Origin: Halothiobacillus sp.
GTDB taxonomy: Bacteria; Pseudomonadota; Gammaproteobacteria; Halothiobacillales; Halothiobacillaceae
DNA: 64,000 bases
Reading direction: 5' to 3'
NCBI GenBank assembly: GCA_023255735.1
Contig: JAGDVP010000012.1
Coordinates: 169,477 to 233,476, forward strand
The notes beneath the pieces were generated by a model. That model saw only the letters and a list, made by a program, of their open reading frames with translations. It was not told where the DNA came from and did no database searches. This document shows positions 1-64,000 of this stretch, one piece after another. Numbering within the stretch: the stretch's first letter is position 1; every line of letters begins with the position of its first letter. A program made the translations under genes and the position numbers.

Positions 1-255
1 TTAGTGGGCTTATTTTCAACGCTGGATGCGTTTTACGATCAGCCGATTAAACAGATTGTCTCAGAGCTGCCCTTGAGCGATACGGTGGTGGATGCGCTTG
101 TTTTGCGGCAAGGTGTGCTTGGTGAAATTTTGGAGTATGTGATTTTTTACGAGCGCGGCGTCTGGCTTGATGGCGATGAGGTGACCGCGCAATTTAATGC
201 CCATGCGCCACAACTCTATGTCGAGGCGGTGAACTGGGCAGAGCACATGCTTTAG
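1..255 (+). CDS. EAL/HDOD-domain signalling protein, C-terminal fragment
   Basis: The reading frame is open at the left edge, so only the last 84 codons are present and the apparent GTG at position 4 is not a start. The residues resemble the tail of HDOD domains in YuxH-like proteins, which pair an EAL (cyclic-di-GMP phosphodiesterase-like) domain with an HDOD domain: a DQP motif after a leucine-rich helix, then LPLS, a GVLGEILE helix and an FYERGVW stretch. Seen: only this C-terminal helix bundle. Inferred: the EAL part lies upstream, outside the window. A strong terminator hairpin follows 24 bp after the stop. Confidence 0.6.
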   Translation, partial: LVGLFSTLDAFYDQPIKQIVSELPLSDTVVDALVLRQGVLGEILEYVIFYERGVWLDGDEVTAQFNAHAPQLYVEAVNWAEHML

Positions 256-278
256 GCGCCGCCGCTCACTTAAAACAT

Positions 279-306
279 AAAAGCAGAACCTACGTGTTCT
301 GCTTTT
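279..306 (+). terminator. Rho-independent terminator (bidirectional)
   Basis: A perfect 11-bp inverted repeat (aaaagcagaac at 279-289, gttctgctttt at 296-306) encloses a 6-base loop. It lies between the end of the EAL/HDOD gene on the plus strand and the end of the cNMP-binding gene on the minus strand, and has an A-run on one side and a T-run on the other, so it can serve both convergent genes. Confidence 0.85.
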
Positions 307-339
307 ATCGTTAAGGCCAGCGCGGCTACCCAATCCCCT

Positions 340-858
340 CTAAAAGCGGCCGCAATCGGGGTTAATGTAGTGGAGCATTTGCTGGTGCTGCTGATTCATC
401 CGGCGAGTAATTTCTCGGATGCTATACACAATCGCCCGCATCACCTTGTACACAATAATGGGGTGGTCAATCAACAAAGCTTCTAACTGCACCCGCTCAA
501 TGGTGAGCACCGTGGCATCGCCGACGGCGCGTAATGTGGCGCTATGCGCTGAGCCATCTAAAAATCCAGATTCCCCTGCCAATTCGCCCGCAGCCAATAA
601 ATGAACGGTATCGCTAAATCCGCGCCCCGTATCGCGGCTCACGGCAAATCGCCCCGCCGTGATAATAAACAGTGTGTTGCTACTCGCACCCTCTGCAAAC
701 AATAACTGTCCATTGGCGATGGTTTTTTGCAAACAAACCGAGGCCAGAATTTGGCATTGTTCTGCCGTTAATTCTCGGCCGATAATTGTATCTTTCAGCA
801 CGCTGCCTTCAATTGTCATTCTCAGATTCCAACGATAATAAAGAAATTCGATGTTCAA
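340..858 (-). CDS. Stand-alone cyclic-nucleotide-binding domain protein
   Basis: This 172-residue protein is a single Crp/Fnr-like cNMP-binding beta-roll (about residues 25-140) followed by a helix. The phosphate-binding cassette is recognisable as GELAGESGFLDG followed by HSATLRA. There is no helix-turn-helix after the roll, so it is not a complete Crp-type transcription factor. It probably acts as a sensor or partner subunit. An internal ATG 12 codons in (MTIEGS) is an alternative start. It is monocistronic and convergent with the gene before it. A second protein of the same general type lies at 53077-53685. Confidence 0.7.
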   Translation of the reverse strand: MNIEFLYYRWNLRMTIEGSVLKDTIIGRELTAEQCQILASVCLQKTIANGQLLFAEGASSNTLFIITAGRFAVSRDTGRGFSDTVHLLAAGELAGESGFLDGSAHSATLRAVGDATVLTIERVQLEALLIDHPIIVYKVMRAIVYSIREITRRMNQQHQQMLHYINPDCGRF

Positions 859-1155
859 CGTATTAACGGACAGTATACCCGACTGCCCACTGGCTGGGAT
901 TGTGCGTTATTTTTAACACAGTAATCAAGCGCTAATCTGCGGGTTTTGAGGCGAAAAAACCCTTCTTACTATAAATCCCATTCTATGAGTTAGTTTAATT
1001 TGACGCCTATCGCTTGCCATAAGGTCAATCAAAGATGAAGAAACGGTCATTTATGGGCAAGCTTGAGGTTAGGTGCATCTTTGTATGGTGAGCACTCGGT
1101 CAACCACCGTATTTTGTGTTGACTACCCACACTGACAATTTTGAGGAGTCTTGCT

Positions 1156-1509
1156 ATGAAAAATCGTTTAATCACAACCCTGATTGGAGGTTTTGTCTTG
1201 GGCGGCGTTGCCCTTGCGCCCAGCATGGCACAAACCCCGAATGCAGCCATCAGCAAAGCCCAAGCGCAAGACATCGCGCTGAAAGCGACACCCGGAACCG
1301 TTCATGAAATTGATTTAGAACAGGAACATGGCACACAGGTTTGGTCGGTGGCCATCAACACGTCAAGCGGTGCTAAGGAAGTGCTTGTTGACGCGCAAAG
1401 TGGCGTTATTGTGGCCACAATAACCGATAATGACCAAATCGAACACGAAGGAACGGGCGAACATGAAAAGAATGATAAGGGCGAAGCCGAAGGCGCTTCA
1501 AACAAGTAA
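1156..1509 (+). CDS. Secreted PepSY-domain protein
   Basis: The 117-residue product starts at the ATG at 1156, preceded by GAGGAG at good spacing; a longer frame from 1141 has no such site. A signal peptide is clear (Lys/Arg, then a Gly/Leu-rich core, ending near APSMA|Q). The mature part has a single PepSY-like fold, with the repeated pattern AQDIALKATPG, a VWSVAIN strand and VLVDAQSG. The C-terminal tail is rich in Glu, His and Lys and probably disordered. PepSY proteins are periplasmic and often inhibitory or metal/haem-associated; the specific role here is unknown. Confidence 0.7.
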   Translation: MKNRLITTLIGGFVLGGVALAPSMAQTPNAAISKAQAQDIALKATPGTVHEIDLEQEHGTQVWSVAINTSSGAKEVLVDAQSGVIVATITDNDQIEHEGTGEHEKNDKGEAEGASNK

Positions 1510-1531
1510 GTTCATTTAATTGCTGGTACTG

Positions 1532-1562
1532 AAAAGCCCGATGGTCTGCGTCGGGCTTTTTT
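1532..1562 (+). terminator. Rho-independent terminator of the PepSY gene
   Basis: A perfect 10-bp stem (aaaagcccga at 1532-1541, tcgggctttt at 1551-1560) with a 9-base loop and a T-run begins 22 bp after the PepSY stop codon. Confidence 0.9.
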
Positions 1563-1680
1563 GTAGTAGAACTGCGTTAAATCCGACAGGCTGCTAGGCA
1601 CCGTTCGCACCAAGTAAAAGGATAGGACGACAAGCCTAGGCTAATTGGGGTATTTACACGCAGTGAGCCTGAGCAATTTG

Positions 1681-2466
1681 TTATTGATGACGCATTCGCC
1701 AACGGAGCAACCGGCGCCACATCGACCAAATCGGTGCTGATAATGCGTAAACGAATGCTAATAACCAAAGTGTCAGCGCAAAGTCTTTAATCGCTAACAC
1801 AAAAGCCAGAATCAAAATCGGCACGCTCAAGAATGAAACTCTGAGCCGAGGGCTCACACTTTTAAAACTGTAATACGGTAGGCTTGAAACCATTAATAGG
1901 CCGGTTGCCACCGTTAAAACCCAAACCCAGCCAATGTTTTCATAAAAGGCGATGCCGTGTTCTTCAAATACCCAGACCATGCCCATCAGAACGGCGGCAG
2001 CGGCGGGGGAGGCGAGGCCTTTAAAGTATTTCTTATCGACGGTTTCAACCTGAACATTAAATCGCGCCAGCCGAATGGCGGCGGCAGCCACAAAAACAAA
2101 GGCACCCAGCATGCCCCAGCGATCGCCAATACCGTACAGGCTCCACAAGAAAACGATAATGGCTGGCGCCAAACCAAACGAGATGACATCCGCTAAAGAG
2201 TCGTATTGAACGCCAAATTCGGATTGGGTGTTGGTTAACCTGGCGACTCGGCCATCAAGGCCATCGAGCACCATGGCGATAAAAACGGCAATAGCCGCTT
2301 GTTCAAAATCACCTTGGATGGCACGCAAAATGGCAAAAAAACCAGCAAACAAAGCGCCCGTTGTCAGCAGGTTTGGGAGTAAGTAGATGGCTTTGCGGCG
2401 CTGCTTGGGTGTTTCTAGCGGGGTGTTTTTAGGTGCGGCGGGACTATCATCCAGTTTGTAATCCAT
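1681..2466 (-). CDS. pssA: CDP-diacylglycerol--serine O-phosphatidyltransferase
   Basis: This membrane enzyme makes phosphatidylserine from CDP-diacylglycerol and serine, the first step to phosphatidylethanolamine. The CDP-alcohol phosphotransferase signature D-G-x2-A-R-x8-G-x3-D-x3-D is complete (LDGLDGRVARL ... GVQYDSLAD). About six to eight hydrophobic segments follow. The start MDYKLDD is chosen because GAGGA lies just upstream; the frame extends 10 codons further without a better site. It lies downstream of ilvC on the same strand, but a terminator separates them, so it probably has its own promoter. Confidence 0.93.
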   Translation of the reverse strand: MDYKLDDSPAAPKNTPLETPKQRRKAIYLLPNLLTTGALFAGFFAILRAIQGDFEQAAIAVFIAMVLDGLDGRVARLTNTQSEFGVQYDSLADVISFGLAPAIIVFLWSLYGIGDRWGMLGAFVFVAAAAIRLARFNVQVETVDKKYFKGLASPAAAAVLMGMVWVFEEHGIAFYENIGWVWVLTVATGLLMVSSLPYYSFKSVSPRLRVSFLSVPILILAFVLAIKDFALTLWLLAFVYALSAPIWSMWRRLLRWRMRHQ

Positions 2467-2573
2467 TTTTTCCTCACAGACAGGCGGTTGAAGCAAATCC
2501 TATTGTACGCAGGGTTCATGACATCAGCGCGAACTTTGAACCAAGCGATTAGGATGGCCAAAAATATTGGAAT

Positions 2574-2600
2574 AAAAAAACCCAAACGTGTGTTTGGGTT
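2574..2600 (-). terminator. Terminator after ilvBHC
   Basis: The stem aacccaaac (2579-2587) / gtttgggtt (2592-2600) has a 4-base loop. The A-run at 2574-2580 reads as a T-run on the minus strand. It lies about 60 bp past the ilvC stop and separates ilvBHC from pssA. Confidence 0.85.
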
Positions 2601-2658
2601 GCATGGCATCCTAAAAATTATGAACCGCGCCGGCCAAAACCAGGGCAGTTTTTAATGA

Positions 2659-3711
<1,053 letters not shown>

Positions 3712-3720
3712 TTAAGTGAA

Positions 3721-4221
3721 TTAGGCTTCCGGTACAGCCATGCCGCGTGGGCCGCGCGCAATGCCTAAGGCACCTGAGCGGACGATTTCCACCACCGGGA
3801 TGGCGCCGAGCGCGTTCAGGAATGCATCCAGCTTGTGCCCGGGACCGACCATTTGAATGGTGTAGCTCGATTCGCTGACATCAATAATTTGGCCGCGGAA
3901 AATTTCGGCTAGTCGGTAAACCTCATTGCGCGAATTATCCAACGCCTGCACTTTGATGAGCATTAGTTCACGCTCAATGTGGGGCGCATCGGCCATATCT
4001 TGTACTTTGACGACATCAATTAACTTGTTGAGTTGCTTGATTATTTGCTCGATGATTTGTTCGTCACCGCGTGTCACAAGCGTCATCCGCGATAAGGTTT
4101 CATCAACGGTCGGCGCAACGCACAAAGATTCAATGTTGTATCCGCGTGCGGAAAACAACCCTGCCACACGCGACAACGCGCCAGCTTCATTTTCCATTAA
4201 AATCGAGATGATATGCCGCAT
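3721..4221 (-). CDS. ilvH: Acetolactate synthase small (regulatory) subunit
   Basis: The 166-residue product has an N-terminal ACT domain (HIISILMENEAGALSRVAGLFSARGYNIESL), the valine-binding feedback module, followed by the usual C-terminal domain. It partners IlvB. It starts three bases after the ilvB stop codon, which indicates co-translation. Confidence 0.96.
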   Translation of the reverse strand: MRHIISILMENEAGALSRVAGLFSARGYNIESLCVAPTVDETLSRMTLVTRGDEQIIEQIIKQLNKLIDVVKVQDMADAPHIERELMLIKVQALDNSRNEVYRLAEIFRGQIIDVSESSYTIQMVGPGHKLDAFLNALGAIPVVEIVRSGALGIARGPRGMAVPEA

Positions 4222-4224
4222 GTT

Positions 4225-5925
4225 TTATACCAGAATCATTTCATTCAAACCGGCGCCGGCCGGCACCATCGGATACACGTTTTCCGTAGGATCGGTTTGG
4301 AAATCCATGAAAACCAACCGATCGCGCATCGCGAACGCTTCGCGCAACGCGCCCTCTACATCTGATGCTTTTTCGATTCGCATACCCACATGCCCATAGG
4401 ATTCGGCGAGTTTAACGAAATCTGGCAGTGCTTCCATATAGCTCATGGCATATCGTCCCGAGTAGAAAAACTCCTGCCATTGCCGAACCATACCCAAATA
4501 ACGGTTATTTAAGCTCACGACTTTAACCGGCAAATGGTATTGCAAGGCGGTTGATAGCTCTTGAATACACATTTGAATGCTGCCCTCGCCGGTGACGCAA
4601 ACCACTTCCTCATCGGGATAGGCAAACTTAACCCCTAGTGCCGCGGGCAAACCAAAACCCATGGTGCCTAAGCCCCCTGAGTTAATCCAGCGATTGGGCT
4701 TATCGAAGCCGTAATATTGCGCAGCCCACATTTGGTGCTGACCCACATCGGAGGTCACATAAGCGTCGCCTTGGGTAATTTCCCAAACTTTTTGCACTAC
4801 ATACTGGGGTTTAATTACATCGCCATTGGTTTTGAAATCCAGGCAACGCATATCACGCCATTGCGCAATTTGAGCCCACCAGGCGGTGAGCGCTTCAGGC
4901 TGTTTGGCTCCGCCGGCCTCTTCGATGAGCGGCAGCATGTCTTCAAGAACTGATTTAATTGATCCGACAATCGGCACATCAACCACGACATTTTTGGAAA
5001 TTGATGCCGGATCGATATCGATATGCACAATTTTAGCTGTAGGGCAAAATTTAGCGAGGTTGCCCGTCACCCGATCATCAAAACGTGCGCCAATAGCAAT
5101 GAGTACATCGCAGTGATGCATGCCCATGTTCGCTTCATAGGTGCCATGCATGCCGAGCATGCCAAGAAACTGGCGATCACTGGCGGGATACGCCCCCAAA
5201 CCCATCAAAGTATTGGTTATCGGGTAATTGAGTAAACGCGCAAATCGGGTTAACTGCGACGAGGCACCGCCTAAAATCACGCCGCCACCGGAGTAAATTA
5301 TTGGGCGTTCTGCGTTGATAATCAAATCAATCGCTTTGCGAATTTGGCCGGTATGTCCTTTAACCGTCGGATGATAGGAACGCAGAGACACGCTCGCAGG
5401 GTAATCAAAAGGTATCATCACCCGTGGGTCGGTCACATCTTTGGGAATATCAACCACAACAGGTCCTGGCCGACCGGTGGTGGCAATGTAAAACGCTTTT
5501 TTCATGGTGATGGCGATATCTCGTACATCTTTAACCAAAAAATTATGCTTTACACAGGGGCGTGTGATGCCGACGTTATCCACTTCCTGAAAAGCATCAT
5601 TGCCAATCAGGGTGGTGGGTACTTGCCCAGTAATAACAATGAGCGGAATGGAATCCATGTGCGCCGTGGCAATGCCGGTTACGGCATTGGTAGCGCCAGG
5701 CCCCGATGTCACCAGCACGACGCCTGGCTTGCCGGTCGCTCGCGCATAGCCATCAGCCATATGTACCGCACCTTGTTCGTGCCGCACTAAAACATGCTTG
5801 ACCTGCTCTTGCTGAAATAGGGCATCGTAAATATGCAGAACTGCCCCGCCAGGATAGCCGAATACGACATCGACCCCCTCCGCTTTGAGGCATTCCACCA
5901 GGATTTGACCACCGGACAATTCCAC
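4225..5925 (-). CDS. ilvB: Acetolactate synthase large (catalytic) subunit
   Basis: This is a 566-residue thiamine-diphosphate enzyme that condenses pyruvate to acetolactate. Seen: the N-terminal FGYPGGAVL and the catalytic-glutamate region [16 protein letters not shown], plus the C-terminal TPP motif [12 protein letters not shown]...[12 protein letters not shown]. The start codon is GTG (GTG GAA TTG), with a purine-rich AGAGAG stretch upstream. It is the first gene of ilvB-ilvH-ilvC. No leader peptide or attenuator could be recognised in the upstream gap. Confidence 0.96.
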
Positions 5926-6020
5926 GCGTTTTCTCTCTTTTAAATTTATTGAGCCAAAAGCAGCAAAATCTGCTTAAGTTTTTTGCGCCAGAGCGCTAAC
6001 CCAAGAAGAATTGATGCTTT

Positions 6021-6048
6021 AAAAAAGCGTTTAGTTCAAGCTAAACGC
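6021..6048 (-). terminator. Terminator downstream of the 6194-7135 gene
   Basis: The inverted repeat gcgtttag (6027-6034) / ctaaacgc (6041-6048) has a 6-base loop and is flanked by an A-run at 6021-6026 that reads as a U-run on the minus strand. It lies in the 268-bp gap between the unknown secreted-protein gene and ilvB, and separates the two. Confidence 0.75.
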
Positions 6049-6193
6049 TCAAGATATCTAATCCAAGCCGGTTAATATAGCTGGAACTCGTGAAAATTGC
6101 ACCGCTGTGATTGCTATGCCCCCCACTTAAGGCGGTGGCGGGCGCACTAAAGCCTCGCTAATTTTGAATGAGTGCAGTGGGGTATTCGGGCTT

Positions 6194-7135
6194 TTAAAAC
6201 GATCCAAAGCCGCCGCTTGAGCTATTTGAATCGGTGACGACGGTGCCGCCTAGTGCTTTGCGGAGTGTCGTTTTAATTGCATCAGGCGCATTGCGTAATT
6301 TAAAAAACGATGCGTCCCCGCCCATCATGGGTAAATCGGGGAAAAACAGTGCCATGCAGAAGCGTAGATTGAGCGCTTCTGCATTTTTATCCTTCAACAA
6401 AACTTCATAGGGCAGAAACGCATAGCGATGCGGTACGCCGGTATCAATCGAGTCAATTAAATGTAGGCCATTGGCATCGGCATTTTTGGAAGCTAAATCC
6501 ACGCCAAAAATCACCTCATTTTTACCTGGGATTTTAACTTTATAGACAAAACCAACCCCGTCTTTGCCCGCTTGAAGCCTGCTTGTAATTTTTTGCTCTG
6601 CATCCGCAAAGCCCGGGAAGCTGCCCAAATCAATAGGGTCGGTAAAGGTTTCCATGCCAAAAGCATATTGAAAGTTTCGCAATTGGTTTGCAGTGCGGGG
6701 TTTTGCACCAAAGGTTTTTGTCGCGCCCAAAATGGTCGCTAAGGCTTTTGCCGCATCCGCGTTATCTGATGCCATTTGATAGCCATTGGAGACATAAACA
6801 GGGTTTGTGTAAGTGACAAAAGTTTTATTCTGCACTTCTTCAAGCGCGATACTGACGGTGGCGCCGTAGGCACCGCGATCGGTGGCAGCCGCATTTTTTA
6901 GCATGGCAGGATTGGTGACGGAAACAATCGTGACATTTTTTTGAGGGTTATAGTGCCCAACTACCTCAAAGCCGCCTTGGGTTAACGCCGCCTGAATGGT
7001 TTTATCGGCCTCCGCCAATGATGCATTCATGCTAGTGCCTTCAATAAAAGGTTGTATGCCTGGTGTTTCTGCTTGGGCAACAATAAACCAGCCCATGAGC
7101 GGAATAACACATAATAAACGTAAGAATTTCAACAT
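6194..7135 (-). CDS. Unknown secreted protein, possibly with a DUF302-like N-terminal domain
   Basis: The 313-residue product has a clear signal peptide (MLKFLRLLCVIPLMGWFIVAQA, cut near AQA|ETP). Residues about 40-125 resemble the DUF302 pattern, with a helix ending in GGFEVVGHY, a central NPAMLKNA and a FVTYTNP strand; this is a weak, by-eye match. The rest I do not recognise. It ends in a Ser/Gly tail (SSSGGFGSF). It is monocistronic with its own terminator and lies beside sulfur-metabolism genes, which may or may not be meaningful. Confidence 0.6.
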   Translation of the reverse strand: MLKFLRLLCVIPLMGWFIVAQAETPGIQPFIEGTSMNASLAEADKTIQAALTQGGFEVVGHYNPQKNVTIVSVTNPAMLKNAAATDRGAYGATVSIALEEVQNKTFVTYTNPVYVSNGYQMASDNADAAKALATILGATKTFGAKPRTANQLRNFQYAFGMETFTDPIDLGSFPGFADAEQKITSRLQAGKDGVGFVYKVKIPGKNEVIFGVDLASKNADANGLHLIDSIDTGVPHRYAFLPYEVLLKDKNAEALNLRFCMALFFPDLPMMGGDASFFKLRNAPDAIKTTLRKALGGTVVTDSNSSSGGFGSF

Positions 7136-7225
7136 AAAAATACCCCTGTTTTTCCATTTTTTTGAAAACTAACCGCGCTAAATGGGTTAGCAATTTGCGC
7201 CTTTACGTCCCTTTATTGCTTGTGA

Positions 7226-7597
7226 TTAAAGATAAAGTGACACACTCACTTCCCGTGCATAAACATAAAACCGCGCGACGCCAGCCAGTTCAACCTCGGC
7301 CAATAAATCTTTTGGCGTTATTGATGCTGCGCGAAGTGAGTCGGCGCAGGCGATAAGCAAAACGCCCTCACTGAGGCAGAGAGAGCGTAACTCGGCCAAT
7401 TGAGGGTCAAGCCCTTCGGCGACGAGCCAACTTAACCCGCCTTGGGTGCAAAAAAGCCCCGCAGAGTCGCCAACCGCAGTGGCAGCCAGCGCAAGTGAGA
7501 ACGCAGTTCTGGCAGTCTCGGGGCAGTTTTTAGACAAAATTAGCGCCAAACCACTTCGAACGGAAGCGGGTTTGGTTGCCGCCTTGGCCGTGCGCAT
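7226..7597 (-). CDS. DsrE-family sulfur-relay protein
   Basis: This small 123-residue soluble protein has DsrE/TusD-like features: an alternating beta/alpha pattern with AAATAVGDSAGLFCTQGG, a LSEGVLLIACADSL strand-loop containing a candidate sulfur-carrying cysteine, and a YVYAREV end. DsrE proteins accept persulfide sulfur from TusA. Its ATG overlaps the tusA stop as TGATG, so translation is coupled; a GTG one codon upstream is an alternative. It is the third gene of rhodanese-tusA-dsrE. The exact DsrE subfamily is uncertain. Confidence 0.7.
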   Translation of the reverse strand: MRTAKAATKPASVRSGLALILSKNCPETARTAFSLALAATAVGDSAGLFCTQGGLSWLVAEGLDPQLAELRSLCLSEGVLLIACADSLRAASITPKDLLAEVELAGVARFYVYAREVSVSLYL

Positions 7598-7827
7598 CAC
7601 AACCCGCGCGCCAAGGTGATTTTCATAAAAGTGGCTGGGTGGGGTTCTTGTTCAATATCAACAAGAATATGTCCCATTTGAGCGCAGTACGCTTTGAAAT
7701 CAGCCGACGCGCCCAAATCAGTGACCCATATTTGAATTCTCGCCCCAGCAACGGACTCTGCTATTGCTTTGCGCGCACGTAGCAAAGGCAAGGGGCAGCG
7801 CAATCCGCGTGCATCAATTACGACCAT
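7597..7827 (-). CDS. tusA: TusA-family sulfur carrier protein
   Basis: The 76-residue product has the family signature DARGLRCPLPLLRARKAI with the CPxP motif, whose cysteine carries the persulfide. The start MVVIDARG is the family-typical one; the frame extends 24 codons further without support. In sulfur oxidisers TusA shuttles sulfane sulfur in the cytoplasm towards oxidation. It lies between a rhodanese and a DsrE protein. Confidence 0.9.
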   Translation of the reverse strand: MVVIDARGLRCPLPLLRARKAIAESVAGARIQIWVTDLGASADFKAYCAQMGHILVDIEQEPHPATFMKITLARGL

Positions 7828-7840
7828 GAATGCGCCCTTA

Positions 7841-8158
7841 TTACTCGGGTGCAACAAGCGGCAAGCCAGAGCCCGCCCAGTACATAACGCCACCTTCAAG
7901 GTTATAAAGACCGGTTAAACCTTGGCCAGCCAAAAAATGGCACGCCTGCGCGGATCGCGCGCCACTGTGGCAATAGATAACAATATCTTTATCTGATTTG
8001 AATTGGTCGATGCTTAAGGGCACTAGATGCAATGGGACTAATTTTGCCCCTTTGATGATGCCGCGTGATGTTTCCGATGGACCGCGAACATCAATGAGTA
8101 GCACCTCGTGCAGTCGGCCTTTTAACTCATCTGGCCCCATATTTTGAAAACTCGACAT
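7841..8158 (-). CDS. Single-domain rhodanese sulfurtransferase
   Basis: The 105-residue product is one rhodanese domain: DELKGRLHEVLLIDVRGPSE at the front, the active loop CHSGARS with its catalytic cysteine, then LEGGVMYWAGSGLP. The start MSSFQNM is chosen because GGGGA lies about 7 bases upstream. It is the first gene of rhodanese-tusA-dsrE, 13 bp before tusA. It probably moves sulfane sulfur onto TusA. Confidence 0.88.
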   Translation of the reverse strand: MSSFQNMGPDELKGRLHEVLLIDVRGPSETSRGIIKGAKLVPLHLVPLSIDQFKSDKDIVIYCHSGARSAQACHFLAGQGLTGLYNLEGGVMYWAGSGLPLVAPE

Positions 8159-8679
8159 TCTCGATCCCCGCCGTGACATGCTGCAAAAAATCTCTTTAAT
8201 AAAATCCAAACCGAACCAACCGGCGGCTTAATCTTTGAACGAGCTACCGTGTCAATCCAAAATTTTGTGTATTAATAACACATGCGCCACGGGTGCCCTA
8301 TCCAAAAATTCTTGACCCGTATCAAAAATTTTCACAAAACTTGCCGGTTTAGTAGGTAACACAAGTTAGAGCGTGCTAAAAATAAAAAAACGCCAACGAG
8401 CATGCAAAGCAGCCTAGCAGTTTGAGGCTATTGTACTGATAAAATGCGGCTCAATTGCATCAAATTAGTGCGCGGGCTTTTATTTTTCAATAGCAGTTTT
8501 CTCGGCAAGCGGGAAACCCGCACAATGGTTGCCTAATATAAGAGAATCAAACCATGTCGCTATAAAAAAATTTTTATTGTCTGAAAATCTCAGGGTACTA
8601 AAGTATGCAGGGTCGAACGACAATAAAAGGCCACCAAGCCAAGTTGGCGCTACATGCGTCAGAAAAGGAGAGGAAAACA
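8159..8679. promoter_or_regulatory. Divergent intergenic region, rhd-tusA-dsrE / soxXA
   Basis: This 521-bp AT-rich gap separates two divergent sulfur-metabolism operons and must hold both promoters. I see an interrupted palindrome TGTGT-N7-ACACA at 8266-8282 and a small hairpin (gcggg/cccgc) at 8509-8521. No convincing pair of -35/-10 boxes could be fixed by eye. No credible gene is present; the minus-strand frame at 8480-8686 has no family features. Confidence 0.4.
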
Positions 8680-9072
8680 ATGACACTAAAGATCAGAATG
8701 TTCAATAAAGCCAGCGCTGCCATCGTACTTGCGATGGGCTTGGCTTTTTCGGGGGCATCTCATGCGGCTGAACCCGCCGCAAAGCCTGCGCTAACCCCAG
8801 ATCAGCAAGCCGGTAGAGATATCGCTTTTAGTAAAAGCGAAGGTAATTGCCTTGCTTGCCATGCAATGGCCGGCGGCACTGAGCCTGGGAATGTTGGGCC
8901 AATGCTCGTTGCTATGAAAATTCGTTATCCCGATAAAGAGGATCTGTTCAAAGTTCTATGGGATCCGCGTGAGAAATTTGGTCGTGGGATTATTATGCCG
9001 CCTTTCGGTGATCACAAAATCTTAACCAAAGAACAAATCAACCAAGTGGTTGATTATTTGTATACCCTCTAA
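8680..9072 (+). CDS. soxX: Sulfur-oxidation c-type cytochrome SoxX
   Basis: The start at 8680 is preceded by AAGGAGAGG, and the signal peptide ends near SHAA|EP. The 130-residue product has one haem site, CLACH at residues 57-61, and a distal Met in IIMPPFGDH (Met106), both as in SoxX. The C-terminal helix ITKEQINQVV-like segment is typical. SoxX with SoxA forms the periplasmic complex that couples thiosulfate to the carrier SoxYZ and passes electrons on. It is 44 bp upstream of soxA. Confidence 0.93.
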   Translation: MTLKIRMFNKASAAIVLAMGLAFSGASHAAEPAAKPALTPDQQAGRDIAFSKSEGNCLACHAMAGGTEPGNVGPMLVAMKIRYPDKEDLFKVLWDPREKFGRGIIMPPFGDHKILTKEQINQVVDYLYTL

Positions 9073-9116
9073 GCGCAGCGAAAAATCTAGCAATTAACAA
9101 CGAGGAGCTCGTTAGA

Positions 9117-10001
9117 ATGAAAAAATTTGTCCCACCTCTTTTAATCGCCGGGATAATTGCCGGTATGGGCAGTGCTATTGCTGCCGATGTTAAGTTTAAT
9201 CCGCTCAATAATCCCAGTAATCCTGCTGAATTTGCGAAAGAATTCCGTAATTATTTTTATGAGAATTTCCCGCAAATTAAACACAATGAATACAATATGG
9301 GCGTGTATGGCTTCGATAAGGATGCCTATTCTCAATACAAAAATATGATGGAGTTCCCGCCACAAGACGATTACATCGCCAAGGGGAAAGCAATCTGGGA
9401 AAGTTACAAACTTCCTGATGGCAAACCCTTATCCTCCTGTGTAGGTGATGCAAAGGGTCTGCGCGCTAAATATCCCTACTTCAATACCAAAGACGGCCAA
9501 GTGCATAATCTTGAGCTTGATTTGATTAATTGCCAAAAAAATGCCGGTGTGCCTGAAGATAAAGTGTGGGGTCCCAAACAGGGCTATGCAGATTTAGCAG
9601 CTGTATCCGCTTACTTGTCGAGTGAGTCTAATGGCATGACGGTGAATGTGACAATTCCCGACGACCCGCGCGCTACTGAGGCATTTAACAACGGTAAGGG
9701 AATGTTTTTTCGGAAAACAGGCCAGCTCAATTTTTCTTGCGCCGATTGCCACATGTACCACGCCACGCAGCGTACCCGATCTGAAACAATGCATACGGGC
9801 ATCGGTAATACCACGGGGTTCCCTGTATACCGTTACAGTAAGCAAAATATGATTACACTGAACAACCGGTTGTTCGGTTGCATGCGTGATACGCGGACAA
9901 TTCCATATCCTCAGTATTCGACTCAGTTCCGTGATTTGGAATATTTCTTGGCTTATATCGATAATGGCCAATTGATTAATGGGCCTGCGTTGCGCAAATA
10001 A
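9117..10001 (+). CDS. soxA: Sulfur-oxidation cytochrome SoxA, mono-haem type
   Basis: The 294-residue product has a signal peptide ending near SAIAA|D. The C-terminal haem site is CADCH at 208-212, and the substrate-side cysteine lies in RLFGCM (Cys255), the residue that carries the sulfur in SoxA. The N-terminal haem site of di-haem SoxA is absent: that region reads SSCVGDAKGL with a lone Cys108, and Cys139 could form the disulfide known in mono-haem SoxA proteins. GAGGAGCT precedes the ATG. SoxY, Z, B, C and D are not in the window. Confidence 0.92.
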   Translation: MKKFVPPLLIAGIIAGMGSAIAADVKFNPLNNPSNPAEFAKEFRNYFYENFPQIKHNEYNMGVYGFDKDAYSQYKNMMEFPPQDDYIAKGKAIWESYKLPDGKPLSSCVGDAKGLRAKYPYFNTKDGQVHNLELDLINCQKNAGVPEDKVWGPKQGYADLAAVSAYLSSESNGMTVNVTIPDDPRATEAFNNGKGMFFRKTGQLNFSCADCHMYHATQRTRSETMHTGIGNTTGFPVYRYSKQNMITLNNRLFGCMRDTRTIPYPQYSTQFRDLEYFLAYIDNGQLINGPALRK

Positions 10002-10007
10002 TCCCTG

Positions 10008-10034
10008 AGCACATGGGCTTAATGCCCATGTGCT
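10008..10034 (+). terminator. First hairpin after soxA
   Basis: A perfect 11-bp inverted repeat (agcacatgggc at 10008-10018, gcccatgtgct at 10024-10034) with a 5-base loop starts 7 bp after the soxA stop. It lacks a T-run, so it may stabilise the 3' end rather than terminate. Confidence 0.55.
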
Positions 10035-10049
10035 GAAATGCCTTGTTCT

Positions 10050-10086
10050 AAAACCCCCGCCTAAGTGATTAGGCGGGGGTTTTGTT
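10050..10086 (+). terminator. Rho-independent terminator of soxXA
   Basis: The 15-bp stem (10050-10064 pairing with 10069-10083) has a GTGA tetraloop and a GC-rich core followed by T-rich sequence. It is the second of two hairpins in tandem after soxA. Confidence 0.92.
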
Positions 10087-10282
10087 TAATCCGCTATGAG
10101 CTATGCTTTTTTAAACGGAGTCAGACGGCGGTTATCGCGCCATTTTTAGCCTATTACGATAGCGTGGCTTAAAGATTATCTGATGTTTGCGCGTAAACAT
10201 GCTGCAAAGTAGGTAATCCCCCCTAAAACTAGCGGTATTCAGAAGTGGAATTTTCTCGTAATCTAAACGTAGGAGATTTCCA

Positions 10283-10471
10283 ATGAAAAAGTCCCGTTAT
10301 ACCCAAGTGGATTACTTGAACAAATTGCCTGAACAAATTGCCCGAGACCGCCCGGGGATCCTCGCGGCAATTCTTGGCGTTCTAAAAAAAGCCCCCAGTG
10401 ATGGGGGCTTTTTTGCGCGGATTAAAACCCGAATCGGACGGATTTTATCGTGGGATGAAGTTAGTGAATAA
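10283..10471 (+). CDS. Small hypothetical protein spanning a terminator hairpin
   Basis: This 62-codon frame has a good ribosome site (TAGGAG, 8 bases before ATG) and a basic N-terminus (MKKSRYTQVDYLNKL). Its codons 35-44 are made by a perfect intrinsic-terminator hairpin (10385-10414), and its last 11 bp overlap the end of the convergent Tim44-like gene. I do not recognise the sequence. It could be a real short gene whose message often ends early, or a relic. SoxK was considered and rejected because there is no signal peptide. Confidence 0.35.
   Translation: MKKSRYTQVDYLNKLPEQIARDRPGILAAILGVLKKAPSDGGFFARIKTRIGRILSWDEVSE
10385..10414 (-). terminator. Strong bidirectional terminator after the Tim44-like gene
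   Basis: A 12-bp perfect stem (aaaaaagccccc at 10385-10396, gggggctttttt at 10403-10414) with a 6-base loop lies 46 bp past the Tim44-like stop on the minus strand. A- and T-runs flank both sides, so it should work in both directions. It sits inside the small frame at 10283-10471. Confidence 0.85.
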
Positions 10472-11372
10472 CTTGATTGTATTGCTGAATACCTGAAATT
10501 AACCAATCACCCTGCGCGGTATCTGCCGCATGACGAACATGCCAAATTTCTGCAATGGCTTCGGGTTGACCGTAGTTTTCGCGCACCTGTCCCTGAAAGA
10601 GTACGGAGGCTACGACAAAGTTTTGCTCTCGGCTTAAATCTAGTAGTTGGGCATCGAGGTTTTGCACGTCGGTGACATTATTTTCATTGCCAATACGGCT
10701 GCGTTCAGCTGCCAGCTCGGTAAATAATTCCGGTGTGAAATATTCACGCATGGCGTTCAATTCGTTGCTATCCCAATGCTTTTGCAAGTTGATGAAATGA
10801 TTTTTCGCTCCTTGCACAAAATTCTGCTCATCAAACCAATGGGGTGCATCAGTTAAAACTGCCGGTGACGAACGCATAAATGCCTCAGGTGAGTACCCCG
10901 TGTTGCCTGTTTGCGCATTCACCCGCCCTTGGTTTGCGCCGACGGGGTTTGTATCGGGAGCGCCGGCGGTTGCGTAAGGGCTGACGGCCGGTGCGGCTGG
11001 CTTGCGCAGGGCGCGCACTATGAGGAAGGCGCCAATAGCAAAGGCAATAATGAGCAGGAAGTCCATCGGCTTTAAGCCATCAAATGCGCCACCAAAGAAC
11101 ATGGCTGCCAAAAGCCCACCGGCTGCCAAACCTGCTAAGGGGCCCAGCCATTTGCTGGCGCCACCTGCCGCCGCGGGTGCCGCCGCCGCTGCGCGCCCTG
11201 GGGTGGCTGCTGCGGGTGGGGTTGCCTCACGGCTGAAGCTTTGTTTTTGCTGGCCGATATTGCCCCCTGAGCCAATGCGCTTGGCTTCTGCGGTTTGCAG
11301 GCCTGAAGCGAACAACAACCCTAGGCTCATAAGCGCAACCGTAAATAAGACCGTGATTTTTTTGGTGAACAT
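10461..11372 (-). CDS. Tim44-like domain membrane protein
   Basis: The 303-residue product has an N-terminal signal or anchor (TVALMSLGLLFASGLQTAEA), a low-complexity Ala/Pro stretch, and two hydrophobic segments (LGPLAGLAAGGLLAAMFFGG and FLLIIAFAIGAFLIV). The C-terminal Tim44-like domain starts near FVQGAKNHFINLQKHWDSNEL and ends WLISGIQQYNQ. Bacterial Tim44-like proteins are membrane-associated and of unknown function. It is monocistronic. Confidence 0.8.
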   Translation of the reverse strand: MFTKKITVLFTVALMSLGLLFASGLQTAEAKRIGSGGNIGQQKQSFSREATPPAAATPGRAAAAAPAAAGGASKWLGPLAGLAAGGLLAAMFFGGAFDGLKPMDFLLIIAFAIGAFLIVRALRKPAAPAVSPYATAGAPDTNPVGANQGRVNAQTGNTGYSPEAFMRSSPAVLTDAPHWFDEQNFVQGAKNHFINLQKHWDSNELNAMREYFTPELFTELAAERSRIGNENNVTDVQNLDAQLLDLSREQNFVVASVLFQGQVRENYGQPEAIAEIWHVRHAADTAQGDWLISGIQQYNQVIH

Positions 11373-11585
11373 TCAATGATCCTGCGCAAATAAAGGAATT
11401 GTCATTCTAGAGCCAGCGTTCCGTCGTTGCACGTTAAAGTGTTAACTTTTAGATAGGTTATGTATTTAATTTATAACGAGCAAGGCTTAAATGGCGGCGT
11501 GGGTGCTTAAAAACAATCTGTGGGGAATGTTTCGGTCTGTTTATACTCAACAAGGTGAATTTTTTAGACTCACATTGAGGAATGT

Positions 11586-12629
11586 ATGGAATTTTTAACG
11601 AATTATGGGTTGTTTTTAGCTAAAACGATGACGATGGTGTTTGCGATTTTGGTGGTGGTAGGTGGTATGGTTGCATTGCGGTCGCGGCAGCGGGATGGCG
11701 CGGCGGGGCGCTTTAAGATGATTGAGCTTAATGCGCGGTATCAAGATAACCAAGCCCAACTTGAGCGGGCAATTTTGCCGGCCAAGCAATGGCATAGCCA
11801 ACAAAAGCTGCGTAAGAAGGAGAAAAAGCGGCGTGATAAACAGCCTGCGGACACGGAATTGCGCACATTTGTTTTGCGCTTTACCGGTGATATGCGGGCG
11901 AGCCAAGTTGCGAGTTTGCGTGAAGAAATTTCAACCGTTTTGGCTGTTGCGCGCCCGAAGCTTGATGAGGTGATGGTTTGTCTTGAAAGTGGCGGGGGGC
12001 TTGTCACCGCTTATGGTTTAGCGGCGGCGCAATTGGCGCGTGTACGGGCAGCGGGTATTAAGCTGACGGTGACGATTGATAAAGTTGCAGCGAGTGGGGG
12101 TTACATGATGGCGGCGGTGGCTGATCATATTGTGGCGGCGCCTTTTGCGATTGTCGGTTCGATCGGGGTGGTGGCGCAAATCCCGAATATTCATCGTTTA
12201 TTACAGCGTAATGAGGTGGATATTGAGTTGTTGACGGCAGGGCAATATAAACGCACCTTAACGATTTTGGGCGAAAATACGGATGAGGGGCGAGAGAAGT
12301 TTCAAGCGCAATTAAATGATACGCATGACTTATTTAAAAACTTTTTGCACGAATATCGCCCGCAACTGGATTTGTCTGTGGTGGCAACAGGAGAGTATTG
12401 GTTTGGCATTACGGCGAAGGCTTTGGGGCTAATTGATGAGCTTTCAACCAGTGATGCCTGGATTGAGGCGCAATTTGCCAAGCGCAAGGTGATTGACGTG
12501 AGCAAGATGCCGGCGCAAAGTTTAGCAAAGCGTTTGCGCGGCTCGGTGGAGCAGAGTGTTCAGCGCGTGTTGACGAAGTTATTTGATCAAGTGCGTCAAA
12601 AATCCATCGATCCACAAGAGCGCTTGTAA
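11586..12629 (+). CDS. sohB: Inner-membrane peptidase SohB (S49 family)
   Basis: The 347-residue product has an N-terminal membrane helix (residues about 12-30), a charged Lys/Arg linker (KLRKKEKKRRDK), then the S49 protease fold. The nucleophile is in KVAASGGYMMA and the Lys of the Ser-Lys dyad in GQYKRTLT. The arrangement VGSIGVVAQIPN between them is typical. GAGGAATGT precedes the ATG. It is likely co-transcribed with the small gene that follows 39 bp downstream. Confidence 0.92.
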   Translation: MEFLTNYGLFLAKTMTMVFAILVVVGGMVALRSRQRDGAAGRFKMIELNARYQDNQAQLERAILPAKQWHSQQKLRKKEKKRRDKQPADTELRTFVLRFTGDMRASQVASLREEISTVLAVARPKLDEVMVCLESGGGLVTAYGLAAAQLARVRAAGIKLTVTIDKVAASGGYMMAAVADHIVAAPFAIVGSIGVVAQIPNIHRLLQRNEVDIELLTAGQYKRTLTILGENTDEGREKFQAQLNDTHDLFKNFLHEYRPQLDLSVVATGEYWFGITAKALGLIDELSTSDAWIEAQFAKRKVIDVSKMPAQSLAKRLRGSVEQSVQRVLTKLFDQVRQKSIDPQERL

Positions 12630-12668
12630 AAGCGGCTTTGTGTCCTGTTTAAAGCTTAGGAGTCCATT

Positions 12669-12899
12669 ATGGATGCTGTTTTCCACCCTTTGGTTGATTT
12701 ATTTGCCCAGCTCGGATTACCCAATACCCCGATTGAAATTGATACGTTTATTGCGCAACACACCCTTGCCCCTGCGGTTGCGCTGGTCGATGCGCCTTTT
12801 TGGTCTTCAGCGCAAACGCAATTTTTGCGGGAATCGCTAGAGCAGGATGCCGATTGGGCTGAGGCAGTCGATCATTTGGATGCGTTATTGCGGCACTGA
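12669..12899 (+). CDS. DUF2789 family protein
   Basis: This 76-residue acidic protein has the DUF2789 pattern: PLVDLFAQLGLP at the start, IDTFIAQH in the middle, then DAPFWSSAQTQFLRESLEQDADWAEAVDHLD. TAGGAG precedes the ATG. The function of the family is unknown. It ends 3 bp from the convergent chalcone-isomerase-like gene. Confidence 0.82.
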   Translation: MDAVFHPLVDLFAQLGLPNTPIEIDTFIAQHTLAPAVALVDAPFWSSAQTQFLRESLEQDADWAEAVDHLDALLRH

Positions 12900-12902
12900 A
12901 AT

Positions 12903-13538
12903 TTATTTTTCGGCTAATAAATCGGCTTTAAGTTTTGGCGAGAGCGGGGGTTCCCCAAGCCAAATGCCGAAATAGGCTTGGGCCAACTCGGCATCGTGAC
13001 TGCTAAACAGTGATTTGCCGTTGTACAACAGCTTCAAGGTTGCAGGTAGCGGATTGGCGCCTTCGTTGGTTGCCGGTTGCCATGTCAACTCGTAGCGATC
13101 GCCGGGTTGCACATCCTGCATGGCCGCTTGCAGGGCATCAACTTTGGGTTTGAGCCGTTGCCGCGCCGCGCCGGCGTATTGTTCATCGAGGGCTTTCCAG
13201 CTGGCTTTGGCGATATCGGCAACTGAAACTGAGTGGTGATAGCTTAAAACCAGTGCTTTGGGCGTTGTGGCGTCCAAAATATTGGCCGCTGGCGTGCGCG
13301 CGGGCGCGTACAGTGCGGCATCGTACACATCAAACCACAGGTAGGTGGCAACCCCATTGCCCATTAGTGGCAAGCTGCTTTTTCCCAGCACGATTTGGGT
13401 GGCGGGTGCTTGGTCTGCCGCGTAGGATGCGGCTGTGGCACTGAAACCCAATGCAAGTAAGGCTGCACCTATTCTCGGCATTAGGCACTTTAAAAGAGGG
13501 CATGGCTGGGCTGTGGTTGGATGCATGATGGGTCTCAC
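12903..13538 (-). CDS. Chalcone-isomerase-like periplasmic protein
   Basis: The 211-residue frame begins with GTG that overlaps the stop of the upstream lipoprotein gene as GTGA. An ATG four codons in (MHPTT), or a later one (MPRIGAAL), would give a more standard signal peptide ending near AASYA|A. The body has the bacterial chalcone-isomerase-like pattern: LMGNGVATYLWFDVYDAALYAP, LVLSYHHSVSVADIAKASW, YNGKSLFSSHDAELAQAYFGIWLGEPP. These bacterial homologues lack known isomerase activity and travel with Cfa/DUF1365/DUF3833 genes. It is the last gene of the six-gene operon. Confidence 0.82.
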   Translation of the reverse strand: MRPIMHPTTAQPCPLLKCLMPRIGAALLALGFSATAASYAADQAPATQIVLGKSSLPLMGNGVATYLWFDVYDAALYAPARTPAANILDATTPKALVLSYHHSVSVADIAKASWKALDEQYAGAARQRLKPKVDALQAAMQDVQPGDRYELTWQPATNEGANPLPATLKLLYNGKSLFSSHDAELAQAYFGIWLGEPPLSPKLKADLLAEK

Positions 13539-14071
13539 AGATCAGGATCAGTTTTGGTGAAAAATAAGGTCACTTCGCCCACGCGAATGCCAAATTTGCT
13601 GACATAAGCGCGGTTCATCATGACATTGGGTGAGGCGCGAACCATCCAGTCATCAAACTTCACATCAATGGTGCTGCCGTTGTAGGGGAGTTTTAAGGTG
13701 TAGTGCCAGTTCAGGGCTTGTCCGACCTCGTGCCCATGCGCTACGCCGACAATATCGCCGGCCTTGCCGATATAGCGGTCTTTGCCATCGCGGGTGATAT
13801 GCCACACGCGCTCGCCCGTTTCTCCATCGTTGTATTTGAACTGCTCGTTGAGCACGAACTCATCGCCGACCTTCTTGCCTGTGATATGCACTTTGAAGAT
13901 GCGTTTAATTTCGCCCCCGCGCGATTGAAACATCCCGTAAGCGTAGGTGTTCCCGGCGAAGTATTCTTCGAGATTAAATTGAGGTTGGGTTCCTTGGAAT
14001 TGATTGAGATTCAAGCCGGCGCACCCCGTGAGTGAGAAAATAATGAGTGTTAACAATAGAGTACGTTTCAT
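13535..14071 (-). CDS. DUF3833 lipoprotein
   Basis: The start MKRTLLLTLIIFSLTGC gives a lipobox LTGC and a 178-residue lipoprotein; the frame extends 22 codons further without support. Family features are EEYFAGNTYAYGMFQSRGGEIKRIF, YNDGETGERVW, FDDWMVRASPNVMMNRA and SKFGIRVGEVTLFF. The function is unknown; DUF3833 genes recur beside Cfa-type and DUF1365 genes in gammaproteobacteria. It starts 4 bp after the MFS gene stop and overlaps the chalcone-isomerase-like gene. Confidence 0.88.
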   Translation of the reverse strand: MKRTLLLTLIIFSLTGCAGLNLNQFQGTQPQFNLEEYFAGNTYAYGMFQSRGGEIKRIFKVHITGKKVGDEFVLNEQFKYNDGETGERVWHITRDGKDRYIGKAGDIVGVAHGHEVGQALNWHYTLKLPYNGSTIDVKFDDWMVRASPNVMMNRAYVSKFGIRVGEVTLFFTKTDPDL

Positions 14072-14075
14072 GAGA

Positions 14076-15389
14076 TTACCTCGTGGCGTGGGTTTTAGGT
14101 TGCGGTGAATCGGTATCGGTGAGCTGATTAAAAACAATCCAAGCTGCCAGTAATTTGAACAGTACTGGCAAGCCGCCGTAAATCCAGCCCAGCACGAGGG
14201 TATCTTGTGAGTTATTCGATGCGTTGCCGGCTTGGTAACCGGCGAGATTCAATAAGCCAAATCCCAAACCTACGGCAATCGCCAGGGCAAGTTTGGTGAC
14301 AAGGCCAAATAAGCCAAAAAATAACCCGGTGCGATCACCCGCGCCGGTTTCTGCATCAAAGCCGGCTAAATCGCCTTGAATGGCGGCGGGTAGCGCCATA
14401 TCCGCACCGAGACTTAAGCCTGTGATGACACAAATTAACCCAAATAAGAGGATGTCGCCGGTGTGTAAAAAAGGCACAAAGGCGAAACTTATTGCCGCTA
14501 AGGCAATAGAGAACCCCCAAGCGCGGCGTTTGCCGATGTGGTGGGCGATTGAGGTCCAGAACGGCAACGCCAAAATACCCGCGCCAAAATAGAGCAGCAT
14601 GAGTACGCCTAAGCTCGTGGCGGCGCCTAATCGGTCGGTAATAAATATAATGAATAAGGCGGCCGGAATTCCATTGGCGAGATTGTTTAAGAAAAAACCG
14701 AGCAGCAGGGTGCGCAGCGGTTTATTCGCCCATAACAGCGGCAAGCCTGATATGAGCGCGATAGGACGGCGCTGGTTGCGGCTTTCTGGCACGACGAGAA
14801 ACAATAAAATTAAGGCCAGTGGCAGGCTTGTGGCGACGATCCAAAACACGGCTGAAAGCACGGCCGAAGGTTCGCTACTGCCCAGAATGAGCGGCAAGGC
14901 GGCGGCTAAAATTACGCCCAGTAAGCCTGCGCCTTCTCGCGTTGCTGAAAGGCGGGTGCGGCCATGGGGTGTGGGGTCGGCTTCAGCCCCTAGGCTTAGG
15001 TAAGGCAGGCTGATGAGTGTCCAGCCCAAAAACGCCATAAACGCCCAAAAATAGAGATAATTCAAGCCGATGCCAGCTTGGGGCTGCATTAAATAAGCCA
15101 GTGAGAGAATGAAAATCGGCAAGCCTATGGCGATTAGGGTTTTGCGCCGATACGGGCCGGGTATTAAATCGGCGTAATAGCCCACAATGGGGTCGAGGAT
15201 GACATCCCACAGGCGGCTGAGCATGAGTGCTAAACCCACCGCACCGAGCCCTAATCCCAACTGGTTGGCGTAAAACGGCGGCAGATACACATACAGCGGG
15301 ATGCCCATCAGCGCTAGGGGCAGGCCGGCCAGCCCATAGGCAAAAACCCGGGCGGGTGCGAGCGTGCGCGCTGGGGGTGTGGTGGTCAC
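14076..15389 (-). CDS. MFS transporter, GPH (MelB-like) family
   Basis: The 437-residue product has about 12 hydrophobic segments. The MelB/GPH look is clear: SRLWDVILDPIVGYYADLIPGPYRRKTLIAIGLP between helices 2 and 3, and a second-half AHHIGKRRAWGF loop. The substrate cannot be read from sequence; the operon suggests a lipid- or stress-related solute rather than a sugar. Its GTG start overlaps the cfa stop as GTGA. Confidence 0.85.
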   Translation of the reverse strand: MTTTPPARTLAPARVFAYGLAGLPLALMGIPLYVYLPPFYANQLGLGLGAVGLALMLSRLWDVILDPIVGYYADLIPGPYRRKTLIAIGLPIFILSLAYLMQPQAGIGLNYLYFWAFMAFLGWTLISLPYLSLGAEADPTPHGRTRLSATREGAGLLGVILAAALPLILGSSEPSAVLSAVFWIVATSLPLALILLFLVVPESRNQRRPIALISGLPLLWANKPLRTLLLGFFLNNLANGIPAALFIIFITDRLGAATSLGVLMLLYFGAGILALPFWTSIAHHIGKRRAWGFSIALAAISFAFVPFLHTGDILLFGLICVITGLSLGADMALPAAIQGDLAGFDAETGAGDRTGLFFGLFGLVTKLALAIAVGLGFGLLNLAGYQAGNASNNSQDTLVLGWIYGGLPVLFKLLAAWIVFNQLTDTDSPQPKTHATR

Positions 15390-16636
15390 GCTTGCGCCTG
15401 TTCAACAGCGGCCAGAGGAGGTTTTTCTAAGATAACCTGTGCCACATTGATGTGGCCGGCCAAAAACCCCGCTTCACAGTAGGCCAAATAATAAAGCCAG
15501 GTTTGGCGGAATTGATGATCGAAGCCTTGGGCTTGCAGCGCTTCGGTTTGTTGGCTGAAAGTGTGCGCCCAGCGGTTGAGGGTGCGGGCATAATCGGCCC
15601 CGAATTGGGCGACTTCGGCAACATGCAGGCCGGCTTGTTGCGCTTCGTGATTAAAACGCTCAAGGGTGGGGAGCATGCCACCGGGAAAAATATAGAGCTG
15701 AATAAAATCGGGCTCTTTGCGGTAGTGCTCGAAGGCTTTTTCACCGATGGTGATGACTTGAATAGCCGCGCGCCCGCCGGGTTTGAGGCGGTTGTATACG
15801 GTTTGAAAATAGGTGGGCCAATACCGCTCGCCGACGGCTTCAAACATCTCAATTGAGACAATATGATCGAATTGGCCGGTTTGGTCGCGATAATCGGTGA
15901 GATGAAATTGTGCGCGCGCACTTAAATTGGCGTCACGGATGCGGGCGGTGGCATACGCCTGTTGCTCAGTTGATAGCGTTATGCCGGTGACATTCAAGCC
16001 CATCGCGGCCGCCGTTTCGGCAAATCCGCCCCATCCACAACCAATTTCTAAAATATGTTCGCCGGGCTTGGCGTTCAGCCGCGCGAGTAACCGCTGGTTT
16101 TTTCGAGCTTGCGCCGCTTCAAGCGGTTCATCGGGGGCGCTGAATATTGCCGATGAGTAAGTCATGCTGGAATCGAGCCAGAGCGCGTAAAAATCATTGC
16201 CCAAATCATAATGCGCTGAAATATTGCGTCGGCTGCCGCGTTTGTGATTGGCGCGCAACGCATGTTGCACTCGATGGAGGAGCCTCGCCCAAAACCCGGC
16301 GCGTAAATCGTCGTGCAGACTATCGAAGTTGCGCGCGCCAATCTCCAGCAGCCGGCTTAAGTTATCGGTCGAGAAATCGCCTTGGATATAGCCTTCAGCG
16401 ATACCAATATCGCCGAGCCGTGCGAGCCGGCTAAATAAGCGGGTGGGGTGATGTAGCCGCCATTGTGCACTGAGCTCGGTGTGGCTAGTGCCGCAAAATA
16501 CGCGCTCAACCCCCTCGTCGGTAATCACGCGAATTTGACCTACGCGCAATGAATCCAGCAAAGTTTCTACCCAACGCGCGGTGAGTGGCAGCGCAAACGC
16601 GTCTGATTTTAGGGTTTTGGTTTGACTGAGGGGCAT
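15386..16636 (-). CDS. cfa: Cyclopropane-fatty-acid synthase-type methyltransferase
   Basis: The 416-residue product has an N-terminal lipid-binding part and a C-terminal SAM methyltransferase with motif LEIGCGWGGFAETAA followed by VTGITLSTEQQAYA, both hallmarks of Cfa enzymes. Such enzymes act on unsaturated acyl chains in membrane phospholipids. In clusters with a FAD oxidoreductase and DUF1365 the homologue may make methylated or furan fatty acids (UfaM-like) rather than cyclopropanes; that is inference. It overlaps DUF1365 by 28 bp. Confidence 0.9.
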   Translation of the reverse strand: MPLSQTKTLKSDAFALPLTARWVETLLDSLRVGQIRVITDEGVERVFCGTSHTELSAQWRLHHPTRLFSRLARLGDIGIAEGYIQGDFSTDNLSRLLEIGARNFDSLHDDLRAGFWARLLHRVQHALRANHKRGSRRNISAHYDLGNDFYALWLDSSMTYSSAIFSAPDEPLEAAQARKNQRLLARLNAKPGEHILEIGCGWGGFAETAAAMGLNVTGITLSTEQQAYATARIRDANLSARAQFHLTDYRDQTGQFDHIVSIEMFEAVGERYWPTYFQTVYNRLKPGGRAAIQVITIGEKAFEHYRKEPDFIQLYIFPGGMLPTLERFNHEAQQAGLHVAEVAQFGADYARTLNRWAHTFSQQTEALQAQGFDHQFRQTWLYYLAYCEAGFLAGHINVAQVILEKPPLAAVEQAQA

Positions 16637-17424
16637 GAGCTGATCTCCTGTGAAGGTTTGGGCGGTGCGGTATGAAATACCCCGCCTTTAAGCCAAATTT
16701 TGAGTGCCTGCCAATGAATCAGGCCAATCACTTTGAAGGTTAAAAATGGGATACGCAGGGCTTCACGCCATAAGCTGGCATTACTCAAGGTGCCTCGGTG
16801 GGCGTTGTGGGTGGCAATCAGGGTGAGAACTTCGCCTTCTGGGGCGAGACTGGTTTCACGAATTGAAACGCTCAATCGTGAGTTGGGCTCATCTAAGGGG
16901 CGATTGATGCGAAAGTGATAACGCATGTTCATGTCCAAAAAAGGCGAGACATGGAATACCTTGTCGGCTTGAGCAGTAAACGGGGTGGATAGCGGGGCGC
17001 CCTCATCGTGGAGCAGATAGTGGTGGCATTCGCCAAAGGTGTTGCTTACCTCACAATTAATCGCCACGAGCTCGTCGGCTCCGTTAAAGCAATACCACAC
17101 GGTGAGTGGGTTGAATTGATAGCCCAGCACGCGGGGGTAGGTGTTAATCAGCACGCGACCTGTGGTGATGTCGATGCCTACATCCGCGCAGGCTCGGTTT
17201 ATCCAATCGCGTAAAGAAACCCCCGCTTGGCGCGCACCTAAATCGCGCTCATTAATCGAAAATAAGTTAAAGCGATTGGCCGATAGCCAGCGTAATTGCG
17301 GGAAATTGGCTGAAAAATCATCTAAATCAACTAATAAGCTAAAAACACGGTATTCAAAGCGATAAGCCGGCCCCTGCATCCGCTGATGCATGACCTTGCC
17401 AATATATAAACCGGTGGTGTTCAT
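16609..17424 (-). CDS. DUF1365 family protein
   Basis: The 271-residue product shows the DUF1365 pattern: YIGKVMHQRMQGPAYRFEYRVFSLLVDLDD at the N-terminus, LINTYPRVLGYQFNPLTVWYCF in the middle, and KVFHVSPFLDMNMRYHFRI later. The family is uncharacterised but is nearly always found between a FAD oxidoreductase and a Cfa-type enzyme. It overlaps the upstream gene by 4 bp and cfa by 28 bp, so translation is tightly coupled. Confidence 0.92.
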   Translation of the reverse strand: MNTTGLYIGKVMHQRMQGPAYRFEYRVFSLLVDLDDFSANFPQLRWLSANRFNLFSINERDLGARQAGVSLRDWINRACADVGIDITTGRVLINTYPRVLGYQFNPLTVWYCFNGADELVAINCEVSNTFGECHHYLLHDEGAPLSTPFTAQADKVFHVSPFLDMNMRYHFRINRPLDEPNSRLSVSIRETSLAPEGEVLTLIATHNAHRGTLSNASLWREALRIPFLTFKVIGLIHWQALKIWLKGGVFHTAPPKPSQEISSCPSVKPKP

Positions 17425-18737
17425 GCGGGGGGCTCCCAGGGCGGTGTGATGCCAAATTTTGCCGCCACATTGACCGCCGAGCGCAAACCATCTTCATGAA
17501 AGCCAAAACCCGTCCAAGCGCCCGCGTAATAACACTGCCGATGGCCTTGCAAGCTCGGCAATGCCGCTTGGGCGGCATGGGTGTGCGCATCAAATACGGG
17601 GTGATGGTAGGTAATGCGTTGCCGGGTGAGCTCGGCGCGGGGCGGGCTGAAGGGATTGAGGGTAACGAGCCACGGCGTGGAGGTGGATAAATTTTGTAGG
17701 TGATTCATCCAATAGGTGACGGCCACCGCGCGCGTTTGTGCAGTTTTGGTGCGGCCCAAATAATTCCAGCTCGACCAAACCTTGCGCCGCTTCGGCATTA
17801 AATCGAGATCGTTGTGCAAATAGACCGTGTTTTCTTGAAACTGAAAGGCGCCTAAAATTTCGTTTTCACGCGCATCAGGTTCAGCCAGCATGGCGAGGGT
17901 TTCATCGGCGTGGCTGGCAAACACGCAAGCATCAAAGTGCTGATTGATTTGTGGCAGAAAAACCCCGCCATCACCCCGAATCACTTGGGCTATGGGCGAG
18001 TCGGTAACCGCGGTAAATCGATTAGCTTGGCGCAATGCTTCAACATAGCGATTCGAGCCGCCTTGAATCGTTTCCCATTGGGGCCGATCTTGCACGTTCA
18101 TTAACCCGTGGTTTTCAAAGAATTGCAAAAAGCTCAAAGCAGGAAATTTCAGCATGATTTGCGGCGGGCAAGACCAAATAGCCGCGGCCATGGGTAATAA
18201 ATAATCTTCCCGTAGACCGGCTCCCAATTTGAGTCGATCCAAAAAATCGCCCAGTGATTCGGCCGATTCGGCGCGTGTTGCGCATTTTTTTGCTTCAATA
18301 AGCATCGCTTTGCCCGCTCGATTGAAGCGCAGAATATCTTGCACCATGGTTAAAAATCTGGGGCGCAGCAGATTGCTTTTTTGCGCAAAGAGCGTTGATA
18401 AATCACTACCGCCATATTCCATGCGCCCTTGATCGAGGCTTACGCCAAACGACATTTCGGTGGGTTGCGTTGGGATGTCAAGGTGCGCTAGTAAACCGGT
18501 GAGATGCGGGTAATTGGGGCGATTAAACACGATGAATCCCGTGTCGACTGCTACGGTTTGCGCCGCATCGGCCAAGGTGTGGGTATGGGTGTGGCCACCT
18601 AAATAGCTATTTTTTTCAAACAAGGTGACCTCATGCCGCTCGCCAAGCAGCCAAGCGGTTGCAATCCCTGCAATACCTGAACCAATCACAGCGATTTTTA
18701 GTGAGTTTTGAATAGGAAGGGCTGTGGGGCTTGTCAT
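17421..18737 (-). CDS. FAD-dependent amine-oxidase-like oxidoreductase
   Basis: The 438-residue product opens with a dinucleotide-binding motif (IAVIGSGIAGIATAWLL) and the acidic ribose-binding end of the fold (VTLFEKNSYLGGHTHTH). The C-terminus has the FAD-contact end (YYAGAWTGFGFHEDGLRSAVNVA). The family is linked to membrane-lipid modification beside cfa; the substrate is probably an acyl chain of a phospholipid. It is the first gene of the operon. No Shine-Dalgarno is visible, and a long hairpin lies just upstream of the start. Confidence 0.88.
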   Translation of the reverse strand: MTSPTALPIQNSLKIAVIGSGIAGIATAWLLGERHEVTLFEKNSYLGGHTHTHTLADAAQTVAVDTGFIVFNRPNYPHLTGLLAHLDIPTQPTEMSFGVSLDQGRMEYGGSDLSTLFAQKSNLLRPRFLTMVQDILRFNRAGKAMLIEAKKCATRAESAESLGDFLDRLKLGAGLREDYLLPMAAAIWSCPPQIMLKFPALSFLQFFENHGLMNVQDRPQWETIQGGSNRYVEALRQANRFTAVTDSPIAQVIRGDGGVFLPQINQHFDACVFASHADETLAMLAEPDARENEILGAFQFQENTVYLHNDLDLMPKRRKVWSSWNYLGRTKTAQTRAVAVTYWMNHLQNLSTSTPWLVTLNPFSPPRAELTRQRITYHHPVFDAHTHAAQAALPSLQGHRQCYYAGAWTGFGFHEDGLRSAVNVAAKFGITPPWEPPA

Positions 18738-18756
18738 AAGTTTTTTGCCAAAATTG

Positions 18757-18796
18757 CGCGATCAATCGCCCCGGTTTTTTGGGGCGATTGATCGCG
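18757..18796 (-). promoter_or_regulatory. Long hairpin in the 5' leader of the membrane-lipid operon
   Basis: A perfect 16-bp inverted repeat (cgcgatcaatcgcccc at 18757-18772, ggggcgattgatcgcg at 18781-18796) with an 8-base loop lies 19 bp upstream of the oxidoreductase start and downstream of a putative -10 box. The poly-T is in the loop, not after the stem, so it does not look like a terminator. Confidence 0.7.
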
Positions 18797-18809
18797 GGAT
18801 AAATTAAAA

Positions 18810-18815
18810 ATCATA
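18810..18815 (-). promoter_or_regulatory. Putative -10 box of the membrane-lipid operon
   Basis: Read on the minus strand this is TATGAT (5 of 6 matches to TATAAT). It lies 13 bases downstream of the nearest 11-bp repeat, so the repeats cover the -35 region. No good TTGACA is present. Confidence 0.4.
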
Positions 18816-18828
18816 GAACCCCTGCCAT

Positions 18829-18883
18829 TGTATAGCTTACGTATAGTTTATGTATATCCTATGTATGGCTGTTGTGCAATTAG
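18829..18883 (-). promoter_or_regulatory. Predicted LitR/CarH-type operator: five 11-bp direct repeats
   Basis: On the plus strand the units start at 18829, 18840, 18851, 18862 and 18873: TGTATAGCTTA, CGTATAGTTTA, TGTATATCCTA, TGTATGGCTGT, TGTGCAATTAG. The period is exactly 11 bp and the core TGT(A) is kept in four of five. Read on the operon strand this is the TnnACA-type pattern known for CarH/LitR operators. It lies about 90 bp upstream of the oxidoreductase start, and a related repeat lies in front of the LitR-like gene at 29847-29879. Confidence 0.65.
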
Positions 18884-19013
18884 GCATTTATGCGGAGTGC
18901 CGGCATCAGTTGCCCAGCAAGGCACTAAGGCGTGCGGTTTTTGCACCCAGCAGCACGGGAATCAACCCGATGACTTATCTACGCCGGGCGTTTGCTTTTG
19001 GGTGCCGTGATTT

Positions 19014-19050
19014 TAAAAAAAATCCCCGCGAAGAGAATGCCTGCGGGGAT
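19014..19050 (-). terminator. Terminator after prk
   Basis: The stem atccccgc (19022-19029) / gcggggat (19043-19050) is followed on the minus strand by a U-run (A-run at 19014-19021). It lies about 57 bp beyond the prk stop. The rest of the gap up to 18884 holds no credible gene. Confidence 0.85.
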
Positions 19051-19106
19051 GATGCAATGAATGAGATAACTCGGGTCGAACTGAGCCCCAGTAGCGCAGC
19101 CGGCGT

Positions 19107-20000
19107 TTAGCCCTTACGCTTTTCGATCATTTGATGGATGAGCGGAGTTAGGATTAAATCCATGGCGTAGCTCATTTTGCCACCAGGTACCACAATGGTG
19201 TTGTAGCGCGACATGAATGATCCGGGGATCATCGACAGCAGGAAGGGGAAATCCGCCCCCGCTTTAGCCGGCTGGCTGAAATGGATGATAACCAAGCTTT
19301 CATCAGGCGTCGGAATATCGCGCGTAATGAATGGGTTTGAGGTATCCACTGTGGGCACACGCTGGAAATTAATATCGGTGCGTGAGAATTGCGGGGTGAT
19401 GTGGTTGATGTAATCGGGCATGCGGCGCAGGATGGTATCCACTGTGGCTTCCGCCGAATAGCCGCGCTCGGCGTTATCACGGAAGATTTTTTGGATCCAT
19501 TCCAAATTCACAATCGGCACAACGCCGACCCCTAAATCAACATGGGCGGCGGCATCCACGGAATCGGTTTTCACTAAGCCATGCAAGCCTTCGTAAAACA
19601 ATAAATCGGTGCCACTGGGAATATCTTCCCACGGGGTAAATTCGCCCGGTTTAAGGCTGGTGTTTAAGCGGGCATTATGTTCGAGCGCCTCTTGATCGCT
19701 ATGAATGTAGTAGCGCTTTTTGCCGGTGCCCGATTCGCCATAGGTTTTAAACAGCTCGGCCAATTTATCGAAATGGTTGGCTTCGGGGCCAAAATGCGAA
19801 AACGAGAAATTACCCGCCGCTTCGGCTTTTTTGACTGCCTCACGAAATTCCATGCGCGATAAGCTGTGAAAGCTATCGCCTTCAATCACCACGGGGGTTA
19901 AATTTTCACGGCGGAAAACTTGCTCGAATGCGCGCTTAACGGTGGTGGTGCCGGCGCCGGATGAACCGGTTACGGCAACGACGGGATGCTTAACGGACAT
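19107..20000 (-). CDS. prk: Phosphoribulokinase (proteobacterial type)
   Basis: This ATP-dependent kinase makes ribulose-1,5-bisphosphate, the CO2 acceptor of the Calvin cycle. The product from MSVKHPVVAV is 297 residues, the size of the proteobacterial octameric form. The P-loop is GSSGAGTTTV, followed by VIEGDSFHSLSR and the conserved FYEGLHG. GGAGC precedes this ATG; the frame extends 35 codons further without support. Rubisco and cbb regulators are not in the window. Its presence is the main evidence for autotrophy. Confidence 0.95.
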   Translation of the reverse strand: MSVKHPVVAVTGSSGAGTTTVKRAFEQVFRRENLTPVVIEGDSFHSLSRMEFREAVKKAEAAGNFSFSHFGPEANHFDKLAELFKTYGESGTGKKRYYIHSDQEALEHNARLNTSLKPGEFTPWEDIPSGTDLLFYEGLHGLVKTDSVDAAAHVDLGVGVVPIVNLEWIQKIFRDNAERGYSAEATVDTILRRMPDYINHITPQFSRTDINFQRVPTVDTSNPFITRDIPTPDESLVIIHFSQPAKAGADFPFLLSMIPGSFMSRYNTIVVPGGKMSYAMDLILTPLIHQMIEKRKG

Positions 20001-20339
20001 AGTTGCTCCTAAACTCAAAGATAAAAAAGAATCACATTGGATCATATCTCGCCTGCGCGGCAAGGGCTGATCAAATGCGACTAACAGATGACAAGTACTG
20101 AGCATTGCGATATTAGGCGTTTATCAGCAGTCGGACAAGCCAAACGAGTGCAAAATTTTGCGCGTGGGTACCACAAGCCAGTGGCCGCCTTGCACTTGGA
20201 ACCTGTGTACGATCTTGATCAACCAATGCAGTGCAAATGTACATAGGCCGAACAAGTGAAGCATAGATAAGCAAAACGCACCCTTTGAGGACGATTTTTG
20301 CGCTGAAATCGGCCGTTAAGCGAAATCGTATAGGGGTTT
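20001..20339. other. Intergenic region between trmB and prk
   Basis: This 339-bp gap holds no credible gene. It must contain the prk promoter. The only structure I see is a perfect 12-bp palindrome GCAAAATTTTGC at 20150-20161, about 150 bp upstream of prk, which could be a regulator site such as a LysR-type (CbbR) box; that is speculative. Confidence 0.35.
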
Positions 20340-21077
20340 TTAGAACGCGGCGCGCCGATACAGCAAATCAAAGACGGCGTGGCTTAGGCGAATGCCCCGT
20401 CGCTCAAATTTAGTTTCTGGCCGCCAAGCGGGGCGTGCCGCTTCGCCGATGCCGCCATGTTCGGCCATAAAGGCCGGGTGCATGTCCAGTACAGCGCGCA
20501 TGTGCTCGGCATACGGTGCCCAATCGGTGGCGCAATGCCAAAGCCCTGTGGGTTTTAATTTGGCTGCGATGAGGTCAGCAAAGGGCGGTTGGACAATCCG
20601 GCGCTTGTGATGGCGCGCTTTGTGCCATGGGTCGGGAAAATACAGCAAGAGGCGATCAAGGCTATGGTTTGGGATGCGTTGCCGCAAAAACGGCACGGCA
20701 TCTTGCGCTACGATGCGGATATTGGTTAACCCTAAACGCTCAATGCCGAGCAAGAGCTGCCCTATGCCGGGTCTGTGCACTTCTATGCCGATAAAATCTT
20801 GCGTTGGCGCGGCGGCGGCCATGGCGAGCAAGCTTTCACCATTGCCAAAGCCAATTTCCAGTGTGCAGGGCGCAGTGCGGCCAAATACTTGGGTTAAATC
20901 GAGTAAAGCGCCTTGGCCGGCCAATTCAACCGCGGGCAGTCGCGCTGTTATGGCGCGGGTTTGCGCGCCAGTGAGCCGCCCTTCTCGGCGAATAAATGAG
21001 CGAATCGCCCGCTGCGCAGGATTTGGGGGCGCATTTGGCGTGGGTGCAGCTTGGCTCTCGGTGGGCTGATTTTTCAT
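20340..21077 (-). CDS. trmB: tRNA (guanine-N7-)-methyltransferase
   Basis: The 245-residue product methylates G46 of tRNA. The SAM motif is LEIGFGNGESLLAMA, followed by IGIEVHRPGIG and the family-specific LLLYFPDPWHKARHHKRRIVQ. The C-terminus TKFERRGIRLSHAVFDLLYRR is typical. An extra Pro/Ala-rich N-terminus of about 25 residues is present. It lies 8 bp downstream of thiG, a common order. Confidence 0.95.
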   Translation of the reverse strand: MKNQPTESQAAPTPNAPPNPAQRAIRSFIRREGRLTGAQTRAITARLPAVELAGQGALLDLTQVFGRTAPCTLEIGFGNGESLLAMAAAAPTQDFIGIEVHRPGIGQLLLGIERLGLTNIRIVAQDAVPFLRQRIPNHSLDRLLLYFPDPWHKARHHKRRIVQPPFADLIAAKLKPTGLWHCATDWAPYAEHMRAVLDMHPAFMAEHGGIGEAARPAWRPETKFERRGIRLSHAVFDLLYRRAAF

Positions 21078-21085
21078 GCCTGCGC

Positions 21086-21874
21086 TCAGAAAAAAAGGCC
21101 ATCAACGGGCGATGAGGCGCTCGCAAAGCGTTTGCGCGGCATGCGTCCGGCTAAAAAGGCTTCTCGCCCCGCTTCGATGGCTTTTTTCATGGCGGAGGCC
21201 ATGAGTATGGGGTTTTTAGCGGCAGCAATCGCGGTATTCATTAAAACGCCATCGCAGCCCAGTTCCATCGCAATGGCCGCATCGGAGGCGGTACCAACGC
21301 CGGCATCAACGATAATCGGCACTTTGGCATTTTCGATGATGGTGAGCAGATTGTATTTGTTTTGAATGCCTAAGCCTGAGCCGATGGGTGCGGCAAGGGG
21401 CATAACGGCCACGCAGCCGATTTCTTCAAGCCGTTGGCATATGATCGGGTCATCTGAGGTGTATACCATGACTTCAAAACCATCAGCGACCAAAATTTCG
21501 GCGGCTTTCAGGGTGGCGGTTACATCGGGGTAGAGGGTTTTGGCATCGCCTAAAACTTCTAATTTAACAAGGTTATGGCCATCTAATAGCTCGCGAGCCA
21601 GCTTGCAGGTGCGCACCGCATCCTCGCTGGTGTAGCAGCCGGCGGTGTTGGGCAAAATGGTGAAGCGATCGGGCGTTAAAATGTCTAGTAAGTTGGGCTC
21701 GCCGGGGTTTTGCCCAATATTACTGCGCCGGATGGCGACCGTGACTATTTGGCTGCCTGCGGCTATTGAGGCAGCTTGCGTTTCGGCCATGTCTTTGAAT
21801 TTGCCCGTGCCGGTGAGCAGGCGGGAATGAAATTGACGGCTGCCGATAGTTAAGATGTCGGGGGGTGTTGTCAT
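21086..21874 (-). CDS. thiG: Thiazole synthase
   Basis: The 262-residue product builds the thiazole ring of thiamine from deoxyxylulose-5-phosphate, dehydroglycine and ThiS-thiocarboxylate. Seen: [10 protein letters not shown] near the start, the Schiff-base lysine region [24 protein letters not shown] and [29 protein letters not shown]. The start MTTPPDIL fits the family; 24 extra codons upstream are unlikely. The usual neighbour thiS, expected just upstream, is absent. Confidence 0.94.
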
Positions 21875-21963
21875 ATTTAAAATTCTCAAGTAATAAATTA
21901 AGTTAATCGCGTGGGCAACCTTACGCCCCCACTTTATTTTATTCAACCCAGCTTAAGCGCTGA

Positions 21964-22992
21964 TCAGTGGGTTTGCGCGGGGGGATTCTCACCCAAAGGG
22001 TTCGGGTTGAGCGTGCAGGGATGGTGATCGACAAGGAGGGCATCCTGCGCATGGTTCAGCCGGATGACGGCCAGAAATTGCTGTGAAACCACATCTCCCG
22101 AGCGGCACAGTGCACTGCGCACAATCTCGCCGACTTCGGTATCCGGTTGATTGGCCGAATAAATCAGCGTACCCGGGGTGAGTAGTTGGGGGTGGGTTGT
22201 GTGCCCCATCATCATGCGCCGGTTAGATTTGCCCAAATAATGAAGCCGAGCAATCACTTCTTGGCCGGGATAACAGCCTTTTTTAAAACTCACGGCGGCA
22301 AGCAGATCAAGGTTCACCCACTGAGGAACAAACTCAAGATAGGTCGCGGGGTGGATTTCTGGCAGGCCATCATGAATCTCGGCGCAATCCCACACGGTCT
22401 GTGTAACAAAAATTGAGCCGAGGGCTGCAATGCGCTCCGCGAGCAAAGCGAGGGGGGCGAGCGAGCCTTGAATCGATAGCCGTGGGTTACCAGATTGATG
22501 CTCCCAAGTGGCAATTAGGCCATCGGCAAGCATGATTTGTTGATGCAAGCTTTGCGGCTCGCGATCGATGGCTAATGCCGCGAGTAGATCCTTGGTTGGA
22601 TTAATGAGGCCGATAAAACCCCAATCGTCTGCCAAAGTGAGGCTAAGCTTTCGCCGCAAAACATACAGTTTTAAGGTTTTGAAGAGGTCGGCTCGAAGCG
22701 CTTGTGGCACGGTGAGATGATAAGCCAAGCCCTGCGGGGTGTGCTCGGGGTGCACTGTGAGGGTCGAGAGTATGCGCCCCTTGGCGTTACACAAGGCGCT
22801 TAGCGTGGCCTGTGTAGGGCTTAAAGTTAAAATTTCCTGCGTGAGCATAGCTTGCAAAAAATCAGCTGCCTCAGAGCCTGCAACCTGAATACTGGCGCGC
22901 AAATTTAAAGCCAGCCAGCCGGTTTCATCGGGTTTAAGATCGTCTTTGGCGGAGGGCTGGGCGTGCAAAAATTGGATCCACGCAGTATTCAT
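21964..22992 (-). CDS. ygfZ: Folate-binding protein YgfZ (Fe-S cluster maintenance)
   Basis: The product, about 342 residues, carries the YgfZ signature KKGCYPGQEVIARLHYLG near residue 230. It belongs to the GcvT-like folate-binding family and helps keep certain Fe-S enzymes active. The start MNTAWIQFL is taken as most likely; ATGs 2 and 14 codons further upstream are possible, and none has a clear ribosome site. It is divergent from the YgfX-like gene. Confidence 0.88.
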   Translation of the reverse strand: MNTAWIQFLHAQPSAKDDLKPDETGWLALNLRASIQVAGSEAADFLQAMLTQEILTLSPTQATLSALCNAKGRILSTLTVHPEHTPQGLAYHLTVPQALRADLFKTLKLYVLRRKLSLTLADDWGFIGLINPTKDLLAALAIDREPQSLHQQIMLADGLIATWEHQSGNPRLSIQGSLAPLALLAERIAALGSIFVTQTVWDCAEIHDGLPEIHPATYLEFVPQWVNLDLLAAVSFKKGCYPGQEVIARLHYLGKSNRRMMMGHTTHPQLLTPGTLIYSANQPDTEVGEIVRSALCRSGDVVSQQFLAVIRLNHAQDALLVDHHPCTLNPNPLGENPPAQTH

Positions 22993-23106
22993 AAGCATCA
23001 ATGTTAAATTTAATAAAGAGCTTAAGGATAGCATTGACCTGTGGCTTGGGCACAGCTTTGTGCACCGGGCAGGTGAAGTTGGTTTTTTATAAGGCGGGGT
23101 GTTTGG

Positions 23107-23550
23107 ATGAAAACTGAAACGTGGTCGGCCGCGCTTTGGCCCGATAAAAATTTAATCCGCTTGGGCTGGTTTATGCAGGGCATGGCGGCGTTGGCGCTGG
23201 GTTTGTGTGGCGTGGCTTTAAATTTACCTCTGGCTGTTTCGGTGGGTATGGGGGGCGTTGCTGCAGTGGCTTTTATGCGCTTTGGGTGTCATCGGCCGGC
23301 TGTTTGGTCTGAGCGTGGGCAGTTAAGCCTGGCGGCAGGGCGCGGTCGGTGGCAAGGGGCAGAGGGTGGCAGCTTAGATGGATCGTTACGCTGGCTCTGG
23401 ACTGGGCGCTCCCTTGTGGGGCTGGTGCTGGTAGATCACGAGGGTCGGCAAAAAGCGCATTGGCTAACGCAAGCACGCATGGGGGCTATTGCATGGGGGC
23501 AGTTGCAACAATGGCTGCGTGTGGCGAATACCCCTGCGTTGCCGCGTTGA
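23107..23550 (+). CDS. YgfX-like small membrane protein
   Basis: The 147-residue product has two hydrophobic segments near the N-terminus (GMAALALGLCGVALNL and AVSVGMGGVAAVAFM) and a soluble C-terminal part with the YgfX/CptA-like pattern of a WLWTGRSLVGLVLVDHEGR strand and a WGQLQQWLR end. The match is weak and supported mainly by location opposite ygfZ. The sdhE gene that normally accompanies ygfX is not here. It ends 1 bp from the convergent coaE. Confidence 0.5.
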   Translation: MKTETWSAALWPDKNLIRLGWFMQGMAALALGLCGVALNLPLAVSVGMGGVAAVAFMRFGCHRPAVWSERGQLSLAAGRGRWQGAEGGSLDGSLRWLWTGRSLVGLVLVDHEGRQKAHWLTQARMGAIAWGQLQQWLRVANTPALPR

Positions 23551-23551
23551 T

Positions 23552-24169
23552 TTAGTATGTTTTTGAAAGCGCTAATAACTGCTGGTGGCGTTGCTGCACA
23601 AGTGTTTTAAGCGCAGTTAAATCACCGGTGTTATCTAACCAGTCATCCACGAGGGGCGCGCGCTGTTCATCGGTGCTTTGTGCGGCCAGCATTTGGCTTG
23701 CCAGTGCCGTGTCAATGCCGGGGCGCTGCCGGAGGCGTTCTCGTTGGAGTTCTGGCGTAGCGCGAATGCCAATGACATGGTTTAACCATTGGTAATGGGG
23801 CGTCACTGGAGGTTCGGCTAGCAGCGCTACCACCACGACCACATAGGGTGAGTGAATTGCCGCGTTGATGGCGCGTTGGTAGGCGAGTGCTCGAATCGCG
23901 GGGTGTAAAATGGACTCAAGCTGCGCCCGCGCGATGGGATCGTTGAATATGATGCGGCGCAAGGCCGCTCGATCAAGCTTGCCATCGGGGGTGATTAGGT
24001 TTTGCCCAAAAGTTTGGGCAATCGAGGCAAGGGCAGGCTGGTGCGGCGCCGTGAGTTCTCGGCTGAGCAGATCGGTGTCGATAATGGGAACGCGCTCTTG
24101 GGCTAAAAATTGGGTGACTGTGCTTTTGCCACTCGCAATGCCGCCGGTTAAGCCAACAATGAAGCTCAT
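23552..24169 (-). CDS. coaE: Dephospho-CoA kinase
   Basis: The 205-residue product catalyses the last step of coenzyme A synthesis. The P-loop is GLTGGIASGKST, followed by the conserved DTDLLSREL and the helix LDRAALRRIIF. GGGAGAA precedes the ATG. It is the last gene of pilB-pilC-pilD-coaE, a classic gammaproteobacterial arrangement. Confidence 0.95.
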   Translation of the reverse strand: MSFIVGLTGGIASGKSTVTQFLAQERVPIIDTDLLSRELTAPHQPALASIAQTFGQNLITPDGKLDRAALRRIIFNDPIARAQLESILHPAIRALAYQRAINAAIHSPYVVVVVALLAEPPVTPHYQWLNHVIGIRATPELQRERLRQRPGIDTALASQMLAAQSTDEQRAPLVDDWLDNTGDLTALKTLVQQRHQQLLALSKTY

Positions 24170-24225
24170 GATTTCTCCCGTGATGCCTTTGCGCCTGGTG
24201 GCAGTCGTTTTGCGTGATCGACTGG

Positions 24226-25125
24226 TTAATGGAGCCCCGTGCTGCTGAGATAAAACCGCAAAATGGGCTCACCCAAATAGAAACTTAGCAGCCCCGCGCT
24301 GGCAAGATAAGGGCCAAAAGGAATGGGGATGCGTTGATCGTGCTTTAAAAATAACACCATAGCAATGCCCACCACGGCGCCTACACCGGCTGAAAGGACT
24401 AAAACCAACGGCAGTTGCTGCCACCCCAGCCAAGCGCCTAGAGCGGCGAGCAATTTAAAATCGCCATAACCCATGCCTTCGCGCCCGGTGGCTAATTTAA
24501 ACGCCCAATACACGCTCCATAAAGCAAGATACCCGGCCACAGCACCGATGACCGCCGTTTGCAGCGATAGGGTTGAGCCTGTGCCCATTAAGGCCAAGAG
24601 AATGCCTAGCCACATCAACGGGATGGTTAAAATATCAGGGAGTAAGGTCGTTTTTAAGTCGATTATGGCGGCGGCAAGTAACACCCAGCCAAAAACCATC
24701 GCCGCGAGCGCAGCACTGGAGGCGCCAAATTTCCAGGCCGCAAGGAGGGTAAGCAGGCCGCTGAGTAATTCAACGAGGGGGTATTGAATGCTGATTTTAT
24801 GCCCGCAGTGCGCGCATTTGCCGCGCAAAGCCAGCCAGCTCAAGATCGGGATATTTTGCCAGGATTTAATCGGGGTTTGGCAATTAGGGCAGGCTGACCT
24901 TGGGGTTATGAGGTTATAGACCGGGGGCTGCGTTGGGTTTGGCTCTGGTGGAATTTCAAGCAGCTCGCGGCAATCCTGCGCCCAACCCCGCTCCATCATG
25001 AGGGGAAGCCGGTGGATCACCACATTAAGAAAGCTGCCTACAAGTAAGCCCAATACCCCAGCAAAGATTAACCAAGCGAGAGGATATTGCGCAAAAAAAC
25101 TCGACCACGTGAAGAGGATGCTCAT
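24226..25125 (-). CDS. pilD: Type IV prepilin peptidase / N-methyltransferase
   Basis: This 299-residue integral membrane protease trims and methylates prepilins. It has the zinc-type CxxC pair (CPNCQTP and CAHCGHK) and the two catalytic aspartate motifs, AAIIDLKTTLLPD and GMGYGDFKLLAALGAWLG. About eight membrane segments are present. It follows pilC by 25 bp. Confidence 0.95.
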   Translation of the reverse strand: MSILFTWSSFFAQYPLAWLIFAGVLGLLVGSFLNVVIHRLPLMMERGWAQDCRELLEIPPEPNPTQPPVYNLITPRSACPNCQTPIKSWQNIPILSWLALRGKCAHCGHKISIQYPLVELLSGLLTLLAAWKFGASSAALAAMVFGWVLLAAAIIDLKTTLLPDILTIPLMWLGILLALMGTGSTLSLQTAVIGAVAGYLALWSVYWAFKLATGREGMGYGDFKLLAALGAWLGWQQLPLVLVLSAGVGAVVGIAMVLFLKHDQRIPIPFGPYLASAGLLSFYLGEPILRFYLSSTGLH

Positions 25126-25150
25126 GATTAAACGCTGCTTTTGCGCGGCA

Positions 25151-26392
25151 TTAAACCACGGAACCCAGTTTGAAAATGGGCAGGTACATGGCGATCACCA
25201 AGCCACCGACCACCACCCCGAGGAATGCCATAATCATGGGCTCAAGCAAGCTTGCCATGGCATCGACCATGTTATCGACTTCTTCTTCATACATATCCGC
25301 CACTTTGCCGAGCATGGTGTCTAACGCGCCGGTTTCTTCACCAATGGCAACCATTTGCACCACCATCACGGGGAATAATTTGGATTGCTGCATGGCTACT
25401 TTAAGCGGTGAGCCGGCTGCGATAATGTCGCGCATGTTCATGACGGCATCACTGAACATCGCATTCCCAGTAGAGCCAGCCGTAGGCGGCATGGCTTCAA
25501 CGAGCGGCACCCCGGCTGAAAACATGGTGCTCAACGTACGGGCAAAACGCGCAATGGCGGCTTTTTCGGTGAGCGGGCCGAAAATGGGCATTTTGAGAAT
25601 CATGCGATCCAGAAAATGATTGAACGGATCCGAGCGGCGTTTTACATAAGTAAACAAGAAAATGGCCAAGCCGATGCTGCCAAAGATTAAGTACCAGTAT
25701 TTTTGGAATGCTTCGGAAAGCCCAATCACAAACAAGGTAAAAGCGGGCAAGGTGGCGCCAAAACCATCAAATAGCTCTTTAAATTGCGGAATCACGAAAA
25801 TCAGTAAAATGGCTGTAACCACGAAGGCCACCACCACAACGGCGATCGGGTAGAACAAGGCTTTTTTGATTTTGCCTTTAAGGCTTTCGCTTTTTTCTTT
25901 ATAAACGGCGATGCGGTCGAGCACGAGTTCAAGCGAGCCTGAATCCTCGCCCGCCCGCACGAGGTTAACAAAGAGTTCATCAAAGTATTTGCGGTGTTTA
26001 TCCAGCGCATCGGCGAGGGTTAAGCCGCTTTCCAGATCATTTTTAACCGTGGTAACCAGTTCTTGCATGGCAACTTTTTCAGCACTTTGGGCAATGATGT
26101 CCAAGGCTTGCACAATAGGTAATCCGGCCGTCATCATGGTGGCCAGTTGGCGGGCAAAAACCGAAATATCTTTCGCGTTGATGGTGCCCGTATTGGCAAA
26201 GAGTGGCTTGGGTTTTTTCTTGACGCGGATAACGGTTAGCCCTAGGCGGCGGACTTCCGCGCGCACGACCATCTCGTTAAACGCGCTCATCTCACCTTTA
26301 ACGAGTTTGCCATCCTTGTTTTTTGAGTCGTAGATAAAGACGGTCTTCTCGTCTTTTCTCGATTTTTTATTTGCGCTTGCTGCAACGGCCAT
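25151..26392 (-). CDS. pilC: Type IV pilus inner-membrane platform protein PilC
   Basis: The 413-residue product has two T2SF/GspF domains, each with the FARQLATMMTAGLP- or FARTLSTMFSAGVPLVEAM-type opening, and three long membrane helices (VVVVAFVVTAILLIFVIPQF, YLIFGSIGLAIFLFTY and the C-terminal FLGVVVGGLVIAMYLPIF). GGGAGAA precedes the ATG. It anchors the PilB motor. Confidence 0.96.
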   Translation of the reverse strand: MAVAASANKKSRKDEKTVFIYDSKNKDGKLVKGEMSAFNEMVVRAEVRRLGLTVIRVKKKPKPLFANTGTINAKDISVFARQLATMMTAGLPIVQALDIIAQSAEKVAMQELVTTVKNDLESGLTLADALDKHRKYFDELFVNLVRAGEDSGSLELVLDRIAVYKEKSESLKGKIKKALFYPIAVVVVAFVVTAILLIFVIPQFKELFDGFGATLPAFTLFVIGLSEAFQKYWYLIFGSIGLAIFLFTYVKRRSDPFNHFLDRMILKMPIFGPLTEKAAIARFARTLSTMFSAGVPLVEAMPPTAGSTGNAMFSDAVMNMRDIIAAGSPLKVAMQQSKLFPVMVVQMVAIGEETGALDTMLGKVADMYEEEVDNMVDAMASLLEPMIMAFLGVVVGGLVIAMYLPIFKLGSVV

Positions 26393-26403
26393 GGTGTTCT
26401 CCC

Positions 26404-28098
26404 TTAATCCTTGGTCACCCGATTGAGTTCTTCGAGGCTTGTGAGGCCGGCTTTCACTTTGCGAATGCCGGATTGCCTTAAATCATTAATGCCTTCTTTG
26501 GTTGCCTGTTCGGCTAATTCAAGCGCGTTACCCCCGCGCATAATAATTCGTCCCATTTCTTCTGAAACGGGCATGACTTGATAGATACCCATGCGACCGC
26601 GATAGCCATTGGTGCATTGATCGCAGCCGACGGCTTTAAAAATTTTTAAGCCCGATTGGACATCGATGGGACTAAACCCTTCGCGCAGTAGTTCTTCATC
26701 TGGGATGTGATCGACTTTTTTGCACGCGTTGCACAGCCGCCGTGCCAGACGTTGCGCGATAATTAAATTGACCGATGAGGCAATATTATAGCCCGGCACG
26801 CCCATGTTCATAAGGCGGGTTAAGGTTTGTGGCGCATCATTGGTGTGCAGGGTGGAAAGCACTAGATGGCCGGTTTGGGCGGCTTTAATAGCAATTTCGG
26901 CGGTTTCTAAATCTCGAATCTCGCCTACCATGATCACATCAGGATCCTGTCGTAAAAATGCGCGCAACGCAGTGGCAAACGTGAGACCAACTTTGGCATT
27001 CACATTCACCTGATTAATCCCGGGCACCACGATTTCGGCCGGATCTTCGGCGGTAGAAATGTTGCGATCCATCGTGTTGAGCACATTCAGACCCGTGTAG
27101 AGCGATACGGTTTTACCGGAACCGGTAGGGCCGGTAATGAGAATCATGCCGTAGGGGCGGTTGAGCGCCTTGAGATAAAGCTGTTTTTGATCTTCCTCAT
27201 AGCCCAAAGAATCAATGCCGAGTTGGGCGCTGGTGGGGTCGAGAATACGCAGAACCATCTTCTCACCAAATAGGGTGGGGCAAGAATTCACGCGAAAGTC
27301 GATCGAGCGCCCGGCCGATAATTTAAGTTTAATTCGGCCGTCTTGCGGTATGCGGCGCTCGGAGATGTCCATGCGGCTCATAACTTTAATCCGCGAGACG
27401 ATGCGGTCAGCAAGCTGGCGGGGCGGCGGCGGCACTTCCGTTAAAATGCCATCAATGCGTACGCGGATACGAAACTGCTTTTCATAGGGTTCAATATGAA
27501 TATCGGAGGCTTTGCGGCGAATGGCATCGGTGAGCACTTTGGTGACAAATTTGACGACAATATCGTCTTGGAGTGGATCGTCACTTTTTTCATCGGTGGC
27601 GAAGTTTTCGCCTTCAATTTGAATGTTTGCGAGGTCATCATCGAGATCGGCCATGCCGGCCATGGCATTATTGGCGGCCTCTTCCAGCAGGCGAGCAATT
27701 TTGGTGGCCTCGGCTACCACAACATCAATTGTTAAATTGGTACTAAAGCGGAAATTCTCCAAAATACCCAAATCCGACGGATCGGCCATGGCGACGGTAA
27801 GACGGCGCCCGCGTTTGCGCAAGGGTAGGGCATTGCCATTTTCCAATAGTTTGGCCGGTACGATGGTAATGGGTAAATCAGAGGTGTCGAAAGAATCTAA
27901 ATCAATTTGCGGCAAGCCATAATTTTGCGAGGCAGCGCGGGCAATTTTAATGGCAGACACCCCATTGGCCATGAGCGTTTGCAGCAAGGGTTCTTTGGTA
28001 GTGCGAGATTTTTCAAGAAGCTCCAGCGCACGGTCAGGTTCAATAACTGCCGTTTTAACTAGAGCCTGCAAAAGGCCGGTAATTGCGGGAGGAGTCAT
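26404..28098 (-). CDS. pilB: Type IV pilus assembly ATPase PilB
   Basis: The 564-residue extension motor has an N-terminal MshEN-type domain, then the secretion ATPase core: Walker A GPTGSGKTVSLYTGLN, Asp box STAEDPAEIVVPGINQVNVN, Walker B DPDVIMVGEIRDLETAEIA, His box GHLVLSTLHTNDAPQTLTRL, and a zinc tetracysteine site (CNACKK ... CDQCTNGYRGR). The Asp box reads AEDPAEI where most family members have AEDPVEI. It is the first gene of the pilBCD-coaE operon. Confidence 0.96.
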   Translation of the reverse strand: MTPPAITGLLQALVKTAVIEPDRALELLEKSRTTKEPLLQTLMANGVSAIKIARAASQNYGLPQIDLDSFDTSDLPITIVPAKLLENGNALPLRKRGRRLTVAMADPSDLGILENFRFSTNLTIDVVVAEATKIARLLEEAANNAMAGMADLDDDLANIQIEGENFATDEKSDDPLQDDIVVKFVTKVLTDAIRRKASDIHIEPYEKQFRIRVRIDGILTEVPPPPRQLADRIVSRIKVMSRMDISERRIPQDGRIKLKLSAGRSIDFRVNSCPTLFGEKMVLRILDPTSAQLGIDSLGYEEDQKQLYLKALNRPYGMILITGPTGSGKTVSLYTGLNVLNTMDRNISTAEDPAEIVVPGINQVNVNAKVGLTFATALRAFLRQDPDVIMVGEIRDLETAEIAIKAAQTGHLVLSTLHTNDAPQTLTRLMNMGVPGYNIASSVNLIIAQRLARRLCNACKKVDHIPDEELLREGFSPIDVQSGLKIFKAVGCDQCTNGYRGRMGIYQVMPVSEEMGRIIMRGGNALELAEQATKEGINDLRQSGIRKVKAGLTSLEELNRVTKD

Positions 28099-28176
28099 AG
28101 CGATGGGTAACCATTAATTCCGTTTAAAGGCAAGGGTTGCATACTATAGTTAAACCTTGGGTGGTGCCAGCGTGTT

Positions 28177-28635
28177 TTATGCATCATGGTTTGTACTGAG
28201 CGCGCCGGCGATCCCTTCGAGCGCCGCTAGGCGGGCTTTGAGCTGCCGATTTTCTTCTTTTAGCTGCATAAGATCAGAAACATCGTGTTGCACCCCAATA
28301 AAATAAGTGAGCTGATCGGCCTCGTTAAATATGGGTGTGATGGAGAGTTCATTCCAAAATAAACTACCATCTTTGCGGTAATTTCGCACGGTGACGCGGG
28401 TGGGGCGACCCTCGCGGATAGCAGCTTTAACTTCGGCTAACGCGACTTGATCTCGATCATCGCCCTGAAGAAAGCGGCAGTCTTGATACAAAATTTCATC
28501 GGCAGTGTACCCCGTTAGGTGTTCAAACGCGGCATTGGCGTAAATGAGTATGTTGTCGCCACCTTCTTGTTCAGCAATAACAATGCCATCGTTGGATGAA
28601 TCCACTGCTTTTTGCAGTAATTGGGAATCCAGCAT
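28177..28635 (-). CDS. Short LOV blue-light photoreceptor (PpSB1-LOV-like)
   Basis: The 152-residue product is one LOV domain plus a C-terminal coiled-coil helix (LMQLKEENRQLKARLAALEG), with no output domain. The flavin-binding signature is present: photoactive Cys53 in DCRFLQGDDRD, the NYRKDG and FWNEL asparagines, and GVQ with Gln116. From memory it is very similar along its length, including DEILYQDCRFLQGDDRDQ, to Pseudomonas putida PpSB1-LOV, which also has Cys53. The ATG at 28635 is preceded by AGGTGGG; a TTG one codon upstream is less likely. It lies 118 bp downstream of the LitR-like gene. A short palindrome ATAC-CA-GTAT lies at 28680-28689. Confidence 0.92.
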   Translation of the reverse strand: MLDSQLLQKAVDSSNDGIVIAEQEGGDNILIYANAAFEHLTGYTADEILYQDCRFLQGDDRDQVALAEVKAAIREGRPTRVTVRNYRKDGSLFWNELSITPIFNEADQLTYFIGVQHDVSDLMQLKEENRQLKARLAALEGIAGALSTNHDA

Positions 28636-28753
28636 CAAATGCCCACCTTAAAAACGCGTTATGAATATCGCACAGAATCATACCAGTATCCGTGCTGGGT
28701 TTGAGGGGTCTTAGCTGTTCATTTTGGGGATAAAAAAATCAAAAAATGTGGCA

Positions 28754-29821
28754 TTAGGCTAATTTTTTGCGTAAATAATGTTGGCAATGGCTCACATCCC
28801 CTTGGCATACCCCTGAGGCGGTGAGGTTTACGGGGTGTTCATCGGGTAAGAGTTGACACCAATGCAGCTCGGTGGTGCCCGAGAGTCGCCCGCTGGGTGG
28901 CGCGGCGGTGGTATCGGCGGGGTTAAGTAGCCGTATCCAGTGACGTGCTTGCCATCGATTGCAAAGCCGGGCACGCTGGGCTTGGGATAGGGTGGGTGGC
29001 AGGATTTTTACATTGAATGAAGAGGCTAGGCTCATAATAAGCCAGAATTCTTTAGCTATAATCGGGCGGTCAGTTTCCCAGGTATCAACCAGCGTGAGCG
29101 GGTGTTGGCTATCGGGTGTGTGTGCGTTTTGAAATAGCCACCACTCAAGGCGGCTGCGCACATACTGGCTATACCAATGCAGGCCTAAGTCTCGATCTGG
29201 CCACGCCTCGCGCTGTTCAAGCTCGTGCAATCCTTCAATTAAAATGGCGCGCAGCACGACCTCGGTAGGCAGCCAAATTAACGCATGATGTTCCACTGCT
29301 TTGAGTGCTATTGCATCGAGGTGCAGCACGGCAGTTTTCACTCGTTCGAGAAGGTCATTCACTTGGCCGAGGCTTTGTGGGCTTGGTTCAAACAAAGCAG
29401 GTTGGCTGCATTGTTCAGCCAAGGCGGCCTTAGGCTTGGGCGGTTGTAGGAAGTCAGGCTCAGGGGGGCTGGGTGTTTGTTGGGCTTCACGTTCAAGCAA
29501 TACGGCAATTTGCGAAAATCCCATGCCTTGGGCTGACATAGACTTAACCCGTTGAATTTTTTGAATATCTTCTGGGCTGTATAATCGGTGGCCGGAGGGT
29601 GTGCGGATGGGGCAAATCAGTTGATAGCGCCGCTCCCAAGCGCGCAGCGTTATGGGGTTGATTCCGGTGAGATGCGCCACCGCACGGATGGGAAACAGCC
29701 CGTCCTCTTGCCGAACGCATTCATCTAGCTCGTGCTGATCGTCTTTGAAATCAATCGGTTGATCGGTTTCAAGGCTGCGTGCTGCTGCGGGCTGTACGTG
29801 ATGCAAAGCGGGATCGTTCAT
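28754..29821 (-). CDS. LitR/CarH-like MerR-family regulator, apparently without B12 ligands
   Basis: The 355-residue product has an N-terminal MerR helix-turn-helix (residues about 43-110: FPIRAVAHLTGINPITLRAWERRYQLI and TPSGHRLYSPEDIQKI), a Pro-rich linker, then a helical bundle and a Rossmann-like end resembling the CarH/LitR B12-binding module. The B12-ligand features are missing: the region aligned to the CarH Glu-His pair reads HWYSQYVRSRL, and no DxHxxG is present. That matches 'class II' LitR proteins, which use a short LOV partner. It is divergent from an SDR gene with an 11-bp repeat between them. Confidence 0.82.
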   Translation of the reverse strand: MNDPALHHVQPAAARSLETDQPIDFKDDQHELDECVRQEDGLFPIRAVAHLTGINPITLRAWERRYQLICPIRTPSGHRLYSPEDIQKIQRVKSMSAQGMGFSQIAVLLEREAQQTPSPPEPDFLQPPKPKAALAEQCSQPALFEPSPQSLGQVNDLLERVKTAVLHLDAIALKAVEHHALIWLPTEVVLRAILIEGLHELEQREAWPDRDLGLHWYSQYVRSRLEWWLFQNAHTPDSQHPLTLVDTWETDRPIIAKEFWLIMSLASSFNVKILPPTLSQAQRARLCNRWQARHWIRLLNPADTTAAPPSGRLSGTTELHWCQLLPDEHPVNLTASGVCQGDVSHCQHYLRKKLA

Positions 29822-29846
29822 GCCGGTCTCATGGGGATAGGTTTGG

Positions 29847-29879
29847 TGTATAACTTTTGTATCGAAATTGTAGCGGGCT
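29847..29879. promoter_or_regulatory. Predicted LitR operator: three 11-bp direct repeats
   Basis: Units start at 29847, 29858 and 29869: TGTATAACTTT, TGTATCGAAAT, TGTAGCGGGCT. TGTA is exact in all three and the period is exactly 11 bp. The first unit matches the 18829 operator unit TGTATAGCTTA at 9 of 11 positions. The site lies 25 bp upstream of the LitR-like start and 90 bp upstream of the divergent SDR start, so it could control both. Confidence 0.65.
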
Positions 29880-29969
29880 TTGGGCGATTAACAAGCGCTG
29901 TTTGGGGTTTAAGGTATAGCGGCCGGAGAATCGGCTATGCTCAAAATAAGCCATTAAGGAGTGAGCGTT

Positions 29970-30818
29970 ATGTCTAATAATTCGGGAATTAATCTGGATG
30001 AGCCGCAAGCCGGCTCGCCAAACCCTGCGCTCTTTGACGCATTGCAAGTGGCGCGCATGGGCACAACTGCGTCTCCCCGGGTGACATGGATTGTGGGTGC
30101 CAGCAGCGGTATTGGCCGGGCATTGGCCGATGAGCTGGTGTTGCGGGGCGATGCGGTTGTGGTTTCGGCGCGCAGCATGGCGCCATTGCTTGAGCAGGCA
30201 GTCATCCAGCCGCAACGCATCATGCCGATTGCGGTTGATGTGACCGATTTGGCGAGTTTAGAGCGTGCGCTAACCCAAATTTTAATGCATTGGGGGCGGG
30301 TGGACCGCGTGATTTTAAATGCGGCTGATTATGCGCCCATGAGTTTGGCAGAATTTAATCCTGACGTGTTTGAGCGCTTAATGCGGATTAATTTTATGGG
30401 GGTTATTTATGGCATTGAAGCAGTGCGGGGCTATTTTTTAGCGCGCGGTGCGGGGCAAATAATTATTACGGCCAGCGTGGCCGGCTACCGGGGGCTGCCT
30501 TATGCGGCGCCTTATGGCGCAACTAAGGCGGCGCTCATTAACATGGTTGAATCTCTGGCGCCTGAATTTGCTGCTTTAGGGGTTCGGTTGCGCGTGATTA
30601 ACCCAGGCTTTGTACGCACGTCGCTTACCGCTAAAAACACGTTTACCATGCCGGGTATCATTGAGCCGGCGCAGGCAGCTTTGCACATTGCGCGTCAATT
30701 AGAGGGCAATCGGTTTGAGATATTGGTGCCGCGTGGTTTTGGTTGGCTGATGAAGCTTATTCGTGTTTTGCCTTATCCCATTTTTTTTGCCTTAACGCGA
30801 CGGATGTTGAAAAAATGA
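29970..30818 (+). CDS. Short-chain dehydrogenase/reductase
   Basis: The 282-residue product has a cofactor motif VGASSGIGRALADEL and the catalytic YxxxK as YGATKAALIN, with an upstream TASVAG serine. About 35 extra residues precede the Rossmann fold. AAGGAG lies 9 bases before the ATG at 29970; the GTG at 29961 directly abuts it and is rejected. The C-terminal helix LMKLIRVLPYPIFFALTRRML is hydrophobic and may be membrane-associated. It is coupled to the next gene by an ATGA overlap. Confidence 0.88.
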   Translation: MSNNSGINLDEPQAGSPNPALFDALQVARMGTTASPRVTWIVGASSGIGRALADELVLRGDAVVVSARSMAPLLEQAVIQPQRIMPIAVDVTDLASLERALTQILMHWGRVDRVILNAADYAPMSLAEFNPDVFERLMRINFMGVIYGIEAVRGYFLARGAGQIIITASVAGYRGLPYAAPYGATKAALINMVESLAPEFAALGVRLRVINPGFVRTSLTAKNTFTMPGIIEPAQAALHIARQLEGNRFEILVPRGFGWLMKLIRVLPYPIFFALTRRMLKK

Positions 30819-31291
30819 CGAACCCAGCGGCGCAAAGCCCCATTTTAGCGACGGCAATTGAGCGGTTCGTGCACGTGATGAGCACCCTGAATGCCGATAA
30901 TGTATCTGAGTTGAAATGGCTGTTTACCGAATCGGCGCGATTCAAAGATCCCTTTAATGATGTGGTAGGCCGTGCGGCGATTGAGCGGGTTTTTACCCAT
31001 GGTTTGAAACAATGCCCCGCGTTGCGCTTCGTGGTGGATGAAATTGCGCCCGTGACCCCCAGCAACCCATCGGCTGGCGTGGTGTTTTTTTATTGGCGGT
31101 TTCTCTGTGGTGGCCTTAACGCTGCGCCCGAGGCGCTCTACATTACCGGCGTGAGCCGGGTGGTATTCGATGCCGATGGGCTGGTGTGCGAGCATATCGA
31201 TTTTTGGGATCCGGCCGAGCAGTTATATAGCCGTGTGCCCGTGCTTAACGGGTTGATGGGGTGGATTCGCCGGCGATTATCGGCGCGGTGA
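30815..31291 (+). CDS. NTF2/SnoaL-like protein
   Basis: The 158-residue product has a nuclear-transport-factor-2-like fold pattern: a first helix (AIERFVHVMSTL), the strand ARFKDPFNDVVG with the RAAIERVFTHGL helix, and a late VCEHIDFWDPAEQLYSRVPVL segment. Its ATG overlaps the SDR stop (ATGA). In gammaproteobacteria this SDR-NTF2 pair often accompanies photolyase, DUF1365 and Cfa-type genes. The function is unknown. A longer frame from 30743 overlaps the SDR and is rejected. Confidence 0.8.
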   Translation: MTNPAAQSPILATAIERFVHVMSTLNADNVSELKWLFTESARFKDPFNDVVGRAAIERVFTHGLKQCPALRFVVDEIAPVTPSNPSAGVVFFYWRFLCGGLNAAPEALYITGVSRVVFDADGLVCEHIDFWDPAEQLYSRVPVLNGLMGWIRRRLSAR

Positions 31292-31541
31292 TGGGTTAAC
31301 GTGCTTGACCAATTTTGATGCAGCGGCTATTTTTACGCCACTATGTTGATTATTGCTTGCTCACCAAAGTGTTTTTTTGCACTGAACAGTTCTGTTCGGG
31401 CGTGTTTGGGTGCGCGTTGCAGCCTGCGTCGACTGCCGCTGCGCGGCAAATAATTCTTGCCTGACGAGGCTAAACGTCGCCTATAAAATCCCCAAAAATT
31501 CGATATCGACAGCGTGATAAACCGCTTGTTGTGGAGTCAGC

Positions 31542-33101
31542 ATGATGAATCAGTCAGCACAAATCCCTAACTTAATTATTTTTGATACCACCTTGCGGGA
31601 TGGCGAGCAAAGCCCGGGCGCCGCCATGACCCGCGATGATAAGTTGCGTATTGCGCGCCAATTAGAGCGCTTGGGCGTTGATGTCATCGAAGCGGGCTTT
31701 GCCGCCGCGAGTGATGGCGATTTCGCTGCCATTCGGGCGATTAGTGAAACCATTGAAAACAGCACGATTTGCTCGCTTGCACGCGCCAATGAGCGCGATG
31801 TCCGTCGAGCGGGCGAGGCAATTGCGCCGGCTCCGCGCAAGCGTATTCACACGTTTATTGCGACCAGCCCCATCCATATGGAAAAAAAGCTCCGCATGAC
31901 CCCCGATGAAGTGGTCGAGCATGCGGTGCGGGCTGTGAAATTGGCGCGCACCTACACCGATGATGTAGAGTTTTCAGCCGAAGATGCCGTGCGCTCCGAG
32001 ATGGATTTTTTGGTGCGGGTGTTTGAAGCCGCCATCGAAGCCGGCGCCACCACCTTGAATGTGCCAGATACGGTCGGTTATGCCACGCCCGCCGAGTGGG
32101 GCGCGCGTATGAGTGAGTTAATTGCCCGCACGCGCGGCGGCAATCAGGTGATTTGGTCTACTCATTGCCACAACGATTTGGGCATGGCGGTTGCCAACTC
32201 GCTTTCGGCGGTATTGGCTGGCGCACGGCAAGTGGAGTGCACCATTAATGGCTTAGGGGAGCGGGCGGGCAATGCCGCGCTTGAAGAGGTGGTGATGGCC
32301 GTGCGCACCCGCCGCGATGTATTTAAGTTAGATACCCGAATTGACGCGACTCAAATTGTGCCCACTTCTAAATTAGTTTCCACCATCACAGGTTATCCCG
32401 TGCAGCCGAATAAGGCGATTGTGGGTGCTAACGCCTTCGCGCATGAATCGGGTATTCACCAAGATGGCGTGCTCAAGCACCGCGAAACCTACGAGATTAT
32501 GCGGGCAGAAGATGTGGGTTGGAGTACGAATAAATTATCACTTGGTAAATTATCGGGTCGTAATGCGTTCCGTTCGCGCTTGGTTGAACTCGGCATTGAG
32601 CTTGCCAGTGAAGAGGTGTTAAACGATGCGTTTCGTCGCTTTAAGGATTTAGCCGATAAAAAGCGTGAAATTTTTGATGAAGACATTCAAGCCTTGGTCT
32701 CTGAAGTGCACGAGGATCAGATCGAACGGCTTAAATTGGTATCGCTTAAAGTCTGCTCTGAGACCGGCGAGGTGCCGAGCGCGCACTTGGTTATTGCCCT
32801 TGATGGGGTGGAGAAATCGGCCACCGCGCAGGGGGCAGGCCCCGTTGATGCTGCGTTTGTTTGCATTGAATCGATGATGCAATCCAATGCAACCTTGCAA
32901 CTGTATTCGGTGAACAACATTACCAGCGGCACCGATGCGCAGGGCGAGGTGAATGTTCGCTTAGAACGTGCCGGGCGGATTGTAACCGGGCAAGGCGCTG
33001 ATACCGATATTGTGGTGGCCTCGGCTAAAGCGTATCTCAATGCGTTAGATCGGTTGCACAAACCGGCCGAACGCGCGCACCCTCAAATGGGGGATGTGTG
33101 A
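31542..33101 (+). CDS. leuA: 2-Isopropylmalate synthase
   Basis: The 519-residue product commits carbon to leucine. The catalytic HMGL-like domain opens with [18 protein letters not shown], followed by the metal-binding [16 protein letters not shown] and the [14 protein letters not shown] loop; the C-terminal regulatory LeuA dimer domain is complete. GTGGAGTCAGC precedes tandem ATGs. The 250-bp gap upstream contains a small palindrome but no recognisable leucine attenuator peptide. Confidence 0.97.
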
Positions 33102-33141
33102 TCGCCGCCTTGCGTTCGGCGAGCTTTGGTGGCTTGGTGTT

Positions 33142-33654
33142 ATGGCCGAAAAGCTGAGCCGCGCCGCTGCGCTCGCGTGGCTGGGGATTGAGCCGTGGTT
33201 TGTGCGCAAACCCAAGGGACTGCCTGGGTTTAAACCCGCAGCGGTCGCACAGCCGCTATCAGCCCATGCCCGCGCTCTGGTTGCTGAACCTGCGCGCTCT
33301 TCGGCCTTTGAAGTATCCGCCGAGCCGCAGGGTTTTTCGGCTGAACACCGGTCGGCAAGTGCTTCAAGTTCCGACCCGTCTTTTGGTGTTGCCTCAAGGA
33401 TAGACCCCGCCCCACCCGCGCCCGCAATCCGCGAGATTGCGGTTTTTGCCGCGCCCGATGCGGGTGATGATGCCTTATGGCGGAATATTCAGCGCTGTAT
33501 TTCTCCTCAAGATCGCGTGTTGCAAAGTCCTGCTGCCAGCGCGGCAGAAGCGCGTATTCAAATAAATGCGCAGGCATGGTCGCTTAAAACGCTGAGAGAA
33601 AATGCCGCCGAGAAAAAACGACTATGGCGGTTTCTGGTCGGAATTGACATATGA
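33142..33654 (+). CDS. Probable DNA polymerase III psi subunit (divergent HolD)
   Basis: I infer HolD from position directly before rimI, as in E. coli, and from local similarity: LAWLGIEPWFVRKPKGLPG near the start, ALWRNIQRCISPQDRVLQ in the middle and SLKTLRENAAEKKRLWRFL at the end resemble the matching parts of HolD. At 170 residues it is longer than the usual 135-140, because of an Ala/Ser-rich insert (residues about 40-95). The start MAEKLSRA is chosen; the frame is open back to 33094, overlapping leuA. It overlaps rimI by ATGA. Confidence 0.55.
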   Translation: MAEKLSRAAALAWLGIEPWFVRKPKGLPGFKPAAVAQPLSAHARALVAEPARSSAFEVSAEPQGFSAEHRSASASSSDPSFGVASRIDPAPPAPAIREIAVFAAPDAGDDALWRNIQRCISPQDRVLQSPAASAAEARIQINAQAWSLKTLRENAAEKKRLWRFLVGIDI

Positions 33655-34142
33655 GTGAAGTGCATCAACCGCGATGGGCAGAATCCACCCCACGGGGGGA
33701 ATCGATCAGTATTTTAGGGCTGGATGAAGAAGACTTGCCCGCCATTTTGCACATTGAGCACCGCGCCCATTTGTACCCGTGGTCTCATCGAGTGTTTTGC
33801 GATTGCATCCGTTCGGGTTATTTGCTGGATGGCGCCTTTGATGGGCAAAATTTACTCGGGTTTAGTGTTGTCATGCCGATCCTCAATGAGTGGCATGTGT
33901 TGAATTTATGCGTTGATCCGCCGCAGCAGCGTCAAGGGGTGGGGCGGGCTTTGCTGCGGTTTATGATTGAACAAGCGCGTCAATCGAAAATTCAAAGCTT
34001 ATGGCTGGAGGTGCGGGAGAGCAACACGCCTGCCCGAGCGCTGTATGCCGCTCATGGTTTTGCCAAGGTGGGATTGCGCAAGGCTTATTACCCCGCCAAA
34101 AGCGGCCGTGAAGATGCGCTAGTGCTTTGCTGCGAACTTTAA
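33651..34142 (+). CDS. rimI: Ribosomal-protein-alanine N-acetyltransferase
   Basis: The 163-residue GNAT protein has the acetyl-CoA motif VDPPQQRQGVGRALLRFMIEQA and the RimI-typical EVRESNTPARALYAAHGF, followed by KAYYPAKSGREDALVL. It acetylates the N-terminus of ribosomal protein S18. Its ATG overlaps the stop of the holD-like gene (ATGA). Confidence 0.92.
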   Translation: MSEVHQPRWAESTPRGESISILGLDEEDLPAILHIEHRAHLYPWSHRVFCDCIRSGYLLDGAFDGQNLLGFSVVMPILNEWHVLNLCVDPPQQRQGVGRALLRFMIEQARQSKIQSLWLEVRESNTPARALYAAHGFAKVGLRKAYYPAKSGREDALVLCCEL

Positions 34143-34240
34143 CCCCCATCTCGGCTCTTAATCACGGTCTGATTGATTTGTTGCAGCCCAACAGACGCTT
34201 TGAATTTCAATGGCATTTTGCTTATTTCTGGGATAACACG

Positions 34241-34918
34241 ATGAAAAAATACCTTTTGCTGATGGGTTTGCTCGCCAGCACGCCCCCCGTGTGGGCCGCC
34301 GGTCAAGCGGTTTTACAATCCAATGTGAATGGCAAAATCGAACAGGCGCAATTAGCTTGGCTCAGCGATCAGCAATTGCGCATGGATATTTCGCGCCCAC
34401 CGGCTGAAATTTTGCTCCAACATGGCGCGTTGTATGCCATCACCCAAATTGGTGGCATGCCGATTGTAGCCAACGTGGCCGATGTGGATCAGATGGCGCG
34501 CGCGCTGGGGCAAAGTGAGGGGTTTAGCGGGCAAATCGATAAGCATTTGGCCAAATCCGTGAGCGCCTTTGAGGCAACCGGGCGTAATGAAACGGTGGCC
34601 GGCATGGTAGGGGCGGTTTACCGAATAACTTGGCAAGATAATCAGGGGCAATCGCATACCGACGCCGCCGTCCTCACCAAAAATGCCACGGTGGTTGAGC
34701 TAAGCCGCGCATTGCAAAATTTAAGCCTTGCCGCCCATAAGGGCTGGGATGCGCGCAGTGCCGAGCTATTGCAAAAAGGCTTTGGCATTTTACGTTATGG
34801 CAAGGATTACCAGCTGCGCTCAGTGAGCGCGCAAGCGCCTTCTGCCAGCACTTTGGCAATACCCGCCCAATCAGTTGATGTGCAAAAACTCATCCAAGGA
34901 TTGACCAAAACACAGTAA
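34241..34918 (+). CDS. Secreted protein of unknown function
   Basis: The 225-residue product has a signal peptide (MKKYLLLMGLLASTPPVWA|AG). The mature part begins with beta-strand-like segments (QAVLQSNVNGKIEQAQLAWL, QQLRMDISRPPAEILLQ) reminiscent of proteins related to LolA/DUF4412, but I cannot assign a family. It lies 98 bp after rimI. The longer frame from 34127 overlaps rimI and lacks a signal at its start. Confidence 0.65.
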   Translation: MKKYLLLMGLLASTPPVWAAGQAVLQSNVNGKIEQAQLAWLSDQQLRMDISRPPAEILLQHGALYAITQIGGMPIVANVADVDQMARALGQSEGFSGQIDKHLAKSVSAFEATGRNETVAGMVGAVYRITWQDNQGQSHTDAAVLTKNATVVELSRALQNLSLAAHKGWDARSAELLQKGFGILRYGKDYQLRSVSAQAPSASTLAIPAQSVDVQKLIQGLTKTQ

Positions 34919-35069
34919 TTTGAGCAGGTTGCCTCTGCCAAAATACGGGGTTGAAAAATGGTAATTATTGATCTTGGTGGACTTATTCGTACACTGTCAC
35001 CGGTTTTACACAATGCGTCGATGCTGATTGATTGAACAGCGCGCGTGATTACAATCGGAGGAATGGCCA

Positions 35070-35846
35070 GTGCAAATTCATGCAGTTCCCGTGCTGAACG
35101 ATAATTACGTCTGGCTGATTGAGGGTGAGCAAGGCCAATGTGCCGTGGTCGATTTGGGCGATGCCACAACTGTGCTTGCTGCCATCGATTCGCTCAAGCT
35201 AACCGTGCAGGCAATTTTGCTCACCCATCATCACACGGATCATACCCAAGGCATCCACGCATTTCGTATGCGTTATCCTGTGCCAGTGTTCGGGCCGGCC
35301 TTGGAGGCGCAACGCTTTGTCACCCACCCCTTGGCCGATGGTGATATTGCCCACTTGCCGTCTATTGGCTCATTTTCGGCATGGCTCACCTCAGGGCACA
35401 CCCTAGGGCACATAAGTTACATCACCGAAGGCGCGGCTTTTACCGGTGATACGCTGTTTTCAGCGGGGTGCGGGCGGTTATTTGAAGGCACGGCGGCGAT
35501 GATGCTGGCAAGCTTGGATCGTATCGCCACCTTGCCCGATGCAACAAAAATATACTGCGGCCACGAATACACCGCAGATAACCTGCGATTTGCCCAATAT
35601 GCCGAGCCTGACAATCAGGCCATTGCCCAGCGCATCAGTGCCGTGGCTGAGGCCGCCGCGAGCGGTTTGCCAAGTATTCCCTCGCGCTTGCTTGACGAGC
35701 GGCAAACCAACCCATTTTTGCGCATTCGCACCCCAAGTTTGCGCCAAGCCATTGAGGCTTTTGCTGGAAGTCAGTTAAATGACGTCGAGGCGTTTGCTAT
35801 GCTGCGTCGATGGAAAGATGAATTTGACGGGTTATCGCCTTTATAA
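35070..35846 (+). CDS. gloB: Hydroxyacylglutathione hydrolase (glyoxalase II)
   Basis: The 258-residue metallo-beta-lactamase-fold enzyme hydrolyses S-lactoylglutathione in methylglyoxal detoxification. The metal site THHHTDH is present, with SGHTLGHISY, FTGDTLFSAGCGRLFEG and YCGHEYTADNLRFA later, all typical of GloB. The start is GTG with GGAGG 8 bases upstream. Confidence 0.95.
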   Translation: MQIHAVPVLNDNYVWLIEGEQGQCAVVDLGDATTVLAAIDSLKLTVQAILLTHHHTDHTQGIHAFRMRYPVPVFGPALEAQRFVTHPLADGDIAHLPSIGSFSAWLTSGHTLGHISYITEGAAFTGDTLFSAGCGRLFEGTAAMMLASLDRIATLPDATKIYCGHEYTADNLRFAQYAEPDNQAIAQRISAVAEAAASGLPSIPSRLLDERQTNPFLRIRTPSLRQAIEAFAGSQLNDVEAFAMLRRWKDEFDGLSPL

Positions 35847-35915
35847 TTTTCAATAGTTGATAATTTATTTTTAATTAATTTAATAAAAATATATAGTTAA
35901 GTTAGGTTTTTTATT

Positions 35916-37532
35916 TTGTATAAATATTTCTCGATTCGTTTTAGTGTGTTTTTTCTTATTGCCGCTGTGCTGGCACTCAGTGGTTGCGCCAATTTGCCAA
36001 AACCTAATGACGGCGGTCAAGCGACCTCAGAGTCTGCAAATACGTCAACGACTGAAGCGGATACGATTGATTATGGCATTTTGCCGGCTATTAATTCCTC
36101 TGCTCAAAGTGAGCGCCGCGCCGCTTGGATGAATGATGGTAATTTATGGCATTATATTGCGGCACGATTTACCTTACCCATTCCGGATAATGCCCGAATA
36201 CAAACGCAATTGGCTTTTTATGCCAGCCATATCGATTATTTACAACGTGTCACGGAGCGCGCATCGCCTTATTTGCACATGATTGTGAAAGATTTGCAGG
36301 AAAATGATTTGCCCTTGGAATTAGCACTGCTGCCGATCGTAGAAAGTGCTTATCGGCCGGAAGCCGTTTCCACCAGTAATGCGGCCGGAATTTGGCAGTT
36401 TATTCCCAGCACGGGCACGCACTTTGGTTTACAGCGCACCACTTGGTATGATGGTCGCCGTGATATTAAAGCATCAACTGAAGCGGCTGTGCAGTATTTT
36501 TCACGCTTGCGGGTTATGTTTAATGATGATTGGCCGGTGATTATTGCCTCATATAATGGCGGCGAGGGCACATTACAGAAAGCGGTTGATTATAATCAAT
36601 CCAAGGGGCTGCCAACCGACTTTTGGAGTTTAACCAAAATTAGCCAAGAAACAGCAGATTATCCTGCGCGGCTTTATGCTTTGATTATTATATTTAGTAA
36701 CCCTGAAAAATTTGGATTTAATCCCTATCCCGTGCCTAATGCTTCTGTATTAACTGAAATTAAGCTGAATAAGCCGATTAATTTAAGTAAGCTGGCATCT
36801 TTAACGGGGGTATCGCATGAAGAGCTATACCGCTTAAACCCCGGCTTCGATAAGCTGATTACCGGCCCTACCTCGGCAAACTTGCTGGTGCCTAAAGGTT
36901 TGGCAGATCAATTTACGCCCGGCGCGATGGAAGCGGCCGAAAAATCAGCGATTGATTGGGGTCGATACACCCTTCGGCGCGGGGATAATTTTCATAAAGT
37001 CGCCTACCGATATGGTTGCGATGCTGATGAGTTAATTAAAGTCAACCGCTTAAGCTCAGCTTACGCCCGCCCGGGTGAAACCATTCTTGTGCCACTGGGT
37101 CGAGGTGAGAAGGCGCGCATGGCCAGTGGTGCGGATCAAATGTATACCGTGCAAACGGGCGATTCGCTCTGGGGCTTGGCGCGACGATTCAATATGGAGC
37201 TGGCCGATTTACAGCACATGAATGGTCTTAAGGCAAAAGAGGAGATTAAGCCGGGGCAGAAGCTAGTTGTCGCCTCAGTCAATCGCCAACCAGCCCAAGC
37301 GCATGCTGCGCGGGTGGTGCTTAAAACGCCGCTTGCACCGCATCAGGCACAGGCTGTGGTGCTTAAAACTAAGTCGCGGGGTGCCAATCACTACACAGTG
37401 AAGAAAGGCGATACGTTATGGAATGTGGCGCAGCGCTTTTCCACGACGGTCACGCAAATTGCGTTAGCCAATCGGATTAAAACAAATGAGGCGTTGAAGC
37501 CGGGGCAAATTTTAGTGATCGCCAGTCAATAA
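35916..37532 (+). CDS. mltD: Membrane-bound lytic murein transglycosylase D
   Basis: The 538-residue lipoprotein cleaves peptidoglycan glycan strands. It starts at a TTG, with AGG a few bases upstream; the lipobox is ALSGC. The SLT domain has its catalytic Glu143 in LLPIVESAYRPEAVS, followed by AAGIWQFIPSTGTHFGL. Three LysM repeats follow (YTLRRGD..., YTVQTGD..., YTVKKGD..., starting near residues 349, 410 and 493). The leader upstream is very AT-rich. It overlaps the convergent bioD by 7 bp. Confidence 0.95.
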   Translation: MYKYFSIRFSVFFLIAAVLALSGCANLPKPNDGGQATSESANTSTTEADTIDYGILPAINSSAQSERRAAWMNDGNLWHYIAARFTLPIPDNARIQTQLAFYASHIDYLQRVTERASPYLHMIVKDLQENDLPLELALLPIVESAYRPEAVSTSNAAGIWQFIPSTGTHFGLQRTTWYDGRRDIKASTEAAVQYFSRLRVMFNDDWPVIIASYNGGEGTLQKAVDYNQSKGLPTDFWSLTKISQETADYPARLYALIIIFSNPEKFGFNPYPVPNASVLTEIKLNKPINLSKLASLTGVSHEELYRLNPGFDKLITGPTSANLLVPKGLADQFTPGAMEAAEKSAIDWGRYTLRRGDNFHKVAYRYGCDADELIKVNRLSSAYARPGETILVPLGRGEKARMASGADQMYTVQTGDSLWGLARRFNMELADLQHMNGLKAKEEIKPGQKLVVASVNRQPAQAHAARVVLKTPLAPHQAQAVVLKTKSRGANHYTVKKGDTLWNVAQRFSTTVTQIALANRIKTNEALKPGQILVIASQ

Positions 37533-38344
37533 GTTAAACCTAAATTCACTAAAGCTCGCGGTGGTGCGAATTCGTTTGTGGTGAGATGGTCGGCAAGCTG
37601 CCTTAAATCATCGGGGTTGCGCACCTTGAAAATCGGCGGCGGCGGTGTGTTGGGCATTAATCGGGGCAGCCAAGTCTGCAGTGCGGCTTGGTTATCCAAC
37701 GCCAGCGGCGCCACTGCTTTGAGTGGCACGGCTCCGGCATTCAAAACAATGCCAGCCAGCACGATGCCGCGCTGATGCAGTGCTTCAATGGCGCAGAATA
37801 AGGCGCTTTGCGTGCCGAGCGTATCGGGTGCAATAAGCAAAACGGGCAAGGCGGTGTAGCGTGCCAGTTCAACGTTTAGGCCGTCCTCTGTGAGCGGGGA
37901 TAGCACGCCGCCCGCACCTTCAATAATCCAGTATTCAGGTGGATGCCCTAGTGCGTGAGCTGCTTCTGGGGCGGGCAAATGGGGGGCAATATCGGCGGCA
38001 AAGTACAAGGTCTTCCCTTCCCGTGTGGCCGCCTGCGGCGCTGCGATTGCGGCGCTAAAACGCCAGGGGCAAACATCGCTTAATGGTTCAATTTGGCCTG
38101 CGGCCTGCCAAAGTGCGGTGGCGTCAGCGGGGATGCGCTCAGGGTGTTCTGTTTTGTTTGCGGGCAAGGGGGCTTGACAGCCGGTTTCAACCGGTTTGCG
38201 TACCCGCACGCATGCGCCATGCGCCCGTAAAGCCGCAATTAACCCGCACCCCACCCAAGTTTTGCCCACGCCGGTATTGGTGGCCAAAATCACCCAGCCT
38301 TTAATGCTGCGCTGCAATGGGGTGATGGCGGGTGGTTGATCCAT
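37526..38344 (-). CDS. bioD: Dethiobiotin synthetase
   Basis: The 272-residue enzyme closes the ureido ring of biotin precursor DAPA. The P-loop is ATNTGVGKTWVGCGL, followed by RKPVETGC and the acidic IIEGAGGVLSPL. The protein is longer than the usual 220-230 residues. bioH and bioC lie 5 kb away on the other strand, so biotin genes are dispersed. It shares its 3' end with mltD. Confidence 0.92.
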   Translation of the reverse strand: MDQPPAITPLQRSIKGWVILATNTGVGKTWVGCGLIAALRAHGACVRVRKPVETGCQAPLPANKTEHPERIPADATALWQAAGQIEPLSDVCPWRFSAAIAAPQAATREGKTLYFAADIAPHLPAPEAAHALGHPPEYWIIEGAGGVLSPLTEDGLNVELARYTALPVLLIAPDTLGTQSALFCAIEALHQRGIVLAGIVLNAGAVPLKAVAPLALDNQAALQTWLPRLMPNTPPPPIFKVRNPDDLRQLADHLTTNEFAPPRALVNLGLTY

Positions 38345-38377
38345 GGTGTGTGCGGCGGGCAGGCTTAGGCGCTCACC

Positions 38378-39310
38378 TCACAGGGGCGGGGCTGAAGCCG
38401 TATCTTGGGTAAGCCTGCGTTCGGCTTCTTGATAGCGGCTGCGGGTTTTTTCGACGATGTCAGCCGGAATTTGGGGGCCGGGGGCTTGTTTGTTCCAATC
38501 GAGGGTCTCTAACCAGTCACGCACAATTTGTTTGTCGAATGACGGCGGGCTTATGCCCTCTTGATATTGATCGACAGGCCAAAAGCGGGATGAATCCGGG
38601 GTGAGTGCCTCGTCGATTAAATGCAGCTGCCCCATCGCATCGAGGCCAAATTCAAATTTGGTATCTGCAATGATAATACCGCGTTGGAGCGCATAAGCCG
38701 CGGCCTCAACATACAGGCGAAGCGCGGTGTGCCGCACCTGTTCTGCCCGTGCTAATCCAATGAGGTCAACGGTGGTCGCAAAATCAATATTTTCATCATG
38801 CGCTCCAACAGCCGCTTTGGTGGCTGGCGTGAAAATGGGTTCAGGCAAGCGCGCCGCTAAGGGTAATCCGGGGGGTAGGGCGATGCCGCAGACGGCGCCC
38901 GTGGCTTGGTAGTCTTTGAAGCCGCTACCAATTAAATACCCGCGAACAACGGCTTCAATGGGCAATGCGTTGAGCCTTTTTACGATTAAGCTGCGCCCTT
39001 CGAGCGGCGCGCGTTCATTGGGATCGGGGATGATTGAGTCCAGGGATTGATCGGGGAGTAATTGATTGGGGATGATGTGCTGGGTTCGGCTAAACCAAAA
39101 TTTTGAGATGGAGGTGAGCATCCGGCCCTTATCGGGGATGGGCGTGGGCAAAATCACATCAAAGGCCGAAATTCGATCGGTGGTGACAATCAGCAACCGA
39201 TCGGCGTCAATGGCGTATAAATCTCGAACCTTGCCGCGATGGAGCAAAGTGAGTGAACTGATTTTTGATTCGAGCAGGGGCGTGGTGTTTTTTTGCATAG
39301 CGAGTATCAT
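38378..39310 (-). CDS. purC: Phosphoribosylaminoimidazole-succinocarboxamide synthase
   Basis: The 310-residue SAICAR synthetase acts in purine synthesis. Typical motifs are [56 protein letters not shown] and [13 protein letters not shown]. An ATG four codons in (MQKNTTPL, 39298) is an equally likely start; neither has a clear ribosome site. It is 33 bp upstream of bioD on the same strand. Confidence 0.96.
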
Positions 39311-39438
39311 TGTTAGGATGTTAATGTTTTCAGTAGAAATTACCGCTATTGTAATAGACAGCTATCGATTCCGGCAGAGGTTTCATCGGATATGCTGTGT
39401 TATTTCAGGCATTTTTTATGAGGTGTGAAGGGGGCGGT

Positions 39439-40827
39439 ATGCGGCGAATTTTTGCCCTTGGGCTTGGATTATTTTTATTTTTAAGCTCTGCTATCGCCGA
39501 GGCTAATTTTACTTTGCCCTATGGCACTAACGGCAACGAGCTGGATGTTTCGGTGATCGGCAACATCCAGCCTGACGGTATAAAATCAGCAGTTAAGCCG
39601 CTTGATGCCAAGGCGCCGCTCATTTTGTGGTTCACTAATCAGTATGGGCAAGTCATCGGCGAGCAAGCACTGGCGCATGCCTTGGTGCGGCGTGGCGCAA
39701 CGGTTTGGATGGTTGATCTGCTGGATTCACTGCTCCTGCCGCGTTCAAACGATGCGGTGCGCGATTTGCAAGGGCAGAGCGTGGCCGCCTTGATCGCGGC
39801 AGGCGTTAAAACGGGTCATCCGGTGACGCTCGTGGGTTTGGATCGGATGGCGGTGCCTATTTTGCGTGGCTTGCGCGCATGGCAGGAGGGTGCGAGCAAT
39901 ACCAAGGCGGTGGCGGGCGCGGTATTGTTGTTTCCCAATTTGTATCGAGGCACGCCGGTTGCCGGTGTTAATCCGAGTTTTTTAGGAATTGTATCGGCCA
40001 CCAATATGCCCGTGATGATTCTGGAGCCGGAGCGGGGCGTGAATCGCAATCGCCTAGGCACCTTGCTGGATACATTGCAGGGGGCGGGTAGCGCCACCTT
40101 TGCTCGAATTATTCCGGGTGTGCGCGATTATTTTCCGCTGCACTTGCATACCCCACAAAATGAAACACTTAAATCGGTGGCGCAATTTATGAAACCGCAA
40201 GAAGCGATTGCGTTTCAAGCTTTGCCGGCTGAAATTCTTGAGTCCAGTCAATTGTTGGCGCAGTCCGATCATCCCACCACGGTGTTACCCTTAAACGAAA
40301 CCTTGGAAAAACCCATCCAGCAGCAGTTTGGTTTGGTTGCCGTGCCCAATACACCGGCGCCAAATTTTGCCTTACCCGATTTGAACGGCCAGATTTATCG
40401 GTTAACGGGGCGGGTGGTTGCTGAACGGCCTATCGTGACCTTAGTGAATTTTTGGGCATCTTGGTGTCCGCACTGCATCGAAGAAATACCCTCAATGCAG
40501 GCCTTGGCCGAGGCGTATCCAGCCAATGAATTACAGGTGTTATCGATCAATTTCAAAGAATCGCGCGATCATGTTGCCCCGTTTATCAAGCCCTTTGGCG
40601 TAACCTTTCCCGTGCTGATTGATCGGCAGGGCGATGTGGCGGCGCAATGGGGGGTGTTTGCATTTCCCAGCTCATTTTTAGTTGATGCGCAGGGGCGCGT
40701 TCGCTATTCAGTGAATGCCTCGATTGATTGGAATACGCCACAGGTTAAAGCCATTATTAATCAGCTGATTAAAGAGCAAACTTCGCTGGATGCTAATGGA
40801 TTAAAGCCCTTGCCGCCGGCAAAGTAG
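39439..40827 (+). CDS. Periplasmic TlpA-like thioredoxin with a hydrolase-like N-terminal domain
   Basis: The start at 39439 is preceded by AAGGGGG and gives a signal peptide ending near AIAEA|N. Of 462 residues, about 30-290 look like an alpha/beta-hydrolase fold, but the position where the nucleophile elbow is expected reads VGLDRMA, with no GxSxG. From about residue 305 it is a TlpA/ResA domain with APNFALPDLNGQ and the redox site WCPHC (Trp342-Cys346), ending KAIINQLIKEQ. TlpA proteins reduce periplasmic disulfides, for example in cytochrome c or oxidase copper-site assembly. The fusion is unusual. Confidence 0.75.
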   Translation: MRRIFALGLGLFLFLSSAIAEANFTLPYGTNGNELDVSVIGNIQPDGIKSAVKPLDAKAPLILWFTNQYGQVIGEQALAHALVRRGATVWMVDLLDSLLLPRSNDAVRDLQGQSVAALIAAGVKTGHPVTLVGLDRMAVPILRGLRAWQEGASNTKAVAGAVLLFPNLYRGTPVAGVNPSFLGIVSATNMPVMILEPERGVNRNRLGTLLDTLQGAGSATFARIIPGVRDYFPLHLHTPQNETLKSVAQFMKPQEAIAFQALPAEILESSQLLAQSDHPTTVLPLNETLEKPIQQQFGLVAVPNTPAPNFALPDLNGQIYRLTGRVVAERPIVTLVNFWASWCPHCIEEIPSMQALAEAYPANELQVLSINFKESRDHVAPFIKPFGVTFPVLIDRQGDVAAQWGVFAFPSSFLVDAQGRVRYSVNASIDWNTPQVKAIINQLIKEQTSLDANGLKPLPPAK

Positions 40828-40905
40828 GTGCGTTGTGCTGCCGCAGTCTGAGTCGGCGCGATTGAGCGCATCGCCCGTGGCACTCAGGTATGATAGCGCC
40901 CCTTA

Positions 40906-40944
40906 AATATCACGTTGGAATATCACGTTGGAATATCACCTTGG
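40906..40944 (+). repeat. Three 13-bp tandem repeats upstream of tsaD
   Basis: The units are 40906-40918 and 40919-40931 (both aatatcacgttgg) and 40932-40944 (aatatcaccttgg, one change). The array ends 10 bp before the tsaD ATG and runs into its ribosome-binding region. Confidence 0.9.
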
Positions 40945-40954
40945 GGTAGGCTGC

Positions 40955-41962
40955 ATGCGCGTGCTGGGTATTGAAACATCGTGTGATGAAACGGCAATCG
41001 CCATTTATGATACCGAGCGGGGTTTGCTCGCCAACCAAATTCACTCGCAAACCGAGGTGCACGCGCGATTTGGCGGCGTCGTGCCCGAGCTTGCCGCGCG
41101 CGATCATGTGCGCAAATTGCCCCTTTTGTTTCGCGCGGCATTAACCGAGGCGGGGATAGGACGGCACGAGATTGATGCGATTGGTTATACCATGGGTCCA
41201 GGTTTGCAGGGCGCCTTAATGACCGGGGTCGCGTTTGCCAAAGGGTTATCGCTCGCGCTCAATTGCCCGGCGTTGGGGGTGCACCACTTAGAAGGGCACG
41301 TATTGGCGTCTTTTCTTATGCAGCCCCACCCCACATACCCGTTTTTGGCCTTGCTGGTTTCTGGCGGGCATACCCAACTGATTGGCGTTGAACGTTTGGG
41401 TAGCTACCGCCTGCTCGGCGAAAGTATTGATGATGCCGTGGGCGAGGCGTTTGATAAATCCGCTAAATTAATGGGCTTAGGGTACCCCGGCGGTGCCGCC
41501 CTCTCGGCCTTGGCGCAGCAGGGGCGGATAGACGCGGTGCATTTTACCCGCCCGATGGTCGATCGGCCGGGGTTGGATTTAAGTTTTAGCGGGCTTAAAA
41601 CGGCGGTGTCCCTTGCGGTGGCTCAGGGCTACAACCACGCCGATGTCGCCGCCTCGTTTGAGCAGGCGGTGATTGATACCTTGGTGATTAAAATCAAGCG
41701 CGCACTTGAGCAAACCGGCTACACCCAATTGGTGCTGGCGGGCGGTGTGGCGGCTAACCAACCCTTGCGGGCGCGGCTCAAAATTTTAATGGAAGGACGG
41801 GGCGGCACGGTATTCTACCCGCCACCCATTTTATGCACGGATAATGCGGCCATGATTGCTTTGGTGGCGGCGATGCGCCTTGGTCAAGGTGAGCGCGATG
41901 CAACGACCGGCTTTGAAGTGCTTCCCCGTTGGCCTTTAAGCGCGTTGGCGGTGCCGGGTTAA
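40955..41962 (+). CDS. tsaD: tRNA N6-adenosine threonylcarbamoyltransferase
   Basis: The 335-residue product transfers the threonylcarbamoyl group to A37 of tRNAs. It opens [19 protein letters not shown], has the metal-binding VHHLEGH and the phosphate loops [10 protein letters not shown] and [14 protein letters not shown]. The start is at 40955; nine codons further upstream come from the 13-bp repeat array. It overlaps the convergent plsY by 4 bp. Confidence 0.97.
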
Positions 41963-42576
41963 GCCTGGGGTCGGCTTTTTTGGCCAATCCGCGATTCCTC
42001 CCCCCGAATTAAGCGGCGAATATTGGCTTGATGCCGCCAAACGAGGATTAACGCCATAAGGCTGATGGCAAGCATCGCCGGCGCTTGCGTTAAATACTGC
42101 GCCGCCAAGGCTGCCACCAGAGCCGCGATAACGGCGGCAAGTGAGGAATAGCGGGTGAACCAAGCGATGATAAGCCAAGAGCTGATGGTGATTAAACCTA
42201 CGATGGGGTTCAGCGCGAGTAGGGCGCCGGCGGCGGTAGCCACGCCCTTGCCGCCTTTAAAGCCGAAAAATATCGGATAAATATGCCCAATAAATGCAGC
42301 GATTGCCGCCACGGCTAACGTGGTTTCAGGGGCGTTAAGTGCGCGTAAAACGAGCACCGGCAGCAAGCCTTTAGATAAATCACCGAGAAGCGTAATGAGT
42401 GCGGCTTTTTTACCGCCTAACCGTAATACGTTGGTTGCGCCCGGGTTCCCCGATCCCGCGAGCCGTGGGTCTGGGAGCTTAAATAGGCGAGATACCAACA
42501 CGGCACTGGCAATTGAGCCGATGAGGTAGCTTAAAATGGCAATACCGATCAAGCTCGGCCAAGATGAATAATCCAC
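41959..42576 (-). CDS. plsY: Acyl-phosphate glycerol-3-phosphate acyltransferase
   Basis: This integral membrane enzyme makes lysophosphatidate from acyl-phosphate. Conserved PlsY loops are [40 protein letters not shown] and RHQANIRRL. The frame is open to 42663, but a GTG at 42576 with GGAA upstream gives the usual 205 residues and avoids colliding with bioH, so I choose it. The longer form would add about 29 residues without family support. Confidence 0.9.
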
Positions 42577-42648
42577 AATAAATTCCGCTTCCAAGGTAAC
42601 CCTAAATGACAGGTGTGCATTATCACGAGTTTGAACGTAAAAGCGCAA

Positions 42649-43383
42649 ATGACTAAACCGCAATCAGCACAGCCGAACATGGTGCTGGTATCCGGCTGGT
42701 CATTTACGCGCGGCATGTGGCAGCCGCTAATCGATGACTTGGCGCAGTTAGATGTGCCAAGTGCGCACATCACCACCGTCGATTGGCTGGATTTAGGACG
42801 ATGGCTTTTTTGCGATGCGCCCTGTCCGGTTCCCCCAGCGCTTTTGTCGGGTGATGTCCGCTGGATGGGGTGGTCACTTGGGGGCAGCTTGCTTTTGGAG
42901 GCAATCGCACGGCAAAAAATTCTGCCCATGCAAGCAATTATTGTGAGCGCATCGCCCAAGTTTTTGGCGAACAATACCGGCCAAGCGCCTTGGCCTGGCA
43001 TTGCGGTCAAAAATTGGCGGGCACTGCGCCAACACGTGCAGCGCGATACGGCGGGTGCATTGGCGCAGTTTGATGCTTGGTTGAATTTGCCGCCCTTAAC
43101 CTGCCGCCACAGGGATGCGGCCGATTTGGTGTTGGGCCTTGATTGGCTCGCCAAAATTGATCAGCGCGCCTCGTTTCATAAAGTACAAACGCCCATGGTC
43201 TGGGTTGATGGCGGACAGGATCCTTTATCACCTCGCACTGACGAGGGACTTACTTGGCGTGCGTGTCTTGGTGCGCCGCACGCAGCTTTTGGAGTAACAC
43301 TACCTGAGGCGGGGCATAACCTGCCCTGGTCGCACCGCGCGGTGTTAATCCAATGGCTTCTCGCCGCTGAAAAAAATAAATAG
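42649..43383 (+). CDS. bioH: BioH-like pimeloyl-ACP methyl ester esterase
   Basis: This 244-residue alpha/beta hydrolase has VLVSGWSFTRGMWQPL near the start and the nucleophile elbow GWSLGGSLLL, as in BioH. The catalytic Asp is probably in VDGGQDPLSP and the His in EAGHNLPW. It sits directly before bioC, which makes the substrate of BioH, so the pair is functionally coherent. The start ATG lacks a strong ribosome site, and upstream ATG/GTG codons in frame exist. Confidence 0.82.
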   Translation: MTKPQSAQPNMVLVSGWSFTRGMWQPLIDDLAQLDVPSAHITTVDWLDLGRWLFCDAPCPVPPALLSGDVRWMGWSLGGSLLLEAIARQKILPMQAIIVSASPKFLANNTGQAPWPGIAVKNWRALRQHVQRDTAGALAQFDAWLNLPPLTCRHRDAADLVLGLDWLAKIDQRASFHKVQTPMVWVDGGQDPLSPRTDEGLTWRACLGAPHAAFGVTLPEAGHNLPWSHRAVLIQWLLAAEKNK

Positions 43384-43392
43384 AGAGGCTTT

Positions 43393-44205
43393 ATGTTTGA
43401 TTACACCCAAGTTCGCAATCGATTCAACAAAGCCCATCACAGTTACGATCGCTATGCCGTGGTTCAGCAAGAGGTGGGGCGACGAATCGCGGAGCGGTTC
43501 GAGTGGTTGAAATTATCACCCCAGCGGATTCTCGATCTGGGTGCGGGCACGGGGCAAATGACACAGCTGCTGCAAAAACGGTACCCCAAGGCGCACATTG
43601 TGGCGCTTGATTTAGCTGACGCCATGCTAACCCAGGTGCCTAAAACGGGCCGGTTTTTTAAGCATCGCCGGGTCGTGTGCGCCGATATGCACCAATTACC
43701 CTTTCCTGCGGGTTCGTTTGATCTTGTGGTCTCTAATTTTGCGCTCCAATGGAGCCATGACGTGCGGTTGGTGATGGGCGAGGTGGCGCGTGTATTGGTC
43801 TCAGGCGGCGCCTTTGTTTTTAGTACCTTAGGGCCTGATACATTGCTTGAATGTCGTCTTGCGTGGTCTAAACTTGATAGCCAAATGCACGTGCACGGCT
43901 TTCTTGATATGCATGATGTGGGCGATGCTTTAGTTCGCAATTGTTTTGTGGATCCTGTGATGGATCAGGAGCGTTTGACCGCGTTTTACCCCAGTGTGGA
44001 TCACTTGTTACAGGAGTTAAGAGGCGTGGGGGTGGGCAATACCCGAGTTGATCGTGCGGTGGGGTTAACAGGGCGGCATAAATGGCAAAGCTTTAAGGCG
44101 GCGCTAGAGGCGCAGCGAACGCAAGCAGGTATCCCCTTAACGTACGAGGTGGTGTATGGATTAGCATGGGGCGCGGGCATTTCCCCAGTGCTGAGCTTGG
44201 GATAG
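43393..44205 (+). CDS. bioC: Malonyl-ACP O-methyltransferase BioC
   Basis: The 270-residue SAM methyltransferase masks malonyl-ACP so that fatty-acid enzymes can build pimelate for biotin. Family features: VRNRFNKAHHSYDRYAVVQ at the N-terminus, ILDLGAGTGQMTQLL, and DLVVSNFALQWSHD. GAGAGG precedes the ATG, 9 bp after bioH. Confidence 0.93.
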   Translation: MFDYTQVRNRFNKAHHSYDRYAVVQQEVGRRIAERFEWLKLSPQRILDLGAGTGQMTQLLQKRYPKAHIVALDLADAMLTQVPKTGRFFKHRRVVCADMHQLPFPAGSFDLVVSNFALQWSHDVRLVMGEVARVLVSGGAFVFSTLGPDTLLECRLAWSKLDSQMHVHGFLDMHDVGDALVRNCFVDPVMDQERLTAFYPSVDHLLQELRGVGVGNTRVDRAVGLTGRHKWQSFKAALEAQRTQAGIPLTYEVVYGLAWGAGISPVLSLG

Positions 44206-44297
44206 CAGCGGCATATGACCCACAATTAGGTCATTTTTATCAATAGAATTTGTTTATCGGGGTGTGTTGCTCGCATATCAGGCGGCTAGGGTGGAAA

Positions 44298-44313
44298 ATT
44301 CTATAAATAGAAT
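44298..44313. promoter_or_regulatory. Palindrome upstream of ccoNOQP
   Basis: ATTCTAT-AA-ATAGAAT is a 7-bp inverted repeat. A further half-site ATAGAAT occurs at 44243-44249. Both lie upstream of the putative ccoN promoter. It does not match an FNR/Anr box (TTGAT-N4-ATCAA), which I could not find in this gap. Confidence 0.45.
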
Positions 44314-44364
44314 CAGGGTGTTGCGATGATTTTGTGGGGATTACCTAAGTGAATTCATAGGTTT

Positions 44365-44393
44365 TTGTGTATTTAAGATTGCTTTAATATAGC
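44365..44393 (+). promoter_or_regulatory. Putative sigma-70-type promoter of ccoNOQP
   Basis: A -35-like TTGTGT (44365-44370) and a -10-like TATAGC (44388-44393) are 17 bp apart, about 68 bp upstream of ccoN. Both boxes are imperfect, so this is tentative. Confidence 0.4.
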
Positions 44394-44461
44394 GAGCCTA
44401 GAAAAGTAGATTCGAGCCGACGGGGTTCGATTCGGTATTAACATAACGCGGAGGGGTCACG

Positions 44462-45922
44462 ATGTCTGCTAACACGGTTGCCATAACGGCAGAGCAGTAC
44501 AATTACGACATTGTCAAAAAATTTGCCATCATGGCAATGGTTTGGGGTTTACTCGGTATGTCGGCCGGGGTTTATATTGCCAGCGAACTTGCGTGGCCCT
44601 TTTTAAACTTTGATATTGCAGAAATCACCTTTGGTCGATTGCGCCCCGTGCACACGAGCTTGGTGATTTTTGGTTTTGGCGGCAGCGCCCTGTTCGCTAC
44701 ATCGTACTATGTCGTTCAACGCACTTGCCAAACCACCTTGTGGGGCGGTAAATGGCTGCCTGAGTTCACCTTTTGGGGCTGGCAGTTAAGTATCGGCATC
44801 GGCGTTATCCTATACATGATGGGTTATACCGAATCGCGGGAATATGCCGAATTCGTGTGGCCAATTGATTTGGGCATTCTGGTGACATGGGTTGCTTACG
44901 CCATGGTGTTTTTTATGACCATTCGTAACCGCTCGCAACCACATATTTATGTCGCCTTGTGGTTTTACTCGGCGTTTATTTTGGCCACGGCATTGCTGCA
45001 TATTTTTAATAACTTAGCCGTGCCCGTAGCGTGGAATAGCTTAGATTCTTATAGCTTGTTCTCTGGCGTACAAGATGCCATGACGCAATGGTGGTACGGC
45101 CATAATGCCGTGGGCTTTTTCTTGACGGCCGCGTTCTTGGGGATGATGTACTACTTCCTCCCCAAGCAGGCCGAGCGCCCGATTTACTCTTATCGCTTGT
45201 CAATTGTGCATTTCTGGGCGTTAACCTTCCTCTATATGTGGGTCGGTGGTCACCATTTGTTATGGACTGCATTGCCAGATTGGGTAGGGTCATTGGCCTC
45301 TGCATTCTCCATTTTACTGTTGTTGCCTTCATGGGGCGGCATGATCAACGGCATCATGACACTCTCAGGGGCTTGGGAAAAATTACGCAGCGATCCCATC
45401 ATGTTGTTCATGATTACCGCGATGGCGTTTTATGGTATGTCAACCTTTGAAGGTCCTATGATGTCCCTCAAATCAGTGAATGCCCTATCACACTACACTG
45501 ATTGGACCATTGGCCATGTGCATTCCGGCGCCTTGGGCTGGGTGGCAATGATTACCATCGGTTCGTTTTATCACATGGTTCCTCGTTTGTGGGGCACCAA
45601 GTTGTATTCCACGAAGCTTGTATTCACGCATTTCTGGATTGCGACTGTCGGCATCGTGCTGTACATCGTATCCATGTGGGTTTCGGGGATCGGTCAAGGC
45701 TTGATGTTGCGCGCGTTCGATCAGTACGGCAACTTGGCGTACACCTTTGTTGAAACCGTCACCTTTATGCATATTCCTTATGCTGTGCGGGCTCTGGGTG
45801 GCGCCTTGTTCTTATCGGGCATGTTGCTTATGGCCTACAACCTGTACATGACCGTATGGGGCACCCGCCGCGAAGTGCTGCCCGTTGCGGATCAGTCTGT
45901 GCTTGCCGCAACGCGCACCTGA
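44462..45922 (+). CDS. ccoN: cbb3-type cytochrome c oxidase subunit I
   Basis: The 486-residue haem-copper oxidase core has about 12 membrane helices and the histidine ligands of CcoN ([77 protein letters not shown]). It reduces oxygen with high affinity. A GAGGGG ribosome site precedes the ATG. It is the first gene of ccoNOQP. Confidence 0.98.
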
Positions 45923-45936
45923 TTAGGAGATAATCA

Positions 45937-46668
45937 ATGAAACACGAAAGTATTGAAATTAACTCCGCGCTACTCATCATCCTGACGTTGTTGGTGATCA
46001 GTATCGGCGGCTTGGTTGAAATTGTTCCTTTGTTCCACATCAAAGGCACGGTAGAGAAGGTTGATGGTATCCATCCTTACACACCACTTGAGCAGTTAGG
46101 CCGAGATGTTTATGTTCGCGAAGGTTGCTATTTGTGTCATTCCCAAATGATTCGTCCCTTCCGGGATGAGCAGTTGCGTTATGGCCATTACTCGTTAGCG
46201 GCTGAATCACAATATGATCATCCCTTCCAGTGGGGCTCTAAGCGTACCGGTCCTGATTTGGCTCGCGTGGGGGGTAAATATTCTAATGAGTGGATGACCC
46301 AGCATTTAATTCATCCGCAGTCTTTGGTGCCTGAGTCAATCATGCCGTCTTATCCTTGGCTAATGCAGCCACTGAAATATGATGATATTGAAGCGCGGAT
46401 GCGGGCATTGCGTGCCGTGGGTGTGCCGTACTCGACTAACCAAGCGGAATATGACGCCAACGTGCAAAAGTTTGGTAAAGCACTGGCCGATCAATTTGTG
46501 ATTAGCAACGGTGTAGCTTCAGTTAAAGCAGAAGCCGCATCGCAAAATTGGGATGGTAATCCTAAAGAAATCACACAAATGGATGCCTTGGTAGCTTACC
46601 TTCAAGTTTTGGGCACAATGGTTGATTTCTCTAAATACAATCAAGGTTATTTTTCAACCTTCCGTTAA
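45937..46668 (+). CDS. ccoO: cbb3-type oxidase mono-haem cytochrome c subunit
   Basis: The 243-residue product has one N-terminal membrane helix (LLIILTLLVISIGGLVEIVPLF) and one haem site, CYLCHSQ, with the typical context EGCYLCHSQMIRPFRDE. The distal Met is probably in VPESIMPSYPWL. It lies 14 bp after ccoN. Confidence 0.97.
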   Translation: MKHESIEINSALLIILTLLVISIGGLVEIVPLFHIKGTVEKVDGIHPYTPLEQLGRDVYVREGCYLCHSQMIRPFRDEQLRYGHYSLAAESQYDHPFQWGSKRTGPDLARVGGKYSNEWMTQHLIHPQSLVPESIMPSYPWLMQPLKYDDIEARMRALRAVGVPYSTNQAEYDANVQKFGKALADQFVISNGVASVKAEAASQNWDGNPKEITQMDALVAYLQVLGTMVDFSKYNQGYFSTFR

Positions 46669-46714
46669 TTAGCCGACGTGATTAACTAACGCATTTCATT
46701 GAGGAATCGATATT

Positions 46715-46948
46715 TTGATCAGCGAATTTTTTGATTGGATTGGCCGGCCAGAAATAGCAAAGACTATCGAGCTGTTCTTGCTGTTTGGGATATTCATCAT
46801 CGTGCTGATCTATGTATTTACGAGTAAAAAGCGCGGTAAGCGTTTGGAATCGTATAAAGATATCCCCTTCCTTGATGATCATGCGCATATTCCTACCCAC
46901 GCCAAATTAGAGCAGGTGAGTAAAAATGAGTCAGAGCCCAGAAAATAA
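46715..46948 (+). CDS. ccoQ: cbb3-type oxidase small subunit CcoQ
   Basis: The 77-residue protein has one membrane helix (TIELFLLFGIFIIVLIYVF) and the CcoQ-like tail YKDIPFLDD. It starts at a TTG with GAGGA upstream; no ATG is available at the right place. It overlaps ccoP by 23 bp. CcoQ stabilises the oxidase complex. Confidence 0.88.
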   Translation: MISEFFDWIGRPEIAKTIELFLLFGIFIIVLIYVFTSKKRGKRLESYKDIPFLDDHAHIPTHAKLEQVSKNESEPRK

Positions 46949-47903
46949 GAAAGGTCAGGTCGAAACCACCGGTCACGTGTGGGATGGCGATCTGCGCGAA
47001 TACAACAACCCATTACCCCGCTGGTGGTTGTGGGGGTTTTACGGCACAATTATTTTTGCCGTCGTTTATTGGATTTTGTATCCCGCTTGGCCTTATGCCG
47101 ACACGTTTACCAAAGGGGTAGCAACCGTATCGTTTCAAGCCCCTGTCCTTGATAAAGAAGGTAAACCAGTCAAGGCGGCTGATGGCACGGTCGAGATGCA
47201 GACCAAAACCGAGCATTGGAATAGCCGCGCATTGTTCTATCAAGAAATGCAAACTAGTCCTTCGGCCTTAGCGCAACAAGAGTGGCTGGCCAAAGTGAAA
47301 GACATGTCTTTTGAACAAATTGCGGCCAACCCAGATACTTTAAACTTTGCCAACGCCATGGGGCATGCCTTATTTGGCGATCATTGCGCGGCGTGTCATG
47401 GTACGGGTGGGCAGGGTGTTTTATCGATGAATCCGGAAGCTTCTTATCCGAATTTAACCGATAACGCTTGGATCCATGGTGGGGATTACACCAAAATCGT
47501 TCAAGACATGACTAACGGTATTAAAGGCAACATGCCTGCCTTTGGAGCTTTGTTCAAAGGTGAAAAATTAACCGACCTTGCACAATATGTATTGAGCTTG
47601 TCGCATCAGCCCGGTGTGAATGAAGAGGCGGCTAATCGTGGTAAAGCCTCATTTGCGACTTGTGCTGGGTGTCATGGCGCCAATGGCGAGGGCAACCAGA
47701 TGATTGGTGCACCCAACTTAACTGATAAAATTTGGGATTTTGTTGATGTATCCGGTGCGCCAACCATTGATGGTAAGCTTAAGCTGGTTGAAGGCGTGAT
47801 TGACCATGGCCTGCAACACCAAATGCCTAAATTTTCTGATCGCTTAACCCCAGAGCAAATTCGGTTGCTGGCGGTCTATGTGCGTCAATTAGGCGGAACC
47901 TAA
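46926..47903 (+). CDS. ccoP: cbb3-type oxidase di-haem cytochrome c subunit
   Basis: The 325-residue product opens with the CcoP-typical HVWDGDLREYNNPLPRWW before one membrane helix. Two haem sites follow, CAACH and CAGCH, each with GMP/MPKF-type Met regions (GNMPAFGALF and HQMPKFSDRL). It passes electrons from soluble cytochromes to CcoO/CcoN. A terminator follows. Confidence 0.98.
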   Translation: MSQSPENKKGQVETTGHVWDGDLREYNNPLPRWWLWGFYGTIIFAVVYWILYPAWPYADTFTKGVATVSFQAPVLDKEGKPVKAADGTVEMQTKTEHWNSRALFYQEMQTSPSALAQQEWLAKVKDMSFEQIAANPDTLNFANAMGHALFGDHCAACHGTGGQGVLSMNPEASYPNLTDNAWIHGGDYTKIVQDMTNGIKGNMPAFGALFKGEKLTDLAQYVLSLSHQPGVNEEAANRGKASFATCAGCHGANGEGNQMIGAPNLTDKIWDFVDVSGAPTIDGKLKLVEGVIDHGLQHQMPKFSDRLTPEQIRLLAVYVRQLGGT

Positions 47904-47920
47904 GGGGCCGGTTAATAATG

Positions 47921-47951
47921 AAAAGCACCGGCACTCGCCGGTGTTTTTTTT
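47921..47951 (+). terminator. Terminator of ccoNOQP
   Basis: The stem caccggc (47926-47932) / gccggtg (47937-47943), with loop actc and an 8-base T-run, lies 18 bp after the ccoP stop. It separates ccoNOQP from ccoGHI. Confidence 0.9.
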
Positions 47952-48142
47952 CCAAGGTTCGTTTTTCAAAATTTATTTTCTAAGTTTTTAATCCGCGCAA
48001 TTGAGTGGCGCGCAATTCTCGGTAGGGATACTAAAGCGAGCGCGTGCATGGTTGTGGTTTTTATCATGGGGCAGTTTTCCCTTAAATAGTGATAAAACTC
48101 TCAATTGCCGATGGGGTTGATATTTTACCGAGGAGGGTGGGC

Positions 48143-49564
48143 ATGTCGTCAGTTGATCTTACCGAACAAGAGCCGGAGTTATATCAGGCGCGAGATCCAA
48201 TTCATCCTAAATCCATCAAAGGCCGCTTTCGAACGTTTAAAACATCGGTTTTAGTTTTAGCTTATGCGATATTTTTTCTGTTGCCTTGGGTTCGGTGGGA
48301 GCGTTTAGTGGGACCCAATCAAGCAGTGATGTTTGATATTCCCACCCGTCGTTATTATCTATTTGATTTAGTTATTCACCCGCAAGATATGTTTCTTTTG
48401 GCGGGTTTTTTGATTCTTGCTGCTTGGCTTTTATTTTTTGTTACAGGTCTCGTGGGTCGTGCGTTCTGTGGCTATTTTTGCTTTCAAACACTCTGGACTG
48501 ATGTGTTTATGAAAGTGGAGCACTGGGTTCAGGGTGATCGCAACAAGCGCCTCAAGCTTGAAAAGCAAGGCTGGAACTTAGAAAAAATAGCTAAGAAAGG
48601 CATCACCATCCTTATCTGGACGCTCATTGCTTTTTGGACAGGCTTTACTTTTACCGCCTACTGGGCCGATGCCCCGCACTTGTTTGTGGCTTTTTTTACC
48701 GGCACGGCGGCTTCAGCGGCCTATATGACCACCGGAATTTTAACCTTAACAACCCTAGTTGCGGCGGGTTTTGCGCGTGAGCAAGTGTGCATCTACATGT
48801 GTCCTTATGCGCGTTTTCAGGCAGTAATGTTTGATAAAGAAACCTTGCTCGTGAGTTATGACGCCGCGCGCGGCGAGGGTTCTCAGGGTAGAAAACCCCT
48901 GCAAAAGGGCTTAATGGCCTTAGAGGAGCGCCATGCCAGCGGAACGGGCGATTGCATCGATTGCAAATTGTGCGTGCAGGTTTGCCCCACGGGTATCGAT
49001 ATTCGCGATGGCCTTCAATTGGCGTGTATTTCTTGCGGTTTATGTATTGATGCCTGCGATGAGATTATGACCAAGCGCGGTTGGCCTACAGGTTTGATTC
49101 GTTATGCCTCAGAGCAAGAACTGGAAACGGGTAAAAAGCCTAGCCTGCTTAAATTTCGCACCATTGGGTATGGACTTGCAACATTCCTTGCTTCGGCGCT
49201 ATTGATTTATGGCATTTTGACGATTAAGCCGCTTGATTTTTCAATTCAGCAAATTCGTCAACCCCTGTTTGTTGTGATGTCGGATGGCAGCGTACAAAAC
49301 AATTATGAATTGAAAATTAATAACAAAGAGCAGTATGCCTTGGAACTTGAATTATCGGTGTTAGGTCTGAAGGATGCACAAATTGCGATAGGTGGTAATT
49401 TTACGACGCTTGACATTCCGCCGGATGAAACGCGTAACTATTTAATCCACATTCGAGCACCGCGTGAATCGGGTCTGAGTAGACAATTAATCACCTTTAA
49501 GTTAACGGATAAAACAGGACATCTCCCTGTCATCGAGAGCACAACCAGTTTTAATTTCAAGTAG
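48143..49564 (+). CDS. ccoG: Cytochrome c oxidase accessory protein CcoG (FixG)
   Basis: The 473-residue membrane ferredoxin helps reduce copper for cbb3 assembly. It has the CcoG motif FCGYFCFQTLWTDVF, several membrane helices, and two 4Fe-4S-type clusters (CIDCKLCVQVCP and CISCGLCIDAC), then a C-terminal Ig-like domain. GAGGAGGGTGGG precedes the ATG at 48143; the frame extends 18 codons further. Confidence 0.96.
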   Translation: MSSVDLTEQEPELYQARDPIHPKSIKGRFRTFKTSVLVLAYAIFFLLPWVRWERLVGPNQAVMFDIPTRRYYLFDLVIHPQDMFLLAGFLILAAWLLFFVTGLVGRAFCGYFCFQTLWTDVFMKVEHWVQGDRNKRLKLEKQGWNLEKIAKKGITILIWTLIAFWTGFTFTAYWADAPHLFVAFFTGTAASAAYMTTGILTLTTLVAAGFAREQVCIYMCPYARFQAVMFDKETLLVSYDAARGEGSQGRKPLQKGLMALEERHASGTGDCIDCKLCVQVCPTGIDIRDGLQLACISCGLCIDACDEIMTKRGWPTGLIRYASEQELETGKKPSLLKFRTIGYGLATFLASALLIYGILTIKPLDFSIQQIRQPLFVVMSDGSVQNNYELKINNKEQYALELELSVLGLKDAQIAIGGNFTTLDIPPDETRNYLIHIRAPRESGLSRQLITFKLTDKTGHLPVIESTTSFNFK

Positions 49565-49597
49565 ATATTTTATTTAAAGTCAAGGTAAGGGTTTATT

Positions 49598-50401
49598 ATG
49601 AATTTGGTTTTGCCGGCAGGGGTTGGGATCAGCGCAATTATTGTTTTGTTCTTTCTGCTTAAATGGCGCTGGCCTCAGGCAGGTCGTCCGATAGCCACGA
49701 TTCTAGGTATTTTATCGATTGCGGCTTATGCGCCTTATGGTATTACCCATTGGCCGGGATCCGATGTGCTGATGATGGTTATCGTGCTGTATATTGCAAC
49801 GGCTTTTGTTTTGGGATTAATTTTCCCCGCTAAAACCAGTAAAGATGGCAAGGCCGTTTTTCACTGGGGGCCTGCATCCGTGATTATTTTCCTTTCAGTG
49901 GTAGTTTTGTTGGACTCTATATTTGTCACACTCGCAAGTAGTGGGCTTTCCCAAAATGCGGCGCGTGAATTATTACCCAAACCGGATGAAGGCACTCAGG
50001 TAACTTCTTTTTTCCCGGGCACAGTTTCACGGGATTATCAAAAAAACCTTGAAATGTTTAACCAGTATAATGACGCCCTGGATGAACAAACTCAATTAGG
50101 CTGGAAAGTGCATAAAGGTTGGGTTGAGCAACCATTAACACAAACCGCGTCGCTTTTTCGTATCTCCGTTATGGATCGAAATGATCAGCCCGTTACGGGC
50201 GCTGCCGTTGAAATTCATTTTATGCGACCGGCCGACAAGCGCCAAGATTTTACAGTGAGCTTGCCTGAAGCCGAGCCGGGTATTTATCAATTGCCTTTAA
50301 CCTTATCAGAGCCGGGTTTATGGGAAGTGGTTATCCACATTAAGAAAGGTGAGGCTAATTTTGAATTAGATGGCCAAACCAATATTGGGCTTAAAAAATA
50401 A
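49598..50401 (+). CDS. ccoH: FixH/CcoH-like protein with an extra N-terminal membrane domain
   Basis: The C-terminal half has the FixH pattern: a membrane helix (VIIFLSVVVLLDSIFVTLASS), a periplasmic region with YNDALDEQTQLGWKV, then an Ig-like domain (FRISVMDRNDQPVTGAAVEIHFMRPAD) and an EPGLWEVVIH end. The N-terminal 85 residues add three more membrane helices, making 267 residues against the usual 150-180. It lies between ccoG and ccoI, as expected for fixGHI. Confidence 0.82.
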   Translation: MNLVLPAGVGISAIIVLFFLLKWRWPQAGRPIATILGILSIAAYAPYGITHWPGSDVLMMVIVLYIATAFVLGLIFPAKTSKDGKAVFHWGPASVIIFLSVVVLLDSIFVTLASSGLSQNAARELLPKPDEGTQVTSFFPGTVSRDYQKNLEMFNQYNDALDEQTQLGWKVHKGWVEQPLTQTASLFRISVMDRNDQPVTGAAVEIHFMRPADKRQDFTVSLPEAEPGIYQLPLTLSEPGLWEVVIHIKKGEANFELDGQTNIGLKK

Positions 50402-50468
50402 TTTGCGTTTTTTATTTCCTGAGCGTGTGATGAGCGTTTTTTATTTTCGCTCTGGGAGCTTTTGCTGT

Positions 50469-52925
50469 ATGTCTGAAACACCTCCTTCTGAGATTAAAGC
50501 GGATAATCCCGTAAGTTTGGATCCGTGTTTTCATTGTGGCTTGCCGGTACCGGCGGGCAGCACGTTTCACGCTCGGGTGCTGGGTGCTGATCGGCCGATG
50601 TGCTGTCCGGGTTGTCAGGCGGTTGCTGAAGCCATTGTGCAAAATGGTATGGAAGATTATTACCGCCACCGTACTGAACCCGGTACGCGGCCTAATGATG
50701 ATTTAACCCGCATGATGGAGGAGCTCATCGTTTTTGATCGTCCAGAAATGCAGAAATCATTTGTGGCCAATCGAGAGGGTGATATTCGGGAAGCGTCATT
50801 AATTCTTGAAGGCATTGTGTGTGCAGCCTGTGTTTGGCTAACTGAAAAACAGGTTCGTCAGCTGCCCGGTGTGATTTCATTCTCGGTTAATTTTTCAACC
50901 CGTCGCGCTCAAGTGGCTTGGGATAATCGGGTCATCGCATTAAGTGATGTGCTGCGTGCTATTGCGAGTATTGGTTATCGCGCCCACCCTTACGATCCTA
51001 ATCGACAGGATCGAGTCTACAAACGCGAGCGCCATATTCTCATGCAGCGCTTAGCTGTGGCAGCGTTGGTTTATTTGCAAGTCATGATGATTTCCATGGC
51101 GCTTTATTTTGGCGATTATTTGGGAATTAATGATCAATTACGACAGTTTTTTTGGTGGATGAGCTTAATTCTTTCCACGCCGATTGTATTTTATTCAGGG
51201 CAAGCTTTTTTTAAACCAGCTTGGCGGGATTTTAAAAATAAACAAATTGGCATGGACTTGCCAGTTTCACTCAGCATTATTTTGGCCTATTCCGGCAGTG
51301 TATTTGCAGTAGTAACTAATTCGGGACATATTTATTTTGATTCCGTCACAATGTTTATTGCCCTATTGCTGGGCGGGCGCATGCTTGAGCTTTCAGCCCG
51401 GCATAAAGCGGGTGAAATGAGTGAGGCATTAACCCGTTTGGTGCCTGCCATTGCCAATCGGGTTGAACCCGATGGGTCAATTACGGTTATTCCAGCCTTT
51501 GATTTATTGGCGGGCGACCGCGTGTTGATTCGCCCGGGCGATGCCGTTCCGGCTGATGGCGTGGTGGCTGAGGGTGAAAGTAGTGTCAATGCTGCCATGT
51601 TGACCGGTGAGAGCGTTCCTGAGGGCAAATATCCCGGTGCACTTTTGGTGGCTGGATCCATTAATGTGGAATCACCTTTGGTAATGACGGTGGAAAAAGT
51701 TGGCCAAGATACGATGGTGTCGTCCATTGTGCGGCTGATTGATCAGGCTCAGTCACAAAAGCCTAAAGTAGCTGAGCTTGCTGATCGCTACGCGCAAAAA
51801 TTCGTCATCGGGCTACTCGTTGTTACCGCCTCGGTGACCTTGGCCTGGCTTTGGATTGATCCTGCCAAGGCTTTTTGGGTGGCGGTGGCGGTTTTGGCGA
51901 TAACTTGCCCGTGCTCATTGTCTTTGGCAACCCCTGCAGCCATTGCGGTAGCCGTTGGCCGGCTGACGCGCTCGGGCTTATTGGTGACGCGCGGCTATGC
52001 GATGGAGGGGCTTGCCCGAGCAACTCACGTGGTGTTTGATAAAACAGGCACACTAACCGATGGGCATTTGGTTTTGCAGCGCACCCACGCCTTGGGTGAA
52101 TTTACAGCGGAGCAATTGCTGATTTGGGCAGGTTCGCTTGAGCGTCAATCCGAGCACCCGGTAGGCCGTGCCATTGCCCATGCAGCGGGGTCGAACGAAT
52201 TGCTGCCCGTAGCTGCGGTGCACAATTTCCCCGGCCGGGGACTGGTGGGCCAGGTTGCCGGGCACGACATTGCAGTGGGTAATGATCGTTTGCTGGAACA
52301 CTTAAGAATTGCGCCTGCCGCCAACCTCATGCCCACCTCGGATTTGGCGGTATGGGTGGCGGTGGATGGTCAACTTGCCGGTGTTTTGCATTTAAGCGAT
52401 AGCTTGCGTGCCGATGCGAAGGCCGCAGTTGATGAGATTATCGCCATGGGCTTAACCCCCGTGATTTTATCGGGCGATCAGCCGGCGCGGGTGGCGCAAA
52501 TGGCGCAAACGTTGGGTATTAGTGAGGCACGTGGCGGCTTATTACCGGCTGAGAAACTTGACTATGTGCAAAAGCTGCAGGCAGCGGGTGCCCTCGTGCT
52601 CATGGTGGGCGATGGCATTAATGATGCCCCCGTATTAGCTCAAGCCCAAGTTTCTATGGCCATGGGGGGTGGCGCGGTGATTGCGCGTCATTCTTCGGAT
52701 ATTGTGCTTATTAACGATCAATTGCGGCAAATCCCCTTCGGTTTAAAATTTGGGCGGCGGGTGTTGGCCAACATTCATCAAAATTTGGGTTGGTCAGTGG
52801 TTTATAACGTGGTGGCCATTCCGTTGGCGGCCATGGGTTTGATTCAGCCTTGGGTGGCTGCGATTGGCATGTCATTGAGCTCAATTATCGTGGTGGGCAA
52901 TGCGTTGCGCTTGCGCTGGGATTAA
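50469..52925 (+). CDS. ccoI: Copper-exporting P-type ATPase for cbb3 assembly (CcoI/FixI)
   Basis: The 818-residue P1B-ATPase has an N-terminal Cys-rich motif (CFHCGLP, MCCPGCQAV), a metal-binding domain with VCAACVWL, the membrane CPC motif ITCPCSLSLATPAA, the phosphorylation site FDKTGTLTDG and the hinge VGDGINDAPVLAQA. It supplies copper to CcoN. The start MSETPPSE with GGGAG upstream is chosen; an ATG at 50430 and the open frame back to 50370 overlap or crowd ccoH. A weak hairpin (53029-53047) follows. No ccoS was found after it. Confidence 0.95.
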   Translation: MSETPPSEIKADNPVSLDPCFHCGLPVPAGSTFHARVLGADRPMCCPGCQAVAEAIVQNGMEDYYRHRTEPGTRPNDDLTRMMEELIVFDRPEMQKSFVANREGDIREASLILEGIVCAACVWLTEKQVRQLPGVISFSVNFSTRRAQVAWDNRVIALSDVLRAIASIGYRAHPYDPNRQDRVYKRERHILMQRLAVAALVYLQVMMISMALYFGDYLGINDQLRQFFWWMSLILSTPIVFYSGQAFFKPAWRDFKNKQIGMDLPVSLSIILAYSGSVFAVVTNSGHIYFDSVTMFIALLLGGRMLELSARHKAGEMSEALTRLVPAIANRVEPDGSITVIPAFDLLAGDRVLIRPGDAVPADGVVAEGESSVNAAMLTGESVPEGKYPGALLVAGSINVESPLVMTVEKVGQDTMVSSIVRLIDQAQSQKPKVAELADRYAQKFVIGLLVVTASVTLAWLWIDPAKAFWVAVAVLAITCPCSLSLATPAAIAVAVGRLTRSGLLVTRGYAMEGLARATHVVFDKTGTLTDGHLVLQRTHALGEFTAEQLLIWAGSLERQSEHPVGRAIAHAAGSNELLPVAAVHNFPGRGLVGQVAGHDIAVGNDRLLEHLRIAPAANLMPTSDLAVWVAVDGQLAGVLHLSDSLRADAKAAVDEIIAMGLTPVILSGDQPARVAQMAQTLGISEARGGLLPAEKLDYVQKLQAAGALVLMVGDGINDAPVLAQAQVSMAMGGGAVIARHSSDIVLINDQLRQIPFGLKFGRRVLANIHQNLGWSVVYNVVAIPLAAMGLIQPWVAAIGMSLSSIIVVGNALRLRWD

Positions 52926-53076
52926 TGCCTCTGATTGACTTTGTCGGTGTTAAGTTTAAGTTAAACCCATCGAGCTTCGCGGTGTTTTGCGAACGCTTGC
53001 GATGGGGTGCGTGAATTGTGGGCATTTTGGCGGCGCGAGAGGCCGCCTATTTTAAGGGTTAATCGGTAGACTTAGG

Positions 53077-53685
53077 TTATTTGCCGATACTATAAATGTA
53101 CTGATTGAGCTGCGCGACATCAGTGCTGGTGCGACGATACAGGTTGTCTAAGCTAATCACGGCGTATTCCAAGAGCAAGACGGTGAGGACAGGGTATTCC
53201 AAGCGCATGCGGTTATACATTTGGCGTGGTAGGCGCAATAAGCGGGTCGGTTTGCTGGCCCGCAGACGGACATTGCGTGGGTTGCGATCGAAGAAACTCA
53301 TTTCACCGAGCATTTCGCCGGCGGGGATTTGCCCGACCACCATCTCATTGAGCGTTGAGCCCACGATGAGCTGCGCTTCGCCTTCTAGGAGAAAGTACAA
53401 GGATTCACCGACTTCACCAATATCGGCAATGATGTCACCTGCCTTGATGGTCATGAGGTCGCAAAAATCGAGGAAGGCGTTAATCTCGCGCTGGGTAAAA
53501 ATATGGGTGTCGGTAAGCTGGCTTAAAAACTCGACAAGTTTGTCGCGGTCAATGTCGGTAATCATGAGGGGCATCCATTGAAAAAACTGATTGAGTGATT
53601 GTCCTGAACTTGTTGGCGTTTGTCGATGGATGAGGCTCGATTGGTTGGGTTTATTTTGTATCATTGGATTAACAGAAATATTCAT
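53077..53685 (-). CDS. Second stand-alone cyclic-nucleotide-binding protein
   Basis: The 202-residue product has an N-terminal helical region (residues about 40-75) and a cNMP-binding beta-roll with IPAGEMLGEMSFFDRNPRNVRLRAS as its phosphate-binding cassette region. No helix-turn-helix follows, only a helix ending LDNLYRRTSTDV. In many proteobacteria such proteins lie near glyA or nrdR, but the role is unknown. It is divergent from glyA. Confidence 0.72.
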   Translation of the reverse strand: MNISVNPMIQNKPNQSSLIHRQTPTSSGQSLNQFFQWMPLMITDIDRDKLVEFLSQLTDTHIFTQREINAFLDFCDLMTIKAGDIIADIGEVGESLYFLLEGEAQLIVGSTLNEMVVGQIPAGEMLGEMSFFDRNPRNVRLRASKPTRLLRLPRQMYNRMRLEYPVLTVLLLEYAVISLDNLYRRTSTDVAQLNQYIYSIGK

Positions 53686-53855
53686 CTTGTCGTTGAATAA
53701 GTATCGCTATTTTAATACTGCGGCATGCGGGATACTGCGATGGCAGCGAGTTTGCCGAGTATCGTGTAAACTTCGCGTTAATTCAGGTTTTATTTTTACA
53801 GCCAATTTTCGCTTTGAGATCGGCTAACTTTATGTTTTTTTGGAGATCTACCCCA

Positions 53856-55109
53856 ATGTTTGCAAAATCCATGACGATTGCTGAATTTGATCCCGTATTA
53901 GCCCAAGCGATGGCTGATGAAGTGGTGCGACAAGAAGATCATGTGGAGTTGATCGCTTCTGAAAATTACGCAAGCCCTCGGGTCATGGAAGCGCAAGGTT
54001 CTGTTCTAACCAATAAATACGCGGAAGGCTACCCGGCTAAGCGTTATTACGGCGGTTGCGAGTATGTGGATGTGGCCGAACAATTGGCCATTGATCGCGC
54101 CAAAGAGCTCTTTGGTGCCGATTACGCCAATGTACAACCCCATTCTGGCTCACAAGCCAATGCGGCCGTATTCATGGCCTTAATTAACCCCGGCGATACC
54201 ATTTTGGGTATGAGCTTAGCGCATGGTGGCCATTTAACACATGGAGCCAAGGTGAATTTCTCTGGCAAAATTTACAATGCGGTGCAATACGGCATCGACG
54301 AGCAGGGTTATATCGATTACGCCGAGGTGGAGCAACTCGCCCGCGCGCACAAGCCGAAAATGATTATTGCCGGCTTTTCGGCTTATTCACGCATTGTTGA
54401 TTGGGCGCGGTTCCGTTCAATTGCCGATGAAGTTGGTGCGTATTTTGTGGTGGATATGGCGCATGTGGCCGGTTTGGTCGCTGCGGGCGTGTACCCAAGC
54501 CCGGTGCAAATTGCTGATGTGACCACCTCCACCACGCACAAAACGCTGCGCGGCCCCCGGGGCGGGATTATTCTCGCCAAAGCGAACCCCGAAATTGAGA
54601 AAAAACTGCAATCGTTGGTATTTCCCGGCATCCAAGGTGGGCCGTTGATGCATGTCATCGCCGCCAAAGCGGTGGCATTCAAAGAGGCATTGCAACCTGA
54701 ATTCACGGTGTATCAGCGCCAAGTGGTTGATAATGCACGCGCTATGGCGAAAGTGTTTGTTGAGCGCGGTTTGGATGTTGTATCGGGCGGCACCGATAAC
54801 CATTTGTTTTTAGTGAGCCTGGTGAAAAAGGGCTTAACCGGCAAAGCAGTGGATGCCGCCTTAGGGCAGGCGCACATTACGGTGAACAAAAACGCCGTAC
54901 CCAATGATCCGCAATCGCCGTTTGTAACATCGGGCATTCGCGTGGGCACCGCCGCCATCACGACGCGGGGGTTTGGTGTGGCTGAAGCTACCCAATTGGC
55001 GGGCTGGATGTGCGATGTGATCGACGCGCTGGATGATGTGGCTGTGATCGCCTCAGTACGCGCCAAGGTGACCGATTTGTGCCGTCGCTTTCCGGTTTAT
55101 GGCCGTTAA
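53856..55109 (+). CDS. glyA: Serine hydroxymethyltransferase
   Basis: The 417-residue PLP enzyme interconverts serine and glycine with tetrahydrofolate. Seen: [32 protein letters not shown], and the PLP lysine in [19 protein letters not shown] precedes the ATG at 53856; the frame is open 14 codons further. The leader (53686-53855) does not look like a glycine riboswitch. Confidence 0.97.
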
Positions 55110-55128
55110 GCAGCGGCTGGTTTAGTCG

Positions 55129-55623
55129 ATGAATTGTATCGCCTGTGGCCATGCTGATACGCATGTGATTGATTCCCGGATGGCCGATGGCGGCGCGTCG
55201 ATCCGTCGTCGCCGGGAGTGCCTTAGGTGTCACCAGCGGTTTACGACCTATGAAACCGCCGATATTCGAATGCCGCGCATCGTTAAAAGCAACGGTGCGC
55301 GGCAAAATTTTAACGAAGATAAACTTCGGGCAGGCATGATGCGCGCCCTGGAGAAACGTTCCGTCGCTACGCGCAAAATCGATGAAGAAATCGACCAAAT
55401 TAAAAAATTGCTGCAATCGTCGGGGGAAAAAGAAGTCCCCGCGCGGCGCATCGGCGATTTTGTGATGCAAGCCCTGCGGCGGCTCGATCAAGTGGCCTAC
55501 ATTCGTTTTGCTTCAGTGTATTTAAGCTTCGATAATGTTGAGGCCTTCCGTGCTGCGATCGAGGGGCTGAATCAGGAAGCATCGCAAGCGCCATCACCCC
55601 AACTGTCAAATGACCACCACTAA
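55129..55623 (+). CDS. nrdR: Transcriptional repressor NrdR
   Basis: The 164-residue product represses ribonucleotide reductase genes and senses ATP/dATP. The N-terminal zinc ribbon has CIAC and CLRC pairs (with the usual RRRRECLRCHQRFTTYE), followed by an ATP-cone domain (RIVKSNGARQNFNEDKLRAGMMRAL). It lies between glyA and ribD, a widespread order, and overlaps ribD by 14 bp. Confidence 0.96.
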   Translation: MNCIACGHADTHVIDSRMADGGASIRRRRECLRCHQRFTTYETADIRMPRIVKSNGARQNFNEDKLRAGMMRALEKRSVATRKIDEEIDQIKKLLQSSGEKEVPARRIGDFVMQALRRLDQVAYIRFASVYLSFDNVEAFRAAIEGLNQEASQAPSPQLSNDHH

Positions 55624-56755
55624 TCCTGTATCGTTTTCTGCCGAAGATTCGCTATGGATGGCGCGAGCGCTGTCGTTGGCCGAGCGCGGATTGACCACGA
55701 CGCATCCGAACCCTCGGGTGGGATGTGTGATTGTGCGTGATGGTGTCTGTGTGGGTGAAGGCTTTCATGCCCGTGCGGGTGAACCGCATGCCGAGGTGTT
55801 TGCTTTGCGTGCAGCGGGCGAACAAGCCCGCGGGGCTACGGCCTATGTCACGCTTGAACCCTGCGCACACTTTGGTAAAACACCGCCCTGCGCGCCCGCG
55901 CTGGCGGCGGCAGGCATTGGGCGCGTGGTGACGGCGATGGTTGATCCCGATCCCCGCGTTGCCGGGCGCGGGCATGATTTGCTCCGTGCGGCGGGCGTGC
56001 AGGTCGATGTGGGCTTAATGAATAAAGAAGCGCGTTGGCTGAATCGTGGGTTTGTTTCTCGAATTGAGCGAGACAGGCCCTGGGTTACGTTAAAAATTGC
56101 CCAATCGTTAGATGGCCGCACCGCGCTGGCCAATGGCATGAGCCGCTGGATTACCAATGAGAAAGCTCGGCGCGACGTGCAGTTTTTGCGGGCGCGGCAA
56201 TCGGCAATTTTAACCGGCATCGACACCGTGTTAATGGATGATGCCCGCTTAAATGTGCGCCTTGACGCTTGTGAGCTTAAGATCGAAGGTGCGGTACGCC
56301 AACCGTTGCGCGTGGTGTTGGATAGCGGTTTGCGCCTGCCGCCCTTTGCACCGATTTTTGATGCGCCGGGTGATATTCAAATTTATACCCGCGATGTGAT
56401 GGCGGGCATTCACTTTGATAGTTTAACCGCGCGGGGTGCGCAATTAGTTGCGGCACCTGTGGTTGATTCTGGGCTGGATTTGGGCTTTATTTTGCAGCAC
56501 TTAGCTGCGCAAGGGATTAATGAATTACTCATTGAGGCGGGTTCAAAATTATCGGGTGCCTTTATTGCTCAGCAATGGGTAGATGAGCTTGTGGTGTATC
56601 AAGCACCGATTTTATTAGGCCACCTATCGCAGGCAAGTTTGGCTTTGCCGATGCTTGCAGAGCTCGATCACGCAGCCCGCTGGCAACTCATTGATACACA
56701 ACGCTTGGGTGATAATGTGCGAATGACCCTGATTCCCAAGGCGCTTGAGCCTTAA
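55610..56755 (+). CDS. ribD: Riboflavin biosynthesis deaminase/reductase RibD
   Basis: The 381-residue bifunctional protein deaminates then reduces the pyrimidine intermediate. The deaminase zinc site is EPHAEVFAL with LEPCAHFGKTPPC; the reductase domain begins near RPWVTLKIAQSLDGRTAL and includes GIDTVLMDDARLNVR. It overlaps nrdR. Confidence 0.96.
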   Translation: MTTTNPVSFSAEDSLWMARALSLAERGLTTTHPNPRVGCVIVRDGVCVGEGFHARAGEPHAEVFALRAAGEQARGATAYVTLEPCAHFGKTPPCAPALAAAGIGRVVTAMVDPDPRVAGRGHDLLRAAGVQVDVGLMNKEARWLNRGFVSRIERDRPWVTLKIAQSLDGRTALANGMSRWITNEKARRDVQFLRARQSAILTGIDTVLMDDARLNVRLDACELKIEGAVRQPLRVVLDSGLRLPPFAPIFDAPGDIQIYTRDVMAGIHFDSLTARGAQLVAAPVVDSGLDLGFILQHLAAQGINELLIEAGSKLSGAFIAQQWVDELVVYQAPILLGHLSQASLALPMLAELDHAARWQLIDTQRLGDNVRMTLIPKALEP

Positions 56756-56775
56756 TTATTCGCGGAGGCAAGTTT

Positions 56776-57426
56776 ATGTTTACTGGTATTATTCAAGCCC
56801 AAGGCACGTTGATTGCGCTCACACCCAAAGGCGGTGATATGCAGTTGAACGTAGGCGCGGGCAAGCTAGATATGAGCCGCGTGGCCTTGGGTGATTCAAT
56901 CGCCGTTAACGGGGTGTGTTTGACTGTCACCGCGCATACTCAGACGAGTTTTACCGTTGATTGCTCGCGTGAAACCCTGAAATTAACCACGCTTGGTCAA
57001 TTGCGCCCGGGCTCGCCCGTGAATTTAGAACCGGCGCTCACGCTCGCCACCCCGCTCGGCGGGCATTTAGTGAGCGGGCATGTAGATGGTTTAGCGATGG
57101 TTGAATCGCGCAGCGAGGAAGCGCGCGCGGTTAGTTTTTGGCTGCGTGCCCCCGATGACTTAGCGAAATATATTGCTAAAAAAGGCTCGGTCACCATTGA
57201 TGGCGTGAGTTTAACCGTCAATGAGGTTGAAGGTTCGCGCTTTAAGCTCACCATTATTCCGCACACCTTAGCGCAAACCATCATGGGGCGTTATCAGCCG
57301 GGCAGTGCGGTAAATTTAGAAATTGACGTGGTGGCACGCTATCTTGAACGGCTTCTGGCGGGGCAGTCTAACGGCACTCAGCCCGCCTATGCGCAGGCGA
57401 TGGGTTCACCCTATTCCATCGATTGA
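56776..57426 (+). CDS. ribE: Riboflavin synthase alpha chain
   Basis: The 216-residue product shows the internal duplication of the family: MFTGIIQAQG with SIAVNGVCLTVT in the first lumazine-binding repeat, and HLVSGHVDG with TIDGVSLTVNEV in the second. It dismutates lumazine to riboflavin. GGAGGC precedes the ATG. Confidence 0.96.
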   Translation: MFTGIIQAQGTLIALTPKGGDMQLNVGAGKLDMSRVALGDSIAVNGVCLTVTAHTQTSFTVDCSRETLKLTTLGQLRPGSPVNLEPALTLATPLGGHLVSGHVDGLAMVESRSEEARAVSFWLRAPDDLAKYIAKKGSVTIDGVSLTVNEVEGSRFKLTIIPHTLAQTIMGRYQPGSAVNLEIDVVARYLERLLAGQSNGTQPAYAQAMGSPYSID

Positions 57427-57517
57427 CCGGCTTTGCGACGCGAGTAATGCTAGAATCGTAGGCCAAATAGCTGCGGGGATTGAGATCGCAGCTCATCTTT
57501 TACAGAGCAGGTTGTGC

Positions 57518-58648
57518 ATGAGTTTTAGTTCAATAGATGAGATTCTCGATGAACTCGCCCAAGGACGCATGGTGATTATCGTTGATGATGAAGACCGCGA
57601 GAACGAAGGTGATTTGCTCATGCTGGCCGAAAAAACGCGGCCAGAAGATATTAATTTTATGGCTCGATTCGGTCGCGGCCTGATTTGCCTAACCTTAACT
57701 GAAAGCCGCTGCGCCCAGCTTAAATTGCCCTTAATGGTGTCGCAAAATCGCGAGCAGTTTTCCACCGCGTTTACGGTATCGATTGAGGCGGCGGAGGGCG
57801 TAACTACCGGAATTTCGGCGCAAGATCGTGCTCGCACTGTGTTAGCTGCTGTGGCACCCGATGCCAAACCCACCGATATTGTCCAGCCCGGGCACGTGTT
57901 TCCGCTGATGGCGAAAGCCGGTGGCGTGCTAACGCGCGCGGGTCACACCGAGGCGGGCGTCGATTTAGCGCGCTTGGCGGGCGCGCGCGAATCGGCCGCC
58001 GTCATTGTTGAAATTTTGAACGAAGATGGCAGTATGGCGCGCCGCCCCGATTTGGAAGTGTTTGCCGCCACCCACAATTTAAAAATTGGTTCAATTGAAG
58101 AGCTCATTCGCTATCGCATGAAGCATGAGCGCTCAATTGAGCGGATTTCAGAATCCCCACTTTCACTGGCGGCGGGGGAATTCCGGTTATTTGCCTATTG
58201 CGATCACAGCTCTAAGCAAACGCATTTGGCTGTGGTTCGGGGGTCACCCTCACCCGATCAGCCCGTGCCGGTGCGCGTGCATGTGCATCAGCCGGTGTGC
58301 GATTTGCTCGAGCCGATTAATGCCGATTGCGGATGGCCTTTATCGAATGTGCTGGCGCGCTTAGGTCAAATGGATTTAGGTGTTGCCATTATTTTGCGCC
58401 CCAGCATTAACGAGGCAGATATTGTTAAGCAGCTACAACATTGGCAATCACCCGAGCGGCCGGCCGCTTCGGCGGGCGATCATGTGCGCACCTATGGTGT
58501 TGGGGCACAAATTTTAAAAGACTTAGGCGTACAGCGCATGCGCGTGATGAGCGCACCGAAGCGTTTTCATGCCTTAGCCGGTTATGGATTAGAAGTGGTT
58601 GACTACATTTATGATGAAACGGCCGATGGCGCCGTGGGGGCAAATTGA
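57518..58648 (+). CDS. ribB: DHBP synthase with a degenerate GTP cyclohydrolase II domain (RibBA-like)
   Basis: Residues 1-200 are an intact 3,4-dihydroxy-2-butanone-4-phosphate synthase: [36 protein letters not shown] and [16 protein letters not shown]. The C-terminal 170 residues have the GTP cyclohydrolase II outline (LRPSINEAD..., THLAVVRG) but lack the zinc cysteine cluster and the GDVFGSLRCDCG motif; that region reads [20 protein letters not shown]. So it should not be a working RibA, and a separate ribA is expected elsewhere. The frame open back to 57323 overlaps ribE. Confidence 0.9.
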
Positions 58649-59139
58649 TGAGCATGACGGGGATTACAATCGTTGAAGGGGGCTTAACGGCAGGGCTTGA
58701 AGGGCGTTATGCCATTTTGGCCACCCGTTGGAATGCGTTTATTGTGGATCGGCTGGTGGAAGGCGCGATTGATACGCTCAAACGCCACGGCGTGCCCGCG
58801 CAATCTATAACCTTAGTGCGCGTGCCGGGCGCCTATGAATTGCCGCTGATCGCGCAACGGGTTGCGGCCAGTGAGCGCTTTGATGCCATTATTTGCTTAG
58901 GCGCTGTGATTCGGGGCTCAACCGCGCATTTTGATTACGTGGCAGGCGAGGCGGCCAAAGGCATAGCCGCTGTTGCGATGGATTTTGATTTACCCGTTAT
59001 TTTTGGTGTGCTCACCACCGATACGATTGAGCAGTCCATCGAGCGGGCCGGCACCAAAGCGGGCAATAAAGGCAGTGAAGCGGCCGCTACGGCCATTGAG
59101 ATGGTGAATCTTGTTAAACAATTGGATCAAGTCGAGTGA
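58648..59139 (+). CDS. ribH: 6,7-Dimethyl-8-ribityllumazine synthase
   Basis: The 163-residue product condenses the pyrimidine and DHBP to lumazine. Typical motifs are [45 protein letters not shown] and [24 protein letters not shown]. Its ATG overlaps the ribBA stop as TGATG. Confidence 0.96.
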
Positions 59140-59873
59140 CTAACCGCACAGAATTTTCTTGGGCGCAGGTTTTATCTGCGAAAAAAACCGCCCCTGCCGA
59201 ACCAAGCCTGCAAGACCCTCTGCCGACAGAGCCAGCTTCAGTTGAATCACCCGCGCCCGTCATAACCCCTGTGGCACCAGCCCAACCGCAGGCTTTGGAT
59301 GACGAGGCACCCGATGCCCTACAGGTGGCCGCAGCGCTCAGCAATCATGCTGAGCAGAAAGATTCAATGACCGACTGCCCCCAAACGCTCGCGCCAGCAG
59401 CCAAACCAAGCGCTAAGCGCGCGCATTCTGCAGGGCAGGCTTCGGATAAAAAACGCTGGCGTTGGGCCCGCGAGCGGGTCATTCAAGCGCTTTATCAGCA
59501 AATTTTGAATAGCACACCTGTAGATGTGCTTGATGCGCAGTTTATGGAAGATGTGTTCATGCTCAAAGTGGATCTTGAGCTATTTAGGCGCCTTGTGCGC
59601 GGTGTCAGTGCGAATGAAAAAGCCTTGGATGCGGCGTTTACCCCCTTGCTTGATCGGCCCCTTGCGGAGCTTGATCCCATTGAACAAGCCATTTTGCGCA
59701 TGGGCGCTTTTGAGCTTATCCACACGCCAGAAATTCCCCGTGCGGTCGCCATCAATGAAGCGGTTGAAATGGCGAAATTATATGGTGCGAGCGAAAGCCA
59801 TAAATACATCAACGGTGTGCTAGATAAACTTGCCGATCGCGTGCGCCTGGCTGAACCGCGTCGCCCGGCGTAA
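59136..59873 (+). CDS. nusB: Transcription antitermination factor NusB with a long N-terminal extension
   Basis: The C-terminal 140 residues are Nus[56 protein letters not shown] and [29 protein letters not shown]. The first 105 residues are Pro/Ala/Glu-rich and look disordered. The GTG start overlaps the ribH stop as GTGA; an internal ATG at codon 77 (MTDCPQTL) is an alternative that would still leave about 30 extra residues. ribH-nusB is the usual order. Confidence 0.92.
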
Positions 59874-59934
59874 CGTTCGTGGCCTTACGGCAGTCCACCG
59901 CCCTTGGGTTGAGCTAATCGAGTGGGTGCGTCGC

Positions 59935-60651
59935 ATGAACCGATCAAAAATTAATATGCCCGGGGTTCACGCATGGGCTTATCTTCTCACTTGGCAGCGC
60001 ACCTTATTCGCCTGTGTTATGGGCTTGGTGTTGTATGCCGCCGCGCCGTGGATTTTCCCAAATCTGCATTTTGAAGCGCGCTCGTTACTGGCTTGGATTA
60101 TTGCTTGCACGCTGTTTTTTACGTTGACTTGGGGCGGCATTTGGCGCATGGATGTGGCGCAAACGCGCTGGCGCTCGCAGCGGTTCAACCCTGGGGTGCG
60201 TACCCTGTATAGCTTGTTGCTCATCACGGTGGGCATCAGCTTGATTGGCGTTTTGCAAGTGTCAGATGCCACCAAAACACTCACCGGGCTTGGGCGCTGG
60301 TTGCATATTTTATTGGCGTTTGCGGCCTTAACGGCGAATTGGTTTTTGATACAAACCATTTTCGCCTTGAGTTATGCCCATCATTATTATCATCCCGACC
60401 GGGATAACAAAGTGGCGAGCTTAGGCTTTCCCGGTGAAGCAAAACACGGCGTGCCTTGCGATGCTGAGCCGGTTTACAGTGATTTTGCGTATTTTGCTGT
60501 GGTGGTGGGCATGACAGCGCAAACGGCCGATGTAACCACTAAAACGGCAGAAATCCGCCGTTTGGTCTTGGTGCATGGCTTAATTTCATTTGCCTACAAC
60601 ATCTTGGTTTTGGCGCTGTCGTTGAATTTATTGGCCAATGCGTTGCCGTAA
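59935..60651 (+). CDS. DUF1345 family membrane protein
   Basis: The 238-residue product has about five hydrophobic segments and DUF1345 features: a LTWQRTLFACVMGLVLYAAAPW start, a LLITVGISLIGVLQV helix, FALSYAHHYYHPD, and YSDFAYFAVVVGMTAQTADV followed by RRLVLVHGLISFAYNILVLALSLN. The function is unknown. The start at 59935 follows the end of nusB; the open frame before it overlaps nusB. Confidence 0.85.
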   Translation: MNRSKINMPGVHAWAYLLTWQRTLFACVMGLVLYAAAPWIFPNLHFEARSLLAWIIACTLFFTLTWGGIWRMDVAQTRWRSQRFNPGVRTLYSLLLITVGISLIGVLQVSDATKTLTGLGRWLHILLAFAALTANWFLIQTIFALSYAHHYYHPDRDNKVASLGFPGEAKHGVPCDAEPVYSDFAYFAVVVGMTAQTADVTTKTAEIRRLVLVHGLISFAYNILVLALSLNLLANALP

Positions 60652-60698
60652 TGCGGCAATCATGCACAGGCGGCTAAAATTCTAAATTCCGCCGCCTA

Positions 60699-61499
60699 TT
60701 AAGGCCAAAAATACCACAGCACGAGCGCGCCAAATACGATTCGATAATACGCAAAGCCTTTAAAGGTATGTTTGCTGATGTAATGCAAGAGCATACTCAC
60801 AAAGGCCAACCCTGAGATAAAAGCGGCCACAAAGCCGATGGCCATCATGGTTAAGTCTTCTGGGTGCAGGGTATGCAGGTGTTTGAGCAAATCAAAGATG
60901 GTGGCCGCCAGCATCGTGGGGATGGCCAAAAAGAAGGAAAATTCGGTCGCGGTGGTGCGCGATAGTCCAAACATCATGCCGCCCATAATGGTAGAACCGG
61001 AGCGCGAGGTGCCGGGAATGAGCGCAAAACACTGCGCGACACCGACTTTAAGCGCATCTTTCCAGCTCATATCGTCGACATGATGAATACGCGCGGCGGG
61101 CGCAAACCGCTCAACCAGCAAAATAATAAACCCGCCGATAATGAGCGCGACAGCCACAAAAATCGGGTTGAATAAATGCGCTTTAATGTAGCTGTGGGTG
61201 GCTAATCCAATAATCGCCGCCGGAATAAAAGCCACAATTAAATTCAAGGTAAATTTTTGTGCGCTGCGTTGGGTGGGCAGGCCGATGACGACGGAGGTGA
61301 GCTTTTGCCGGTAAAACCACATCACCGCCAAAATAGCGCCCAGTTGAATAAAAATCTCAAAAACCTTAGCGCCATCGCCGGTATAGCCCAAATAATCGGC
61401 GGCGATAATCAAATGCCCGGTGGAGGATACGGGCAAAAATTCGGTCGCGCCTTCAATTAGGCCAAGGGTGGCTGCGGTGAGCCAATCGGGAAGCATCAT
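60699..61499 (-). CDS. uppP: Undecaprenyl-diphosphatase
   Basis: The 266-residue membrane phosphatase recycles the peptidoglycan lipid carrier. The two active-site motifs are present: EGATEFLPVSSTGHLI and PGTSRSGSTI. AAAGGA lies upstream of tandem ATGs; the frame extends two codons further to a TTG. Confidence 0.96.
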   Translation of the reverse strand: MMLPDWLTAATLGLIEGATEFLPVSSTGHLIIAADYLGYTGDGAKVFEIFIQLGAILAVMWFYRQKLTSVVIGLPTQRSAQKFTLNLIVAFIPAAIIGLATHSYIKAHLFNPIFVAVALIIGGFIILLVERFAPAARIHHVDDMSWKDALKVGVAQCFALIPGTSRSGSTIMGGMMFGLSRTTATEFSFFLAIPTMLAATIFDLLKHLHTLHPEDLTMMAIGFVAAFISGLAFVSMLLHYISKHTFKGFAYYRIVFGALVLWYFWP

Positions 61500-61647
61500 G
61501 GGCAAAGTCCTTTCAATAGGATGGCTAATAACGGCGCGTAGCTTAACGTAAATTGGTGCGTTAAGGCATGACTAAACCATGACATAAGGCCGCACCATGC
61601 CGGTTTAATAGCGGTTTTGTGGCAATGCCCGTGCCGTTATGGCGGCG

Positions 61648-62580
61648 TTATTCCTGCAGTGCGGTTAAGTGCGCGGCCACGCTGCGGGCGAGTGCTTGAG
61701 TCTCGTAGCCGCCCTCTAAAAGCGAAACAATCCGCCCCTTGGCATGGGTGTTGGCTATATGGACTAATGCTTGCGTGAGCCAAGCATAATCGGCTTCAAC
61801 CAAGCCCCAACCGCCCATGTCATCAAGTAAATGGCCATCAAAGCCGGCTGAAATCACGATTAAATCGGGCGAAAATTCGGCTAGTCGGCCAAACCAAGCT
61901 TGCTCACAGGCCGCGCGCCAAGTTGCCCCGCGCGTGCCTTGCGGCAGGGCAACGGGCAGGCAGTTTCTGGCCAAAGCGGGTAGGCCGCTATAGGGGTAAA
62001 ACGGGTGCTGGAAGCTTGAGCAAAACAAAATAGACTCATCACCCGCCACAATATCTTCCGTGCCATCGCCATGGTGGACATCAAAATCGATAATCGCCAC
62101 ACGATGAATGCCTGCTTGCGTGAGCGCGTAGCGGGCGGCAATTGCCGCATTGTTGAATAGGCAAAATCCGGCAGCTTTGCGGCGCCCTGCGTGGTGCCCC
62201 GGCGGGCGAATGGCACAAAATGCCCGCCGTGCTTGGGCGCCAAGCACCCAATCGACCGCCGCAATGCCACTGCCCGCCGCCCGTAATGCGGCGGGCAGGG
62301 TATGCGCCATCAGCACCACGTCAGTATCGAATTGCACGCCGCCTTGGGCGGGGCTGCTTTGAAAAATTTCATCCACGTACTCGGGGCTGTGCGCGAGGCA
62401 AAGCTGCGCGCGGGTGGCTTTGGGCGCGGTGAGATGGGTTAGCCAAGGCTCGATGCCTTGGGCGATGAGGTGATCTTGAATTTGGGTGAGACGACGGGCA
62501 TTCTCAGGGTGTGGCATGCCCCCCGCTAAGCCATTGCTGTGCAAGAGGCAATCGGGATGGGTTAGGTACGCTAAATTCAT
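61648..62580 (-). CDS. Histone-deacetylase-family protein
   Basis: The 310-residue class II HDAC-like enzyme has the active-site and zinc residues of the family: RPPGHHAGRRKAAGFCLFNNAAIAA, VAIIDFDVHHGDGTEDI and VISAGFDGHLLDDMGGWGL, ending LLEGGYETQAL. Bacterial members deacetylate proteins, polyamines or acetoin. GAGGATGG precedes the ATG. It is divergent from an acyl-CoA synthetase-type gene. Confidence 0.92.
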   Translation of the reverse strand: MNLAYLTHPDCLLHSNGLAGGMPHPENARRLTQIQDHLIAQGIEPWLTHLTAPKATRAQLCLAHSPEYVDEIFQSSPAQGGVQFDTDVVLMAHTLPAALRAAGSGIAAVDWVLGAQARRAFCAIRPPGHHAGRRKAAGFCLFNNAAIAARYALTQAGIHRVAIIDFDVHHGDGTEDIVAGDESILFCSSFQHPFYPYSGLPALARNCLPVALPQGTRGATWRAACEQAWFGRLAEFSPDLIVISAGFDGHLLDDMGGWGLVEADYAWLTQALVHIANTHAKGRIVSLLEGGYETQALARSVAAHLTALQE

Positions 62581-62703
62581 CGATATGCCATCCTCACAGG
62601 TTATGCTGAACCTACATTCTGCGCGCGCACTCTTGGCGGTGCAAGATGCGGTGGGGGTTGAACTTGGTTTGTACGGTTCGCTTAAATCAGCCGTCGAAAT
62701 CGT

Positions 62704-62742
62704 CGTGTTGATTAATCGTGTTGATTAATCGTGTTGATTCAT
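62704..62742 (+). repeat. Three 13-bp tandem repeats upstream of the acyl-CoA synthetase gene
   Basis: The units are 62704-62716 and 62717-62729 (both cgtgttgattaat) and 62730-62742 (cgtgttgattcat, one change). The array ends 13 bp before the ATG at 62756. Confidence 0.9.
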
Positions 62743-62755
62743 CTAGGGGGGCGTT

Positions 62756-64000
62756 ATGCCGGGCCATATTTTAGATTCGATGTTTAACCCGCGCGGCGTG
62801 GCCGTTTTTGGTGCCAGCGAGCGGCCGGGTGCGGTGGGCACAATGGTGCTTGAGAATCTGCGGGCTGCCGGGTTTGCCGGGGCGATTGTGCCGGTAAATC
62901 CGAAGCATTCAATGGTGCAAGGTTTTGCTTGCGTGCCGGATTTAACCCATTTGGATCAACCGGTCGATTTGGCGGTGATTGCGACCCCTGCATCCACTGT
63001 GCCGGGCATTTTGCGCCAATGTGGCTTGGCGGGCTTGAAGGCGGCGGTAATTTTGTCGGCCGGCTTTGGTGAAGGGGGCGAGGCAGATCGTTCGACCGGC
63101 AAACGGCTGATGCGGGAAAGTTTAGAGATCGCTCAGGGCTATGGCATGCGCTTGATGGGCCCCAATTGCTTAGGATTAATGCGCCCGAGCATTGGCCTCA
63201 ATGCCACTTTTAGCCACAACCAAGCCTTGCCGGGCAAGCTTGCCTTAGTGTCCCAATCGGGCGCGCTGGTGACTGCGGTGCTGGATTGGGCGCAAAGCCG
63301 GGGCGTGGGGTTTTCGGCGATTGCGTCCACGGGCGATGCCGCCGATTTGGATTTTGGGGATTTGCTGGATTATCTCGCGCTGGATCCGCAAACCACGGGC
63401 ATTTTGCTGTATATCGAAGGCATTAAAGATGCGCGGCATTTTTTAAGTGGCCTGCGAGCAGCCGCCCGCATGAAGCCTGTGATCGTGTTGAAATCGGCGC
63501 GGCATGCGGCCGGTTCCAAGGCGGCAGCCACCCATACGGGCGCCTTAATCGGGCGTGATGATGCCTTTGATGCCGCCTTGACGCGTGCCGGTGTGGTGCG
63601 GGTAGAGCGCATTACCCAATGGTTTTCGGCCGCCCAAATTTTGGCCAGTGGTTTGAAATTGCGGGGCGACCAATTATTGATTCTAACCAACGGCGGCGGG
63701 CCTGGCGTAATGGCGACCGATCGCGCGGCCGATTTAAATGTGCCGTTGGCGAATTTAAGCTTGGACACCATCACGGCGTTGAATCACGTATTGCCCGCCA
63801 CCTGGTCGCAAAGCAACCCGATGGACATTATCGGCGATGCCACGGCCGAGCGTTATGCGGCCTCGTTGCGCATTGCACTCACCGACGGCAAAGTGGATAT
63901 GGTGATTGTGATGCTCACCCCCCAAGCCATGACCGACCCCACCGCCTGCGCCAAAGCCATTATCGAGGTGGTGCGTAACCAAGCGCCCCCCACTAAACCC
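62756..64000 (+). CDS. ADP-forming acyl-CoA synthetase / Pat-type protein (cut by window end)
   Basis: The first 415 codons are present and the frame is open at the right edge. The CoA-binding domain begins MFNPRGVAVFGASERPGAVG, then a succinyl-CoA-ligase-like domain (LVSQSGALVTAVLDWA, IASTGDAADLDFGDLLDYLA) and the phospho-histidine region ATHTGALIGRDDAFDAAL. Proteins of this type are ADP-forming acetate-CoA ligases, or carry a C-terminal GNAT domain as Pat/PatZ lysine acetyltransferases; the missing part decides. It keeps the histidine that E. coli PatZ lacks. GGGGGG precedes the ATG. Confidence 0.85.
   Translation, partial: MPGHILDSMFNPRGVAVFGASERPGAVGTMVLENLRAAGFAGAIVPVNPKHSMVQGFACVPDLTHLDQPVDLAVIATPASTVPGILRQCGLAGLKAAVILSAGFGEGGEADRSTGKRLMRESLEIAQGYGMRLMGPNCLGLMRPSIGLNATFSHNQALPGKLALVSQSGALVTAVLDWAQSRGVGFSAIASTGDAADLDFGDLLDYLALDPQTTGILLYIEGIKDARHFLSGLRAAARMKPVIVLKSARHAAGSKAAATHTGALIGRDDAFDAALTRAGVVRVERITQWFSAAQILASGLKLRGDQLLILTNGGGPGVMATDRAADLNVPLANLSLDTITALNHVLPATWSQSNPMDIIGDATAERYAASLRIALTDGKVDMVIVMLTPQAMTDPTACAKAIIEVVRNQAPPTKP

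Follow-up and report, generated by a model that had tools for sequence, protein, structure and literature searches.

A conserved LOV-LitR gene pair in Halothiobacillus: a predicted blue-light switch with CarH-type operator arrays and probable lipid-gene targets

The described system closest to the locus analyzed here is the PmlR2/PmSB-LOV pair of Pseudomonas mendocina. There the lit LOV protein attaches to the repressor's N-terminal domain and the repressor no longer binds DNA, an effect that requires Cys53 (PMC9758184). Light raises ufaM and phrB ~25-33 fold in this organism, and genes for a short-chain dehydrogenase (SDR) and an FAD oxidoreductase sit in the same operon; class II LitR proteins are described as retaining the 4-helix bundle only (PMC9758184). 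The operator published for PplR1 and PmlR2, T(G/A)TACA-N12-TGTA(C/T)A, is not part of the class II definition. CarH is described as sitting on promoter elements, at tandem repeats of 11 bp with the form nnnnTnnACAn (PMC9304148). On the side of the photoreceptor, PpSB1-LOV of Pseudomonas putida (PDB entries 3sw1 and 5j3w) is reported to recover in the dark ~100-fold faster when it carries R66I (PMC6047819), and the enzymes of the furan fatty acid pathway are given as an NAD/FAD-domain desaturase (UfaD), a DUF1365 protein (UfaO) and a SAM methylase (UfaM) (PMC7380195).

We analyzed a 64,000-nucleotide stretch of a Halothiobacillus sp. genome (the window), part of a 2.06-Mb assembly of 29 contigs that is 93.5% complete. 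An earlier note on this DNA had proposed that a short LOV gene and a MerR-family gene lying beside Sox and Calvin-cycle genes form a flavin-based light switch. The metabolic neighbors are indeed there, with SoxX (8605-9072), SoxA (9117-10001) and phosphoribulokinase (19107-20105) all within the window. The MerR-family gene, here called LitR, runs on the minus strand (28754..29821, ATG at 29821, 355 aa), and the LOV gene follows it on the same strand (28177..28635, ATG at 28635, stop at 28177, 152 aa) after a gap of 118 bp (28636-28753), exactly the spacing first read from the sequence. No promoter-like or terminator-like matches were found at 28560-28860, which fits co-transcription of the two genes without showing it.

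The predicted LOV protein matches PAS families in Pfam and carries no effector domain, and its best PDB matches (phmmer, E ~1e-57) are chains titled 'Sensory box protein' and similar, 3sw1 and 5j3w among them. Cys53 (in DCRFLQG), Asn85, Asn95 and Gln116 are invariant across 17 aligned LOV proteins, the window's counted in, and so the initial description of a single-domain LOV with Cys53 and Gln116 holds; the tail read there as a coiled coil appears here as alignable sequence. This combination of a LOV core, an adduct-forming cysteine and FMN-site residues with no effector domain supports its assignment as a short LOV of the PpSB type, for which FMN binding and a photocycle would be expected by homology. 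Its position 66 is Leu where PpSB1-LOV has Arg66, predicting a faster dark recovery than that of PpSB1-LOV.

LitR harbors an N-terminal MerR helix-turn-helix (HTH) of the LitR/CarH type (residues 44-111). Its C-terminal part gives no Pfam match to B12-binding_2 at E<=1; the predicted fold consists of a 4-helix bundle plus a Rossmann-like domain, in agreement with the reading of this half as resembling the CarH/LitR sensor module. The B12-ligand motifs of class I LitR/CarH proteins are W-x9-EH and DxHxxG. In our alignment W207 is the counterpart of the CarH Trp, the Glu of the Glu-His pair faces a gap, and His215 stands opposite CarH's His in one weak alignment, at a position that is His in only 6 of 12 aligned family sequences of the window's type; in the DxHxxG region there is no His between residues 241 and 293. 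The CarH-LitR alignment has a second stretch with an i-Evalue of 180, by itself not significant, and the fold assignment rests on the structure model. Neither motif is intact, in line with the earlier note, and an intact B12-binding site, sought by alignment, was not found. Model and alignment support the view that LitR is a CarH-fold MerR regulator without B12 ligands. It is the single LitR match in its genome, and the nearest LitRs among titled records come from Halothiobacillus sp. 35-54-62 and a MAG titled Halothiobacillus neapolitanus. HTH positions 47, 50 and 96 differ most between LOV-linked and B12-motif LitRs; they could mark a LOV interface, a lead only, confounded by kinship.

Adjacency was then followed across genomes, the family being defined as the f1 group, with members titled Halothiobacillus, Guyparkeria or Halothiobacillaceae (NCBI places Guyparkeria in Thioalkalibacteraceae). 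A short LOV was found in 23 of 27 family genomes, and a LitR adjoins it in all 23, giving the adjacent pairs in relatives that had been suggested as a check; of the four genomes without LOV, three have just weak MerR matches and in the other (G019) LitR stops at a contig edge. Across 81 LitR ORFs (80 named loci), LOV lies <=600 bp from LitR in 45, on the same strand in 17, convergent in 18 and divergent in 10, with the same-strand arrangement seen at all 17 LOV-adjacent family loci (L150, titled only Proteobacteria, counted in) and at 0 of the 28 others. Of the LitRs with the B12 motif, 0 of 18 had a LOV in the fetched locus, as opposed to 52 of 63 without it, the latter rows taking in contig-edge cases (e.g. 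L161, L168, L169) and a further LitR at L166, its second. We rejected this contrast as a statistical association: its Fisher p of 7.6e-11 is misleading, since all 18 B12-motif LitRs belong to a single clade, so that the contrast amounts to one change on the tree, and an independent-pairs test gave nothing. Beyond the family, 18 further LOV-match regions were fetched from a 369-genome sample of the class. LitR was found in two of them (G187, G217) and not in the remaining 16, some of which hold short LOVs (G248, G227, G388, G296) and some long proteins, so that LitR cannot be presumed from a short LOV beyond the family; G079, fetched separately, has LitR beside LOV.

These data bear on whether LitR might sense light by itself, with B12 bound unusually or with another chromophore, while LOV serves something else. 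The model does keep both halves of the cobalamin-binding fold, W207 is retained and His215 could match the His of the CarH Glu-His pair. We nonetheless consider this reading very improbable, given the missing Glu, the poor conservation of His215, the lack of His in the DxHxxG region, the LOV neighbor in every LOV-bearing family genome, and the presence of LOV at 52 of the 63 motif-less loci and at none of the 18 B12-motif loci, even if the last is a single change on the tree. Rather, the PpSB-type LOV, the ligand-free CarH-fold LitR, their constant adjacency and the published precedent together argue that the two genes would form a flavin-based light switch, as first proposed. That proposal had cited P. 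putida as precedent; a B12-free LitR driven by a short LOV stands, though the biochemical proof comes from P. mendocina (PMC9758184).

Two arrays of 11-bp repeats in the window are candidate operators; neither these nor the operons behind them figured in the earlier note. Operator 1 (29847..29879), between LitR and the divergent SDR-SnoaL genes, comprises three tandem TGTA repeats upstream of LitR, TGTATAACTTT TGTATCGAAAT TGTAGCGGGCT, and overlaps the -10 hexamer of the predicted sigma-70 promoter of LitR (29867..29894, minus strand, TTGTTA-N16-TACAAT; a consensus match only, shuffles giving a mean of 0.2). Operator 2 (18829..18883), upstream of the ufa-like operon, comprises five tandem TGTA-type repeats and is longer and more degenerate, its second repeat reading CGTA and its last TGTG; a promoter-like match inside it is no better than shuffles can give (mean 0.5). 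Read against the CarH element TnnACA, one of the three repeats of operator 1 and three of the five of operator 2 fit in full.

In a set of 26 loci, including near relatives and three LOV-less LitRs and excluding L066, which has no TGTA pair, the spacing of TGTA pairs peaks at 11 and 22, and TGYA-N7-TGYA occurs in 25 of the 26, compared with a shuffle mean of 0.77, the sole miss (L077) having a spacing of 12. A scoring matrix trained on the arrays upstream of the DUF1365 operon in 11 other genomes gave the LitR-SDR site 21.3 and operator 2 20.3, ranks 1 and 2 in the 64 kb, whereas the window's best match outside both arrays reached 4.5 and the 40 simulated windows peaked at 13.1. Genome-wide, a relaxed three-repeat pattern yielded five matches (one in the reversed control), namely both operators and three sites inside long ORFs. 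A stricter pattern modelled on the LitR promoter gave 22 sites in 23 family genomes against 8 in the reversed control, 18 of them, by manual tally, at LitR promoters and 4 elsewhere. With this pattern, 2 of the 23 genomes, both of the Guyparkeria group, have further 11-bp TGTA arrays, lying upstream of the gene for a PALP-family enzyme (L273:6749-6792 and L274:6314-6357); those in L273 overlap the region where a PAS-MCP chemotaxis ORF starts on the opposite strand.

The N12 operator type (TGTACA-N12-TGTACA), searched in fetched flanks of up to 8 kb, was found at 0 of 17 family loci and at 9 of 35 other LOV-linked loci (23 sites, expected 0.00). Pairs spaced at 11 bp occur at 15 of the 17 family loci, at 15 of 18 B12-motif loci and at 7 of the 35 other LOV-linked loci (8 sites, expected 3.4); among 10 loci with neither B12 motif nor LOV, three have such pairs and one an N12 site. 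The pairs at some LOV-linked loci outside the family, in Thiomicrorhabdus, Denitrificimonas and certain MAGs, suggest that the 11-bp variant may not be confined to the family. As judged from the repeats themselves, the predicted operators of the window have the operator layout of the CarH type.

The genes flanking these arrays are the predicted targets. Divergent from LitR on the plus strand are an SDR gene (29970..30818, its ATG picked by eye from its AAGGAG) and, adjoining it, a gene for a SnoaL-like protein (30815..31291, PF12680). Operator 2 precedes a minus-strand operon encoding an FAD-dependent oxidoreductase with UfaD-like domains (17421..18737; PF13450, PF01593), a DUF1365 protein, the family of UfaO (16609..17424; PF07103), a CMAS-type SAM methyltransferase similar to UfaM/Cfa (15386..16636; PF02353), an MFS_2 transporter (14076..15389), a DUF3833 protein (13535..14137) and a chalcone-isomerase-like protein (12903..13538; PF16036). 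By domains and gene order, rather than by comparison with the Rhodobacter sequences, this operon probably resembles the UfaD/UfaO/UfaM furan-fatty-acid set.

DUF1365 is found in 17 of the 27 family genomes, and an array lies upstream in 15 of the 17; G018 and G001 make up the remainder, their contigs ending where the array would stand. In G022 the array is scored as preceding DUF1365 because no FAD gene was detected. A DUF1365 match is absent from 6 of the 23 LOV-LitR genomes (G003, G004, G006, G007, G010, G016), even from the single-contig assemblies G006 and G016, and so the lipid-operon output is not universal. Some loci look eroded: G007 retains a 49-residue SnoaL stretch (L077:8428-8574) with no SDR match beside LitR, its divergent operon seeming decayed, and G022 (L092, L272) has SDR in two pieces, a fragmented DUF1365 gene and no detected FAD gene, while LitR, LOV and the arrays remain. 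At L063 and L065 LitR is divergent from a folE-like gene (GTP cyclohydrolase I, judged by eye); folE is a light-induced gene in Pseudomonas. Photolyase was considered as a further target and rejected: the window's genome has two photolyase/cryptochrome matches (G000:C16:101158-101637 and G000:C21:50749-51117), and no strict array turned up in the surrounding sequence searched (19 and 18 kb), with one relaxed repeat pair ~2.2 kb from the first match.

A working light switch could also be narrower, controlling only LitR and SDR-SnoaL, with the 18829-18883 array belonging to another regulator, as the greater length and degeneracy of operator 2 might suggest. We regard this as improbable, since the LitR-SDR site comes out on top with a matrix built solely from arrays that precede the DUF1365 operon in other genomes, SDR-SnoaL stands divergent from the FAD operon across a single array in G009 and G002, and the genome has one LitR match.

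Our preferred reading, which we hold to be highly probable, is a blue-light-relieved LitR repressor circuit acting at both arrays, with LOV as its sensor. In the dark, LitR oligomers would occupy both sets of tandem 11-bp repeats, the one separating LitR from SDR-SnoaL and the one at the FAD/DUF1365/CMAS operon promoter, and repress. Blue light would form the Cys53-FMN adduct in LOV, and the lit LOV would remove LitR from the DNA by binding to it, most likely through contact with the N-terminal DNA-binding domain as in PmlR2; since the operator layout differs from that of PmlR2/PplR1, details of binding may differ. Release would turn on genes of fatty-acid modification, most likely for making furan fatty acids, or lipids related to them, as protection against light-driven oxidation, and also LitR itself as feedback, B12 playing no part. 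The genes, predicted fold, ligand loss, conserved adjacency and arrays with their positions are computed elements of this circuit, and the flavin photocycle, LOV-LitR binding, repression and lipid product are drawn from homology. On this basis the switch probably turns on protective membrane-lipid genes.

The host bacteria oxidise sulfur, and the titles of some records (SulCav, Soudan, DeMMO) suggest caves or mines; LOV flavins, moreover, can show redox responses. The pair might then be a relic, or LOV might gate LitR as a flavin redox sensor. Against this stand the invariance of the adduct-forming Cys53 in the 17 aligned LOVs, the intactness of LOV and LitR in the window, and the resemblance of the target genes to the light-induced set of P. 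mendocina, and we hold it to be highly unlikely.

As for the origin of the LOV-LitR circuit, a quick full-length LitR tree (80 rows, midpoint root, long branches; L161 and the second LitR of L166 left out) grouped the B12-motif LitRs into a single clade (support 99) and put the family LitRs next to it, on a different deep branch from the Pseudomonas LOV-linked LitRs (support 83-86). An FAD (UfaD-like) homologue lies within the fetched flank (up to 8 kb) of 10 of 18 B12-motif loci (L173, L178, L179, L186, L187, L188, L204, L219, L221, L222), 9 of these 10 having DUF1365 too and 8 having 11-bp repeat pairs. A photoreceptor swap can be put forward tentatively, as a possibility we would rate somewhat below even: a CarH-type repressor may have lost B12 and kept its fold, its oligomeric binding to 11-bp repeats and the lipid operon, LOV taking over sensing by dismantling the oligomer. 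Read this way, the FAD homologues would mean that operator and output stayed while the chromophore went from cobalamin to flavin; given the support of 83-86, the midpoint root and the long branches, we treat the swap as a hypothesis.

In the literature searched, which covered few subscription papers, nothing was found on Halothiobacillus and LOV domains, and matches for Halothiobacillus and blue light were judged unrelated from their listing; for LitR with furan and for sulfur-oxidisers with LitR and LOV, nothing closer than PMC9758184 appeared among the matches listed. The pair is a well-conserved system of a known kind, a similar switch being already proven in Pseudomonas; what is new is the set of its probable targets, a probable lipid regulon. 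It has a CarH-like operator layout and stands in a lineage for which we found no report. This extends to a family of sulfur-oxidising autotrophs a two-protein light switch known mainly from Pseudomonas, and, with probable targets and operator sites named, the claim can be tested in cultured Halothiobacillus or Guyparkeria. If true, the gating of LitR by LOV on a CarH-type operator would mean one repressor scaffold driven by B12 or flavin, useful for optogenetic design, and would join the LOV-LitR and CarH literatures.

Set against the systems described so far, the window's pair shares features with each. Its LOV shares the DCRFLQ site with PpSB1-LOV and differs from it at position 66. With PmlR2/PmSB-LOV it shares a short LOV with Cys53 beside a B12-free MerR-type LitR, as well as the kind of target genes (SDR, FAD oxidoreductase, UfaM); it differs in the same-strand tandem order of the family, in the tandem 11-bp repeats in place of the N12 operator, and in the array at LitR's own promoter, pmlR2 being called constitutive (PMC9758184). 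LitR has the MerR HTH of the LitR/CarH type and lacks B12-binding residues, as class II proteins do, yet its model adds a Rossmann-like domain to the bundle ascribed to that class, and the N12 operator linked to it is absent from the family flanks searched. CarH and class I LitRs, as described from Thermus, Bacillus and Myxococcus, have in common with it the MerR domain, the 4-helix bundle plus Rossmann fold and 11-bp direct repeats over promoter elements, TnnACA being matched in part only, and are set apart by their B12 ligands, LOV being the presumed sensor in the window. Finally, the operon carries the FAD oxidoreductase, DUF1365 and SAM methyltransferase domains of Rhodobacter UfaD-UfaO-UfaM as described in PMC7380195, but here all three sit in one operon together with MFS, DUF3833 and chalcone-isomerase-like genes, behind a LitR-type array.
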